The notes under the pieces are model-generated. The model did not search any database, had not been told where the DNA came from, and saw nothing but the letters and a program-made list of their open reading frames with translations. DNA of 46,691 bases, from positions 1 through 46,691 of the forward strand of contig JABMOB010000001.1 of the NCBI GenBank assembly GCA_013204345.1, read 5' to 3'. The stretch comes from Parcubacteria group bacterium (lineage in GTDB: Bacteria; Patescibacteriota; Minisyncoccia; Phycocordibacterales; JABMOB01). Position 1 is the first letter of the stretch, and the number at the start of each line of letters is the position of its first letter. The translations under genes and the position numbers were made by a program. Below are positions 1-46,691 of this stretch, piece after piece.

Positions 1-2
1 AC

Positions 3-1274
3 GAATATCAGGACACCAACACAGTCCAATACACAATCGCCAAACTTATCGGCGATAAATATAAAAACATTTGTGTAGTTGGTGACACAGACCAAAATAT
101 TTACAGCTGGAGAGGTGCCGAGATAAAAAACATTCTCAGTTTTGAGAAAAATTATCCTGATGCAAAAATAATTTTACTTGAAGAAAATTATCGCTCTACC
201 CAAACGATACTCTCTGTAGCAAATAATGCGATAAAGAAAAACAAATACCGAATTGAAAAAAATCTTTTCACAAAAAATGAGGTTGGTGAAAAAATTGGTC
301 TCTATTCCGGCTATGATGAAGCGACTGAGGCTGATTTTGTTTCAGGAAAATCAAAAGAACTTATCGAGTCTGGCGTACAACCTAAAGAAATTGCCGTTTT
401 GTATAGAGCAAACTTCCAATCACGCGCACTCGAAGAATCTTTTTTGGGAAATGACGTTCCTTACCAACTTTTAGGTACAAGATTTTTTGAAAGAAAAGAA
501 GTTAAAGATGTTTTGTCATTTATTAGAGCTTCTTTCAATCCAGATAGCAGTATAGATATCGGAAGAATAATAAATGTTCCACCAAGAGGAATAGGAAAAA
601 TAACTTTACAAAAAATTTTGGATGGTAAAAAAGAAGAACTATCACCAAAAGTAAAAGAAAAGGTAGAAAGCTTCGAAACCATTTTAAGTAGAATCGCAGA
701 GAAAGCTCGAACGAGTATTCCGTCTGAAACAGTAAAATTTGTTATCAAAATTTCAGGGTTAGAACAGCTATTAAAAAGCGGGTCTGAGGAGGATTTGGAA
801 AGATTAGAAAACGTCATGGAACTCGTTACCTTAGCCACAAAATACGACCAATTTACCCCTGAAGAGGGTATCGAAAAGCTTCTTACGGATGCGGCGCTTG
901 CAAGCGATCAGGACTCGCTTATTTCTTCTAAAGAAGGTGTAAAACTTATGACCGTTCATGCTGCCAAAGGACTTGAGTTTGACTACTGTTTTATCACAGG
1001 TCTCGAAGAAAATCTTTTTCCACACAAAAAAATGAATGAGAGTGAAATAGATAGTGAAGAAGGGGAGGAGGAGAGAAGACTTTTTTATGTGGCAATTACT
1101 CGTGCAAGAAAAAAAATATATCTCACAAACGCACAGATACGAACAATTTTTGGATCAAAACAAATAAACATCCCCTCAGAATTCTTGTATGATATTGATG
1201 AAACTCTTACCGAGCAAGAAGAGTTTGTCGGAGTTAGACGTTCTGGAAAAATTTTATATAAAATAGATTTTTAG
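3..1274 (+). CDS. UvrD/PcrA-family DNA helicase, C-terminal part (5' end outside window)
   Basis: Superfamily 1 ATP-dependent 3'-5' DNA helicase used in repair and replication restart. The frame is open from the first bases, so the gene begins upstream of the window. The first residues read EYQDTN (end of the Walker B/motif II), followed by VVGDTDQNIYSWRGA (motif III) and LEENYRST (motif IV). Later come VKLMTVHAAKGLEFDYCF (motif V) and EERRLFYVAITRARK (motif VI). The Walker A and the N-terminal third are missing only because of the window edge. The tail after motif VI is short, as in PcrA-like proteins without long C-terminal additions. It is followed 42 bases later by rsmA on the same strand. 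UvrD, PcrA and Rep cannot be separated from this fragment. Confidence 0.93.
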   Translation, partial: EYQDTNTVQYTIAKLIGDKYKNICVVGDTDQNIYSWRGAEIKNILSFEKNYPDAKIILLEENYRSTQTILSVANNAIKKNKYRIEKNLFTKNEVGEKIGLYSGYDEATEADFVSGKSKELIESGVQPKEIAVLYRANFQSRALEESFLGNDVPYQLLGTRFFERKEVKDVLSFIRASFNPDSSIDIGRIINVPPRGIGKITLQKILDGKKEELSPKVKEKVESFETILSRIAEKARTSIPSETVKFVIKISGLEQLLKSGSEEDLERLENVMELVTLATKYDQFTPEEGIEKLLTDAALASDQDSLISSKEGVKLMTVHAAKGLEFDYCFITGLEENLFPHKKMNESEIDSEEGEEERRLFYVAITRARKKIYLTNAQIRTIFGSKQINIPSEFLYDIDETLTEQEEFVGVRRSGKILYKIDF

Positions 1275-1316
1275 AATAGTAATTAGTAGATAGTATCTAG
1301 TAGATAGAAAAATACA

Positions 1317-2123
1317 ATGAGAGCAAAAAAATCACTCGGTCAAAATTTTTTGAAGGCAAAAAAAGCTTTGAATGATATTGCGCATGTCGCAGAACTAAAC
1401 AAAAAAGATCTTGTTCTTGAGGTGGGCCCTGGCAAAGGTGCGCTCACCGAAATACTTTTAGAAAAAGCTGGACGAGTAATCACTGTAGAAAAAGATGAAG
1501 TTCTTGTAAAATTTTTGGAAGAAAAATTCGCAAAAGAAATATCGGAAGAAAAATTAAAATTAATCACCGGCGACATATTAAACTTCAATCTATCCAACTT
1601 TACGGACTTTATGGACTTTAAACTTTCGACTGGCAACTTTAAAGTTGCCGCCAACATTCCTTATTACATTACAGGACAATTTCTCAGGAAATTTCTCTCA
1701 GGAAAATGTCAACCATCTCTTATGGTTCTTATGCTTCAAAAAGAAGTTGCAAAAAGAATTGTGGCGCAGGACAACAAAGAAAGTATTCTTTCTTTGAGTG
1801 TAAAGGTGTACGGGACGCCAAAATATGTAGACACTGTGGAAGCGAGATATTTTTCACCGGCACCAAAAGTAGATTCGGCGATTTTACTTATCTCTCAAAT
1901 TTCAAAAGATTTTTTCAAAGATATCAGTGAAGAAAAGTTTTTTGAGGTTATGAAAGCTGGCTTTGCCCACAAGAGGAAACAACTGTCTGGTAATTTGAAA
2001 AGTCACTTCAAAAACAAAAATGTAGAAATTATTTTGGAAAAATTTGGTATAGACAAAAAAACTCGCGCTGAAGATATTTCCTTAAAAAACTGGGCACAAA
2101 TTGCCAATGAAATTGATCAATAA
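1317..2123 (+). CDS. rsmA: 16S rRNA dimethyladenosine transferase RsmA (KsgA)
   Basis: Dimethylates two adjacent adenosines near the 3' end of 16S rRNA during 30S assembly, using S-adenosylmethionine. The 268-residue length is normal. The N-terminus carries the family motif KKSLGQNFL, then the SAM-binding EVGPGKGALTEIL (about residues 39-51), an acidic E for the ribose, and the catalytic NIPYYIT (N-I-P-Y form) near residue 113. The C-terminal part has FSPAPKVDSAI and FAHKRKQLSGNL, both typical. An extra stretch just before the NIPYYIT motif (SNFTDFMDFKLSTG) is encoded by a 37-bp sequence that recurs elsewhere in the window; see findings. The gene is convergent with the next gene, 16 bases away. 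Confidence 0.95.
   Translation: MRAKKSLGQNFLKAKKALNDIAHVAELNKKDLVLEVGPGKGALTEILLEKAGRVITVEKDEVLVKFLEEKFAKEISEEKLKLITGDILNFNLSNFTDFMDFKLSTGNFKVAANIPYYITGQFLRKFLSGKCQPSLMVLMLQKEVAKRIVAQDNKESILSLSVKVYGTPKYVDTVEARYFSPAPKVDSAILLISQISKDFFKDISEEKFFEVMKAGFAHKRKQLSGNLKSHFKNKNVEIILEKFGIDKKTRAEDISLKNWAQIANEIDQ
1595..1631 (+). repeat. Dispersed CTTTATGGACTTT repeat, copy A (inside rsmA)
   Basis: A 37-bp segment made of ACTTTA/GGACTTTA-type words. It matches the reverse complement of 9073-9109 at about 33 of 37 positions by eye, and is related to copies at 38213-38246 and 38681-38699. Here it is translated in frame as part of the loop before the RsmA catalytic motif. Confidence 0.7.
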
Positions 2124-2139
2124 ACGGCTCAGATAAACA

Positions 2140-2511
2140 TTATAAAGAAGTTCCCACGATTGGAGAAAATGCACCAGACGGTGAGCCGTAATAGTTACAA
2201 TGATGGCCAAACCACATCCAACACCCTCCACCTGGGGTATATAGACCAACTGTCCACACACCGGCGCGAGGAAGTTGATAGTATTCATACTGAGGAGTCC
2301 AGTTGTATGTAAGCTGTATAGTTCCGTTGAGTGGTTGTTGGATTGTAAGTAAAAAATTACCACTACAAGTGCAGTAGATAGAACTAACGATAAAACCCCC
2401 AAATTGCAAACCTCCCTGAGCCAATACTATTGGAGAAAAAATACCAGTAACAAAAAATATAAAAATTATTAGAAATAGAAAATATTTTCTTTTGGCGAGA
2501 TATTTAGTCAT
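2140..2511 (-). CDS. Small secreted protein of unknown function
   Basis: A 123-residue protein with an N-terminal signal peptide (KRKYFLFLIIFIFFVTGIF, ending near AQGG). The mature part is rich in G, Y, W and C, with a CTCSG near residue 48 and a C-terminal segment containing GGGCWMWFGHHCNYYG. The four cysteines suggest disulfides after export. No named domain is recognised. It lies 26 bases after the peptidoglycan-binding gene at 2538-3605 on the same strand, so the two probably form an operon that serves the surface apparatus encoded next door. Its 3' end faces rsmA. Confidence 0.7.
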   Translation of the reverse strand: MTKYLAKRKYFLFLIIFIFFVTGIFSPIVLAQGGLQFGGFIVSSIYCTCSGNFLLTIQQPLNGTIQLTYNWTPQYEYYQLPRAGVWTVGLYTPGGGCWMWFGHHCNYYGSPSGAFSPIVGTSL

Positions 2512-2537
2512 TTGTTCTTTAAAATAAATTATACCAT

Positions 2538-3605
2538 CTATTCAAAAACTAAAGTAAAGATAGCGGCTTTCTCTGAGATTCCCCCATCATTGATCACAAT
2601 AAAGCTTATCGGCCAAGAAAAAACTTTTTCAGGTTTCTCTTCTACATTCTGCATACTTTCAGGGAATGGTAGAACTTTTATTTTTATTGTTTTACCATCA
2701 GCTGATGGTAGGTTTTTCAAAACCTCATAACTAGACCTGATCTCATTTCCAGTACTTGTAAAATTGTTTCCAGTGATTGTTATTTCTGTCCCATAGATTC
2801 CAGAAGAAGGTGACGCCGATTGGACAACCGGACGTTTGCTGTTGATATCAACTACAACAACAAGAGTTGCGTGTTTAGAAATAAGTTTATTGTTGCCGAC
2901 ATACACGTCATATCTGCCGAGTGGAAGTTCTTGGGGAAGTTTGAATGTAAGTGTTTGTGTGTCGGGAGAGTCAATATGCGAGAGGGAATAATTATCTCCA
3001 AAATAAATAATATTATCTTTTGAAATAAACCCTACTCCGGTAATCGTTATATTATTTTTGTGAAAAATTTCATACTGTGACGGAAAATAGGGGATAATGG
3101 AATCGGATTGTGTTAAATCTTTCGTTTGATTAGAAACCGCAGAAAAATCACCAGAGGGTACTGTCTGTGAAATATTCCCTATGACATTTGAAATTGTTGC
3201 GCTTGTCGACAGATTACTAGGTAATAAATCGGAGGAAATCTGATTCAATTTTTGCCGAGTTGAAACCCCCACAAAACCTGTGCCATATATAAGATTGTAT
3301 GGAAAAAGGACTTCTTTGCGATAAAGTTCCTGAAAACGAATTACTGCACTTTTTGTGAGTGACCCAAAATAATCTGTTTCATTTCCTAGGGAACCAACAC
3401 CAGTTTCTGCAACTTGCGTACTTTTGTTTGTGTTTAACAGTCGTTGAAGTAACAAAACATCTGGACCAGAATCGCCGAGTTTCAGATTTCTTGAAAATTG
3501 CTCAGCCGAAACAGTAGAAACAGTAGAAATACCTAAAAAACAAAAAACTGTAACAAAAAAAGTGGCGAGAAACACTTTTTTGACAGAGATAGATGACATA
3601 GCCAT
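2538..3605 (-). CDS. Secreted protein with peptidoglycan-binding and IPT/TIG-like domains
   Basis: A 355-residue exported protein. Residues 1-34 form a signal peptide (KKVFLATFFVTVFCFLGIST). Residues about 40-120 match the PG_binding_1 fold: LGDSGPDVLLLQRLLN at the start, then DYFGSLTKSAVIRFQELY and GFVGVSTRQKLNQI. Two IPT/TIG-type immunoglobulin-like units follow, each with a glycine-rich ITGVGF / ITGNNF strand (about residues 185-260 and 265-355). This suggests a cell-wall anchor carrying Ig-like modules outside the membrane. It is divergent from the plus-strand secretion locus, with which it shares a 75-base intergenic region. An alternative ATG lies two codons downstream of the first. Confidence 0.8.
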   Translation of the reverse strand: MAMSSISVKKVFLATFFVTVFCFLGISTVSTVSAEQFSRNLKLGDSGPDVLLLQRLLNTNKSTQVAETGVGSLGNETDYFGSLTKSAVIRFQELYRKEVLFPYNLIYGTGFVGVSTRQKLNQISSDLLPSNLSTSATISNVIGNISQTVPSGDFSAVSNQTKDLTQSDSIIPYFPSQYEIFHKNNITITGVGFISKDNIIYFGDNYSLSHIDSPDTQTLTFKLPQELPLGRYDVYVGNNKLISKHATLVVVVDINSKRPVVQSASPSSGIYGTEITITGNNFTSTGNEIRSSYEVLKNLPSADGKTIKIKVLPFPESMQNVEEKPEKVFSWPISFIVINDGGISEKAAIFTLVFE

Positions 3606-3670
3606 ATTTTAACACAAAAGAAAAGCTACACTATCCCCAAGTTTCGCTAATATTATGACCAATTATCTGT

Positions 3671-3676
3671 TATAAT
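3671..3676 (+). promoter_or_regulatory. -10 box for the secretion-locus transcript
   Basis: A perfect TATAAT lies in the 75-base gap between the divergent surface genes. A start about 7 bases downstream would put the transcript 5' end near 3683. This argues against the earliest TTG (3681) as the start codon of the next gene. No convincing -35 is seen. Confidence 0.45.
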
Positions 3677-3680
3677 ATAC

Positions 3681-4595
3681 TTGATTCATATATTGAGGTC
3701 CTGTTTTGGGCCTATAAAAACATTGACACCTCCAAGTAAAAAAATTATTCCTATTATTATCGCCTGTCTTATATCTTTAGGCGCAATATTTCTTGTTGTT
3801 TATCAGAAAAACAGAAGCGAATCTTATGTGACGCCTAAAAACATTGACGTTGTAGACCAAAATCTAAAAACAAGCGCCAGTTTCGATATCGACCAAAGCG
3901 GATTAAAAAAATGGGAAGATTTATTACAAAAAACTACAGCGAATAATAGCGGAAATACTACAAATACCACAATTCAAACCCCAACAGACAAAGTCGCTCA
4001 AGATTTTATGGTTAAATTACTAACTTTGGGACAAGCAGGCACCACGATAACTCCGGAAATTGAGAATAGTATTGTGCAAGAGAGTTTGGCTAAAGCCATA
4101 GCGACATTTAACCCCCAAAAATACACCTCCGCAGACCTAAAAATATCAAATACTGAAAATACAACTGCAATCAAAAAATATGGTAATGATACCGGTGCTG
4201 TTTTTGTGAACAATGCCTTACCAAATACAGAAAATGAAATGGTTATCGTCGGACGTGCACTAAACACAGAAGATCCAAAGTTATTGGCAAAACTTGACCC
4301 TATTTTACTAAATTATCATAAAATACTTAATGAACTTTTAGCTGTGAGTGTGCCAAAAAGTGCAGAGAACCAACATTTAGATTTAGTAAACTCCTTATCT
4401 TTGATGATTGAGACTGTCGAGGCAATGAAAACAACGTTTACCGACCCGATTACAGGCCTGACCGCTCTCAAAAATTATCCTGAAAACCTACAAAACTTCG
4501 GCGATACTGTATCAAACTTGAAAACTTATTTTCTAGAAAAAGGAGTTGTTTTTAGTGACACAGAAAGTGGCGCTTTGTTTAAAAATAAAATATAA
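3681..4595 (+). CDS. Single-pass membrane protein at the head of the secretion locus
   Basis: Up to 304 residues. There is one clear transmembrane segment (IIPIIIACLISLGAIFLVVY, about residues 23-42 of the longest form), then a hydrophilic, mostly helical part rich in K, T and N. The start is uncertain: no ATG is present near the N-terminus, and in-frame TTG codons occur at 3681, 3693 and 3723. The TATAAT at 3671 favours one of the later two. No family is recognised. The position just upstream of the discoidin-domain gene (13 bases) suggests a structural or assembly role in the same envelope complex; this is inference from context. Confidence 0.7.
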   Translation: MIHILRSCFGPIKTLTPPSKKIIPIIIACLISLGAIFLVVYQKNRSESYVTPKNIDVVDQNLKTSASFDIDQSGLKKWEDLLQKTTANNSGNTTNTTIQTPTDKVAQDFMVKLLTLGQAGTTITPEIENSIVQESLAKAIATFNPQKYTSADLKISNTENTTAIKKYGNDTGAVFVNNALPNTENEMVIVGRALNTEDPKLLAKLDPILLNYHKILNELLAVSVPKSAENQHLDLVNSLSLMIETVEAMKTTFTDPITGLTALKNYPENLQNFGDTVSNLKTYFLEKGVVFSDTESGALFKNKI

Positions 4596-4608
4596 TTATA
4601 TATAATAT

Positions 4609-6414
4609 ATGACTCATTTTTTTGATAAAAATAAAAAAGTAATTAGTTTTATTTTAATCCTATTTTTTGTTGTCTCTAGCACAATTTTTTTAAACCCAAA
4701 ACAAGCTGAGGCTATAGTGCCGGGACCAGCAACTTGTACAGGTTTTTTTGGTGGTGCTGTAGCAACCGAAGGGTCAAAAGCATCTGTTGGAGTATCCAAC
4801 GTACCTGTCCGTGATTTGGCGTCGTTTCTGGACCAAATACAAGATACTGCCACAAGTCTAGCGACCCTGCAAAAGGAGTGCATTTGGGATAATATCGCGG
4901 TTATCCTTTCTAAAACACTCATAAAACAACTTACTTCAAGTGTTGTAAATTGGGTAAACAGTGGGTTTAACGGTAGCCCAAGCTTTATCCAAAATCCTGA
5001 ACAACTTCTACGAGATATAGGAGATGAAGTTGCAGGAGGACTTATAGAGGATATTGCTCCAATTTTGTGTGAACCGTTTAGTCTGGACATCCAACTAGCT
5101 TTAAGGGCAAACTACTCATCTTCTGTGTCTAACAAAGTTAGTTGTACTCTTACAGATGTAATAGGTAATACGGAAGATTTTTTGAATGGTAATTTTAGTG
5201 CAGGAGGAGGGTGGGATAAATGGCTTGAGGTGACACAAAATCCACAAAATAATTTCTACGGGTCTTTCATTGAAGCAAATAATGTTGTAGAAAGTGGAGC
5301 ATCTTCATTAGTCAACGCTCAACAAATCGATTTGGACAGAGGTAATGGTTTTCTTTCTATAACAGATGACCTTGGAAATATTCTAACCCCCGGAGTCATT
5401 ATTCAAGACCAACTACAACAAGCTTTGGGAACCGACCTACGACAACTCGAACTTTCTCGTTCAATAAACGATATTGTGGGAGCTTTGGTGGGACAATTAG
5501 TATCACAACTCACAACATCAGGCGGTGTAGCTGGAATACAACCGACAAATAGACCAGAAACTGCAAGCACGGCAGGTTTTACTTACAACCAAGCAGATGC
5601 TGAAAGCCAAAATATACAACCAACAGATGAAGTAATTGACGGTTCTATTGGTGATGCTGGATACCAAAGCTTTTCTGGAGATAATCTAGCCCTCAACGCT
5701 CCTAGCACAAACCTTGAAATGTCTGGGTATTACAATGCGAATGTAAGGATAGGTGTTACTGTAGATGGAAGCACAAATGGAAATTGGTCTAGTAGCGGAA
5801 GTAATGTCGCGATAACAAACCGCCAAAACAATCCTTGGTGGCAAATTGATTTAGGAACAGATAACTTACCTTTAAAAAATATAAAAATACACAGACGCAC
5901 CAATGGTAGCAGCCCAGCAGATAATGCTACTGGAAATTTTAGGGTCTTTGTATCAGATCAACCTTTTATCTCAAACTTTAATCCACTATTTCCCCCCTCA
6001 AATGTATGGGCTAGTCCAATAACAATTTCTCCCGACGCTTCTGTTTTGATAGACCTCTGGAAAACTGGACGATATGTGAGAATACAGAGAGTTGAAGGGA
6101 CCGCAAAATACCTACAATTATCAGAGGTTGTGATTCTAAGAAATAGAGCCCCAATAATCACACTTGAGGGCGAAAGTACTGTAATAATCTCTCAAAATGG
6201 AACGTTCACAGAGTCTGGTTTTACAGCAACTGACCCTGACCCAAAAACACCAGGGAATAATGATCTTACTTCCCAAGTGATAATCGATGGTAATGTAAAC
6301 ACAAGTGTCGTCGGAACATACAATATTAAATATGATGTAACTGATGAGAGTGGAGCAGAAGCTGATACGGTAACTAGAACTGTGCGTGTAATTGAAACAC
6401 TTCCAACACAATAA
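4609..6414 (+). CDS. Exported protein with discoidin-like and Ig-like C-terminal domains, secretion locus
   Basis: A 601-residue protein with a signal peptide (ISFILILFFVVSSTIFL, cleavage near QAEA). The N-terminal half (to about residue 330) has no recognised domain but contains scattered cysteines. Residues about 355-505 resemble an F5/8 type C (discoidin) carbohydrate-binding domain: NLALNAP at the start, TNRQNNPWWQIDLG, IKIHRRTNG, FRVFVSD and GRYVRIQR. Residues about 510-601 form an Ig-like domain of the DUF5011 or bacterial Ig type (FTATDPDP, VVGTYNIKYDVTD). The gene ends 2 bases before the polytopic membrane gene, which suggests coupled translation. A plausible role is a surface or pilus-associated adhesin that contacts sugars; binding itself is inference. 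Confidence 0.8.
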   Translation: MTHFFDKNKKVISFILILFFVVSSTIFLNPKQAEAIVPGPATCTGFFGGAVATEGSKASVGVSNVPVRDLASFLDQIQDTATSLATLQKECIWDNIAVILSKTLIKQLTSSVVNWVNSGFNGSPSFIQNPEQLLRDIGDEVAGGLIEDIAPILCEPFSLDIQLALRANYSSSVSNKVSCTLTDVIGNTEDFLNGNFSAGGGWDKWLEVTQNPQNNFYGSFIEANNVVESGASSLVNAQQIDLDRGNGFLSITDDLGNILTPGVIIQDQLQQALGTDLRQLELSRSINDIVGALVGQLVSQLTTSGGVAGIQPTNRPETASTAGFTYNQADAESQNIQPTDEVIDGSIGDAGYQSFSGDNLALNAPSTNLEMSGYYNANVRIGVTVDGSTNGNWSSSGSNVAITNRQNNPWWQIDLGTDNLPLKNIKIHRRTNGSSPADNATGNFRVFVSDQPFISNFNPLFPPSNVWASPITISPDASVLIDLWKTGRYVRIQRVEGTAKYLQLSEVVILRNRAPIITLEGESTVIISQNGTFTESGFTATDPDPKTPGNNDLTSQVIIDGNVNTSVVGTYNIKYDVTDESGAEADTVTRTVRVIETLPTQ

Positions 6415-6416
6415 AA

Positions 6417-8468
6417 ATGAAAAAGTTTCGTATTTTAATAATAATTTTATTGGTGATAATAACAGTCGCACAGCCTTTCGCTTATGTAAAAACAGCAGAA
6501 GCTGCATCAAGTGGTATGTCTTGGTGGCAGATGTTTACACAAAACTATCAAGAAGAAAGGGCTGACCAAGCTGCTATAAACGCTAATACTTGCTTCAATC
6601 CATTAAGGGGTATATTCAATATATCAGTATGTACAAGACAAGCAGCCGGCATCATCGCTGAAATGATCCTGAGACTGATGTCCTTACTTCTTTATCTCGC
6701 GGGAATGATTTTAAATAAAAGTGTAGAGTGGACAATTTTAGCAATGAAGGTACCGACGAGTGTAGATGCTGTATGGAAAACTTTCCGAGATTTGGCAAAT
6801 ATGTTCTTCATTTTTATTTTGATGTACGTAGCAATAATGACAATACTCAGAAAAAGCGGCACGGACACAAAAAAACTTCTTACTTATCTGATAGTCGTGG
6901 CTGCTCTTTTAAACTTCAGTTTATTTTTCACAAAAGCAGTGATTGATGTTTCAAATACGATAACTATTACGTTCTATAACAAAATGGTTCCTCCTGGAAG
7001 TGCAGCTAGTATTACCGGTATATCTGGTGCTTTTGTGGAAAAATTAGGTTTAACTAGTATATATGAACCTCAAGCAGAAAATGCAGTGGATGCGGCCAAC
7101 AGCGGAGCGTCAACTTGGGGTAGTTTCACAGACGCATCATGGAGTGTAATTTTTGTAACTGGTATTTTCGGCTCTATTTTTATCTTAGTTGCCTCTTTTG
7201 TATTTGCAGCTACGGCCGTCCTTTTTATAATACGATATATAATTTTAATTATCTTACTAATGCTCTCTCCGCTTGCTTTTATGACCATGGCATTACCTCA
7301 GGACGATTACTCAAAGCGCTGGTGGGACCAATTATGGAAACAGGCAATTTTTGCGCCAGTCTGCATGATGCTTTTGTACGCAGTGCTTCAGTTTCTCGGG
7401 GATCCAAGTATTGGGTTGGCTGGGGGTGATCTTAAAACAGCCTTATCTGGAGGAGCGATAGACGGAATGTTCAACTTTGTAATAATCATCGGCTTTATGA
7501 TCGCTGTACTTCTTTTGGCACAAGAGGTCGGTGCAAAGGGTGCGGGAAAAGCATTGAGTATGGGTAAATCTGCACGTAAATGGGGGCAGGGTGTTGTTGG
7601 AAGAAATACCGCCGGAAGAGTCGCAAGTTTTGCTGATAAAAAATTGGAGAATACAGCTTTTGGACAATCAAGGTTTGGTAGTAGGTTGAGAGATGTTACG
7701 ACGGGCGGAGTAGCTGGAATGAAATTTGGCAGCAAAGAATCAATGAAAGACGTTGATAAGAAAAATAAAAAAATTGATGAAAGTAGAGCAAAATGGGAAG
7801 AAAAGAAAATGAAAGACGGTGCTGAGAAAAACGTAAAAACAAGATTAAACGACGTAACAACACACGAAACAGCACTTAATGAACATCAAGATTATGTAAA
7901 CTCACCAAAAGGACGCGCTGACAGAGTTTTTGATCCGGAGTGGGAAAACAAACAAGCAAATAAAAAACAATCATTAGAGGCGGGCCTTAAACTAGCTCAA
8001 CAAGGAGAACACACGGCGTCAGAAAGCCAAATAAAAGAAGAGATGATGGGAATGAGAGAAGCTAAAATAGCCGAACTTAAGGGTGGACAGACAACAACAA
8101 CAAAACAAGCAGCAGTGAGGGGGACAAAAACAGCAGGAACTATCATAGGTAGCACTGTAACAGGAATGGCCGCAGGAGGAATGGTTGCTGGACCTGTGGG
8201 CGCAATGGTTGGTGCGGGATTAGGAGCAACTGCGGGAGTGGTCACGAGGGTTACCCAAGCCGGAGGAGTCGGTAGGTTTTTCAACGCGAGACAAAGGAAA
8301 GCGACCGCAAAATTACTGGAAGAGTCTCAAAAAGGTAAGAAAATAGGGGGTGGAGATATACAAGACAAACTCAAAAAACTAATGAAGGAGGAAGGGATTG
8401 ATACCGATGAAAACAAGAAAAAAGAGGGAGGGGACGAGAAAAAAGACGAAGAAAAATCAACAACATAA
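6417..8468 (+). CDS. TrbL/VirB6-like polytopic membrane protein of a type IV secretion-like system
   Basis: A 683-residue protein. The N-terminal signal-like helix (ILIIILLVIITVAQPFAYV) is followed by several membrane segments at about residues 80-100, 125-145, 153-175, 238-290 and 345-365. This is the layout of TrbL/VirB6-type channel components. The last 300 residues are soluble: a charged, lysine- and glutamate-rich coiled-coil stretch, then a glycine-zipper segment (GMAAGGMVAGPVGAMVGAGL, about residues 580-600) that could insert into or dimerise in a membrane. The tail is highly charged. It sits between the discoidin protein and a small hydrophilic gene and upstream of PrgI and VirB4, as in CPR and Gram-positive type IV secretion loci. 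The assignment rests on topology and neighbours more than on sequence motifs. Confidence 0.78.
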   Translation: MKKFRILIIILLVIITVAQPFAYVKTAEAASSGMSWWQMFTQNYQEERADQAAINANTCFNPLRGIFNISVCTRQAAGIIAEMILRLMSLLLYLAGMILNKSVEWTILAMKVPTSVDAVWKTFRDLANMFFIFILMYVAIMTILRKSGTDTKKLLTYLIVVAALLNFSLFFTKAVIDVSNTITITFYNKMVPPGSAASITGISGAFVEKLGLTSIYEPQAENAVDAANSGASTWGSFTDASWSVIFVTGIFGSIFILVASFVFAATAVLFIIRYIILIILLMLSPLAFMTMALPQDDYSKRWWDQLWKQAIFAPVCMMLLYAVLQFLGDPSIGLAGGDLKTALSGGAIDGMFNFVIIIGFMIAVLLLAQEVGAKGAGKALSMGKSARKWGQGVVGRNTAGRVASFADKKLENTAFGQSRFGSRLRDVTTGGVAGMKFGSKESMKDVDKKNKKIDESRAKWEEKKMKDGAEKNVKTRLNDVTTHETALNEHQDYVNSPKGRADRVFDPEWENKQANKKQSLEAGLKLAQQGEHTASESQIKEEMMGMREAKIAELKGGQTTTTKQAAVRGTKTAGTIIGSTVTGMAAGGMVAGPVGAMVGAGLGATAGVVTRVTQAGGVGRFFNARQRKATAKLLEESQKGKKIGGGDIQDKLKKLMKEEGIDTDENKKKEGGDEKKDEEKSTT

Positions 8469-8471
8469 ATT

Positions 8472-9074
8472 ATGGATGATACAAACAAAAAATTAGAAGA
8501 GCAATTTAAACTTTTACCAGCAGAACTGCGAGAGTTTATTGTTTCGGAGGAATTAACAACTGACCTAAAAAATATCTCTAATAGATATCAATTAACTGAT
8601 GAGCAAGGGTCTATACTGGAAACACAAACACTAATAATACTTCTCGGTTTAGACTACACCAACAAATACAGAGATAATCTAACAGAAAAACTTAAGGCAC
8701 CGGTTAACATAATAAATTCAATAGTTAATGAAGTAAAGGAAAAAGTGTTTAGAAATGTAGCCTCACAATTGGCCGAGGTGCAGATTGGAATAGAGAAGGT
8801 TGACAAAGAAACTGCTGAAAAAGAAAATACAGGTGGCATAGAAATTGAAAACCCTGAGAAAATGTTAGAGGCCACAAACGGCGAAGCTCTGCTTGAAGAC
8901 GGTAAAGAACTGGATAGAGATAAAATCCTTACCGATATAGAAACTCCTCCAACTAAACCACAACCACAAGGTACAGCTGTTGACCAGAAACTCGGTGGTA
9001 TTGCGAGATCGATTGAAATTCCAAAGAAAAATTATCCGAGCGGGCGAGATCCTTACAGAGAACCGATAGAGTAG
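8472..9074 (+). CDS. Hydrophilic protein of unknown function in the secretion locus
   Basis: A 200-residue acidic protein without signal peptide or membrane segment. The first 110 residues look helical (KLEEQFKLLPAELREFIVSE and later EVKEKVFRNVASQLAEVQ); the rest is low-complexity and proline-rich. It begins 3 bases after the TrbL-like gene and precedes prgI by 39 bases. A cytoplasmic accessory or chaperone role would fit the context, but no family is recognised. Its stop codon overlaps a copy of the dispersed repeat at 9073-9109. Confidence 0.75.
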   Translation: MDDTNKKLEEQFKLLPAELREFIVSEELTTDLKNISNRYQLTDEQGSILETQTLIILLGLDYTNKYRDNLTEKLKAPVNIINSIVNEVKEKVFRNVASQLAEVQIGIEKVDKETAEKENTGGIEIENPEKMLEATNGEALLEDGKELDRDKILTDIETPPTKPQPQGTAVDQKLGGIARSIEIPKKNYPSGRDPYREPIE

Positions 9075-9109
9075 TCGAAAGTTAAAAGTCCATAAAGTTC
9101 GTAAAGTAA
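9073..9109. repeat. Dispersed CTTTATGGACTTT repeat, copy B (between genes)
   Basis: A 37-bp copy in inverted orientation relative to the one in rsmA. It fills almost the whole spacer between the hydrophilic gene and prgI, ending 4 bases before the prgI ATG. It takes the place where a ribosome binding site would be expected; no SD is seen. Confidence 0.7.
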
Positions 9110-9113
9110 AACT

Positions 9114-9545
9114 ATGCGCTTTCAAGTTCCACAATTTACAGAAGTAGAAGATAAAATAGTAGGTCCTTTAACCTTCAAGCAATTTATTTACCTTGCTGGT
9201 GGGATAGGGATATGCATTGCTTTGTATAAATTTTTACCTTTGATAATAGCAATTATTTTGATCATACCCATTGCTATACTTTCAATCGCTTTGGCTTTTT
9301 ATAAAGTCAACAATAGGCCATATATTCTTATGTTGGAATCGATGTTTCAATATTACATCACTAAAAAGTTGTATATTTGGAAAAAAGAACCTAAAAAAAC
9401 TTCTACAAAAGAAGAAGGTGAGGCGGTTGTTGCTTCACAAGTATATGTACCAAAATTATCCAACAGTAAATTGAAAGATCTTACTTGGAGTTTGGATATA
9501 AATGAGAACCCAAATCCAGGAACCAAAGAAACGGGAAATAAATAA
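9114..9545 (+). CDS. PrgI-family protein (VirB3-like) of the type IV secretion-like system
   Basis: A 143-residue inner-membrane protein. The start, RFQVPQFTEVEDKIVGPLTFKQFIYLAGG, is the PrgI signature: a short cytoplasmic VP-x-F segment, then two closely spaced transmembrane helices (about residues 25-45 and 47-65), then RPYILMLESMFQYYITKKLYIWKK. PrgI proteins are the usual partners of VirB4 ATPases in Gram-positive and CPR systems, and a VirB4 pair follows directly. The C-terminal 45 residues are hydrophilic and variable. Confidence 0.88.
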   Translation: MRFQVPQFTEVEDKIVGPLTFKQFIYLAGGIGICIALYKFLPLIIAIILIIPIAILSIALAFYKVNNRPYILMLESMFQYYITKKLYIWKKEPKKTSTKEEGEAVVASQVYVPKLSNSKLKDLTWSLDINENPNPGTKETGNK

Positions 9546-9560
9546 GGTATAATAAAAGAC

Positions 9561-10199
9561 ATGCCCAAAAAAGCTAACGCCACACAAGATTTCGTGCCCA
9601 TAAAAGAGATACGCGACGGTATCGCGGTTTTGAAAGATGATTCTCTCAGAGCTATCCTTTTGGCATCATCTTTAAACTTTTCCCTTAAATCTGACGATGA
9701 AAGAGCTGCTATTTTGATACAGTTTCAAGACTTTCTAAACTCCTTGGATTTCTCTATACAAATCTTTATGCAGTCTAGAAGGTTGGATATAAGGCCATAC
9801 ATAGCCCTACTAGAACAACAAGAGAAAAAACAGCTAAACGACTTGATGAAGATCCAAACCCAAGAATATATAGAATTTATAAAGGATTTTACTGAGAATA
9901 CAAGCATAATGACGAAACATTTCTTCATCGTCGTTCCGTATTCACCTGCTCCTCTCCAAGGTAAAAATAAAAGCGCTTTTAGTATGTTTAAAATGGGTAA
10001 AAAAGAAGATAGGGTAGCAGCAAAAGAAATATTCGAGGAAAAAAGAACGCAACTTGACCAAAGGGTTTCTGTGGTAGAACAAGGTTTGGTACGAAGTGGT
10101 ATAAGGGTCGCGCATTTAGGCACAGAAGAAATTGTTGAGTTGTTTTATAAGATATTTAATCCAGGAGATGCAGAAAAACCAATCCAACTGAACCAATAA
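9561..10199 (+). CDS. VirB4 N-terminal-like (TraC-type) protein, separate subunit
   Basis: A 212-residue cytoplasmic protein. The pattern VPIKEIRDGIAVLKDDSLRA, then LDFSIQIFMQSRRLDIRPYI and a following helical region resembles the N-terminal domain found at the front of VirB4/TraE/TraC ATPases. Here it is a stand-alone protein ending 1 base before the ATPase gene. The two genes thus look like a split VirB4 machine, probably translated together. A poly-basic loop (GKNKSAFSMFKMGKKEDR) sits at about residues 135-150. It has no ATP-binding motif of its own. Confidence 0.75.
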   Translation: MPKKANATQDFVPIKEIRDGIAVLKDDSLRAILLASSLNFSLKSDDERAAILIQFQDFLNSLDFSIQIFMQSRRLDIRPYIALLEQQEKKQLNDLMKIQTQEYIEFIKDFTENTSIMTKHFFIVVPYSPAPLQGKNKSAFSMFKMGKKEDRVAAKEIFEEKRTQLDQRVSVVEQGLVRSGIRVAHLGTEEIVELFYKIFNPGDAEKPIQLNQ

Positions 10200-10200
10200 T

Positions 10201-12018
10201 ATGAAACTTTTTAATTTTTTAAAAAAGAAAGAGAAAAAACAAGTAGAAATAAGTTCTATGCTACCAGAGCAAATCTATGAGGCTGGAGTATTGGAGTTGA
10301 AGGATGTTATCGCCCCAAGCGCTTTGAAAATAACAGCTCGTGATATAAGTTTGGGAGATAAAATTGTCAGAACATTTTTTGTTATATCTTATCCACGATT
10401 CCTAGGTGAGAGTTGGTTTTCCCCAATCATTAACTTGGATAAAGTTTTTGATATTTCTATTTTTATACATCCAATAGATACAGCAAAAGTATTACGAACC
10501 TTCCAGAAAAAAGTTGCCGAGGTACAAAGCCAGATCCACGATAGGGAAGATAAAGGTATGGTACGAGATCCAATGTTGGACACAGCATACCAAGACTTAG
10601 AAAGTCTCAGAGATAACCTCCAACAAGCACAAGAAAAACTTTTTGATGTTGGTTTATATCTTTCTATATATGGAGAGAATGAAGGGGAGTTGGACAAAAT
10701 TGAATCAGAAATAAAATCCATACTTGAAGCAAAGCTTGTTTATGTCAAACCAGCCCTTTTCCAACAAGAACAGGGGTACAAAAGTGTCTTACCAATTGCG
10801 ACAGATTTATTGGGGGTTAATTCAAAATTGAATTCGTCACCTCTTTCAAGTTTGTTCCCATTTATTTCTTTTGACCTCACTTCTGATAAAGGAATCCTTT
10901 ACGGCATCAACCGACACAATTCTAGTTTGGTTCTTTTTGATAGATTCTCACTGGAAAACTACAACTCAATTACTTTTGCAAAATCTGGTTCCGGAAAATC
11001 TTACGCCACAAAACTTGAAATCCTCAGAACCCTTATGTTTGATGCAGAAGTTCTTGTAATAGACCCTGAGAGGGAATATGAATATATGGCTGAAGCTGTG
11101 GGAGGAAGATATTTTAAAATCTCGTTAAACTCAGAGCATCATATCAATCCATTTGACCTACCTATCCCAGGAGAAGATGAATCTGGGGCAAGTGTTTTAC
11201 GCTCAAATATAGTCAACCTTATAGGTCTTTTTAGGCTTATGATGGGTGGATTGACCCCAGAAGAGGATGCGATTATTGACCGCGCTATTACCGAAACTTA
11301 CGCACTAAAAGACATTACAGCTGATTCAGATTTTGCAAACGTTGAACCTCCTCTTATGTCAGACTTTGAATTAGTTCTTTCCGGAATGGAGGGGGGTGAT
11401 TCTCTAGCACAAAGACTTACAAAATACACGAGAGGAACTTGGTCTGGTTTTATCAATAAACCAACAAACATAGATATCAATAAAAAATTTGTAGTCTTTT
11501 CTTTACGAGACATGGAGGATGAATTGAAACCAATCGCAATGTACATCGTCACGCACTATATTTGGAGCGCCATCAGAAAAGAGTTGAAAAAAAGACTTTT
11601 GGTTATTGATGAAGCTTGGTGGATGATGAAATCCGAAGACACCGCCTCTTTCCTCCTTTCTTTGGCTAAAAGAGGAAGAAAATACTATCTGGGACTTGCT
11701 ACGATAACCCAAGATGTGGACGACTTCCTAAAATCACCCTACGGTCTACCAATCATTACAAACTCTTCTATACAAATACTATTAAAACAGTCCCCAACCT
11801 CTATGGACAAACTCCAAAAGACCTTCAACCTGACCGACGAAGAAAAATACCTTCTATTGGAGTCCAGTGTTGGGGAGGGAATATTTTTTGCCGGACTAAA
11901 ACATGTGGCTATAAAAATTATTGCCTCATACACGGAAGACCAAATCATTACCTCTGACCCATCCCAACTTCTCTCTATCCAAAAAGCAAAAAGGGAACTT
12001 GAGGAATCGCAGAAATAA
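10201..12018 (+). CDS. virB4: VirB4/TraE-family conjugation ATPase
   Basis: The energy-supplying AAA-type ATPase of type IV secretion systems, expected at the inner face of the membrane with PrgI and the TrbL-like protein. It has 605 residues. The Walker A is AKSGSGKSY (G263 to S267), and the Walker B LLVIDEAWWMM has the acidic pair D470-E471. Also seen are VIDPEREYEYMAEAVGGRY, typical of VirB4, KRGRKYYLGLATITQDVDDFL (motif C region) and LLKQSP near the C-terminus. The first 200 residues carry a coiled coil (KVAEVQSQIHDREDKG). The classical N-terminal domain is largely supplied by the preceding gene. No VirD4 coupling protein, relaxase or VirB11 is found in the window. Confidence 0.95.
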   Translation: MKLFNFLKKKEKKQVEISSMLPEQIYEAGVLELKDVIAPSALKITARDISLGDKIVRTFFVISYPRFLGESWFSPIINLDKVFDISIFIHPIDTAKVLRTFQKKVAEVQSQIHDREDKGMVRDPMLDTAYQDLESLRDNLQQAQEKLFDVGLYLSIYGENEGELDKIESEIKSILEAKLVYVKPALFQQEQGYKSVLPIATDLLGVNSKLNSSPLSSLFPFISFDLTSDKGILYGINRHNSSLVLFDRFSLENYNSITFAKSGSGKSYATKLEILRTLMFDAEVLVIDPEREYEYMAEAVGGRYFKISLNSEHHINPFDLPIPGEDESGASVLRSNIVNLIGLFRLMMGGLTPEEDAIIDRAITETYALKDITADSDFANVEPPLMSDFELVLSGMEGGDSLAQRLTKYTRGTWSGFINKPTNIDINKKFVVFSLRDMEDELKPIAMYIVTHYIWSAIRKELKKRLLVIDEAWWMMKSEDTASFLLSLAKRGRKYYLGLATITQDVDDFLKSPYGLPIITNSSIQILLKQSPTSMDKLQKTFNLTDEEKYLLLESSVGEGIFFAGLKHVAIKIIASYTEDQIITSDPSQLLSIQKAKRELEESQK

Positions 12019-12030
12019 GAAAAATTAACT

Positions 12031-12696
12031 ATGGTAAACAATAATTCCAATCAGGACATCCTAGAATCACAGGGTGGCACACCAACGCCAGAAAAAAAAG
12101 CCCAAGATAGGGCGTCTGCAGTTGGGGCGGATACAGGTTCGGTGGGATCTCCACAAAAAAAAGAAGATGCCGTTGAACAAATGAAAGAAAAAACAGGAAA
12201 CAAAGAAAAAAACAACAAAAGTGGGGGTGATAAAAAAACACCAAACCAGTCAAAAAACCAAAACGAAAAGAGTCAGACTGGCGGGGGAAATGATGGAAAA
12301 TCAAAAATAAGCAACACAAAAGCGGTTTTTATGATTGTGGTGGCTGTTTTATTTGATTTAGCTGGTGTAGTTTTCAACCTTCTACATTTTATCCCAGCTG
12401 TGGGTAATGTTGCTGCGATAATACTGACAGCTCTTTTGGACATACTTGCTTGGCTTACTTTTTTTGTTTGGTTCAAGATGAACGGAGTGAGTTTTGCAAA
12501 CCCAAAACGAGCTTTATCTTTAAACGGTGGTTTTATTTTGAAACTTATTCCAATTTTAAACGCCCTACCTGCTTGGACACTGGCAGTTGTTTTGATTATA
12601 GGAAGTATGAAAGCAGAAGCTTTGATTGCAAAACAAGTACCTGGGGGAGACACAGCGGTAAAAGCTTTGGGAAAAACCGAGATAAAAGGTGTGTGA
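12031..12696 (+). CDS. Membrane protein with disordered N-terminal half, secretion locus
   Basis: A 221-residue protein. The first 95 residues are a charged, low-complexity region rich in K, Q, N, G and E, with no hydrophobic segment. The rest has about three transmembrane helices (FMIVVAVLFDLAGVVFNLLH, NVAAIILTALLDILAWLTFF, and a helix near LPAWTLAVVLIIGSM). No signal peptide is present, so the tail would be cytoplasmic. It starts 12 bases after virB4 and is probably co-transcribed. No family is recognised; the disordered tail could be a binding platform for other components (inference). Confidence 0.72.
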   Translation: MVNNNSNQDILESQGGTPTPEKKAQDRASAVGADTGSVGSPQKKEDAVEQMKEKTGNKEKNNKSGGDKKTPNQSKNQNEKSQTGGGNDGKSKISNTKAVFMIVVAVLFDLAGVVFNLLHFIPAVGNVAAIILTALLDILAWLTFFVWFKMNGVSFANPKRALSLNGGFILKLIPILNALPAWTLAVVLIIGSMKAEALIAKQVPGGDTAVKALGKTEIKGV

Positions 12697-12746
12697 GTAG
12701 TGTAAACATTTATCTCATCTTTATGTTAAAATATAACAGATAAATT

Positions 12747-13787
12747 ATGAAAAATTACATTACATACATAATTGTTGTGTTTTATGTCATATTCTCTGTT
12801 ACCTCTAATGTTTATGCGCAAACGCTAGACGACTTAAACATCGGTGGAGGGGCGATAGACGGCACAATCTCCGTCTCTCTCACACCAACCAACCCACAAC
12901 CCAATGAAAATGTTTCAATAAAGTTAACGAGCTACAGTACGAATTTAGACCAAGCAGAAATATCGTGGAGTGTTGATGGTGTAGAACAGAAAAAAGCTTT
13001 CGGTGAAAAAGAATTTGGTCTCGTTGCCCCTTCTGTGGGAGACTTGGTCTCCGTCCAAGCCAATATACAAACGATTGAAGGTGGTTCGGCACAAAAAACG
13101 ATAAATATACAGCCAGCTGGGGTGGATTTGTTGTGGCAAGCAGAATCATACAGCCATCCTTTTTATAAAGGAAAAGTTTTGTGGCCAATTCAAGGAAATG
13201 TCAAAGTTGTCGCGATACCTCAGTTTATAACATCGGATAAAAACATTATAAGTAGTGAGAATTTAATTTATAAATGGAAAAAAAATGGTTTAGTAATCGG
13301 GGATATGTCTGGTTTTGGTAAAAACACACTTAGTCTTACTGGATCAATTATTTCTCGCCCATTAAATATCTCCGTTGAAGTAACAACTTTGAATAATGAT
13401 ATGGCAGCAGAAAACAGAGTGACACTCTCTTCGGGTGACACAAAACTTCTACTATATGAAGACAACCCCCGTTATGGTATTTTGTATAATAAGATAATTG
13501 GCTCTGATTTTGTACTAAAAAATCCAGAGGTATCAATCGTGGCAGAACCTTATTTCTTTGCTGGTAATACAAAAGATTTCATATCTTTTGTGTGGAGTAT
13601 AAATGGAAACAAAATCACAGACAATAAAAACGTAAATATGGAGACTTTTCGACAGGAAGATGACACAAAAGGAGTGGCTCAAATTTTAATCACGGCCTCT
13701 CATACTGTAAAAACATTTGAGGGCTCACAAATAAGTACGAAACTTCATTTTGGTGAAAATAATTCAAATACAATAAATCCATTCTAA
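12747..13787 (+). CDS. Secreted Ig/PKD-like protein, secretion locus
   Basis: A 346-residue protein with a signal peptide (ITYIIVVFYVIFSVTSNVYA, cleavage near YAQ). The mature part looks all-beta: SLTPTNPQPNENVSIKL followed by AEISWSVDG at about residues 45-80 resembles a PKD/Ig-like domain, and similar strands (LIYKWKKNG, FVWSINGNK) repeat later, giving perhaps three such units. There is no membrane anchor at the C-terminus. It ends 2 bases before the pilin-like gene, so it is translated with it. Likely an outer part or cover of the pilus-like structure; this role is inferred. Confidence 0.75.
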   Translation: MKNYITYIIVVFYVIFSVTSNVYAQTLDDLNIGGGAIDGTISVSLTPTNPQPNENVSIKLTSYSTNLDQAEISWSVDGVEQKKAFGEKEFGLVAPSVGDLVSVQANIQTIEGGSAQKTINIQPAGVDLLWQAESYSHPFYKGKVLWPIQGNVKVVAIPQFITSDKNIISSENLIYKWKKNGLVIGDMSGFGKNTLSLTGSIISRPLNISVEVTTLNNDMAAENRVTLSSGDTKLLLYEDNPRYGILYNKIIGSDFVLKNPEVSIVAEPYFFAGNTKDFISFVWSINGNKITDNKNVNMETFRQEDDTKGVAQILITASHTVKTFEGSQISTKLHFGENNSNTINPF

Positions 13788-13789
13788 AT

Positions 13790-14428
13790 ATGATAAATTC
13801 AAAAACAAAAAAAATAGTAGTTTCATTGGGACTCTTTTTTACACTAACTTTCTCCATTACCTCTATTGCTCTGGCAGCAGAAGGGTACCAACCTTTGGTA
13901 TCATTGCCTGGAGTACAAACAAAAGGTGAGGCGATAACTGCAACCGAAACTGGAGATTTGTCCTCTTATGCAAAAAATATATTTTATCTTTTGTTGGGAA
14001 TCGCAGGTGTCTTGGCTGTAGTAAAAATCGTTATTGGAGGAATAGAATACATGTCTAGTGATATCATAGGTAATAAAACAGAAGGAAAAGATATTATAAA
14101 TCAAGCTTTGTATGGATTAATTATAGCCTTAGCCGCATGGTTGATTTTAAACAGCATAAATCCACAATTGTTAAATTTCAATTTAGGCTCAACTCCTAAT
14201 TATAATTATTACCCTCTTGGAGGTGGAAGTGGGCTTTATGTAGGGCAAACACCCCCTTCTGGTAGTGGTTATTATATTCAAATAAATGACGTTGATATGG
14301 GGACAGTTTACGCGGGACCATATCAAGACCAAAACACTTGTACTAATAGTATAAACCCAAACGCAAAGAGACCTGGTGGCCAAGTGTACAACGACAACCC
14401 TTCTACCAGAACTTGTGTATCAATTTAA
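13790..14428 (+). CDS. VirB2/TrbC-like pilin precursor
   Basis: A 212-residue protein. A signal peptide (VVSLGLFFTLTFSITSIALA, cleavage near AAEG) is followed by a short extracellular stretch. Two hydrophobic helices come next, at about residues 62-85 (IFYLLLGIAGVLAVVKIVIG) and 105-125 (ALYGLIIALAAWLILNSI), joined by a polar loop (GIEYMSSDIIGNKTEGKDI). This two-helix hairpin is the VirB2/TrbC pilin layout; the GIEY-x(n)-GK-x-INQALYGL-x-AL form is common in CPR. The extra C-terminal 80 residues are rich in G, Y, P and N, with two cysteines, longer than classical VirB2, and may form an exposed domain. Confidence 0.8.
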   Translation: MINSKTKKIVVSLGLFFTLTFSITSIALAAEGYQPLVSLPGVQTKGEAITATETGDLSSYAKNIFYLLLGIAGVLAVVKIVIGGIEYMSSDIIGNKTEGKDIINQALYGLIIALAAWLILNSINPQLLNFNLGSTPNYNYYPLGGGSGLYVGQTPPSGSGYYIQINDVDMGTVYAGPYQDQNTCTNSINPNAKRPGGQVYNDNPSTRTCVSI

Positions 14429-14431
14429 AAT

Positions 14432-15709
14432 ATGCCTAAAAAAGTATTAATCTTAATAATAGCAATAACCCTACTTATAATCGGAGCTGTAATATGGTAT
14501 TTCTTTTTTATGCCAGGGGCACAACCTTCACTACCCCAATCTGATAGTAACATTCTACCTTTCGGAGCAGGTCCACAAAACACCAACACACCAAACACAA
14601 ACGGTGGACAGGGAGGAACAATAGGGACCAGCACAATCTCAGGTGGAGAAAATACAGTTATGTCTCCAGAGCAAATATTAAGTTTGAGACAAATTTCCAA
14701 TACTCCAACAGCAGGGGCAACCACATTTGATACCAAAACCGCCACATTTATTCGTTATGTTGATAGAGCGGTCGGACATATTTATGATGTAGACACTCAA
14801 ACTTGGGCAACAATAAAGATCTCAAACACAACCATACCTAAAATATACGACACATTGTGGGTAAATAATGGATCAGGTCTTATTATGAGATATCTAGACG
14901 AGACTGGTTCTATTCAGAATTTCTATACCGATATAAAAAAACCTACCAACGTAGCGACGAGCACTAACCAAACACCAACACAACTCGAGGGAGTGTTTCT
15001 TCCATCTAATATAAACGAGATGGCAACGTCTCCAAAAACAGACCGTTTTGTTTATTTTACAAACACAAACACAAACGCCACTGGTATAATTTCAAATTTG
15101 GACGGCAAAAAAAGAACTCCGATTTTTTCATCCCCATTTACTGAATGGTTGGTTTCATGGCCAAAAGAGGGAATTGTAACCCTAACAACCAAACCTTCTA
15201 GTAATGTAGTTGGGATAATGTATTTCCTAAACACAATAAACGGCAACCTGAATAAAATTATTGGTGACGTACCAGGGTTAACAACACTAACAAACAGTGA
15301 TGCGTCTAAGGTTTTATACTCCGGCAACAGAAGTAATAACATCGAACTAAACATTTACACTATTGAAGACGACTCCAATAGACTAGCGGGTCTATCCACA
15401 TTACCAGAAAAATGTGTGTGGAGTAAAAAAGACACAGATATTGTTTATTGTGGTGTACCAAAAGTAACACCTTCGGGTTCATATCCAGACCTATGGTATC
15501 AAGGTGTAGTATCTTTCAATGACGATCTTTGGAAAATAGACACAAAAACCGGCACAACAGAAATTATCGCTCATATCAAAGATCTTTCTGAAACAGAAAT
15601 GGATGTTAGCAAACCCTTTCTTACAACAAAAGAAGATTTCTTTATTTTCATCAATAAAAAAGATTTGACCTTATGGAGTTTTGACTTGAATAGTCTGAAC
15701 GTCCGCTAG
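14432..15709 (+). CDS. Membrane-anchored extracytoplasmic protein, possible beta-propeller
   Basis: A 425-residue protein with one N-terminal transmembrane anchor (VLILIIAITLLIIGAVIWYF), a low-complexity P/N/G/T-rich linker (about residues 35-85), and a beta-rich outer domain. Repeating elements such as ATFIRYVDRAVGHIYDVDT, GLIMRYLDETG, RFVYFTNTNTNATG and DLWKIDTKTG suggest WD40/TolB-like propeller blades. It starts 3 bases after the pilin gene and is the last gene of the plus-strand secretion locus. Its 3' end overlaps the end of yidC on the other strand by 39 bases. Confidence 0.72.
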   Translation: MPKKVLILIIAITLLIIGAVIWYFFFMPGAQPSLPQSDSNILPFGAGPQNTNTPNTNGGQGGTIGTSTISGGENTVMSPEQILSLRQISNTPTAGATTFDTKTATFIRYVDRAVGHIYDVDTQTWATIKISNTTIPKIYDTLWVNNGSGLIMRYLDETGSIQNFYTDIKKPTNVATSTNQTPTQLEGVFLPSNINEMATSPKTDRFVYFTNTNTNATGIISNLDGKKRTPIFSSPFTEWLVSWPKEGIVTLTTKPSSNVVGIMYFLNTINGNLNKIIGDVPGLTTLTNSDASKVLYSGNRSNNIELNIYTIEDDSNRLAGLSTLPEKCVWSKKDTDIVYCGVPKVTPSGSYPDLWYQGVVSFNDDLWKIDTKTGTTEIIAHIKDLSETEMDVSKPFLTTKEDFFIFINKKDLTLWSFDLNSLNVR

Positions 15710-16408
15710 TTTTCTCCTAACAACAATCTCCTGGCCGATAGTAAAGAGGTTGCTTGTAATCCAATACAAAGCAATCGCGCCTGATATGTTCCAAGAAATA
15801 AAGAAAGCGAGTAGTGGAAAAAAATACCTCATTTGCATATTCATACTTCTAGCAAAATCATCTTTGAAAGAGGGTTTATCTTTAGATTCTTTTTTAGGTA
15901 GAGTGGGAACAGAAAATTGAACCTGGAAATAAGTAGAAACGCCAGCAAAAATGGCAAGAATTAGACTTTTTTGAGAAATATCAATCAAACCAAAAAGAAG
16001 CATATCGATTGTGTGGGGGACAGCGACAAAAGAATACAATAGAGTACTGTTTACCACAGTAAGATTTGGATTTAAGAAAATTTTATATAAACCAAAAATT
16101 ATAGGTAATTGTATTAGAATCAAAAAAAAGCTAGAGAACGGATTAACACCTTTTTCTTTATAAAATAACATTATTTGACGCGCTTGTTCCTGTTTGTCTG
16201 TATATTTTTCTTTGAGAAGTTTGAGCTCTGGCTCTATCTTCTTCATTTTTAGTTGTGTAACAACAGCTTTTTTAGATAATGGAAATAGAATTAATTTTAC
16301 TAAGACAGTAAAAATCACAACCACTATACCAGCGTCTGCCCACGGTATTATATTTATAAGAAAAACCAGTCCATTATAAAGAGGTTGGTAGACAAGAAGG
16401 TTAAACAT
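15671..16408 (-). CDS. yidC: Membrane protein insertase YidC/Oxa1
   Basis: Inserts membrane proteins alone or with SecYEG. The 245-residue form begins at the ATG of MFNLLVYQPLYNGL, the short type without the large periplasmic domain of Gram-negative YidC. Seen in order: the first helix, the charged hairpin (KMKKIEPELKLLKEKYTDKQEQARQIMLFY), the conserved NPFSSFFLILIQLPIIFGLY helix, and a last pair of helices ending YWITSNLFTIGQEIVVRR. It is the third gene of the rpmH-rnpA-yidC cluster, the classic arrangement next to dnaA. A TTG one codon upstream is possible but less likely. Confidence 0.95.
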   Translation of the reverse strand: MFNLLVYQPLYNGLVFLINIIPWADAGIVVVIFTVLVKLILFPLSKKAVVTQLKMKKIEPELKLLKEKYTDKQEQARQIMLFYKEKGVNPFSSFFLILIQLPIIFGLYKIFLNPNLTVVNSTLLYSFVAVPHTIDMLLFGLIDISQKSLILAIFAGVSTYFQVQFSVPTLPKKESKDKPSFKDDFARSMNMQMRYFFPLLAFFISWNISGAIALYWITSNLFTIGQEIVVRRKLADVQTIQVKTP

Positions 16409-16472
16409 CAAACTATACTATCTTATTTATATACAAACTTCAAATTTACTTACTGGTCTTAATGTAAAAAAC

Positions 16473-16814
16473 CTATTGAAGTAATCCTATTTTTTTAGAT
16501 AAGGAAATTAAATCGTCTTTAAAATCAATAAAAGAAACATCTTTAGACTCTTTTTTAGCAAAAAAAACCACAAGGTAAGACGGCTCAATTTGTTTTCTAA
16601 CATTTTGCACCACAGAATAACCCCTCCTTCTAATAAAATTCCTTTCTACCGCCTTGTTTGATATTTTTTTTGACACAGAAAAACCCACCCGGCTTGGTTT
16701 CTTAACAGCACTTTTCAACACCTTCGCAGAAAAAAGAGGGGAGTGGAAACTTTTACCCTCTCTTGAAACATTTCCAAAAAAAACCTTGGCAACCCTTCTT
16801 TTTTTAGGGAGCAT
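16473..16814 (-). CDS. rnpA: Ribonuclease P protein component
   Basis: Protein subunit that helps RNase P RNA cut the 5' leader from precursor tRNA. It has 113 residues, normal length. The family motif is seen as SKKISNKAVERNFIRRRGYSV (the conserved K-x-A-V-x-R-N-x-x-R-R), preceded by GFSVSKK and followed by YLVVFFAKK. It lies 11 bases after rpmH and 64 bases before yidC, as usual. Confidence 0.93.
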   Translation of the reverse strand: MLPKKRRVAKVFFGNVSREGKSFHSPLFSAKVLKSAVKKPSRVGFSVSKKISNKAVERNFIRRRGYSVVQNVRKQIEPSYLVVFFAKKESKDVSFIDFKDDLISLSKKIGLLQ

Positions 16815-16825
16815 AATGATGAAGT

Positions 16826-16960
16826 TTAGACGGTAACCTTCTTTCTACCCTTGGCTCGCCTTCTTTTTATTATGTTTTTACCACTAGAAGTCTTTGAACG
16901 CTTCCTGAAACCGTGACTTCTCGCTCTTTTTCTTTTTTTAGGTTGATATGTTTTAGACAT
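16826..16960 (-). CDS. rpmH: Ribosomal protein bL34
   Basis: A 44-residue basic protein of the large ribosomal subunit, read directly from the minus strand: it begins [20 protein letters not shown] and ends [12 protein letters not shown]. The family pattern is T-Y-Q-P-K-x-R-K-R-x-R-x-H-G-F-x-x-R, then G-x-x-x-I-x-x-R-R-x-K-G-R. First gene of the rpmH-rnpA-yidC run, with its own promoter just upstream. Confidence 0.95.
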
Positions 16961-17178
16961 AGTCATTGGAGTATATAGTATCCCTTTTATAATTTCAAGC
17001 CTCACCTATGAAGATAAATCTGAATATAAAATTAATTCTCACAGAATATCAAGCTTTTTTATACACAGAATATGCACAACTTATTAACATAAGTATGACT
17101 TTTCAACAAGTATTCTGATTCGAAATTGAGTATATAATGTAAACACTTAATGCAAAAAGTTTACTTTTTAAAAAAATA
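16961..17178. other. rpmH-dnaA intergenic region with DnaA-box-like site and dnaA promoter
   Basis: A 218-base divergent spacer. It holds the rpmH promoter, a TTATACACA at 17059-17067 (fits the DnaA-box form TTATNCACA), and a TATAAT at 17133-17138 that may serve dnaA. The rest is AT-rich without further clear sites. It could be one half of a two-part origin. Confidence 0.55.
16970..16998 (-). promoter_or_regulatory. Promoter of rpmH-rnpA-yidC
   Basis: On the minus strand, TTGAAA and TATACT are separated by exactly 17 bases, and the -10 box ends 9 bases before the rpmH ATG. This predicts a transcript that starts close to the start codon. Confidence 0.65.
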
Positions 17179-18528
17179 ATGGATAACGACAAACTTTGGA
17201 AAAGTGTCCTAGTAGATGTTGAGTTGAATGTCTCAAAAGCTAATTTCAGCACCTGGTTTAAAGACACTTTCATATCAAAACAAGAAGATGGGGTAATATT
17301 TTTAGGCGTACCTAATGCTTTCGTCAAAGACTGGCTTACAAACAAATACCATTCTTTTATATTGAAGTCTTTAAGAAATATTTCATCTGAAATACGATCT
17401 CTAGACTACATAATTTCAAAAACAAATGAGCATCAAAAAAATGATTTTAGTGGTGGAGAAAAAAAGAGCCCCACAACAGAACTCCCACTACTAGAAGAGC
17501 ACTACATAAACAAAGACGACAATTTAAACCCGCGTTATACTTTTGACTCTTTTGTAATAGGCCCCTTCAACGAGCTTGCCCACGCGGCGTCTCAGGCAAT
17601 CATTAAAAAACTAGGTAGTGTATATAACCCTCTTTTTATATATGGAAACACTGGACACGGCAAAACACACCTTATACAAGCAATTGGAAACCAAGTTAAG
17701 TCAGCTTACCCAGAAAAAAAAGTGCACTATGCGACGTCAGAAAGGTTTGCAACGGATTTCATAAACTCTATTCAAACAAATAAAGTAAACAATTTTAAGG
17801 AAAAATATAGAAAATATGATGTCCTTATTATGGACGACGTCCAATTTCTATCTAATAAAGAGAGGACTCAGGAGGAATTCTTCCATCTTTTTAACAATCT
17901 TTACGACAATAACAAACAAATAATATTTTCTTCTGATAAACACCCACATTTCATACCAGGGCTACAAGAAAGGTTGAAATCAAGATTGATAGCGGGAATG
18001 ATTGTCGATATACCACCCCCAGACCAAGAATCTAGGGTTGCGATTTTACGAACGAAAGCAAAAATGAACAATTTTGTTCTGTCCGAGGAGATTTTGGACT
18101 ATTTAGCCTCAGCGGCCCCAAGTAATATACGAGAACTTGAGGGGGTTTTGAATACAGTCGTCTGCCAATCACAACTAAAAGAAAAAGAATTAACATTAAA
18201 TGAGATCAAAAACCTCATTAAAAACAGCACTAAACCTAAAAAAACGATTTCCGCAAAAGAAGTTGTTAAAATAATTGCCGACTTTTACAACGTTGAAGAG
18301 GGGAATATTTATGACAAAATAAGAAAGAAGGAAATTATCAAACCCAGACAAATAATCATGTACATACTGAGAGAGGATTTCAATATATCTTACCCTTCTA
18401 TTGGTGAGAAACTAGGAGGAAGAGATCACACCACAGTAATCCACTCATGTGAAAAGATTAAGAATGATCTCAAAATAGATAACAGTCTTGTTCAGGAGTT
18501 AAACCAGATAAGGGCGATGATAACGTAA
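17179..18528 (+). CDS. dnaA: Chromosomal replication initiator DnaA
   Basis: ATP-dependent initiator that binds DnaA boxes and opens the origin. It has 449 residues, normal length. Domain I is residues 1-80 (FSTWFKDTFI); a linker follows; the AAA+ core has Walker A GNTGHGKT (156-163) and Walker B VLIMDDVQFL (D219-D220); the sensor region includes ERLKSRLIAGMIVDI. The C-terminal DNA-binding domain carries the signature GGRDHTTVIHSCEKI. It is the first gene after the divergent rpmH promoter and is followed by dnaN. Confidence 0.97.
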   Translation: MDNDKLWKSVLVDVELNVSKANFSTWFKDTFISKQEDGVIFLGVPNAFVKDWLTNKYHSFILKSLRNISSEIRSLDYIISKTNEHQKNDFSGGEKKSPTTELPLLEEHYINKDDNLNPRYTFDSFVIGPFNELAHAASQAIIKKLGSVYNPLFIYGNTGHGKTHLIQAIGNQVKSAYPEKKVHYATSERFATDFINSIQTNKVNNFKEKYRKYDVLIMDDVQFLSNKERTQEEFFHLFNNLYDNNKQIIFSSDKHPHFIPGLQERLKSRLIAGMIVDIPPPDQESRVAILRTKAKMNNFVLSEEILDYLASAAPSNIRELEGVLNTVVCQSQLKEKELTLNEIKNLIKNSTKPKKTISAKEVVKIIADFYNVEEGNIYDKIRKKEIIKPRQIIMYILREDFNISYPSIGEKLGGRDHTTVIHSCEKIKNDLKIDNSLVQELNQIRAMIT

Positions 18529-18763
18529 ACTGTGCCTAAGTTGTGTATAAAATGTAGAGGGGGTGTTTAATAAAATTTACTAAACAGGGGACAAACAACT
18601 AGAGTTAAAAAGAAATGAACAAAACAAAAGTCGATATCCCCAAAAAGAAAAGATTGAAAATTAAATTAGAAGCAGTAGGGACAACATAAAATGAAGTTAT
18701 ACACTTATCAACACCCTTAATTACAGTAATAGATTATATATTATAAATTAATACTTTATTATA
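18529..18763. other. Probable origin of replication (dnaA-dnaN spacer)
   Basis: A 235-base gene-free spacer with DnaA-box-like sites: TGTGTATAA at 18542-18550 (reverse of TTATACACA), TTATACACT at 18697-18705 and TTATCAACA at 18705-18713. The last 45 bases before dnaN are almost pure A/T and could be the unwinding element. A TGTTTA...TAAACA inverted repeat lies at about 18565-18587. A 24-codon ORF at 18615-18689 is probably chance. The set of boxes is small, so the origin call rests mostly on position. Confidence 0.6.
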
Positions 18764-19861
18764 ATGAAAATAGAATGTGTAAAAGAAAAACTAAATAGCG
18801 CGATAATAAAAGCTGAGAAAATTACAGGAAAAAATTTATCTCTTCCAGTTCTTAGTTGTTTATATTTAGAAGCAAAAGATAATAATTTAAAAATCAAAGC
18901 GACTAATTTAGAGTTGGGTATAGAAATTGATGTTCCTGTAAAGGTTATAAACCCAGGGGTCGTAGCTATTCCGGCGGGTGTTTTGAATAATTTTGTTAGT
19001 AATCTAAACGATAAGAATATTACTCTGGAGTTGATAGAGAAAAACCTTGTTGTATCAACCCCTCAAACTTCAACTTTTATAAAATCTATTCCCCACGATG
19101 ACTTTCCCACTATTCCAATGGTTTCCGGTGACGTTTCTTTGAAAATAAACCCAACCGACTTCGCAGAGGGTCTGAAATCTGTTTGGTACAGCTCAGCTGT
19201 TTCAAGTATGAAACCAGAGCTGTCTAGTATTTATATACACGGAGATGACGACATTTTTACTTTTGCTGCGACAGATTCATTCCGCTTGGCTGAAAAAAAG
19301 GTAAAAATAAAAAATGGCCGCGATTTTGGTAATACTCTAATTCCTTTCAAAAACGTTGGGGAAATTATAAGGATTTTGGATGAAATGAAGGGTGAGGTTG
19401 TTGTCCATTTGGGTAAAAATCAAATCTCTTTCTCACAAAATGGGATTTATTTAGCTTCACGTGTTATTGATGGTGTTTTTCCTGATTACGGGCAAATTAT
19501 TGCAAAAGATTTTAAAACTGAGGTTGTTGTATTGAAACAAGACTTAATCCACTCTCTTAAGGTTGCGAATATTTTTTCGGATAAATTCAATCAAATAAGC
19601 ATACAAATTAACCCGTCCTTAAAAACATTTCAAATAAAAACAAAAAACACAGAGGTTGGAGAAAACACAAACTTTGTTGACGCAGTGCTTTCTGGGGAAG
19701 AAATAAACATAAATTTCAACTACAAATATATAGTTGACTGTTTCCAGTCGATCAATGTTGATAGTGTGTCCTTGCAGTTTAATGGTTTGGGTAAACCAAT
19801 GGTGATTCGTGGCGTTGGAGATAAGTCATTTTTGTATCTAGTGATGCCGATGAATAAATGA
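18764..19861 (+). CDS. dnaN: DNA polymerase III sliding clamp (beta subunit)
   Basis: Ring-shaped clamp that holds the polymerase on DNA. It has 365 residues and the three-domain layout. Typical segments are ITGKNLSLPVLSCLYLEA, LELGIEIDVPVKV and IPAGVLNNFV in domain 1, IPHDDFPTIP at the domain 1/2 junction, AATDSFRLAEKKV in domain 2, and a C-terminal GLGKPMVIRG-x(6)-FLYLVMPM. It follows dnaA, and the gene ends with TGA, which shows that TGA is a stop here. Confidence 0.96.
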   Translation: MKIECVKEKLNSAIIKAEKITGKNLSLPVLSCLYLEAKDNNLKIKATNLELGIEIDVPVKVINPGVVAIPAGVLNNFVSNLNDKNITLELIEKNLVVSTPQTSTFIKSIPHDDFPTIPMVSGDVSLKINPTDFAEGLKSVWYSSAVSSMKPELSSIYIHGDDDIFTFAATDSFRLAEKKVKIKNGRDFGNTLIPFKNVGEIIRILDEMKGEVVVHLGKNQISFSQNGIYLASRVIDGVFPDYGQIIAKDFKTEVVVLKQDLIHSLKVANIFSDKFNQISIQINPSLKTFQIKTKNTEVGENTNFVDAVLSGEEININFNYKYIVDCFQSINVDSVSLQFNGLGKPMVIRGVGDKSFLYLVMPMNK

Positions 19862-19867
19862 CCCCTC

Positions 19868-19958
19868 AGTATCCCGAAAAAAGAATACACGTAAAACGTT
19901 GGTACGTTTTCGCTCAGTCTCGCCTGCCCGGATCCGAAGCTTCTTTTTTCGGAATACT
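19868..19958. repeat. 91-bp element with 18-bp inverted ends, downstream of dnaN
   Basis: The ends AGTATCCCGAAAAAAGAA (19868-19885) and TTCTTTTTTCGGAATACT (19941-19958) are inverted copies with 17 of 18 matches. The 55-base interior has its own small hairpin (AAAACG at 19893, CGTTTT at 19905). It may be a terminator-like cruciform or a miniature inverted-repeat element. It lies just after the dnaN stop. Confidence 0.6.
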
Positions 19959-20045
19959 TCGTTCTTGTGGGGGTGTTTTTAACTAGGCTTCGCAGGTTTC
20001 TTAAAATTAATATTTTGTTGGGATTGGAGGTTGTAGAAAAATAAT

Positions 20046-20300
20046 ATGAAAAACCTATCTTCCTTTTTAGAAAAATTTAAAAGCTTTTTACTTTCTGATA
20101 AAAATCTTAAAGACGCTGTTTCTGGTGTTGTTGTTAGTGTTGTTGGGGTGGTTATAGATCATAAAAATATAGATATAAAAAACAATAAAATATATATTAA
20201 AACTAGTCCTATAATAAAAAGTCAGATTTTTATAAACAAAGCCAAAATACTTTCCGAGTTAAAAAAAGTTAATCCGGCTATTTTTTTAGATATACAGTAA
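20046..20300 (+). CDS. Small protein, possibly DUF721/DciA-like
   Basis: An 84-residue protein without membrane segment. An N-terminal helix (SFLEKFKSFLLSDKNLKDAV) is followed by a beta-rich part (NIDIKNNKIYIKTSPIIKSQ) and a helix (INKAKILSELKKVN). The strand-helix pattern, in which a short internal sequence is followed by a helix that ends with the chain, is like the DUF721 module of DciA, the helicase-loading partner of DnaB. The position beside dnaN and the origin agrees. The match is a pattern judgement only and the protein is shorter than typical DciA. It ends 8 bases from the end of the convergent PBP gene. Confidence 0.5.
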   Translation: MKNLSSFLEKFKSFLLSDKNLKDAVSGVVVSVVGVVIDHKNIDIKNNKIYIKTSPIIKSQIFINKAKILSELKKVNPAIFLDIQ

Positions 20301-20308
20301 CCTTCGGA

Positions 20309-22819
20309 TTAACTGGTAAAATTTACAGTTGTTGAAACTTCTGTTTTGTTTAGGACGTTATCATAAACAAATATTTTTAATATATTTGAGCCGGTTTCAG
20401 CCCCAAAATCGTTGGGTATAAAGGAGAAATAAAAAGGATATGATGTTGCGTTTCCTATATAATTTCCGTTTATGAAATATTCTATTTTTAAAATAGGAAA
20501 GCGTCCGGATGTGTTTACTGTAATATTCATTTTTTCTTCTTTGTTGTAGCCTAAATTACCTATTGGGTTTGTTATGTTTACTTGCGGGGCGTATTGAGGT
20601 CCGTGTATGTCGTCATACCCCTGTGGAACATACGCTATTGTTTTTTCTACTATTCCCTGCCTTTGTAGCCATTGTTGTGCGGGGTATTCCCATAGATTGT
20701 ATTGGGGGTCATTTTGTGGGTTTTGTGGGGCGTCACCTCGTGGGTTGTCTTTGTCTACAGAGTAAAGAATATTGTGAATGGGGCCAATTACAATATCTTG
20801 TATTAATTCTATTGGGGTAAATTGAGTGGCGCGTTTCCCGGATATTTTGTCTATCTGATAAGAGGTTGTGCCCTGCCATTCTCCTTTTAGGATTGGTTTT
20901 AGATTAACTGTATCTCCTGTTGCTGGTTTTTGGAACTTTTCATCCGGTAGATTTTTTAAAACCTCACTCATAAAAGCATTCCAAAATGGAGCGATAATAA
21001 AACCCGCAACTTTTTTCTCCATAGAGCTGTTGTCGTTGTTCCCCGCCCATGCACCTACTGCGATGTTTGGTGTGTATCCAACAATCCACGCATCCCTGTA
21101 ATCGTTTGTGGTTCCGGTTTTTACAGCCACATCTCTATTCTGAAAATACAAAAAAGAATGTACACCAAAAGCTGGTGTTCTCGCCGTTTCGTCATTTAAT
21201 ACGTCAGAAATTGTGAGGGCGACATTTTCCGGGATGACTTGTCGGGTGGGTGTTTCTTTTTGTTTTTCCAAAACATTTCCTTTGTTATCTTCTATTTCCA
21301 AAATTGCTCGATAGGGATTCCTTTTGCCGTTATTTGCAAAAACAGAATATGCACTAGTTATATCGAGTAAAGAAACCTCCCCACCTCCAAGTACCAAAGT
21401 TAGGCCGTATTGGTTAGAATCTCCGAGGCTTGTTATTCCCATATCCTTTGCGAGACGTAAGGTCTCTTTTATTCCCGCTAAATATAAAGTTTTAATAGAA
21501 GGAATGTTTATAGATTGGGCTAGTGCATTTCGCATACTAGTTGGGCCTCGGAAAATATTGTCGTAGTTTCTAGGGTTATAACAATTCGCACTAGGGAATA
21601 GGGGTACTCCTTGGGGTGAGCAGGTGGTTGAAAACTCAGTCTCAGTATCAAAAAGAACTGTTTCTGGTGTATATCCATTACTAAAAGCCGTAGCGTATGC
21701 GAAGGGTTTGAAGGCGGATCCGGGTTGTCTATGTGCCGTCGTTATATTAAAGTTCCCGTCTATTCCTTTGTCAAAATAATCCCTTGATCCAACCATTGTT
21801 AAGATATCGCCAGTTTTTGGGTCTATTGCAACCAAACCAACGTTTTCTGCGTTATATTTTGTTTCGTTCTCCAGCGCGTATTTTTGGGCCAATTCTTCAC
21901 CTATTTTCTCCATACTGTAATCAAGTGTGGTGATAACCTTTAAACCTCCATTTTCAATTACGTCCGCTCCATACTTTCTTTCCAACAAATCTTTAACAAA
22001 GAACACAAAATGAGGGGCTTTTATACCACGGTCCTCTTTCGGTTTGAAAACAACCTTCTCGTCTTTTGCGAGGTTATATTCTTCGGTGGTTATAAAACCA
22101 TTTCCCAACATTTCATGTAATACTAGATTTTTCCTACCATCCAACTTGTCTTTGTTGTTTCCGTAGGGTGAATAGTAAGTGGGGGCTTGTGGTAGTGCCG
22201 CGAGGTATGCTGATTCGGCGATTGTTAGTTCATTTGATTTTTTACTAAAAAAAGTTTGGCTCGCTTCTTCTATCCCGTAGATATTTCCACCGTAAGGAAT
22301 TTCGTTTAGATATAAGCTAAATATTTGGCTTTTGGTCAGCACTTTTTCTAACTTAAGAGCCAAAATCCACTCTTTGAGTTTCCTGGTTATTGTTTTGTCT
22401 CCTGTTAGGATTAAATTTTTTACAACTTGTTGGGTGATTGTGGATCCTCCTTGGTTAAAACTCAAACCACCAATATTGGCAAAAACAGCTCTTATTATCG
22501 AAGTTATTTTTATTCCGTGATGTGAATAGAAATCAACGTCTTCAATCGCCAAAGCCGCATCTTTTGCATATTGAGATATTTCTGCAAAAGGAACCTCTGA
22601 TCTTTTTAGGTTTTGAGACACATCGTAGAGGAGTACTTGTCCTGTCCGGTCGTATATTTTTGTAGACTGTGATATCTTTCTTTGCTCAAATGTTTCAAGA
22701 GTAGGTATTTTAAGAGTGGAAACCCAAATAAGCGAAATACCAAAAACAAACAAAAACAAAGCAATGACAAGCATTAATGCTTTTTTAAACTTGTGATTAT
22801 GCAAGAATTTGGAAATCAT
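20309..22819 (-). CDS. Class A penicillin-binding protein (PBP1A/1C type)
   Basis: Bifunctional peptidoglycan synthase, 836 residues. A cytoplasmic tail and one transmembrane helix (MLVIALFLFVFGISLIWV) precede the glycosyltransferase domain (AIEDVDFYSHHGI, GGSTITQQVVKNLI, RKLKEWILALKLE). The transpeptidase domain has S368-A-F-K371 (RQPGSAFKPF), the SxN motif in QSIN, and K567-T-G-T. The C-terminal 85 residues form an Ig-like beta domain (ITNPIGNLGY...FPILKIEYFINGNYIG). The start is placed at the ATG of MISKFLHNHKF, because a GGAGGG lies 11 bases upstream. A further ATG nine codons upstream (22846) would put that site inside the coding region. Confidence 0.94.
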   Translation of the reverse strand: MISKFLHNHKFKKALMLVIALFLFVFGISLIWVSTLKIPTLETFEQRKISQSTKIYDRTGQVLLYDVSQNLKRSEVPFAEISQYAKDAALAIEDVDFYSHHGIKITSIIRAVFANIGGLSFNQGGSTITQQVVKNLILTGDKTITRKLKEWILALKLEKVLTKSQIFSLYLNEIPYGGNIYGIEEASQTFFSKKSNELTIAESAYLAALPQAPTYYSPYGNNKDKLDGRKNLVLHEMLGNGFITTEEYNLAKDEKVVFKPKEDRGIKAPHFVFFVKDLLERKYGADVIENGGLKVITTLDYSMEKIGEELAQKYALENETKYNAENVGLVAIDPKTGDILTMVGSRDYFDKGIDGNFNITTAHRQPGSAFKPFAYATAFSNGYTPETVLFDTETEFSTTCSPQGVPLFPSANCYNPRNYDNIFRGPTSMRNALAQSINIPSIKTLYLAGIKETLRLAKDMGITSLGDSNQYGLTLVLGGGEVSLLDITSAYSVFANNGKRNPYRAILEIEDNKGNVLEKQKETPTRQVIPENVALTISDVLNDETARTPAFGVHSFLYFQNRDVAVKTGTTNDYRDAWIVGYTPNIAVGAWAGNNDNSSMEKKVAGFIIAPFWNAFMSEVLKNLPDEKFQKPATGDTVNLKPILKGEWQGTTSYQIDKISGKRATQFTPIELIQDIVIGPIHNILYSVDKDNPRGDAPQNPQNDPQYNLWEYPAQQWLQRQGIVEKTIAYVPQGYDDIHGPQYAPQVNITNPIGNLGYNKEEKMNITVNTSGRFPILKIEYFINGNYIGNATSYPFYFSFIPNDFGAETGSNILKIFVYDNVLNKTEVSTTVNFTS

Positions 22820-22945
22820 TTTGCTTTTTTCCCTCCATTTATACATTTCGTTATTTTATCATAAATCTATCTACTCGGCTCTACGATCGTGTTTTTATCC
22901 GCTTTTTGAGTTACTAAGAAACATTAAATATGATATATTCATTGT

Positions 22946-24169
22946 ATGTTTGGAAAAATAAAATCTTTACATTTGGACACTAACTCTGAAAAAATAGAAG
23001 AATTTTTAACGCGTGGAGTGGAAAACGTATACCCCAATAAAGATTTTGTCACACAAAAACTCAAAAGTGGTGATCAACTCACTTTTTATTACGGCATTGA
23101 TCCAACCGCGCCGTCTCTCCATATCGGACATAGTGCTCCGCTTTTAAAATTGAAGTCCTTGCAAGACCTGGGGCATAAAATAATTGTTCTTATTGGTGAT
23201 TTTACTGCCATGATAGGTGATCCAGATAAAGTATCTGTTAGAAAACAACTTACTAGAGCTGAAGTTCTCACAAACTGTAGAAAATATAAAGAGCAAATTG
23301 GTCGCATCATTTCTTTTTCAGGAAACAACAAAGCCGAATTTGTTTTTAATAGTAAATGGCTTTCGAAAATGAATTTCGGTGATGTTTTGGATCTTGCTTC
23401 AAAAATGACGGTTGATCAAATGTTGAAACGAGATATGTTTGCCAAGCGTGTAGAAGAAAATAAACCGATTTATATTCACGAATTTATGTACCCTCTTATG
23501 CAGGGGTATGACAGTGTCGTTTTGGGTGTTGACGGTGAGATTGGGGGAAACGATCAGACTTTTAATATGCTTGCCGGCCGAACACTTATGAAGCAATTTT
23601 CTAATAAAGAAAAAATTGTTATTGCCACCAAACTTCTCACAGATTCTTTTGGTAACAAAATGGGTAAAACCGAAGGAAATGCTGTTATTTTAGATCAAAA
23701 TGAGTCAGATATGTTTGGCGCAGTAATGAGTTGGGGCGACATCTCGATCATTCCAGCTTTCACTTTGGTTACTTGTGTTTCCTTGGATAAAATAGAAAAC
23801 ATTAAAAAAAGACTTGAGGCAGGAGAAAATCCTCGCGATATAAAAATAGAACTTGCGCGGACTATTGTTTCTATTTACCACGGAGAGAAAGCGGGAGAAA
23901 AAGCCGAGAAAGATTTCACTAATGTTTTTAAAAAAGGAGGTGTGCCGGAAAGTATACAGGAAATAAAAATGAAAACGGGTGGATTATTAATAGACGTACT
24001 TCTGGAGAATAATATTGTTTCCTCTAAAACAGATTTTAGGAGACTTGTGTCAGATGGAGCTGTTAGTATTGTTGAGACCGACGAAAAAATAACAACTCCT
24101 AATTTTAAAATTGAAAAAACTACTACTTTTCGTGTTGGTAAAAAAAGATTCGTTAAACTTGTGGTTTAA
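22946..24169 (+). CDS. tyrS: Tyrosyl-tRNA synthetase
   Basis: Charges tRNA-Tyr. It has 407 residues. The class I HIGH motif is seen in DPTAPSLHIGHSAPLLKL, and the KMSKS-loop equivalent is KMGKTEGNAV, as in TyrRS. The binding pocket segment MQGYDSVVLGVDGEIGGNDQ is characteristic. A C-terminal S4-like RNA-binding domain begins near GGLLIDVLLENNIVSSKTDFRRLV. A TATATT-like box close to the ATG suggests a short leader. A strong terminator follows the stop. Confidence 0.96.
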   Translation: MFGKIKSLHLDTNSEKIEEFLTRGVENVYPNKDFVTQKLKSGDQLTFYYGIDPTAPSLHIGHSAPLLKLKSLQDLGHKIIVLIGDFTAMIGDPDKVSVRKQLTRAEVLTNCRKYKEQIGRIISFSGNNKAEFVFNSKWLSKMNFGDVLDLASKMTVDQMLKRDMFAKRVEENKPIYIHEFMYPLMQGYDSVVLGVDGEIGGNDQTFNMLAGRTLMKQFSNKEKIVIATKLLTDSFGNKMGKTEGNAVILDQNESDMFGAVMSWGDISIIPAFTLVTCVSLDKIENIKKRLEAGENPRDIKIELARTIVSIYHGEKAGEKAEKDFTNVFKKGGVPESIQEIKMKTGGLLIDVLLENNIVSSKTDFRRLVSDGAVSIVETDEKITTPNFKIEKTTTFRVGKKRFVKLVV

Positions 24170-24174
24170 AGCTT

Positions 24175-24220
24175 AAAACAAAACAGGCGCTACCTTTTAA
24201 AGTAGCGCCTGTTTTGTTTT
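24175..24220. terminator. Bidirectional terminator between tyrS and the acidic small gene
   Basis: A perfect 19-bp inverted repeat (AAAACAAAACAGGCGCTAC at 24175-24193, complement at 24202-24220) with an 8-base loop. A-rich and T-rich ends on both sides make it work for both strands. The stop codon of the convergent minus-strand gene lies at its edge (24219-24221). Confidence 0.9.
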
Positions 24221-24359
24221 ACTCACTCGGATCATCAAAAGAATCTTCCTCTATTTCATCTTCCTCATCCGCAAGCGTATCGAGGCTTACGTCACCATCC
24301 TCAACCTCTTCCTCATCCGAAAGACTTACTTCATCTTTTGTTATTGTGTCATCATCCAT
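24219..24359 (-). CDS. Very small, highly acidic protein
   Basis: A 46-residue ORF read from the minus strand: it begins MDDDTITKDEVSLSDEEEVE and ends EEDSFDDPSE. More than half of the residues are D, E or S; there is no hydrophobic core, so it is probably disordered. Support for a real gene: the strong bidirectional terminator placed exactly at its 3' end, and a consistent, non-random composition. Function unknown; an acidic tail-like partner of a basic protein is conceivable. Confidence 0.55.
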   Translation of the reverse strand: MDDDTITKDEVSLSDEEEVEDGDVSLDTLADEEDEIEEDSFDDPSE

Positions 24360-24361
24360 AT

Positions 24362-24763
24362 GCTATAAAATTATTTTTTAAACGACCTTGCCCCGCAATT
24401 TTACGGGTATCCATTAGGATAATCACATTTGTATCAAATATAGATTTTTTGTAAATAGGGGATGTGGGGGGGGGCTGTGGATAAGAATCACTCAACATTC
24501 TCTTTTTTAGAGCAGAATGCTTCGGTAATCGGAAATTATATAAGATTTGCCTACAAAAAACTCATAACTCGCCTTGCATTAGCAAGTCTCAAACAATGAG
24601 TTTTTCTACAAATCTTCTTAATTTCCAGATCACCTCTCGCAATGCTCACAAAAGAGAATATTTCGCTCTTGTGGAAAGAGTGGAGATGAAATTCTGTTAG
24701 TGTTTTCTAAAAAATCCTTAATCTCTAAAGTATTTCTCGCAATACTCTATTTTGTAGACAGAC
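24362..24763. other. 402-base gene-free region with a long imperfect hairpin and a 100-bp-spaced repeat
   Basis: No gene is seen. Nested inverted segments run through 24497-24659: ATTCTCTTTT with AAAAGAGAAT (24650), GGAAATTA (24531) with TAATTTCC (24619), AAGATTTG (24542) with CAAATCTT (24609), AAAAACTCA (24556) with TGAGTTTTT (24597), and an apical CTTGC-atta-GCAAG (24573). A TTGTAT-17-TAAATA promoter-like pair lies at 24429-24457. The element TCTCGCAATGCTC (24635) recurs almost unchanged 100 bases later (24735). The shape is that of a 6S-like regulatory RNA or a palindromic repeat unit. Confidence 0.5.
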
Positions 24764-25267
24764 TCACTTTTGTGAGAGTTTTTCTAGTTCTATCATTTTG
24801 TGCGAAGCAAAGTGAGTGAGACCTACTGCGATTGCGTCAAATTCATCATCCTGGCTTGCTTTTTTACCTACATCGATTAGTTTCTTCACCATTTCTATAA
24901 TTTGGTTTTTAGTTCCTCTTCCGTATCCAGTTACAGCAATTTTTATCTGGAGAGGTGTATATTCATAAATCTCTAAATCATAAGAAGATGCTACGTATAG
25001 CATTACCCCACGAGCTTCTGCTACAAACATTGCAGTTTTAAGATTTTCATTAAAAAAAAGTTTCTCAATCGCTAAAATTTTAGGTGAGTATTTTTTTATT
25101 ATTTTTTCAATCTCTTTCCCTATCAAATCTAAGCGTTTTGCGTGCGAAATTTTCGGAGATGTTTTGAAGCACTCTGAGTACAGAAGATTTTCTTTATCGC
25201 CATTATTTTTTTCCAACACAGAAACTCCCATTCTTTCATAACCTGGATCAATAGAGAGAATAATCAT
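24764..25267 (-). CDS. ruvC: Holliday junction resolvase RuvC
   Basis: Endonuclease that cuts four-way junctions in recombination. It has 167 residues. The catalytic acidic residues are visible in IILSIDPGYERMG (first Asp), LAIEKLFFNENLKTA (Glu) and the C-terminal DDEFDAIAVGLTH (Asp pair). YTPLQIKIAVTGYGRGTKNQI is typical of the family. It is followed upstream by yebC and ruvB on the same strand; ruvA is 15 kb away. It starts right beside an AATTACGAATTA repeat and no SD is visible. Confidence 0.95.
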   Translation of the reverse strand: MIILSIDPGYERMGVSVLEKNNGDKENLLYSECFKTSPKISHAKRLDLIGKEIEKIIKKYSPKILAIEKLFFNENLKTAMFVAEARGVMLYVASSYDLEIYEYTPLQIKIAVTGYGRGTKNQIIEMVKKLIDVGKKASQDDEFDAIAVGLTHFASHKMIELEKLSQK

Positions 25268-25347
25268 ATTAATTAAAAATTACGAATTATGAATTATGAA
25301 TTAGAATTCAGAGGTTAATTGTGAGTAAAAATTTGTAATTCATAATT
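25268..25347. repeat. AATTACGAATTA spacer repeat, copy 1
   Basis: The 22-bp word starting at 25268 is identical to 30424-30445. It is followed by a related inverted segment: AATTATGAATTA near 25285 and TAATTCATAATT at 25336-25347. It fills the ruvC-yebC spacer. Confidence 0.6.
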
Positions 25348-25352
25348 ATTTC

Positions 25353-25892
25353 TTACTCCGCGTTTGTGTAAACATCTTGCACCTCGTCATTTCCTTCTAG
25401 TTCCTCGATCAACGCATGGAGCGCCACCCCGTCATCTTCGGATATCGAGATCATAGTTTTAGGCGTCCATTTTGCTTGTTCACCTGATGTCCCAAAAACA
25501 AAAGCCCAAGTGGCAGAACCAATCCCCGCGAGTGGAAAATTATGCAAAGACAAAATATGTTTCACTTCCTGCGCCGCTTTGTTTCTGTTATCTGTAAGAA
25601 CGTCGATGATTAGAGCACACCCCCCTGGACCATATGCTTCATAGGTAATATGTTCCATGTTGGTGTTTTCTGTTGAGGCTTTTTTTACAGCCCGGTCTAT
25701 ATTCTCTGAAGGCATGTTTGCAGCACGAGCTCTTTCTATAGCGGTTTTGAGTGAAGGTGAGTCTGTGTTACCCCCAGCTTTTTTTGCTTCTTGGGTAATG
25801 AGTTTGGCAAATTTGGAGAAAATTTTACTTTTCTGTCCGTCCGTTTTTGCCTTTTGGTGTTTTATTTGTGACCATTTATTGTGTCCTGACAT
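25353..25892 (-). CDS. yebC: YebC/PmpR-family protein, shortened form
   Basis: YebC-family proteins act as transcriptional regulators or as translation factors that ease ribosome stalling. The N-terminus is classical (MSGHNKWSQIKHQKAKTDGQKSKIF with the basic helices, then AIERARAANMPSENIDRAVKKAS), then YEAYGPGGCALIIDVLTDNRN. The protein is only 179 residues, against about 240 in most bacteria. The segment between SATWAF and the C-terminal ALIEELEGNDEVQDVYTNAE is much shorter than usual, so much of the middle and last domain is missing while both ends are kept. It lies between ruvC and ruvB, as in many bacteria. Confidence 0.9.
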   Translation of the reverse strand: MSGHNKWSQIKHQKAKTDGQKSKIFSKFAKLITQEAKKAGGNTDSPSLKTAIERARAANMPSENIDRAVKKASTENTNMEHITYEAYGPGGCALIIDVLTDNRNKAAQEVKHILSLHNFPLAGIGSATWAFVFGTSGEQAKWTPKTMISISEDDGVALHALIEELEGNDEVQDVYTNAE

Positions 25893-25914
25893 GATTTTAT
25901 TATTTTACTAATTT

Positions 25915-26955
25915 CTATAACAACTTTTCTTGCATTTTTATCGGCGGAGTCAACCCCAAATGTTTATATCCTTCATCCGTCACAGTCCTTCCACGTGGAG
26001 TTCTCTCCAAAAATCCAACCTGCAGCAAATAAGGCTCGTTGTATTCTTCAATTGTTGCTTGTTCTTCTGATAACGACGCGGCCAGGGTATTTAGTCCAAC
26101 AGGTCCACCTTTAAATTTACGAACAAGTGTTTCTAGGATACTTCTATCCGAAGGAGCAAGCCCCACAGCATCTATTCCTAAAAGTGAGAGCGCCTCAGAA
26201 ACTATTTTACCGGAAAGGTTTTGTTTGTGGACTTGAGCAAAGTCTCTACATCGTTTCAAAAAGTAATTGGCAGTCCTTGGGGTGAATCGGCTTCTCTTTG
26301 CAATTTCACTAATTGCTTTATTTTCTATTTCAACTTTAAGTATTTTTGCCGAGCGGCGCACAATCTCTTCTATTTCTTCTTGGCTATAAAATTCTAGTTT
26401 AAATGTTCCTCCAGAAAATCTAGACCTCAAAGGGGAAGATATCATAGCTATTCGCGTTGTAGCGGCTATTAGTGTAAACGGTGGCAATTCTAGTTGTATT
26501 GTTCGTGCAGATGGGCCTTTGCCGATAATGATATCTAGTGACCCAGACTCCATTGCAGGGTATAAGACCTCCTCAATGGTCTTGTGGAGTCTGTGGACTT
26601 CGTCTATAAACAAAATATCCCCAGGAGAAAGATTTGTAAGGATAGAGGCGAGATCTCCAACTTTTTCAATAGCTGGCCCAGAGGTGATTTTTATCTGGGC
26701 GCTAGTTTCTTTGGCAATAAGGTGCGCCAATGTTGTTTTTCCTAAACCTGGAGGCCCGTAAAAAAGTATATGTTCTGGCGGATGGTTGCGTTCTTTTGCC
26801 GCGGTGAGAAGAATATGCAGATTGTCTTTGATGTTTTTCTGACCGATATAGTCAGCCCATTTTGAGGGGCGTAAAGTACGATCAAGGAATTGTATATCCT
26901 TTTCATCAGTAACATCTAAGGTTTCTGTTTGTTTTGGCTCAATTTTTCCTGCCAT
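25915..26955 (-). CDS. ruvB: Holliday junction branch-migration helicase RuvB
   Basis: Hexameric AAA+ motor that drives branch migration with RuvA. It has 346 residues. LRPSKWADYIGQKNIKDNL opens the core; Walker A is GPPGLGKTTLAH; Walker B is ILFIDEVHRL; sensor 1 is IAATTR; the arginine finger region is SPLRSRF. The winged-helix tail has YNEPYLLQVGFLERTPRGR. A TATAAT lies about 10 bases before the ATG, so the mRNA is probably leaderless. Confidence 0.97.
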   Translation of the reverse strand: MAGKIEPKQTETLDVTDEKDIQFLDRTLRPSKWADYIGQKNIKDNLHILLTAAKERNHPPEHILFYGPPGLGKTTLAHLIAKETSAQIKITSGPAIEKVGDLASILTNLSPGDILFIDEVHRLHKTIEEVLYPAMESGSLDIIIGKGPSARTIQLELPPFTLIAATTRIAMISSPLRSRFSGGTFKLEFYSQEEIEEIVRRSAKILKVEIENKAISEIAKRSRFTPRTANYFLKRCRDFAQVHKQNLSGKIVSEALSLLGIDAVGLAPSDRSILETLVRKFKGGPVGLNTLAASLSEEQATIEEYNEPYLLQVGFLERTPRGRTVTDEGYKHLGLTPPIKMQEKLL

Positions 26956-27069
26956 ATATGTGAATTATAACATTAAATACTCAAAAAATTCTTACTTTAA
27001 TCCTAATAAATCAAAGTTATTAATCACCCCTCGGCAAACCTAAGGTCAATCCTTCGCTAAGACTCAAGG

Positions 27070-27098
27070 TTGACATTAAAACTGTTTTGTGCTATCCT
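27070..27098 (+). promoter_or_regulatory. Promoter of the structured RNA
   Basis: TTGACA (27070-27075) and TATCCT (27093-27098) with a 17-base spacer. The predicted start is near 27105. No reading frame follows, only the structured RNA and its terminator. Confidence 0.7.
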
Positions 27099-27104
27099 GT
27101 GGAT

Positions 27105-27356
27105 GAAATTAAAAAAAGACAATGATCCTCGAAAAAGGGCTACTTGATGGAAACTTTTCAAGGTCCAAGATATAAATCTCTAAGCAACGAAGCTTTAGGG
27201 CTTAGTAGCGTGTTTTTGAGGACATCCTGGTTACGTTTCGACGTTCCTGCTGGGGTTATCCTTTGAGTCACACTTAACTTTTGGTATGTATATTAAAAGT
27301 GTTGCTTAGAGATTTATGTTTTGGACTCAATCTCCGCGCGTTTGGCGCGTTTTTTT
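27105..27356 (+). ncRNA. Structured non-coding RNA of unknown class
   Basis: A stand-alone transcription unit of about 250 bases with a consensus promoter and an intrinsic terminator but no ORF. A perfect 17-bp stem joins ATAAATCTCTAAGCAAC (27172-27188) to 27301-27317 and is extended by GTCCAA/TTGGAC (27163 and 27321). The enclosed part has an ACGT-TTCG-ACGT tetraloop hairpin (27233-27244), and GTGT/ACAC and AGGA/TCCT pairings. The 5' part (CCTCGAAAAA near 27127) may pair with the TTTTTGAGGA near 27213, which would make a pseudoknot. Conserved motifs of RNase P RNA, SRP RNA and tmRNA were looked for by eye and not found. 6S RNA remains possible. Confidence 0.68.
27335..27356 (+). terminator. 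Terminator of the structured RNA
   Basis: CGCGC (27335-27339), a GTTTG loop, GCGCG (27345-27349) and seven T residues. A strong rho-independent terminator a few bases after the closing stem of the RNA. Confidence 0.9.
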
Positions 27357-27530
27357 ATTGTTTTTTTAACTATAATTTAATTATGTCCCTGAATCATACT
27401 TAAATTACATATCTCATTTCTGATTTTGATTCTACCCCTAATTTTTTATACTACAAGAGTAAAACTTACTTGAGCACTGTATTTGCTTTTTAAGCAAGTA
27501 ATGTTTCCTAATTTTATTTGAGATAAAGTT
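27357..27530. other. AT-rich spacer between structured RNA and pilB 3' end
   Basis: No gene seen. On the minus strand, TTACTTG (about 27498) and CAAGTAA (about 27469) can pair just before GTTTTA, which may end the pilB transcript weakly. A palindrome AAGTTTTGTAAAACTT covers the pilB stop codon. Confidence 0.35.
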
Positions 27531-29207
27531 TTACAAAACTTCCACAACTCGGTTTAGCTCATCTAGAGAAGTAATTCCCTGTAGCATTTTTAAAATTCCA
27601 TCTTCTACCATCGATGGGATACCTTGTCCTTCTGCTGCTTTAGTTATTTCTCGTTCGCTTGGGTTTTCTTTTACTGCATTTTCTATATTTTGATCACTTT
27701 TTATTGCTTCATATATACCGAGCCTACCTCTGTATCCGGTTTTATTGCATTTATCACAACCAACACTTTTCCACATTTTTTCAGTTTGTATACCCTCAAG
27801 ATAAGATCGGTCTGTTATGCGAGCGGTAATTTTTTCAACCAAGGTTTTTGTCTCACCTTCAATCAAAACTTCTTTTTTACACTCTACGCAAAGTTTTCGC
27901 ACCAATCTTTGTGCCATCGCTATATTTATCGCGGATGTTATTGTTTTCGGATTTACACCTAGGTCGATTAGTCGGGGATATGTTCCTGCTGCGTTGTTTG
28001 TGTGAAGGGTAGAGAAAACTAGGTGGCCGGTAAGGGCAGAGTTTATGGCGATCTCGGCTGTTTCACCGTCTCTTATCTCACCAACCATTATCACATCTGG
28101 GTCTTGTCGGAGAGCTGAACGAAGACCTTCTGAAAAATTGTATCCCTTTTTTTCGTTTGTTTGTGTTTGAACGATACCTGGTAGATGATATTCAATCGGA
28201 TTTTCGATCGTGATGATTTTTATTTCAGGCGAATACATTTTTTTCAAAAAAGCATACAAAGTCGTAGTTTTTCCTGAACCTGTTGGACCAGTGTTTAATA
28301 TTAATCCGTTTGGTTTTTCCATCTCCTCAAGAAGAATAGCGAGAAGTTTTGGATGAATTCCCAGCTCTTCAAGAGGTACTGAGATAGATTTTGGATTCAA
28401 TACCCTAAGGACGATTGATTCGTTGTATGCACCTGGTAAGGCCGAAGTTCTGATTTCTATATCATCTCCACTTAGTTTTATACTAAATCTACCATCTTGG
28501 GCTTTTTCTTTAACATTTAATTTCAAACCAGACAAAAGTTTGATTCGTGAAAGGAGTAGGTTGAAAGTTTCCAAATCTAAAGTAAGGATTTCAACCAAAA
28601 CACCATCTAATCTATATCTGAGACGTACGTAAGCTTCTTCTGGTTCCAAGTGTATGTCTGAAGCTTTTGTGGCCAATGCTCCAGCAATAATTATTTCAAA
28701 AAGTTTTGATATTTTATAACTCTTTTTTTGTTTTAGAATATCTTCTATGAGTTTTTTTATATCATCAATTCCATGAACTTCTTTTAAGAAATTTGTGATT
28801 TCTTCGTTGGAAATGTCCAATGCACCACTTTTTGTTTCAAAAGAAAATGAAAGATCTTTATATCTATCCAACACTTTTTTCAAACCCTCCAACGAAACCA
28901 TATATAAAGTTGGTATGTACCCTTTCTTTTCGATTACCGCGATTGCTTCTTTTGTTTTTGGATTTTCTGGTGAAAGAACACCTAAACTCACTTTTTTGTC
29001 TATAAGATTAAATGATACAACTCCAGCTTCTTCTGCCTCACTTTCTTTTATTACTCGCAGAGCATCAATATTTATAGCGGTAACGGATAAATCAAGGTAG
29101 GGAATGCCATATTTTTCGGCCATAACCTGAGTAAGATTTTCAGCTTCTCTTTTTTTGAGATCCTCAACCCTTCTATTTTGTTTGTCTTCATCAAAAACGA
29201 CAGTCAT
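27531..29207 (-). CDS. pilB: PilB/GspE-type assembly ATPase of a type IV pilus or type II secretion system
   Basis: Hexameric ATPase that drives pilus extension. It has 558 residues when begun at the ATG of MTVVFDEDKQNRRVEDL. An N-terminal MshEN-like domain comes first (YGIPYLDLSVTAINIDALRVI). The ATPase core has Walker A GPTGSGKT (307-314), the Asp box ITIENPIEYHLPG, and the Walker B region QDPDVIMVGEIRDGETAE. The His box is TGHLVFSTLHTNNAAG. A four-cysteine zinc site is present (CVECKK and CDKCNKTGYRG). The frame stays open to 29624, but that extension is the antisense of a different gene and lacks PilB features. No pilin, PilC or PilT is in the window. Confidence 0.93.
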   Translation of the reverse strand: MTVVFDEDKQNRRVEDLKKREAENLTQVMAEKYGIPYLDLSVTAINIDALRVIKESEAEEAGVVSFNLIDKKVSLGVLSPENPKTKEAIAVIEKKGYIPTLYMVSLEGLKKVLDRYKDLSFSFETKSGALDISNEEITNFLKEVHGIDDIKKLIEDILKQKKSYKISKLFEIIIAGALATKASDIHLEPEEAYVRLRYRLDGVLVEILTLDLETFNLLLSRIKLLSGLKLNVKEKAQDGRFSIKLSGDDIEIRTSALPGAYNESIVLRVLNPKSISVPLEELGIHPKLLAILLEEMEKPNGLILNTGPTGSGKTTTLYAFLKKMYSPEIKIITIENPIEYHLPGIVQTQTNEKKGYNFSEGLRSALRQDPDVIMVGEIRDGETAEIAINSALTGHLVFSTLHTNNAAGTYPRLIDLGVNPKTITSAINIAMAQRLVRKLCVECKKEVLIEGETKTLVEKITARITDRSYLEGIQTEKMWKSVGCDKCNKTGYRGRLGIYEAIKSDQNIENAVKENPSEREITKAAEGQGIPSMVEDGILKMLQGITSLDELNRVVEVL

Positions 29208-29253
29208 ATAGGTAACATAATAGCGTTTTTTAACTCTATATACAACGGGATAT

Positions 29254-29290
29254 AAAAAAACCGCCCTACTTCGGTGAAGAAGCAAGGCGG
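29254..29290 (-). terminator. Terminator of the GC-rich secreted-protein gene
   Basis: On the minus strand, CCGCCTTGCTTC (29290-29279) pairs with GAAGTAGGGCGG (29272-29261), followed by seven T residues. It ends the upstream gene before pilB. Confidence 0.88.
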
Positions 29291-29316
29291 GGCTGGGTGT
29301 GGGGTCGGCGCGTGTG

Positions 29317-29790
29317 TTAGTACTCGCGTGAGGGTGCCACGTAGATTCGAGACGTGTTGACGGGGCGGTACTCATAGTGGTCACCGACGAACACTCGCTG
29401 GTACAGTGTTTCCTCGTTGCACTGTGACTGTACGGGTGCATATTGCGCCGGTGCGATTCGCATTGGCACGACCTGTATGGGCACGACCTGTATGGGAACC
29501 ACACGAACCGGTTCCACATAGACCGGCTCCACGTAGACGGGGTAACTTCGTCCGTAACCACCGCCGTAGTGACCTCGGTTGCCGTATCCACCACCGTAGT
29601 AATGGTCACGGCTGTATTGGTCACTACTACCGAAGCTGATGTTCATACCTACCCCGAAACTCACACGTGTTTCGGTGTAGGTGTAGCTACCACGGTGGTA
29701 GCCGTGATCGCGTCGACCACCGGCGTGTGTTGTGGTGGGAGCGAATCCCCACAACACTAAGACCGTCAGAATTCCGATCATCGTCTTCAT
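29317..29790 (-). CDS. Secreted G/Y-rich protein with VEPV / VVPIQ repeats, GC-rich gene
   Basis: A 157-residue protein with a signal peptide (MIGILTVLVLWGFAPTTTHA). A G/Y/H/R-rich stretch with GGGYG repeats (about residues 60-80) follows, then tandem short repeats YVEPVYVEPVRVVPIQVVPI at about residues 84-105, and a tail with one cysteine. The gene is far richer in G and C than its neighbours and uses different codons. It has a consensus promoter, an AGGAGG six bases before the ATG, and a strong terminator, so it is an independent unit. No family is recognised. Probably an exported, disordered, cell-surface or matrix protein. Composition suggests recent transfer or strong selection on codon use. 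Confidence 0.75.
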   Translation of the reverse strand: MKTMIGILTVLVLWGFAPTTTHAGGRRDHGYHRGSYTYTETRVSFGVGMNISFGSSDQYSRDHYYGGGYGNRGHYGGGYGRSYPVYVEPVYVEPVRVVPIQVVPIQVVPMRIAPAQYAPVQSQCNEETLYQRVFVGDHYEYRPVNTSRIYVAPSREY

Positions 29791-29872
29791 GACGAACCTC
29801 CTTATTTTTCAAAAGGATTATACTGAGCGAGACAATCGTTCAAGTAACATCCTTAACTTTTATTCATATATA

Positions 29873-29901
29873 AGTATATCACAGCGGGTATTTTAAGTCA
29901 A
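29873..29901 (-). promoter_or_regulatory. Promoter of the GC-rich secreted-protein gene
   Basis: On the minus strand TTGACT and TATACT with 17 bases between. The leader to the ATG is about 75 bases and ends in an AGGAGG ribosome binding site. Confidence 0.7.
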
Positions 29902-30000
29902 GTGCAAAAATGGTGAGGGTTTCGTCTTTGTGCGCTGTAAAAACCCCCGTTTATAGCCATAAAAAGCACATAATAGTTATTTGTGCTAATATATTCGTAT

Positions 30001-30432
30001 ATGAAAATTGTGAGTAAAAGTTTGGAAGAAACCTGTCAGATCGCTAAAGATTTTGCGGAGAAATTATCTACTTCCCAAAAAGCAACGGTTTTGGGTTTTT
30101 ACGGTGACCTTGGTTCCGGTAAAACAACCTTTACTCAAAATTTAGCATTGGCGTTGGGGATTACGGAAACAGTTACTAGTCCAACATTCGTCATTGAAAA
30201 GATTTATAAACTGAAAGACCAAAAATTTACCCATCTCATACACATCGATGCTTATAGAATAGAAAAAAGTTCCGAGATGCTTCATTTGGGTTGGCAAGAA
30301 ATAATTGATGACTCGAAAAATCTGATTGTTATAGAATGGCCAGAAAGAATCGCAGATATCCTGCCGGCAGATGTTAAAAAAATAGAATTTATTTTTATAG
30401 ACGAGACTACGAGAGAAATTGTAATTAATTAA
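30001..30432 (+). CDS. tsaE: tRNA threonylcarbamoyladenosine biosynthesis ATPase TsaE
   Basis: Works with TsaB and TsaD in the t6A37 modification of tRNAs reading ANN codons. It has 143 residues. Walker A is GDLGSGKT (35-42); VTSPTFVIEKIY and HIDAYRIE are family motifs; IVIEWPERI is near the C-terminus. The ATG at 30001 is preferred over an upstream GTG because a TAATAT box lies just before it, implying a nearly leaderless mRNA. The stop lies inside the AATTACGAATTA repeat that leads into polA. Confidence 0.94.
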   Translation: MKIVSKSLEETCQIAKDFAEKLSTSQKATVLGFYGDLGSGKTTFTQNLALALGITETVTSPTFVIEKIYKLKDQKFTHLIHIDAYRIEKSSEMLHLGWQEIIDDSKNLIVIEWPERIADILPADVKKIEFIFIDETTREIVIN

Positions 30433-30455
30433 AAATTACGAATTACGAATTATAA
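30424..30455. repeat. AATTACGAATTA spacer repeat, copy 2
   Basis: Identical over 22 bp to 25268-25289. It covers the tsaE stop codon and the spacer to the polA ATG. Confidence 0.6.
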
Positions 30456-32873
30456 ATGAAAAAAGATATAGAAAAAAACAAAAAATTAGTTTTGCTCGAC
30501 GCTCACGCTATTATTCATCGCGCATACCATGCCTTACCAGATTTTTCTTCCACCAAAGGCGAACCCACAGGAGCACTTTATGGTTTGGTTTCAATGTTGA
30601 TCAAGATTATAAATGACCTGAGTCCGGATTATCTCATCGCTTGTTATGATGTTCCTGAGCCGACACATCGTCATGAGGTCTACAAAGAATATAAAGCTGG
30701 AAGAAAAAAAATTGATGATGAACTTATACTCCAACTAGAGCGTTCAAAAGATATTTTCAAAGCTTTGAATATTCCTATTTATTCAAAAGCTGGTTTTGAA
30801 GCGGATGATGTTATCGGCACAATTGTTTCTTTGTTAAAAAACGATTCTAATACAGATATTGTTATCGCCTCTGGTGATATGGATACACTTCAGTTGGTTT
30901 CTGGGAAAAAAGTTCAGGTTTATACCTTGAAAAAGGGAATTAAAGATACGATTGTTTATGATGAGGACGCGGTGAAGGAAAGATTTGGTTTCAAACCAGT
31001 ATTACTCACTGACTACAAAGGTTTGCGGGGAGATCCATCGGATAATATTATTGGTGTTTCCGGAATCGGCGAAAAAAGCGCAGGAATTCTTATCCAAAAG
31101 TTCGGTACAATTGAAAATATTTATAAAACTATAAAAAAAGACGAATCTCTTTTGGAAAAAGAGGGTGTGAAGAAGCGTGTGATTGAGATATTGAAAACAA
31201 ACGAAGAAGAGGCAATGTTTTCAAAAACCCTAGCAACAATTCGTGCCGATGCGCCGATTGATTTTTCTATTCCGGAGAAAAGTTGGAAAGATGGTGTTGA
31301 TATTTCTGAGGCCACTACTTTATTCACAGAGCTTGATTTTAGGACGCTTAGCCAACGTTTGAAAGATGTACTGTCTGGTGGCTCTGTGGGGCCAGTTTCT
31401 GGTCCTGTGGCTGATGTGCAGACAAAAGATGGACAAAATACACTCCAGTCATCTCTAAGCTCTCGTTTTGAAGATGTGTCTCCCGAGGAACTGAAGAAGG
31501 TGGGTCTAGCTTTATGGGTACTTAATTCTAATATGACGAATCCGACGATAGATGAAATTTTGAATTTTGCCAAAACAGAATCATTCACTGAAGCGAAAGA
31601 ATTTGTTTTAGCAGAGATAAAAAATAAAGATAAAGCAGGAGTTTACGAAAAAATAGAATTATCACTCGTGCCTGTGATAAAAAAAATGGAAGAGCGGGGA
31701 ATTATGATAGACAAAAAATATTTAGAAAAATTATCCGTAGATTATCACAAAAAATTAGACGTTCTTGAGAAAAACATTTGGCGCGAAGCGGGCGAAGAGT
31801 TCAATGTCGCTTCACCAAAACAGCTTGGAGTCGTTCTTTTTGAAAAAATGGGCTTAAAAATTAAAAATCAAAAGAAAACTAGTGGTGGTCAGATGTCCAC
31901 AAAAGAATCAGAGTTAGAAAAGATGCGCGAACTTCACCCAATCATTGGTTATGTTCTTGAATATAGAGAATTTTCAAAACTTTTAGGTACATACATAGAC
32001 GCTATTCCAAAACTTTTGGACGAAAAGTCTCGTTTGCACACAACTTTTCTTCAGGCAGGCACGACAACAGGTAGAATGTCTTCCAATAATCCGAATATTC
32101 AAAATATTCCAATAAAAACAGAACTCGGCAGAAACATTCGCAATGCTTTTGTTGCTGACAAAGGTTTTAAATTAATTTCACTTGATTATTCTCAGATTGA
32201 ACTACGGGTGGCGGCATTTCTTTCTGGCGATAAAAAACTTATAGAAATTTTTAAACAAGGAGGTGATGTTCACACTGCTGTAGCATCTCAGGTTTTTGGT
32301 GTACCTCGTGAAAAAGTAGATAAAGAAATGAGAAGAAAAGCCAAGGTTATAAATTTTGGAATTATTTATGGTATTGGGGTAAATGCTCTTAAAACAAACC
32401 TCGGGACTTCACGAGAGGAAGCTCAAGGATTTTATGACAATTATTTTAAAACTTTTGATGGTTTAGCGAAATACTTGGAGAAAATAAAGTCAGATACAGA
32501 GAAACTTGGATACACAGAAACATTTTTTGGACGCAGAAGATATTTTGAAGATTTAAAATCAAAATTACCATATATACGCGCGATGGCAGAGAGGATGGCT
32601 ATAAATGCGCCTATCCAAGGAACGGCTGCAGATATTTTGAAAATTGCTATGACTAGAGTGGAAGGGTATATAGAAAAAGAGAAGTTGAACAAAGACGCAT
32701 TTATACTACTTCAAGTTCATGATGAGCTTGTTTGCGAAGTGAAGAGCGGTCTTGTGGAAGAATTTGCTAAAAAAGCAAAGGAAATTATGGAGCAAGTTCT
32801 ACCCCTAAAAGACATTTCCGGTGTGCCGATAGTCGCAAATGCTTCTGCGGGTGATAATTGGGGAGAGGCTTAG
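30456..32873 (+). CDS. polA: DNA polymerase I
   Basis: Repair and Okazaki-fragment polymerase, 805 residues. The N-terminal 5'-3' exonuclease domain (about 1-300) shows LLDAHAIIHRAYHALP, GFEADDVIGT and TDYKGLRGDPSDNI. The middle (about 310-400) is short and lacks the acidic residues of the 3'-5' proofreading exonuclease. The polymerase domain has motif A DYSQIELR (from D577), motif B RRKAKVINFGIIYG and motif C QVHDELV (H755, D756). Starts 23 bases after tsaE, probably co-transcribed. The absence of proofreading is read from length and missing motifs. Confidence 0.96.
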   Translation: MKKDIEKNKKLVLLDAHAIIHRAYHALPDFSSTKGEPTGALYGLVSMLIKIINDLSPDYLIACYDVPEPTHRHEVYKEYKAGRKKIDDELILQLERSKDIFKALNIPIYSKAGFEADDVIGTIVSLLKNDSNTDIVIASGDMDTLQLVSGKKVQVYTLKKGIKDTIVYDEDAVKERFGFKPVLLTDYKGLRGDPSDNIIGVSGIGEKSAGILIQKFGTIENIYKTIKKDESLLEKEGVKKRVIEILKTNEEEAMFSKTLATIRADAPIDFSIPEKSWKDGVDISEATTLFTELDFRTLSQRLKDVLSGGSVGPVSGPVADVQTKDGQNTLQSSLSSRFEDVSPEELKKVGLALWVLNSNMTNPTIDEILNFAKTESFTEAKEFVLAEIKNKDKAGVYEKIELSLVPVIKKMEERGIMIDKKYLEKLSVDYHKKLDVLEKNIWREAGEEFNVASPKQLGVVLFEKMGLKIKNQKKTSGGQMSTKESELEKMRELHPIIGYVLEYREFSKLLGTYIDAIPKLLDEKSRLHTTFLQAGTTTGRMSSNNPNIQNIPIKTELGRNIRNAFVADKGFKLISLDYSQIELRVAAFLSGDKKLIEIFKQGGDVHTAVASQVFGVPREKVDKEMRRKAKVINFGIIYGIGVNALKTNLGTSREEAQGFYDNYFKTFDGLAKYLEKIKSDTEKLGYTETFFGRRRYFEDLKSKLPYIRAMAERMAINAPIQGTAADILKIAMTRVEGYIEKEKLNKDAFILLQVHDELVCEVKSGLVEEFAKKAKEIMEQVLPLKDISGVPIVANASAGDNWGEA

Positions 32874-32906
32874 AAAATTAGTATCAAAGTAAAATAGTAT
32901 CTCCTA

Positions 32907-32934
32907 TTGACATTTTAGTGATTTTGTGTATACT
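32907..32934 (+). promoter_or_regulatory. Promoter of the 33.0-35.1 kb operon
   Basis: TTGACA (32907-32912), 16-base spacer, TATACT (32929-32934). The transcript would start near 32941 and carry a leader of about 94 bases with regulatory features. Confidence 0.7.
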
Positions 32935-32952
32935 ATACATAGGTTCTTTGAA

Positions 32953-33048
32953 ATGGATGCTGGGTGTTCCAGCTCCAAAACACAGGTTTTCTCGGAGGTT
33001 CCGAGAATTTTTTTTGCTCGAAAGGAGCAAGGTTATGACTCAGGTTAG
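32953..33048 (+). CDS. Possible 31-codon leader peptide overlapping the next gene
   Basis: ATG at 32953, stop TAG at 33046-33048; the product begins MDAGCSSSKTQVFSEVPRIF. It starts about 12 bases after the predicted transcript start, runs through the terminator-like hairpin and the SD hairpin, and ends 14 bases inside the next gene in a different frame. Ribosomes reading it would melt both hairpins. It may be a true regulatory ORF or chance. Confidence 0.35.
   Translation: MDAGCSSSKTQVFSEVPRIFFARKEQGYDSG
32989..33030 (+). promoter_or_regulatory. Attenuator-like hairpin followed by SD-holding hairpin
   Basis: TTCTCGG (32989-32995), loop AGGTT, CCGAGAA (33001-33007), then eight T residues: an intrinsic terminator placed inside the 5' leader. 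It is directly followed by TTGCTC-GAAAG-GAGCAA (33014-33030), a perfect 6-bp hairpin that contains the GGAG ribosome binding site of the next gene. GCTCC at 32972-32976 could pair with the same GGAGC instead. Confidence 0.65.
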
Positions 33049-33619
33049 AGTCAAAGGTTATGTAGTAGGCTTCGACAAGTCTGGGGATGAGCTTTTGTGG
33101 ACGGTCAAGGTAAAAGACCCCACAAGTGCTCACGACAACAAGAAGTTTCCTGTCGCTTCAATGCATCAAGGAAGTCTTCTTACTAAGCCCGGGGTGGACG
33201 TCACTTTCAAAGTTGAGCCTGTCCAGGTTGGGCAAGAGCAGGTTTTGAAAGCAGTTGACGTATCTTTGGGGTTCGAAAACCTCGAAGAAGAAATTGAGTC
33301 AGACGAGGCAAGTCATCAGGAATCTATCGGCTTCGCGTTGGTAGAAGAAGGTGATCTTGTTTATGTTTGGCCCAATGAGTGCAAGTCTCGTGATGAGGCC
33401 GAAGAGTGGTTGAAAGGAATGAGTGAAGAGTGCAAACTTTGCGCGTTTTTCAGAGTTCATCCTGGATTGTTTGAAACAAGTCCTACGATTGAATCTGTGG
33501 AAGACGCAACGCATGCTTTTGAAGCACTGCGTAGCATGGCGCGACTCAACTCTTTCCGAGACACACTCGCGGTTATCGTCATGGAAGCATTCGCACTTGG
33601 TCAGAAACACAAACCATAA
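33035..33619 (+). CDS. Unknown soluble protein, first gene of the two-gene accessory operon
   Basis: A 194-residue protein. Start at the ATG after GGAG (7-base spacing); the frame is open further upstream but without support. Residues 1-85 look like a small beta domain (RVKGYVVGFDKSGDELLWTV, VTFKVEPVQVGQEQVLKAV), similar in feel to OB or cold-shock folds but without RNP motifs. After an acidic linker (ENLEEEIESDE), the second half has a C-x(n)-C pattern (NECKSRD, ECKLC) and helices. No family is recognised. The gene is GC-richer than core genes. It is followed 18 bases later by the receiver-like protein gene. Confidence 0.72.
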   Translation: MTQVRVKGYVVGFDKSGDELLWTVKVKDPTSAHDNKKFPVASMHQGSLLTKPGVDVTFKVEPVQVGQEQVLKAVDVSLGFENLEEEIESDEASHQESIGFALVEEGDLVYVWPNECKSRDEAEEWLKGMSEECKLCAFFRVHPGLFETSPTIESVEDATHAFEALRSMARLNSFRDTLAVIVMEAFALGQKHKP

Positions 33620-33637
33620 CAAAAAGGGATTTGTCTA

Positions 33638-35071
33638 ATGATTGCTACAGTAAACAAAAAAAAGACGGGCCGAATCGTTAAAGGAGATCTTCATTTCACC
33701 ACTACGTCTGATGGACAGTTTCTTTGTCGCGAGCTCACGGAGCTCCCAACTCTCTTTGAGAATCGTTGGGATGAGGGTGAGATCATGGCTGAGATCAAAG
33801 AATATCACGCCATGATGGTGAAGCACTTCTTTCTCCGTCAGCCAGCTGATTTCGAAGGTGATCGGCGGAGCTCTGAATTTTTGGACCAAGGTCAGCCGGT
33901 AATCAACCGGATCATTAGTGAAGTGTCTGGCAAACAGGCGACGTTGTTCCACGAACTTCTTTTCACGATGAGCGACCATTGGTGGTACTACCATCCGGAA
34001 ATCAACGAAAAGTTGTTTGCTGATCGGAACAAGCTTTGGGATGAGAAACGTGCTGCCGACGGGGTTTTGGTCAACAAGTACATCAAACCTCTTTTGCCGG
34101 AACAGGTTCGGCAATCGGTCCAAAACATGAAGATGATTGGTGTTGATGTTGGTTTCGGTCATTTCGGTTTTTATTTCGCCGATGACAGTGGTGTTCGCCG
34201 TATTGTCACGGACACACAACTCGTTGAGTTGCGTGAAGTTAGAGGTTACAATTACCTCGCAATGACTCCGGACGGCAAACCTTTTGTCCGGTGTTGTACT
34301 CCGCACGGTGGTGAGAGAGCGTTTTTTGACGGCTTCAGGCTTATGAGCCATAACCGTTTTCAAACCTGCGCACCAAAACAAGTTTTTTTCGATGGTGGTT
34401 ACAAGGTCAATTCGACCCAAGTCTCCATCGTCAATGGGGTGTTGTTTGATCTCATCGAAAACGACGATGCTGTCGCTCAAACGACGGGCGCTTTCATGGG
34501 GATGTGCGATTTTACCGGTAAAGACATGATGAAGTCGGTGGAGCTGTCGGAACAGACAGCCAAGCAGTTACGAGTAACTCGTGGACGAGTTTTTCTCGGC
34601 GATCGGGAGCTCAAACCCGTCGGGCGGTTCAATCCGAGTCGCGTTACTTTGCTTGATTCCGGCTTCTCGTTGTATAGTTGGTCCGACTTCGAGGAAATCT
34701 TTGTTTGTCGGTACGATTCCGTGCTTGTGATTGACGATAGCGCTGATTGGATCAGTGCCGTTAAGCACGAGTTTCGGGGTGAGATTTCGAGTCTTCGCAC
34801 TTTCCGAACGAAAAGTCGCGTATCTGCTCTGAAGCGGATCATGACACTTCAGCCGGAAGCGTTGATACTCGATATGCATCTGACTCCCGAAGAAGGTTTC
34901 AATGGGTTGTGGATCGCCAACCAACTGATCAGTCACGGTTTCAAAGGACTGATTCTTATCGCCTCGAGTTATCATGACGAGCAACTGCAGGCGATGCAGA
35001 AGCTGATCAAAGGCAAGACCAAAGCTCCAGGCAAAAACCTTGCTCGGATCCGTCAGTGCCTGTGTAAGTAG
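33638..35071 (+). CDS. Large unknown protein with C-terminal receiver-like domain
   Basis: A 477-residue protein. The first 360 residues match nothing recognised; an IGVDVGFGHFGFYFADDSG stretch at about residue 168 faintly recalls the phosphate-1 loop of actin-like folds, but this is weak. Residues about 362-477 resemble a response-regulator receiver: SVLVIDDSADW with the acidic pair D366-D367, LILDMHLTPEEG with candidate phospho-Asp D412, IASSYHDEQ (Ser/Thr position) and a lysine-rich end. The domain is C-terminal, unlike usual regulators, and no histidine kinase is nearby. AAGGG sits 9 bases before the ATG. A strong terminator follows. GC-rich relative to core genes. Confidence 0.75.
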   Translation: MIATVNKKKTGRIVKGDLHFTTTSDGQFLCRELTELPTLFENRWDEGEIMAEIKEYHAMMVKHFFLRQPADFEGDRRSSEFLDQGQPVINRIISEVSGKQATLFHELLFTMSDHWWYYHPEINEKLFADRNKLWDEKRAADGVLVNKYIKPLLPEQVRQSVQNMKMIGVDVGFGHFGFYFADDSGVRRIVTDTQLVELREVRGYNYLAMTPDGKPFVRCCTPHGGERAFFDGFRLMSHNRFQTCAPKQVFFDGGYKVNSTQVSIVNGVLFDLIENDDAVAQTTGAFMGMCDFTGKDMMKSVELSEQTAKQLRVTRGRVFLGDRELKPVGRFNPSRVTLLDSGFSLYSWSDFEEIFVCRYDSVLVIDDSADWISAVKHEFRGEISSLRTFRTKSRVSALKRIMTLQPEALILDMHLTPEEGFNGLWIANQLISHGFKGLILIASSYHDEQLQAMQKLIKGKTKAPGKNLARIRQCLCK

Positions 35072-35097
35072 TTCTTTTGGTTCAGAAATGAATCCAG

Positions 35098-35128
35098 CCC
35101 CCGCGGTTTATCTGCGGGGGTTTTTTTT
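35098..35128 (+). terminator. Terminator of the two-gene accessory operon
   Basis: CCCCCGC (35098-35104), nine-base loop, GCGGGGG (35114-35120), then eight T residues. The T-run merges into a TATAAT (35128-35133) that probably serves holA. Confidence 0.92.
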
Positions 35129-35133
35129 ATAAT
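35128..35133 (+). promoter_or_regulatory. -10 box of holA
   Basis: A perfect TATAAT beginning on the last T of the preceding terminator. The predicted start is near 35140, so the holA leader would be only about 15 bases. Confidence 0.5.
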
Positions 35134-35155
35134 AAACTTGGTCTACAATATGGGT

Positions 35156-35872
35156 ATGATCTACTTTCTATATGGCACCGATGAAAACAAAGCTCGTGAG
35201 AAATTGCACGAACTTACAAATAGTCTTTTGAAAAAGAAGCCGAACGCTGAACTTTTTAAAATTGACAGTGAGCATTGGGATCCAGCCCAGCTGGAAGAGT
35301 TCATTGGTGGCCAAGGGCTTTTTGCAGATAAATACATTGTTATCGTTGATAAAGTTTTTGAGAGTTTAGATATCAGAGAAATTATTTCTGACAAACTCAA
35401 AGAGTTAAAAGAGTCCAATAACATTTTTGTGTTTTTGGAAGGAGAAGTTGATAAAGTCACTTTAGGTAAAATTGAAAAAAACGCAGAGAAAGTTCAGAAA
35501 TTTGAAAAAAAAGAAACTTTTGCCAAGAAAAAATTCAATATCTTTTCTCTCACTGGTGCCTTTGGGGACAGAGACAAAAAAAATTTATGGATTCTTTATC
35601 AGAAAGCATTGCAAAGTGGGGTGGAACCGGAAGAAGTACATGGTATACTTTTTTGGCAGTTGAGAAGTATGATTTCTGCTCAGAGTTCTAAAAATGCAGA
35701 AAGTGCCGGTCTTAAACCTTTTGTATATCAAAAATCTATAGGTTATGGAAAAAACTTTACAAAACAGGAGTTAGAAAATCTCTCCACATCTTTTATTTCT
35801 ATTTACCATGATGCTAGGAGGGGAATAAAAGATTTTGATATCGCTCTAGAAAAGTTTTTGTTAAGTGTTTAA
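35156..35872 (+). CDS. holA: DNA polymerase III delta subunit-like protein
   Basis: Delta subunit of the clamp loader, which opens the DnaN ring. It has 238 residues from ATG 35156, shorter than the usual 330-340. IYFLYGTDENKAREKLHELT at the start and LEEFIGGQGLFADKYIVIVD are typical of the family, as is the later helical region FWQLRSMISAQSSKNA and a C-terminal HDARRGIKDFDIALEKFLL. An in-frame ATG two codons upstream is also possible. It lies just upstream of tRNA-Lys. Confidence 0.85.
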   Translation: MIYFLYGTDENKAREKLHELTNSLLKKKPNAELFKIDSEHWDPAQLEEFIGGQGLFADKYIVIVDKVFESLDIREIISDKLKELKESNNIFVFLEGEVDKVTLGKIEKNAEKVQKFEKKETFAKKKFNIFSLTGAFGDRDKKNLWILYQKALQSGVEPEEVHGILFWQLRSMISAQSSKNAESAGLKPFVYQKSIGYGKNFTKQELENLSTSFISIYHDARRGIKDFDIALEKFLLSV

Positions 35873-35925
35873 AAACTTGGTCTTTTGTGACTTTTCTGGT
35901 ATATTTTTTAAGTTTTAGTAAATAT

Positions 35926-35998
35926 GCGCCCGTAGCTCAGTCGGTAGAGCAGTTGCCTTTTAAGCAAATGGTCGCAGGTTCGATTCCTGCCGGGCGCA
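35926..35998 (+). tRNA. tRNA-Lys (anticodon TTT)
   Basis: A 73-base cloverleaf. The acceptor stem pairs GCGCCCG with CGGGCGC, the D-arm is AGCTCAGTCGGTAGAGC, the anticodon loop CTTTTAA has anticodon TTT, and the T-arm is GCAGGTTCGATTCCTGC. The bases after the discriminator are CCC, so CCA is not encoded. Confidence 0.96.
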
Positions 35999-36174
35999 CC
36001 CTATAGCACAAAACACCTTCGGGCGTTTTTGCTTGGGTGTGTCCGGAGAAAGCAAACGATTTTGCTTTCGACAGGAATCGAAAAGGTTCTCCCATATCCC
36101 TAACCCAGTTTCTGGGTGAGGGATGGGAAACCTATACTGTTCTCGTAGAGAAAGATATTCCTGCCGGGCGCACC
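35983..36174. repeat. 18-bp direct repeat of the tRNA-Lys 3' end flanking a palindromic segment
   Basis: ATTCCTGCCGGGCGCACC occurs at 35983-36000 (tRNA end) and again at 36157-36174. The 156 bases between contain a UUCG-type hairpin (AACACC TTCG GGCGTT TTT, near 36008-36026; probably the tRNA terminator) and a 37-base near-perfect hairpin at 36091-36127 (CCCAT, CCCT and ACCCAG paired with CTGGGT, AGGG and ATGGG). This resembles an att-type duplication. Confidence 0.7.
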
Positions 36175-36186
36175 AAATTTTTTCTT

Positions 36187-36672
36187 GTGAAAAAGCAAAA
36201 TAAAAAAGAAATCGTTTTGATTCTTCATGACATACGAAGTACTCACAATGTGGGCTCTATTTTTCGTACAGCTGATGCTTTGGGTGTGAAAAAGATCTAT
36301 CTAACAGGTTATACTCCCACACCGGTAGATAGTTTTGGTAGGGTGAGGAAAGATATTGCCAAAACAGCTCTTGGGGCAGAAAAAAATATTTTGTGGGAAC
36401 ATTTCTCTGTAATTAATCCAGTTTTAAAAAAATTGAAAAAAGATAAATTTTCAATTATTGCACTAGAACAATCTTCAAAATCGATAGATTACAAAAAAAT
36501 AAAACCTTTATATCCCGTCGCTGTTATTTTGGGTAATGAAGTATTAGGCATCTCACCAAAAATTTTGAAAAAATGCGATCTTGTAATGGAAATTCCTATG
36601 CAGGGTAAAAAAGAGTCATTAAATGTTTCTGTTGCAACAGGTGTCGCCTTATTTAGAATTTTTGATAGATAA
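36187..36672 (+). CDS. TrmH/SpoU-family RNA 2'-O-methyltransferase
   Basis: SPOUT-fold methyltransferase of tRNA or rRNA, about 161 residues from the GTG at 36187. Motif 1 is DIRSTHNVGSIFRTADALGV, motif 2 is VILGNEVLGIS, motif 3 is IPMQGKKESLNVSVATGVALF. The catalytic Arg and Asn are within motif 1, and the SAM-binding trefoil knot spans motifs 2-3. The frame is open back to 36037, but that part runs through the tRNA-derived duplicate and palindrome and has no family resemblance. The N-terminal substrate domain of larger SpoU proteins is absent. Target RNA unknown. Confidence 0.88.
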   Translation: MKKQNKKEIVLILHDIRSTHNVGSIFRTADALGVKKIYLTGYTPTPVDSFGRVRKDIAKTALGAEKNILWEHFSVINPVLKKLKKDKFSIIALEQSSKSIDYKKIKPLYPVAVILGNEVLGISPKILKKCDLVMEIPMQGKKESLNVSVATGVALFRIFDR

Positions 36673-36680
36673 GATTCCGT

Positions 36681-37604
36681 TTATTCGGTATAACTTGCGG
36701 TATCTACTGTTTTCCCAAACTGGTCTAGGAGTTTTATTGTTTCATTTGTTTTCTTCCAAACCTGAGCCTTTATATTTAAAGACACTCTCCATTGTGGTGT
36801 GTAAAAATCAGGATCATTAAAATACGTATTAACACAGTAGTTGTAGTTTAGGGTATTTTGGATGTAGTTTTGGCAAGATTTTGTTATGTTATCAGGGAAA
36901 ACATTAGGAACAGTGGCACATTTACCAAATCGTTTTATATAATTCCAACAATTTTCGTCATTACTAAATTCGGCTGGTGTATTCTCCTCTTTTAATAGGG
37001 GACAATCTTTTTCTATCGTAGGTCGATATGTTGCAAAGTTATTGAAATACCCGGTACATATGTTTGTATGAAATGATACGGGTATTTGTGATTGCCATCG
37101 GTATATGTACATTCTCTCTCGAGGTTTCATTACTATTGGTTTCTCTACATTTCCACCGGTATTTAGAGAGGGTAAGTATGATCCATTACCTATTTTTACA
37201 GCGTTGCCGGTCGCAGTGCTCAGTATTGTCCAACCCGTAACAGTGATATCCTCCTTATTTGATCCAGAAGCATATAGAGTAAGAAAACTCACACTACCAT
37301 CAACCGCCCCCTTGGAGTTTATGGAGCTAATTGTTATTTTATCTTTATAGATAGAAGCCTCTCTTGCCGCTTGTTCTTCAGCTAGCTTTCGTTGCTGTTC
37401 AGTCATTGATGTTTTTGTGCTTTGAGACCGTCCGCTTCCACCACTAGAGATCGGCACTACTTGTATTTGGCTTGAAAGGCCGGATGAGCTAGAAGTTTCG
37501 GTTTGGGAAGAGTCTTTATTCAAACTAATTTTTCCAAATAAACCGGAGGCAGCTAAAATGACGATAATACCGATTCCTATAATTTGTGCATTTTCATTTT
37601 TCAT
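36681..37604 (-). CDS. Membrane-anchored, cysteine-rich extracytoplasmic protein
   Basis: A 307-residue protein from the ATG of MKNENAQIIGIGIIVILAAS. One N-terminal transmembrane anchor, a serine- and glutamine-rich linker (about residues 28-80), then a beta domain at 85-170 (SVSFLTLYASGSNKEDITVT) that may be lamin-tail-like, and a C-terminal part with six cysteines (NIC, KDC, NCW, KCA, KSC, NYC). The cysteines suggest disulfides outside the cell. It directly follows mutM on the same strand, its ATG being 3 bases from the mutM stop. Function unknown. Confidence 0.72.
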   Translation of the reverse strand: MKNENAQIIGIGIIVILAASGLFGKISLNKDSSQTETSSSSGLSSQIQVVPISSGGSGRSQSTKTSMTEQQRKLAEEQAAREASIYKDKITISSINSKGAVDGSVSFLTLYASGSNKEDITVTGWTILSTATGNAVKIGNGSYLPSLNTGGNVEKPIVMKPRERMYIYRWQSQIPVSFHTNICTGYFNNFATYRPTIEKDCPLLKEENTPAEFSNDENCWNYIKRFGKCATVPNVFPDNITKSCQNYIQNTLNYNYCVNTYFNDPDFYTPQWRVSLNIKAQVWKKTNETIKLLDQFGKTVDTASYTE

Positions 37605-37606
37605 AA

Positions 37607-38533
37607 TTATATCTTTTGGTGGGTGGAGCAAAAATGAGCACTTCTTCCACCAACTTTTATTCTTACTATTATACCCTCACAATTCTTTTTTGAACACTTC
37701 TCACCAGTTTTTCGATAAGCTTGATGTTTGTGCTGAAAATTTCCTTTTTCTCCATGGATATTTCTGTAGTCAGACATTGAGTCTCCACCAAAATCTATTC
37801 CTTTGCGAAGAATTATTTTTACTGTTTCGTATATTTTTTTCAAATTACTATTGGAGATATTTTTCACACATTTCAATGGATGAATGCCTGTTTTCCACAG
37901 TATTTCATCTGAATAAATGTTTCCAATACCAGAAACCAAGGATTGGTCCATAAGCACAGTTTTTATTTTCCCGGAAGGTTTTTTATTTAACTGTTTTTTG
38001 AATACTTCAAATGTAAAATTCTTCTCTAAAGGCTCAGGCCCTAGATGTTTTGTATCCAAACTTTCGTCGATGGTAGAAGTTTTTAATAGGGTTATTTTTG
38101 CGAACTTTCTCATATCTGACAAAGCCAAACATTTACCATTTGAAAACGTTATAACAAAATGTATAAACCTGTTAAACGGGTCTTTGAGTGTCTCTGGCTC
38201 GACAGGATCCCACTTTATGGACTTTATAGACTTTCGACTTTTGACTCTTCTGTATGTCCCGTACAAAATATGCCCTGTCATTTTCATATGTACAAGAATC
38301 GTGAAGTCGTCTTTCAGATGAATAAGAACATTTTTTCCTCGCCTTCCGGCGCCAATAACTTTCTTGCCGATAATTTGTATCCTAAATTTTTTAAAGTATT
38401 TTTTGTCTTTTATATTATCCTTACCGGCATAAAAAGAACTGTTGTAATCAGTCCAAACATCGACAATTTTTAAACCCGGTAAGACTTTTTGTAATCCTGT
38501 GGCCGTGGTGTGTACTTCTGGTAGTTCTGGCAC
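37607..38533 (-). CDS. mutM: Formamidopyrimidine-DNA glycosylase (Fpg/MutM)
   Basis: Removes oxidised purines and nicks abasic sites. It has 308 residues. The catalytic N-terminal PELPEV (Pro2, Glu3) is present; then GRRGKNVLIHL (with the conserved Lys), LVHMKMTGHI, LGPEPLE, the helix-two-turn-helix region LVSGIGNIYSDEILW, and a zinc finger with cysteines in GEKCSKKNCEG and HFCSTH. Between MTGHI and the HFVITFSNG strand there are about 18 extra residues, including VKSRKSIKSIK, encoded by a copy of the dispersed repeat (38213-38246). Confidence 0.95.
   Translation of the reverse strand: MPELPEVHTTATGLQKVLPGLKIVDVWTDYNSSFYAGKDNIKDKKYFKKFRIQIIGKKVIGAGRRGKNVLIHLKDDFTILVHMKMTGHILYGTYRRVKSRKSIKSIKWDPVEPETLKDPFNRFIHFVITFSNGKCLALSDMRKFAKITLLKTSTIDESLDTKHLGPEPLEKNFTFEVFKKQLNKKPSGKIKTVLMDQSLVSGIGNIYSDEILWKTGIHPLKCVKNISNSNLKKIYETVKIILRKGIDFGGDSMSDYRNIHGEKGNFQHKHQAYRKTGEKCSKKNCEGIIVRIKVGGRSAHFCSTHQKI
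38213..38246. repeat. Dispersed CTTTATGGACTTT repeat, copy C (inside mutM)
   Basis: 34 bp, about 29 of 34 positions like the rsmA copy. On the coding (minus) strand it reads in frame as VKSRKSIKSIK, in a loop where other Fpg proteins are shorter. Confidence 0.65.
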
Positions 38534-38575
38534 TTTAGTTTTTGTTATGAGGCGAAGCCAAGTTAGAAAAACTTA

Positions 38576-38675
38576 GTCCCTCCTGACATTAATAATAACT
38601 CCTTTATATCATAAAAAAGAATTGATCTCCGCTTTTCAAGCATTAATATTGTGAAATGTTAATGTCGGGCGGGAC
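38576..38675. repeat. 100-bp element with 17-bp inverted ends upstream of mutM
   Basis: GTCCCTCCTGACATTAA (38576-38592) and TTAATGTCGGGCGGGAC (38659-38675) are inverted copies with 15 of 17 matches. The interior is AT-rich without an ORF. It lies between the divergent mutM and PP2C genes and has the size and shape of a miniature inverted-repeat element. Confidence 0.55.
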
Positions 38676-38680
38676 ATGAT

Positions 38681-38727
38681 AAGTCTATAAAGTCGAAAGC
38701 CTGCCTGTGCCGAGCACGGCAGACAGG
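38681..38727. repeat. Dispersed repeat fragment (copy D) joined to CCTGCCTG palindrome
   Basis: AAGTCTATAAAGTCGAAAG (38681-38699) is a short relative of the CTTTATGGACTTT family. It abuts an imperfect hairpin at 38700-38727 (CCTGCCTGTGCCG, AGCA loop, CGGCAGACAGG). A related palindrome is at 46174-46192. Confidence 0.5.
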
Positions 38728-38818
38728 TCTATGATGTTGACACATATATTGTTGGTGATAGTTTAAATTAGGAGTAAAAGTACAAAGATTCAGTTGTTTT
38801 TTGAAAAGGGGTTTTCAT

Positions 38819-39553
38819 ATGACTCTTCGAGTGTCTGTTGAACGTGATATCGGTGAACGTGATGGGATGGAGGATTCTTATTCTACCCATCAAAATTTTG
38901 TGGAGAAGGGTTGGTTTTTTGGAGGGGTTTACGATGGTCATGGTGATTTTGGGCTTGAGGCGGTTTCCTTTGTTGCCCAAAATGTTCCTGTTAATTTCCG
39001 AAAGGCACTACTTGTGGGAATGTCGCCGGAAGAAGCCTTCCAAGAAAGTTATAAGAAGACAGCTCAAGATTTTCCTTTTGGATGGGGTGGGTCTTGTGCC
39101 GCAAATTTTTTGATAACCCCCAAGAAAGTTTTTTGTGGAAATGTAGGGGATTGTCGGGTTCTTGTTGTTAATGACAAAAGATACCGACAACTTTCTTTTG
39201 ATCATCGAGTTGCGGTTCCATCCGAAACAGAAAGAATCCTTGAGGTTGGAGGTTTGATAGAAAATCGACGTCTCATTTCTAAGGATGAATCTTCTTGGAT
39301 TATGGTTTCTAGATCAATTGGCGATCCGACCTACAGGGAAGTTGGGTTGATAGAAACTCCGCATATTACAGTTTGTATGCGTAGGTCATGGGAATTTCTC
39401 GTAGCTGGAAGCGATGGTTTGTTTGACAAGTTGAGTAATGCAGATGTTGTGAAAGTTGTTCGAAAATTCAAAAGTCCCAAACGAATTTCTTCAGAGCTCA
39501 AGAAAATTGCTGAAAATAGCGACAATCTTGTTGTTTTGGTGGCTCGTCTTTAG
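38819..39553 (+). CDS. PP2C-family serine/threonine phosphatase
   Basis: A metal-dependent protein phosphatase, 244 residues. Motifs in order: ERDGMEDSYS (metal-binding Asp), FFGGVYDGHGDFG (DGHG core), GGSCAANFLI, FCGNVGDCRVLVV, SFDHRV, MVSRSIGDPTYR and FLVAGSDGLFDKLS (metal Asp). It is the minimal PP2C type, without sensor or membrane domains. The start at 38819 is chosen because AAAAGGGG lies 6 bases upstream; an earlier TTG would place that site in the coding part. It has its own terminator. No matching Ser/Thr kinase lies in the window. Confidence 0.9.
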   Translation: MTLRVSVERDIGERDGMEDSYSTHQNFVEKGWFFGGVYDGHGDFGLEAVSFVAQNVPVNFRKALLVGMSPEEAFQESYKKTAQDFPFGWGGSCAANFLITPKKVFCGNVGDCRVLVVNDKRYRQLSFDHRVAVPSETERILEVGGLIENRRLISKDESSWIMVSRSIGDPTYREVGLIETPHITVCMRRSWEFLVAGSDGLFDKLSNADVVKVVRKFKSPKRISSELKKIAENSDNLVVLVARL

Positions 39554-39568
39554 TCTCTGAGGTTTGTA

Positions 39569-39599
39569 ATGCCCTGTATCCACGGGGCATTTTTATTTT
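39569..39599 (+). terminator. Terminator of the PP2C gene
   Basis: ATGCCC (39569-39574), loop, GGGCAT (39585-39590), then TTTTTATTTT. It lies between convergent genes. Confidence 0.8.
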
Positions 39600-40876
39600 A
39601 AAATTTTTTCTAACTCCTCCCTTGCAACTTCTGCGTCGCTCCATGGTAATTTGCTTCCTTTTGGTCCCATAATATATGGATCAGTTCCTTTACCTGTAAT
39701 AAAAACAGTAATTTTTTTATTTTCAGAGTTGTTGGATGTTACGAAATCCTGTGCTTTTTGTAGTGCGGTACTAATCGCTTCTCTTCTATCCATAATAATC
39801 TCATAAGGTTTGTTTATAATTCCTTTTTCCATTTCATCCACGATGGTGTGTGGGTCTTCATCGTAAGGATCTTCGTTTGTTAAGATAATTTGCGAACAAT
39901 ACTTGTCTGCAATTTTTGCCATTTCAACTCTTTTCCACTTATCTCTACCTCCGCCCGTATTTCCTAAAACACAAATTCGTTCTGTGTTAGACACTGCGTT
40001 GTAAGCTTTTTCTAGGGAGTCAATTGTATGTGCATAATCTACAAAAACTTTAAAGTTTTGCCCCTCTTCTATTTTTTGCATACGACCACGTATCTCATCT
40101 AGACCATCCAACGCTTCTTTTATTGTTTGTGTAGAAATATTTTGTGTTTTTGCAAAAGTTGCCGCTGCCAACATGTTGTATATGTTAAAAATCCCTAGTA
40201 ATGGGGAAGAAATTTTTGTCTCATCAAAAGTAAAATCAACCCCATTTTCTTTGATAGTAAAAGGCTCGGCGTCTTTCAAGTTGTATTTATGTTTTTCTAC
40301 GCCGGTAATAGCCAAGAATTTATCTGCTTCCTTATCGTCTTCATTTACCACAATTATTTTTCCTTTTTTGGACGATTTTTCTAAACTTTTTGCGATCTGT
40401 AATTTTGCTTCCAGATATTTTTCATACGAACCGTGAGACTCTATGTGTTCCGGAGAGATATTTGTGACAATAAGTGTATCAAGATAAATAAATTTGTGAC
40501 GAAACTGGACTACTCCTTGGGATGTCATTTCAATAACCGCATATTTACAACCGGCAGATACTGCTTGTCGCAAGAATTTTTGCATTACAAAACGACCTGG
40601 CATGGTCATTTTGTACACATTGTTTCTAGAATCATCTCCGATTTTGAAACGAAGAGTACTTGCTAGCGCTGTTTTGTGGCCAGCTTTTTCTAAAATGGCA
40701 TTTACAAATTCAGCGGTACTTGTTTTCCCTTTCGTTCCTGTTATCGCAACGATTTTGATTTGACGAGAAGGAAAGCGATATAAAATAGCACCAAGAAGCG
40801 CAAGTTTATAATGGTAAATTGGTAAAAGTGCGTTGAATAACTTTTTTGGTATTATTTTTTTTAGAATAGCCAACAT
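39593..40876 (-). CDS. Mur ligase (MurE-like)
   Basis: ATP-dependent ligase that adds an amino acid to the UDP-MurNAc-peptide precursor. It has 427 residues. ATP-binding GTKGKTSTAEF; the central domain has TNISPEHIESHG and the carbamoylated-Lys region YLEAKLQIAKSL; then the C-terminal domain with FVDYAHTIDSLEKA, VLGNTGGGRDKWKR and TNEDPYDEDPHTI, in the place of the MurE amino-acid-selecting motif. The N-terminal UDP-sugar binding domain of standard MurE is reduced to about 40 residues with a hydrophobic helix. It could therefore be MurE or a MurT/MurE-like relative. It ends 1 base from ruvA. Confidence 0.85.
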   Translation of the reverse strand: MLAILKKIIPKKLFNALLPIYHYKLALLGAILYRFPSRQIKIVAITGTKGKTSTAEFVNAILEKAGHKTALASTLRFKIGDDSRNNVYKMTMPGRFVMQKFLRQAVSAGCKYAVIEMTSQGVVQFRHKFIYLDTLIVTNISPEHIESHGSYEKYLEAKLQIAKSLEKSSKKGKIIVVNEDDKEADKFLAITGVEKHKYNLKDAEPFTIKENGVDFTFDETKISSPLLGIFNIYNMLAAATFAKTQNISTQTIKEALDGLDEIRGRMQKIEEGQNFKVFVDYAHTIDSLEKAYNAVSNTERICVLGNTGGGRDKWKRVEMAKIADKYCSQIILTNEDPYDEDPHTIVDEMEKGIINKPYEIIMDRREAISTALQKAQDFVTSNNSENKKITVFITGKGTDPYIMGPKGSKLPWSDAEVAREELEKILK

Positions 40877-40877
40877 T

Positions 40878-41462
40878 TTAATTATTTGTTCCTAGTATTT
40901 TAAGTGCTTGTTTTACTTTTTCTCCGGTAGCAATAATATCTTTTGAAACTTTTTTTAGAGCTTCGCGTGCTTCTATCTGTGAATAACCTAAAGATTTTAG
41001 TGCCTCAATCGCGTCAACTTCATTTTTCATATGACTATTTCCAACACCGTCTTCTGATTCCAAACCTTCCAACTTATCTTTTAGTTCTAAAACAATTTTT
41101 TCTGCATTCTTTTTACCAATACCAGAAACTTTTGTTAGATGTGATGTGTCGCCGGATGATACCGCTTGTCGTAGAGTTTTGATTGTTGCGATATTTAAAA
41201 TTCCCAATGCACTTTTTGGGCCAATACCAGAAACAGAGATTAGGAGTTCAAAAAAATCCAACTCCTCTTTGGTTGTAAAGCCGTAAAGATCCAGAGCATT
41301 TTCTCGAACAGCCAAATATGTCCATAAAGAAATTTTTTCTCCGGATCCAGTTTTACCTGTTATGGAGTGTGTACCATAAACTTTGTAACCAACCCCGGAG
41401 ACATCCACTATTACAAAACGTAGGTCTTTATGAACGATTTTGCCTTCTATTTTGCCAATCAT
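40878..41462 (-). CDS. ruvA: Holliday junction DNA-binding protein RuvA
   Basis: Tetramer that binds four-way junctions and loads RuvB. It has 194 residues. Domain I OB-fold (MIGKIEGKIVHKDLRFVIVD), then two helix-hairpin-helix motifs (LISVSGIGPKSALGIL and LTKVSGIGKKNAEKIVLEL), an acidic linker, and domain III (AIEALKSLGYSQIEAREALK) for RuvB contact. Just upstream of the Mur ligase gene (1 base), likely one transcript. Confidence 0.96.
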   Translation of the reverse strand: MIGKIEGKIVHKDLRFVIVDVSGVGYKVYGTHSITGKTGSGEKISLWTYLAVRENALDLYGFTTKEELDFFELLISVSGIGPKSALGILNIATIKTLRQAVSSGDTSHLTKVSGIGKKNAEKIVLELKDKLEGLESEDGVGNSHMKNEVDAIEALKSLGYSQIEAREALKKVSKDIIATGEKVKQALKILGTNN

Positions 41463-41561
41463 ATTGCCTCTATCATAGCACTAAAAGAAAGATGACGGAA
41501 AAAGAAAAACTTGACCACGCTGTCTGCATTTGTTTGTATTATATACAGAAAGGACACTGTT

Positions 41562-41819
41562 ATGAATGACGTAAATACGGAAACAGAAGAAGTGGCCGAA
41601 ACTCTGGAACAGGTACTTGTCAGGCTTGGTTTTAAGCCGGTAGCTTGTGGTGGCGCTGTCATCTGGCGGCACAATAAATGTTCACTGCGTTTTGTTGGCG
41701 ACGAGTTGCAACTTTTTTTGGACGGCAAGAAGCATTTTGTCACCAAAAGTGATCAGAATATGATCGATTTGCTGGATGTGGTGGGCGATTCCGATACAGC
41801 GAAACTTCTCGGCCTCTAA
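41562..41819 (+). CDS. Small protein of unknown function, accessory type
   Basis: An 85-residue protein with an acidic N-terminus (NDVNTETEEVAETLEQVLVR), one central strand pattern (FKPVACGGAVIWRHNKCSLRFVG) with two cysteines, and a C-terminal helix. The start at 41562 has AGGA 7 bases upstream; a longer in-frame start lies in the promoter region. A TTGACC at 41511 may be its -35. GC content is higher than in the flanking ruvA and rpsT. No family recognised. Confidence 0.6.
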   Translation: MNDVNTETEEVAETLEQVLVRLGFKPVACGGAVIWRHNKCSLRFVGDELQLFLDGKKHFVTKSDQNMIDLLDVVGDSDTAKLLGL

Positions 41820-41933
41820 TCGCCACAACTACTCGGTGCATATGTGTTTTTTCTAGGGGGGTCTCAAAACCTCTCTTTTTCTTGCCTTTTATTCCTTTCT
41901 TTGTTAGGATGCTTCTGTTAAATAAATACAATC

Positions 41934-42197
41934 ATGGCTATAATCCAATCAGCAAAAAAAGCAATCAGAGGTAGCGCGCGAAAGCGAGCTTTTAACCTTG
42001 TTCATAAAAATGAAGTGGGTAGCTTGATAAAAGATATCAAGAAGCTGATTTCAGAAAATAAAAAGAAGGAGGCAGAAACATTATTGCCAAAAGTATATAA
42101 AGCAATTGACAAAGCCACAAAAACTAATTTTTTAAAAAAGAACACAGCCTCTAGGAAAAAATCAAGGATAGCTATTGCTCTGGGGAAGATATCCTAA
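41934..42197 (+). CDS. rpsT: Ribosomal protein bS20
   Basis: Primary 16S rRNA-binding protein, 87 residues and helical. MAIIQSAKKAIRGSARKRAFN at the start and FLKKNTASRKKSRIAIAL at the end are the family pattern. A short AT-rich leader without SD precedes it. A strong terminator lies 65 bases after the stop. Confidence 0.93.
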   Translation: MAIIQSAKKAIRGSARKRAFNLVHKNEVGSLIKDIKKLISENKKKEAETLLPKVYKAIDKATKTNFLKKNTASRKKSRIAIALGKIS

Positions 42198-42261
42198 GAA
42201 ATTTCACAAAAACTATCACGTCGATAGGTCTATGGTCACTGATGCGGTGGCAGTCATAGTG

Positions 42262-42294
42262 CCCTCGAACCACCATGGTTCGAGGGTCTTTTTT
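42262..42294 (+). terminator. Terminator of rpsT
   Basis: CCCTCGAACCA (42262-42272), loop CCA, TGGTTCGAGGG (42276-42286), then TCTTTTTT. A perfect 11-bp stem. Confidence 0.92.
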
Positions 42295-42359
42295 CATACA
42301 AACCAAAAAGATTATTTTATATCCCTCCGCTAGGATATTTTTCATTACACGAACAGTAT

Positions 42360-42476
42360 CCTGATTGTCTCGCTCTACTCGGCTCAATCAGGCTTCAATT
42401 CCTAGAAGCAAGCATCCTATGCTTGCTCGGGAGTACCCAAGCAAAAATCGCCCTGAGGCGATTTTGTGCTACCGGG
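42360..42476. repeat. Palindrome cluster next to the tRNA-Arg 3' end
   Basis: Three hairpins in a row: CCTGATTG/CAATCAGG (42360 and 42385), AGCAAGCAT/ATGCTTGCT (42407-42427), and AAAATCGCC/GGCGATTTT (near 42446-42465) inside a GGGAGTACCC...GCTACCGGG frame. TTCAATTCCTAG at 42394-42405 is an inverted copy of the tRNA-Arg T-arm (42485-42496). Confidence 0.6.
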
Positions 42477-42548
42477 TCCCCCCGCTAGGAATTGAACCTA
42501 GATTTCATCCTTCGCAGGGATGTGTCCTATCCGTTGAACGACGAGGAG
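42477..42548 (-). tRNA. tRNA-Arg (anticodon GCG)
   Basis: A 72-base cloverleaf on the minus strand. Acceptor CTCCTCG with CGGGGGG (two G-U pairs), D-arm GTTC-loop-GGAC, anticodon arm CATCC-CTGCGAA-GGATG, 4-base variable loop, T-arm CTAGG-TTCAATT-CCTAG, discriminator A. The anticodon GCG reads CGC. CCA is not encoded. Confidence 0.93.
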
Positions 42549-42604
42549 GTTTATATATTTACTAATATATTAAAGTTCGCAACACACTCCTTTATTGCAC
42601 TTCT

Positions 42605-42695
42605 CGCCCCGTAGCGAGCTTTGCTCTGCTACTGGGGTCCGTTGCCTGCCCCGTAGCTAACCCGAAGGGTTATGGTACTGGGGAACGACGAGGAG
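42605..42695. repeat. Two CCCCGTAGC palindromes and a split duplicate of the tRNA-Arg 5' end
   Basis: Copy 1 is CCCCGTAGC...GCTACTGGGG (about 42607-42637). Copy 2 is CCCCGTAGCTAACC, a GAA loop and GGGTTATGGTACTGGGG (about 42649-42683). Copy 2 lies between TCCGTTG (42638-42644) and AACGACGAGGAG (42684-42695), which are adjacent in the tRNA-Arg gene (42530-42548). Confidence 0.6.
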
Positions 42696-42801
42696 TTGTG
42701 GTTAAATGTAAACTTAAAGTCAATAAAAGTAAAATGAGCACCTGCACATTAACGCTTATGCAAATTCGTATTTTATGAAAGCTCAAAAGAGTGTCGATAC
42801 T

Positions 42802-43302
42802 TTAGAACCCTAGATACTCCATGAATTTCGTGAGTAAAGGCTCCATATACTCTTTTTCTTTTAAATGGTTTAGGAGAAAATTTCTTACTTCCTGACTGTT
42901 AGCTTCTCCAAGAGGGATAATAATAAGTGGTAAAAAGGTTTTTTGGGATTTAATTAAAATTTTAGGGTGATTATCATTTTCCTCTACCCAAAAAGACTCA
43001 AGTGAAGAGTATAGGTAGTAATATTTGTGTAAAATAATTCCTTTTTCGTTCAGTTCAATTTGAGCCAAATCAGGTCTTTTTGACGCAAACACTGAAAGTG
43101 TAAACGCTCCAAGGATAACAAGTATTCCAAAAATAACGTTATTGAGAATTATCGCAACAGAGGCAATTGATACAGAGATAATTCCCACAGCCCAATACCA
43201 GTCGGCAGTTTTTTCCATATGAAAATATTCATGAGCTTCCCAGCGAAGAAAATTTTCCTCGGACATTTCTGTTTGTGAGTTTGAACTTATTTGTTCATCC
43301 AT
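42802..43302 (-). CDS. Small membrane protein, possible PH-like domain
   Basis: A 166-residue protein. An N-terminal polar stretch contains the sequence WEAHEYFHMEKTADWYW, then two close transmembrane helices (about residues 38-58 and 59-75), then a soluble domain with ELNEKGIILHKYYYLYSSLE and ILIKSQKTFLPLIIIPL that looks like a bacterial PH-type domain. The arrangement is common among CPR hypothetical proteins. It has no partner gene on the same strand. Function unknown. Confidence 0.72.
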   Translation of the reverse strand: MDEQISSNSQTEMSEENFLRWEAHEYFHMEKTADWYWAVGIISVSIASVAIILNNVIFGILVILGAFTLSVFASKRPDLAQIELNEKGIILHKYYYLYSSLESFWVEENDNHPKILIKSQKTFLPLIIIPLGEANSQEVRNFLLNHLKEKEYMEPLLTKFMEYLGF

Positions 43303-43418
43303 GCTTATATTTTATCACACAAAATGTTAAAAAACATTGTCTAGGTGTAAACAGTCAATAGAAATTTGAAAATAAAAAACACCTATTGTAACACAGGCAG
43401 TTGTTGGTAGAATCGTAT

Positions 43419-44030
43419 CTAGATCCACTCTTTAAGTGGAACCTTCTTTTTCACGCGATATATAACAAGGGGTAGGGTGATGAAACCACTACCAATTACC
43501 ATATAAACTGGGTAAGCATAATTGGCGAAGGTTTGTTCAGGTATAGCAAAGATGTTAAGAGCACTTGCCATACAGAATACTCCCCAAGCAAATAGCCTGT
43601 CCAATTTTGGGTCTCGCCAATAACAGACAGCGGTTGGAACAGCCGCGCAACCATCGGCGATAAGTGCCATATAAAGAGCGTATTGTACAAGTGATTCTTG
43701 ATTTCGGAAAATAAACCACAAGACAAGTGAGGTGATGCCGACAGAGAGGCAGATTTTCTCCAATCTGTTCATGCGGATCTTGCTCGGGTGTTTAATCGCC
43801 ACAAGGATTGTGACGAACAGTGGGTTTGTCAAGCCGACTACCGCCATCCAAACATTTTCTCTCGCTCCCGATCCATAATAGGTAACTAAGAGAGCAAGGG
43901 CAATAATTGTCCACAGAAACCAGCTTGTTAAATTTGGCTCTATTTTCCCACTGTGAACTCTCCACACGTATGGAATGAGGGTAATAAGAACTATTACCCC
44001 AGCAGTTATACCTATCAGTTCTTTGTCCAA
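43419..44030 (-). CDS. Polytopic membrane protein of unknown function
   Basis: A 203-residue protein with about seven hydrophobic helices (LIGITAGVIVLITLIPYVW; WFLWTIIALALLVTYY; AVVGLTNPLFVTILVAI; ICLSVGITSLVLWFIF; YALYMALIADGCAAVPTAV; and two more). The start is a TTG at 44030, supported by AAGGAGGTG with 6 bases to the TTG, one of the best ribosome binding sites in the window. The helix arrangement with internal PY/NP motifs faintly recalls PQ-loop or SemiSWEET-type transporters. It has a consensus promoter with a perfect palindrome in its spacer, so regulation by a repressor is likely. Confidence 0.78.
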   Translation of the reverse strand: MDKELIGITAGVIVLITLIPYVWRVHSGKIEPNLTSWFLWTIIALALLVTYYGSGARENVWMAVVGLTNPLFVTILVAIKHPSKIRMNRLEKICLSVGITSLVLWFIFRNQESLVQYALYMALIADGCAAVPTAVCYWRDPKLDRLFAWGVFCMASALNIFAIPEQTFANYAYPVYMVIGSGFITLPLVIYRVKKKVPLKEWI

Positions 44031-44089
44031 AGGACACCTCCTTCCCTAAGTGAAGAAATGTTGTAAAGGTCAATTTTGCGTCCATTTTT

Positions 44090-44117
44090 ATTATATCAAA
44101 AGCAGTGCTTTTGTCAA
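44090..44117 (-). promoter_or_regulatory. Consensus promoter with a perfect palindrome in the spacer
   Basis: On the minus strand TTGACA and TATAAT are separated by 16 bases. The spacer plus one flanking base holds AAAAGCACTGCTTTT (44098-44112 region), a 15-bp perfect palindrome (7-bp arms and central base). A protein bound there would cover the promoter, so this is a strong candidate operator. Confidence 0.75.
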
Positions 44118-44145
44118 GTAGTTGGTTGGGTGTAGTTATCGTATT

Positions 44146-44898
44146 CTATTTTTTGGACATCGACCATAGAAAGTCAAAGTTTTTTTGGAAAGTTTTTACA
44201 ATTATTGGGTTTTTGATACTGAAAACTATCGGATGTTCACCCCATATAGACAACATCAATTCTGTTTCGGAAAGGTTAACTGCACATGGGCCGAAATATC
44301 CCGATGGTAAATATCGTATAGCATAAATTGACGGATCAATCCTATCTTTTTGAAACACGCTCAGTAGATTTTTTTCTGTCAAAACTCTTGCATTAGCTTT
44401 TTTGGGCATCATCATATGATCGGTGTTTGTAAAAAAGGAACGGAGTTCTCTAGAACCAAAGCTTTTGGTATATGCGCGGTGAGAAAAACCTATTATCGAG
44501 ACTCGTTCGCCTTTTTTCATTCGCTCAATATGTTGATTGAAAGCCATTTTAAAACCATGTCGACCCTCGTATATGTTTGCTTCGTTGCGAGAGGGAAGTG
44601 GAGATGGTGTGAGAGAAATTTCTTCTGTAAATTTTTTAAGTTCATTAATATTTTTGTTCGCTTCTTTGATGAGTTGTTCTGGTAACTCAGATCGATAATA
44701 CTTTATATTATTTTTTACTTGATAAGACACAAGACCTCGTGACACCAAAATACGAAGTGATTCGTATACTCTGGAGCTTGCAATATTGGTATCACGAATG
44801 ATTGGTCCTGTTTTTGATCGACCAAGTTTGAGTAAGGACTCGTATATTAAAATGTCGTTTCGATTTAAACCATATTGACGTAGTATTGATGTTTTCAT
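44146..44898 (-). CDS. TrmB-family transcriptional regulator
   Basis: A 250-residue protein. The N-terminal winged helix (YGLNRNDILIYESLLKLGRS, then IRDTNIASSRVYESLRILVSRGLV) is the TrmB pattern. The C-terminal part contains YEGRHGFKMAFNQHIERM and VSIIGFSHRAY, like the phospholipase-D-like effector domain of TrmB proteins that sense sugars or other ligands. It is divergent from the binding-protein gene at 44991, with a palindrome between them, so it probably controls that gene and itself. TrmB is common in archaea and less so in bacteria. Confidence 0.88.
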   Translation of the reverse strand: MKTSILRQYGLNRNDILIYESLLKLGRSKTGPIIRDTNIASSRVYESLRILVSRGLVSYQVKNNIKYYRSELPEQLIKEANKNINELKKFTEEISLTPSPLPSRNEANIYEGRHGFKMAFNQHIERMKKGERVSIIGFSHRAYTKSFGSRELRSFFTNTDHMMMPKKANARVLTEKNLLSVFQKDRIDPSIYAIRYLPSGYFGPCAVNLSETELMLSIWGEHPIVFSIKNPIIVKTFQKNFDFLWSMSKK

Positions 44899-44912
44899 AT
44901 TTATTTGTTTAT

Positions 44913-44928
44913 TCTCCTAAACAGGAGA
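44913..44928. promoter_or_regulatory. Candidate operator between the TrmB-type regulator and binding-protein genes
   Basis: TCTCCT-AAAC-AGGAGA: perfect 6-bp inverted arms, ending two bases before the -35 of the plus-strand gene. On the minus strand its AGGAG half is about 15 bases from the regulator ATG, rather far for an SD. Confidence 0.55.
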
Positions 44929-44930
44929 GT

Positions 44931-44958
44931 TTGCATACTTTTTGATGATTAATATAAT
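44931..44958 (+). promoter_or_regulatory. Promoter of the Liv-type binding-protein gene
   Basis: TTGCAT (44931-44936), 16-base spacer, TATAAT (44953-44958). The start is predicted near 44965. Confidence 0.6.
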
Positions 44959-44990
44959 AATGCGGTTATTATTAGTTGTCAAATGCAAAT

Positions 44991-46151
44991 ATGAAATTCA
45001 ATAACAAATATATAGCAATAATTGCAATTTTGGCTATTTTAGCTATTGTTGGTGTGTATAAAAGCCCTACAAATAAGGCTATTTCTCCAACACAAAATAC
45101 TATCAAAATAGGTGGAATTTCCGCACTTACTGGGGTAGGTGTTGCTATCGGTCAGGAGGAAAGAAAGGGGGCACTTCTTGCGATTGAAGAAGTAAATGCT
45201 CGTGGCGGGGTACTCGGTCATGATTTGGAGCTGATAAGTGAAGATGTTTCTATCGATAAAATAAAATCTGGGGTATCTGTCGTCCGTAAATTGATTGATG
45301 TTGATAAAGTTGTTGCTATCGTTGGTCCGCAGTGGGACGAACCGGCGGCACCGATTTTACCAATCATTGAAGAGTCAAAAGTTCCAATGGTCGGCGCTGA
45401 TAGTAGTCCAATGCTTAAAGCTGAACATGATTATAAATACTTTTTCTCTACATGGTATGACAATCGAGTTGGTATACGTGAGCTACTTCGTTTCGCACAA
45501 AGTCGAGGTTTGAAAAATATTACTATTGTTAAACCAATCGCTGCTGGTTTTTGGGAATACACAGCTAGTATTTTCAAAAAAGAAGCACCAAATTTTGGTG
45601 TCAAAATTGTTGATGAGATCAACATTGGTGATCCTTTGCTACTTGATTTCAAAACGACAATTCTTAAAGTTAAGGAGAAAAATCCGGATGCTGTGTTTGT
45701 TGTTACTAGTGACTATAACCAATGTATATTTCTAAAACAGTCAGATCAGGTTGGGTATCACGGAGTAAGTTTGGGGACAGAGTCATCTGGAGACCCGACT
45801 TCGCTTTCACAGTGTCCAAAACTTCTAGAAAATCGATATTTCAGCACTCCAGTTCAAACAGATAGATACAAAGAATTCGCCGAAAGGTTCAAAAACCGAT
45901 TTGGTGATTATCCAAGATTTCCTTCTGCCGGTACGGCGTACGATGCTGTTATGGTAATTGCTCATAGTTTGGAAGTAAGCGAGCTCCAAGGTGGTGCCGT
46001 CCTTCGTGATGCGATAGAAAAAATAAAAGATTTCAAAGGAGTTAGTTTGCAATCAATTTCCTTTAACAATATCGGTTTCGTGGATACTCCAGAAGATTCG
46101 TTTGAAATAAATACTGTGAGAGACGCTAAATTTGTGGGTGTTGAGTACTAA
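44991..46151 (+). CDS. Liv-type (type 1 periplasmic-binding fold) substrate-binding protein
   Basis: A 386-residue protein begun at the ATG of MKFNNKYIAIIAILAILAIV, which forms an N-terminal membrane anchor; there is no lipobox cysteine. The family features of LivJ/LivK and amide-binding receptors follow: IKIGGISALTGVGVAIGQEERKGA split by strand and helix, VNARGGVLGHDLELI, VVAIVGPQWDEPAAPILPII, VPMVGADSS and a later TAYDAVMVIAHSLE. These bind branched-chain amino acids or similar small molecules. No permease or ATPase gene is adjacent, so it may act as a receptor or supply a distant transporter. An upstream TTG (44976) is less likely. Its regulator is probably the divergent TrmB-type protein. 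Confidence 0.9.
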   Translation: MKFNNKYIAIIAILAILAIVGVYKSPTNKAISPTQNTIKIGGISALTGVGVAIGQEERKGALLAIEEVNARGGVLGHDLELISEDVSIDKIKSGVSVVRKLIDVDKVVAIVGPQWDEPAAPILPIIEESKVPMVGADSSPMLKAEHDYKYFFSTWYDNRVGIRELLRFAQSRGLKNITIVKPIAAGFWEYTASIFKKEAPNFGVKIVDEINIGDPLLLDFKTTILKVKEKNPDAVFVVTSDYNQCIFLKQSDQVGYHGVSLGTESSGDPTSLSQCPKLLENRYFSTPVQTDRYKEFAERFKNRFGDYPRFPSAGTAYDAVMVIAHSLEVSELQGGAVLRDAIEKIKDFKGVSLQSISFNNIGFVDTPEDSFEINTVRDAKFVGVEY

Positions 46152-46173
46152 ATAGATAGGAGATCTTCGAATC

Positions 46174-46192
46174 CCTGCCTGCAGCAGGTAGG
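46174..46192. repeat. CCTGCCTGC palindrome
   Basis: CCTGCCTGC-A-GCAGGTAGG, an almost perfect hairpin related to that at 38700-38727. It lies just after the binding-protein gene but lacks a T-run. Confidence 0.45.
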
Positions 46193-46230
46193 TCACACAT
46201 GATGCTCCCCAGTAACGTTTTCCCAATGGA

Positions 46231-46506
46231 TCAAAAAGGTTTATTTACATTCATCTCATCGACAATGATATTTCTGGAAGTAATCAAAATTCTCATTTTT
46301 TTATGAAACTCTTGAATAGGCAATGACCCTTCGCGAACATTTGCTAGTACCAGATACCCCTCTTCCTTACTTAAGTCCAAACCGAGAGATATTACTCCCA
46401 TATTGAAACCAAGTTGAACCTTTCGTTCCTCAGACAAATCATTCCAGTTTTGTGCCCGAGAAAATCTAAGCACCTGTTCACACCCGTGAATAATAAAATT
46501 GTTCAT
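46231..46506 (-). CDS. Possible small protein of unknown function
   Basis: A 91-residue ORF from the ATG of MNNFIIHGCEQVLRFSRAQN; the frame is open further upstream to 46593. It contains a polar helical segment (NDLSEERKVQLGFNMGVIS) and KEEGYLVLANVREGSLPIQE. No SD, promoter or family was recognised. The neutral codon usage and lack of a better ORF on the other strand make it plausible. Confidence 0.4.
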   Translation of the reverse strand: MNNFIIHGCEQVLRFSRAQNWNDLSEERKVQLGFNMGVISLGLDLSKEEGYLVLANVREGSLPIQEFHKKMRILITSRNIIVDEMNVNKPF

Positions 46507-46691
46507 ATGTTTTCTAGTGGGTAAACATCTAAAGTTACTTCTAGTCTCACTTGGCGGTGTTTCTTGGACGAAGTTCGAACATTGTACGAGCAAAATCCGC
46601 AGGATTTTGATTAGCTTGCGACGCGCCGAGCGCGTGGTGGCTTGAAACTTTTCCGTACGCTCGGATTTCGTTGTGAAGCAAGAAGTGCACG
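46507..46691. other. Terminal gene-free stretch with palindromes
   Basis: No convincing gene. It contains AAAATCC-GCA-GGATTTT (near 46590-46606) and GCGC-cgag-CGC-type inverted segments (near 46620-46635). It may be the edge of a repeat or of the next gene beyond the window. Confidence 0.35.

Follow-up and report, generated by a model that had tools for sequence, protein, structure and literature searches.

Antitermination at the boxA of rRNA operons involves NusB, NusE, NusA and NusG, together with SuhB in E. coli. The known action of the E. coli boxA complex is to prevent termination by Rho (PMC5725501), and control of mRNAs by boxA is experimentally supported for E. coli suhB and for a ParE-like toxin gene of C. 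koseri (Baniulyte et al. 2017, PMC5725501). In these gamma-proteobacterial leaders (PMC5725501), as in the leader described here, an rRNA-type boxA lies in the 5' UTR of a coding gene, upstream of the Shine-Dalgarno (SD) sequence. The present case comes from another phylum, and its core is GTTCTTTGA where theirs is GYTCTTTAANA. Here boxA is placed at the extreme 5' end, directly after the promoter, and ahead of many unrelated accessory genes; the leader under study also contains an internal intrinsic terminator, and Rho was not found. The nut sites of phage lambda (boxA-boxB, N protein) share with this leader a boxA and a small hairpin, followed by a terminator that has to be passed. However, no N-like protein was identified here.

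The locus and its leader

The window, which is the whole stretch of 46,691 nucleotides that was analysed, is contig C3. The genome comprises 47 contigs (756 kb in total) and has a completeness rating of 100%. The genes of the window include polA, ruvB, dnaA, dnaN and tyrS, as identified from translations, and this content, together with the named relatives, suggests Patescibacteria. The leader separates polA (stop at 32873) from a two-gene unit on the forward strand, 33035-33619 and 33638-35071, which is closed by its own intrinsic terminator on the same strand (35096-35122). Gene 1 starts at ATG 33035 and encodes 194 amino acids with no match in Pfam or NCBIfam. Gene 2 encodes 477 amino acids, and its C-terminus holds a response-regulator-receiver-like stretch that scores under the Pfam cut-off. 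The GC3 values of the two genes are 0.46 and 0.55, respectively, compared to about 0.30 for most window genes. Gene 1 is preceded by the SD sequence AAAGGAG (33021-33027); an SD-like sequence within 22 nt is missing from 31 of the 36 window genes. Genes of high GC3 (0.44-0.62; most others about 0.30) are located in the window at 33035-35071, 29317-29790 and 43419-44030, and three of these four genes have a strong SD.

To obtain orthologous leaders, homologues of gene 1 were sought. A sample of 98 genomes and another of 384 each gave a single weak relative, with the similarity in the N-terminal part, and viral contigs gave none. The leaders of both relatives are without boxA and were of no use for this purpose. 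One relative (L272) is situated immediately 5' of an AAA+ ATPase gene that appears proteasomal-ATPase-like by eye.

A sigma-70-type promoter, TTGACA-16-TATACT, precedes the leader on the forward strand at 32907-32934 (TTGACA 32907-32912, TATACT 32929-32934) and matches the consensus at 11 of 12 positions. From the promoter spacing, transcription would start near 32941, giving a leader of 94 nt. In the predicted fold, a first hairpin (32954-32977) pairs GGAUGCUGG with CCAGCUCC and contains GCTCC (32972-32976). The intrinsic terminator follows at 32989-33015, with a G+C-containing stem of 7-8 pairs (32989-33007) and a run of eight U residues immediately 3' (T8, 33008-33015). An SD hairpin of 6-8 bp, UUGCUC-GAAAG-GAGCAA, occupies 33014-33030; TTGCTC (33014-33019) pairs with GAGCAA (33025-33030), and most of the SD is held within it. 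A leader ORF, the U8 hairpin, the SD hairpin and GCTCC had all been listed in a preliminary description of this DNA, and each is present where it had been placed.

As a whole, the leader folds more stably than expected (z = -3.5; equal stability in 1 of 200 shuffles). The SD hairpin is within chance, as stems with 6 or more pairs that cover GGAG arose in 25% of upstream shuffles. The alternative pairing of GCTCC with the SD, also put forward earlier, is negligible, with no pair above a probability of 0.001. In the absence of a bound factor there is no competing antiterminator of similar stability, since folds that leave out the terminator are worse by at least 7.5-8 kcal/mol. Pairing of boxA with UCGGAGG in the 5' arm of the terminator was considered as an antiterminator; it could form in the nascent RNA, but the terminator is more stable by 7.5 kcal/mol or more. 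If the SD stem is prevented from forming, the best fold has boxA paired with AAAGGAG. Because terminator-less folds pair boxA with the 5' arm of the terminator and folds with a blocked SD stem pair it with the SD, a factor bound to boxA could influence either. An Rfam scan of the window returned two tRNAs only, and the leader matched no known riboswitch or leader family above the gathering score.

The leader ORF

The preliminary description had suggested that translation of a leader peptide could control both termination and ribosome access. Leader-peptide attenuators of the trp, his and erm type share with this leader the combination of a short ORF, a terminator and an SD hairpin. Unlike them, the window leader has no clear SD for its ORF, no regulatory codons, no conserved peptide and no antiterminator of similar energy. 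The ORF of 31 codons runs on the forward strand from ATG 32953 to TAG 33048 (peptide MDAGCSSSKTQVFSEVPRIFFARKEQGYDSG) and overlaps the start of gene 1 out of frame. Its length is in the range expected by chance: in shuffled leaders, an ATG-initiated ORF extended past the gene start in 25% and an ORF of at least 25 codons occurred in 7%. A second ATG (32957), four bases past the ORF start, is in frame with gene 1 with no intervening stop codon, and two of the three frames are therefore open. The codons of the ORF include no run tied to the downstream genes.

Attenuation in which translation of this ORF keeps the terminator from forming and opens up the SD hairpin would agree with an ORF that covers both hairpins and stops just inside gene 1, and the terminator is indeed lost when the leader is folded with a ribosome footprint at 32965-33005. 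Against this stand the features of the ORF just described. In addition, no leader ORF was noted in the other boxA leaders inspected, and the approach of a ribosome to ATG 32953 is occupied by boxA itself. We consider leader-peptide control very improbable, and the ORF is probably untranslated.

A boxA-like element at the 5' terminus

The recurring signal in this leader is a boxA at the 5' terminus, which the preliminary description overlooked. The predicted RNA begins with GGUUCUUUGAAA (32942-32953), which matches the rRNA boxA, the site of NusB and NusE. GGUUCUUUGAAA is the rRNA boxA core in B. subtilis and others. The boxA-like element (GGTTCTTTGAAA, 32942-32953, forward strand) begins near +2 of the transcript. 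In the source genome the rRNA operon is cut by a contig end; the element was compared with the rRNA leaders of genomes from the same order. Its core, GTTCTTTGAAA, agrees with 16S leader cores such as GTTCCTTGAAAAC, TTTCTTTGAAAAC and CTTCTTTGACAAC. The 16S genes of the order start with AGAGTTTGATCCTAGCTCAG, and upstream of them GTTCCTTGAAAACTGAA, TTTCTTTGAAAACAGAA, TTTCTTTGACAATTGAA, CTTCTTTGACAACTAAA and GTTCCTTAACAACAGAA were observed. A boxA-like site was detected at p<=0.01 relative to shuffles in 14 of 27 16S leaders, including a few sites that are 5' of the promoter and hence not boxA.

The window leader resembles rrn leaders in boxA sequence and in promoter-proximal placement. In many rRNA leaders of the order the boxA-like site is found about 30-130 nt after the -35 box, often behind a hairpin, whereas boxA spans about +2 to +10 here and is thus nearer to the 5' end.

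Promoter-boxA leaders across the lineage

A search for whole-leader repeats in the source genome showed that the promoter-boxA part alone recurs. Genomes were searched for a promoter followed within 2-16 nt by GTTCTTTGA, using the same pattern read backward as the control. In genomes of the same order, 59 matches were obtained in 50 of 197 genomes, upstream of accessory genes, compared to 4 for the control. The distance from the -10 box to GTTCTTTGA was 6-16 nt with a peak at 9-10, and no match fell at 2-5 nt even though the pattern allowed it (n=55; four of the 59 were excluded by eye as poor promoters). This peak places the beginning of boxA within approximately the first ten nucleotides of the transcript. 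The window leader belongs to this class, with GTTCTTTGA 8 nt after the -10 box, followed by an SD and an accessory gene. A wider pattern gave four matches in the source genome and none for the control: the window leader, a gene for a long proline-rich protein (C21), a membrane-protein operon (C24) and a small gene (C34). By eye, the operon on C24 is NfeD-like.

A GTDB-wide scan with a strict pattern yielded 60 stretches, and Patescibacteria account for 37 of the 49 named ones (counted from titles). The matches outside Patescibacteria include two 16S rRNA leaders and one tmRNA leader, and leaders of tmRNA and tRNA are among the matches on phage contigs. On this evidence, a promoter-proximal GTTCTTTGA marks the transcripts of stable RNAs in several lineages, and Patescibacteria have it on mRNAs as well. 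Some viral matches were inside phage genes and were set aside as chance. In four tRNA-rich phage contigs (L154, L183, L229 and L232), the promoter and GTTCTTTGA precede an RNA-like sequence that recurs among them, AGAGGAAGTTC...ACAGCAGATG; it appears RNase P-like by eye and has no Rfam match.

The leaders of stable RNAs bear on the possibility that GTTCTTTGA is a 5'-end element read by an agent other than Nus factors, such as a stabiliser of the 5' end, or an anti-SD-like sequence able to pair with AAAGGAG. The fold obtained with the SD stem blocked and the position at about +2 to +10, nearer to the 5' end than in rRNA leaders, are consistent with such a role. However, the rRNA, tmRNA and tRNA leaders carry the same core yet have no SD to pair with, and we regard this explanation as improbable.

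Within 260 nt, 46 of the 91 collected boxA leaders have an SD followed by an ATG, compared to a mean of 8.6 in shuffles. This enrichment, together with the unusual GC3 and SD of the window pair, suggests that the genes behind boxA leaders are a group of accessory genes that were acquired or are controlled separately. In the open literature searched on boxA in Patescibacteria and on leader RNAs there, no such leaders are described, which is weak evidence, as subscription papers are mostly outside that coverage.

A covarying hairpin beside boxA

In many other boxA leaders, a long hairpin with symmetrical internal loops is located about 12-40 nt 3' of boxA. When 13 leaders were aligned, 13 of 20 pairs had changed on both sides and 94.6% of the cells could pair. 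The covariation score was 0.568, compared to at most 0.151 when the partners were slid. The hairpin was picked from folds of the same 13 sequences, which is a bias in its favour, but selection alone does not give two-sided changes. Rfam gave no match to the hairpin at the loci checked. A covariance model built for it, R1, has matches in 93 of 247 same-order genomes, several per genome; this is an upper figure, as some matches are mere long palindromes matched on both strands. Examples of an interrupted, covarying hairpin of about 20 bp after boxA and upstream of accessory genes are found at L041, L045, L047, L100, L104, L109, L113, L114, L142 and L144, among others. R1 is a candidate RNA family absent from Rfam, as predicted from these alignments, and would offer a searchable marker of genes of unknown function. 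The window leader scored 11.3 bits against R1 (E 1.2) and falls outside this class, and the source genome has no R1 match at E 0.001.

NusB and Rho

A NusB domain is encoded in the source genome (E 9e-35), fused to NUDIX. The fusion gene (L269:1041-1937; G000:C5) is followed directly by the RNase III gene, rnc (1959-2654), on the same locus. Relatives with NusB have open frames of similar length, and one translation displays the same NusB-NUDIX layout. The RNA-binding domain of Rho was not detected in any of 21 genomes, and no Rho match above the cut-off was obtained in 31 genomes; the sub-threshold matches are probably F1-type ATPases. As Rho was not found in the group, a role of boxA in protection from Rho is unlikely there.

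The leader terminator and its possible passage

Counting both strands, nine terminators of this strength are present in the window, mostly near gene ends, compared to 0.2 per strand per 46.7 kb in Markov controls. The leader terminator is comparable in quality to the gene-end terminators. An intrinsic terminator separates boxA from the gene in only one of the 91 boxA leaders, that of the window. Sister leaders were also sought by a pattern of boxA, T7 and AAGGAG, and the window locus alone carries it among 397 genomes. The attenuator part is unconserved in this sample, which contained no same-family genome. The preliminary description had named a lack of hairpin conservation as grounds for refuting its model, and in this sample no such conservation was seen; because the combination of boxA and terminator is seen only here, conservation gives the attenuator no support.

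The reading that we tentatively favour, with confidence a little short of even, is a leader conditioned by boxA and Nus factors that serves a two-gene accessory operon and includes a lineage-specific attenuator. Transcription would start near 32941, and boxA (GUUCUUUGA) would be exposed within the first dozen nucleotides, to be bound, as on rRNA, by NusE/S10 and NusB (here the NusB-NUDIX fusion). The polymerase would then reach the intrinsic terminator about 50 nt downstream. With the boxA-bound Nus complex on it, the polymerase would read through more frequently, and an unloaded polymerase would stop near 33015. The supply of free NusB and S10, linked to ribosome synthesis, would set the expression of 33035-35071, and ribosomes would initiate gene 1 at the strong SD just upstream of its ATG. 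The transcription start, binding of NusB/NusE, read-through at the leader terminator and the direction of regulation are points that we infer.

The boxA/Nus reading is favoured by the recurrence of the promoter-boxA arrangement, the match to the rRNA core, the presence of NusB in the genome, the gene-end quality of the leader terminator and the operon's own terminator. Passage of the terminator by Nus-loaded polymerase would be the best purpose found for a strong terminator behind a strong promoter. The leaders of the two weak gene 1 relatives, which lack boxA, and the truncation of the genome's own rRNA leader, which removes its boxA from comparison, count against the reading, and action of boxA on an intrinsic terminator is an extrapolation, since the E. 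coli complex is known against Rho-dependent termination. The broader proposal of the preliminary description, a regulatory leader with an internal terminator, is strengthened by the near-consensus promoter, the quality of the terminator and the recurrence of promoter-boxA leaders elsewhere.

Nearly equal in standing to the attenuator reading is another explanation, possible rather than probable, in which boxA binds NusB/S10 but acts otherwise, via translation, RNase III processing of the leader or the stability of the mRNA. The U8 hairpin would then either terminate passively and in part or serve as terminator to the polA unit upstream. The remaining 90 boxA leaders have no internal terminator, and many have the long covarying hairpin beside boxA, a plausible RNase III substrate; the adjacency of nusB and rnc in the source genome points the same way. 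In E. coli suhB, boxA represses translation (PMC5725501). There is also no other strong terminator between the polA stop (32873) and the leader terminator. However, a strong terminator between a near-consensus promoter and a gene wastes transcription unless it is read through, and the window leader is without the long hairpin.

Beyond this locus, we would give an even chance to the view that Patescibacteria of this order, apparently without Rho, use a 5'-end boxA of the rRNA type as a general regulatory tag on mRNAs. The tagged genes would be accessory ones that bear an SD and look foreign, and beside boxA there would often be a conserved hairpin RNA that is missing from Rfam. The supply of NusB/S10, and with it ribosome synthesis, would control this regulon, and the window leader would be a variant that puts an intrinsic terminator behind the tag. 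If true, a large uncultured lineage, apparently without Rho, has protein genes that form a regulon under Nus factors, and the function of boxA is separable from protection against Rho. The terminator-bearing leader would then be a natural setting in which to see if polymerase loaded at boxA can pass a terminator of the intrinsic type.

Two further arrangements were observed. In the window, upstream of a PP2C-like phosphatase gene, 38738-38819 contains TTGACA, a degenerate GTTTTTTGAAAA and AAAAGGGG and may be a boxA leader of a weaker kind. At L037:1260-1384, LOOT RNA (RF03000) lies just 5' of a boxA leader, on the opposite strand.
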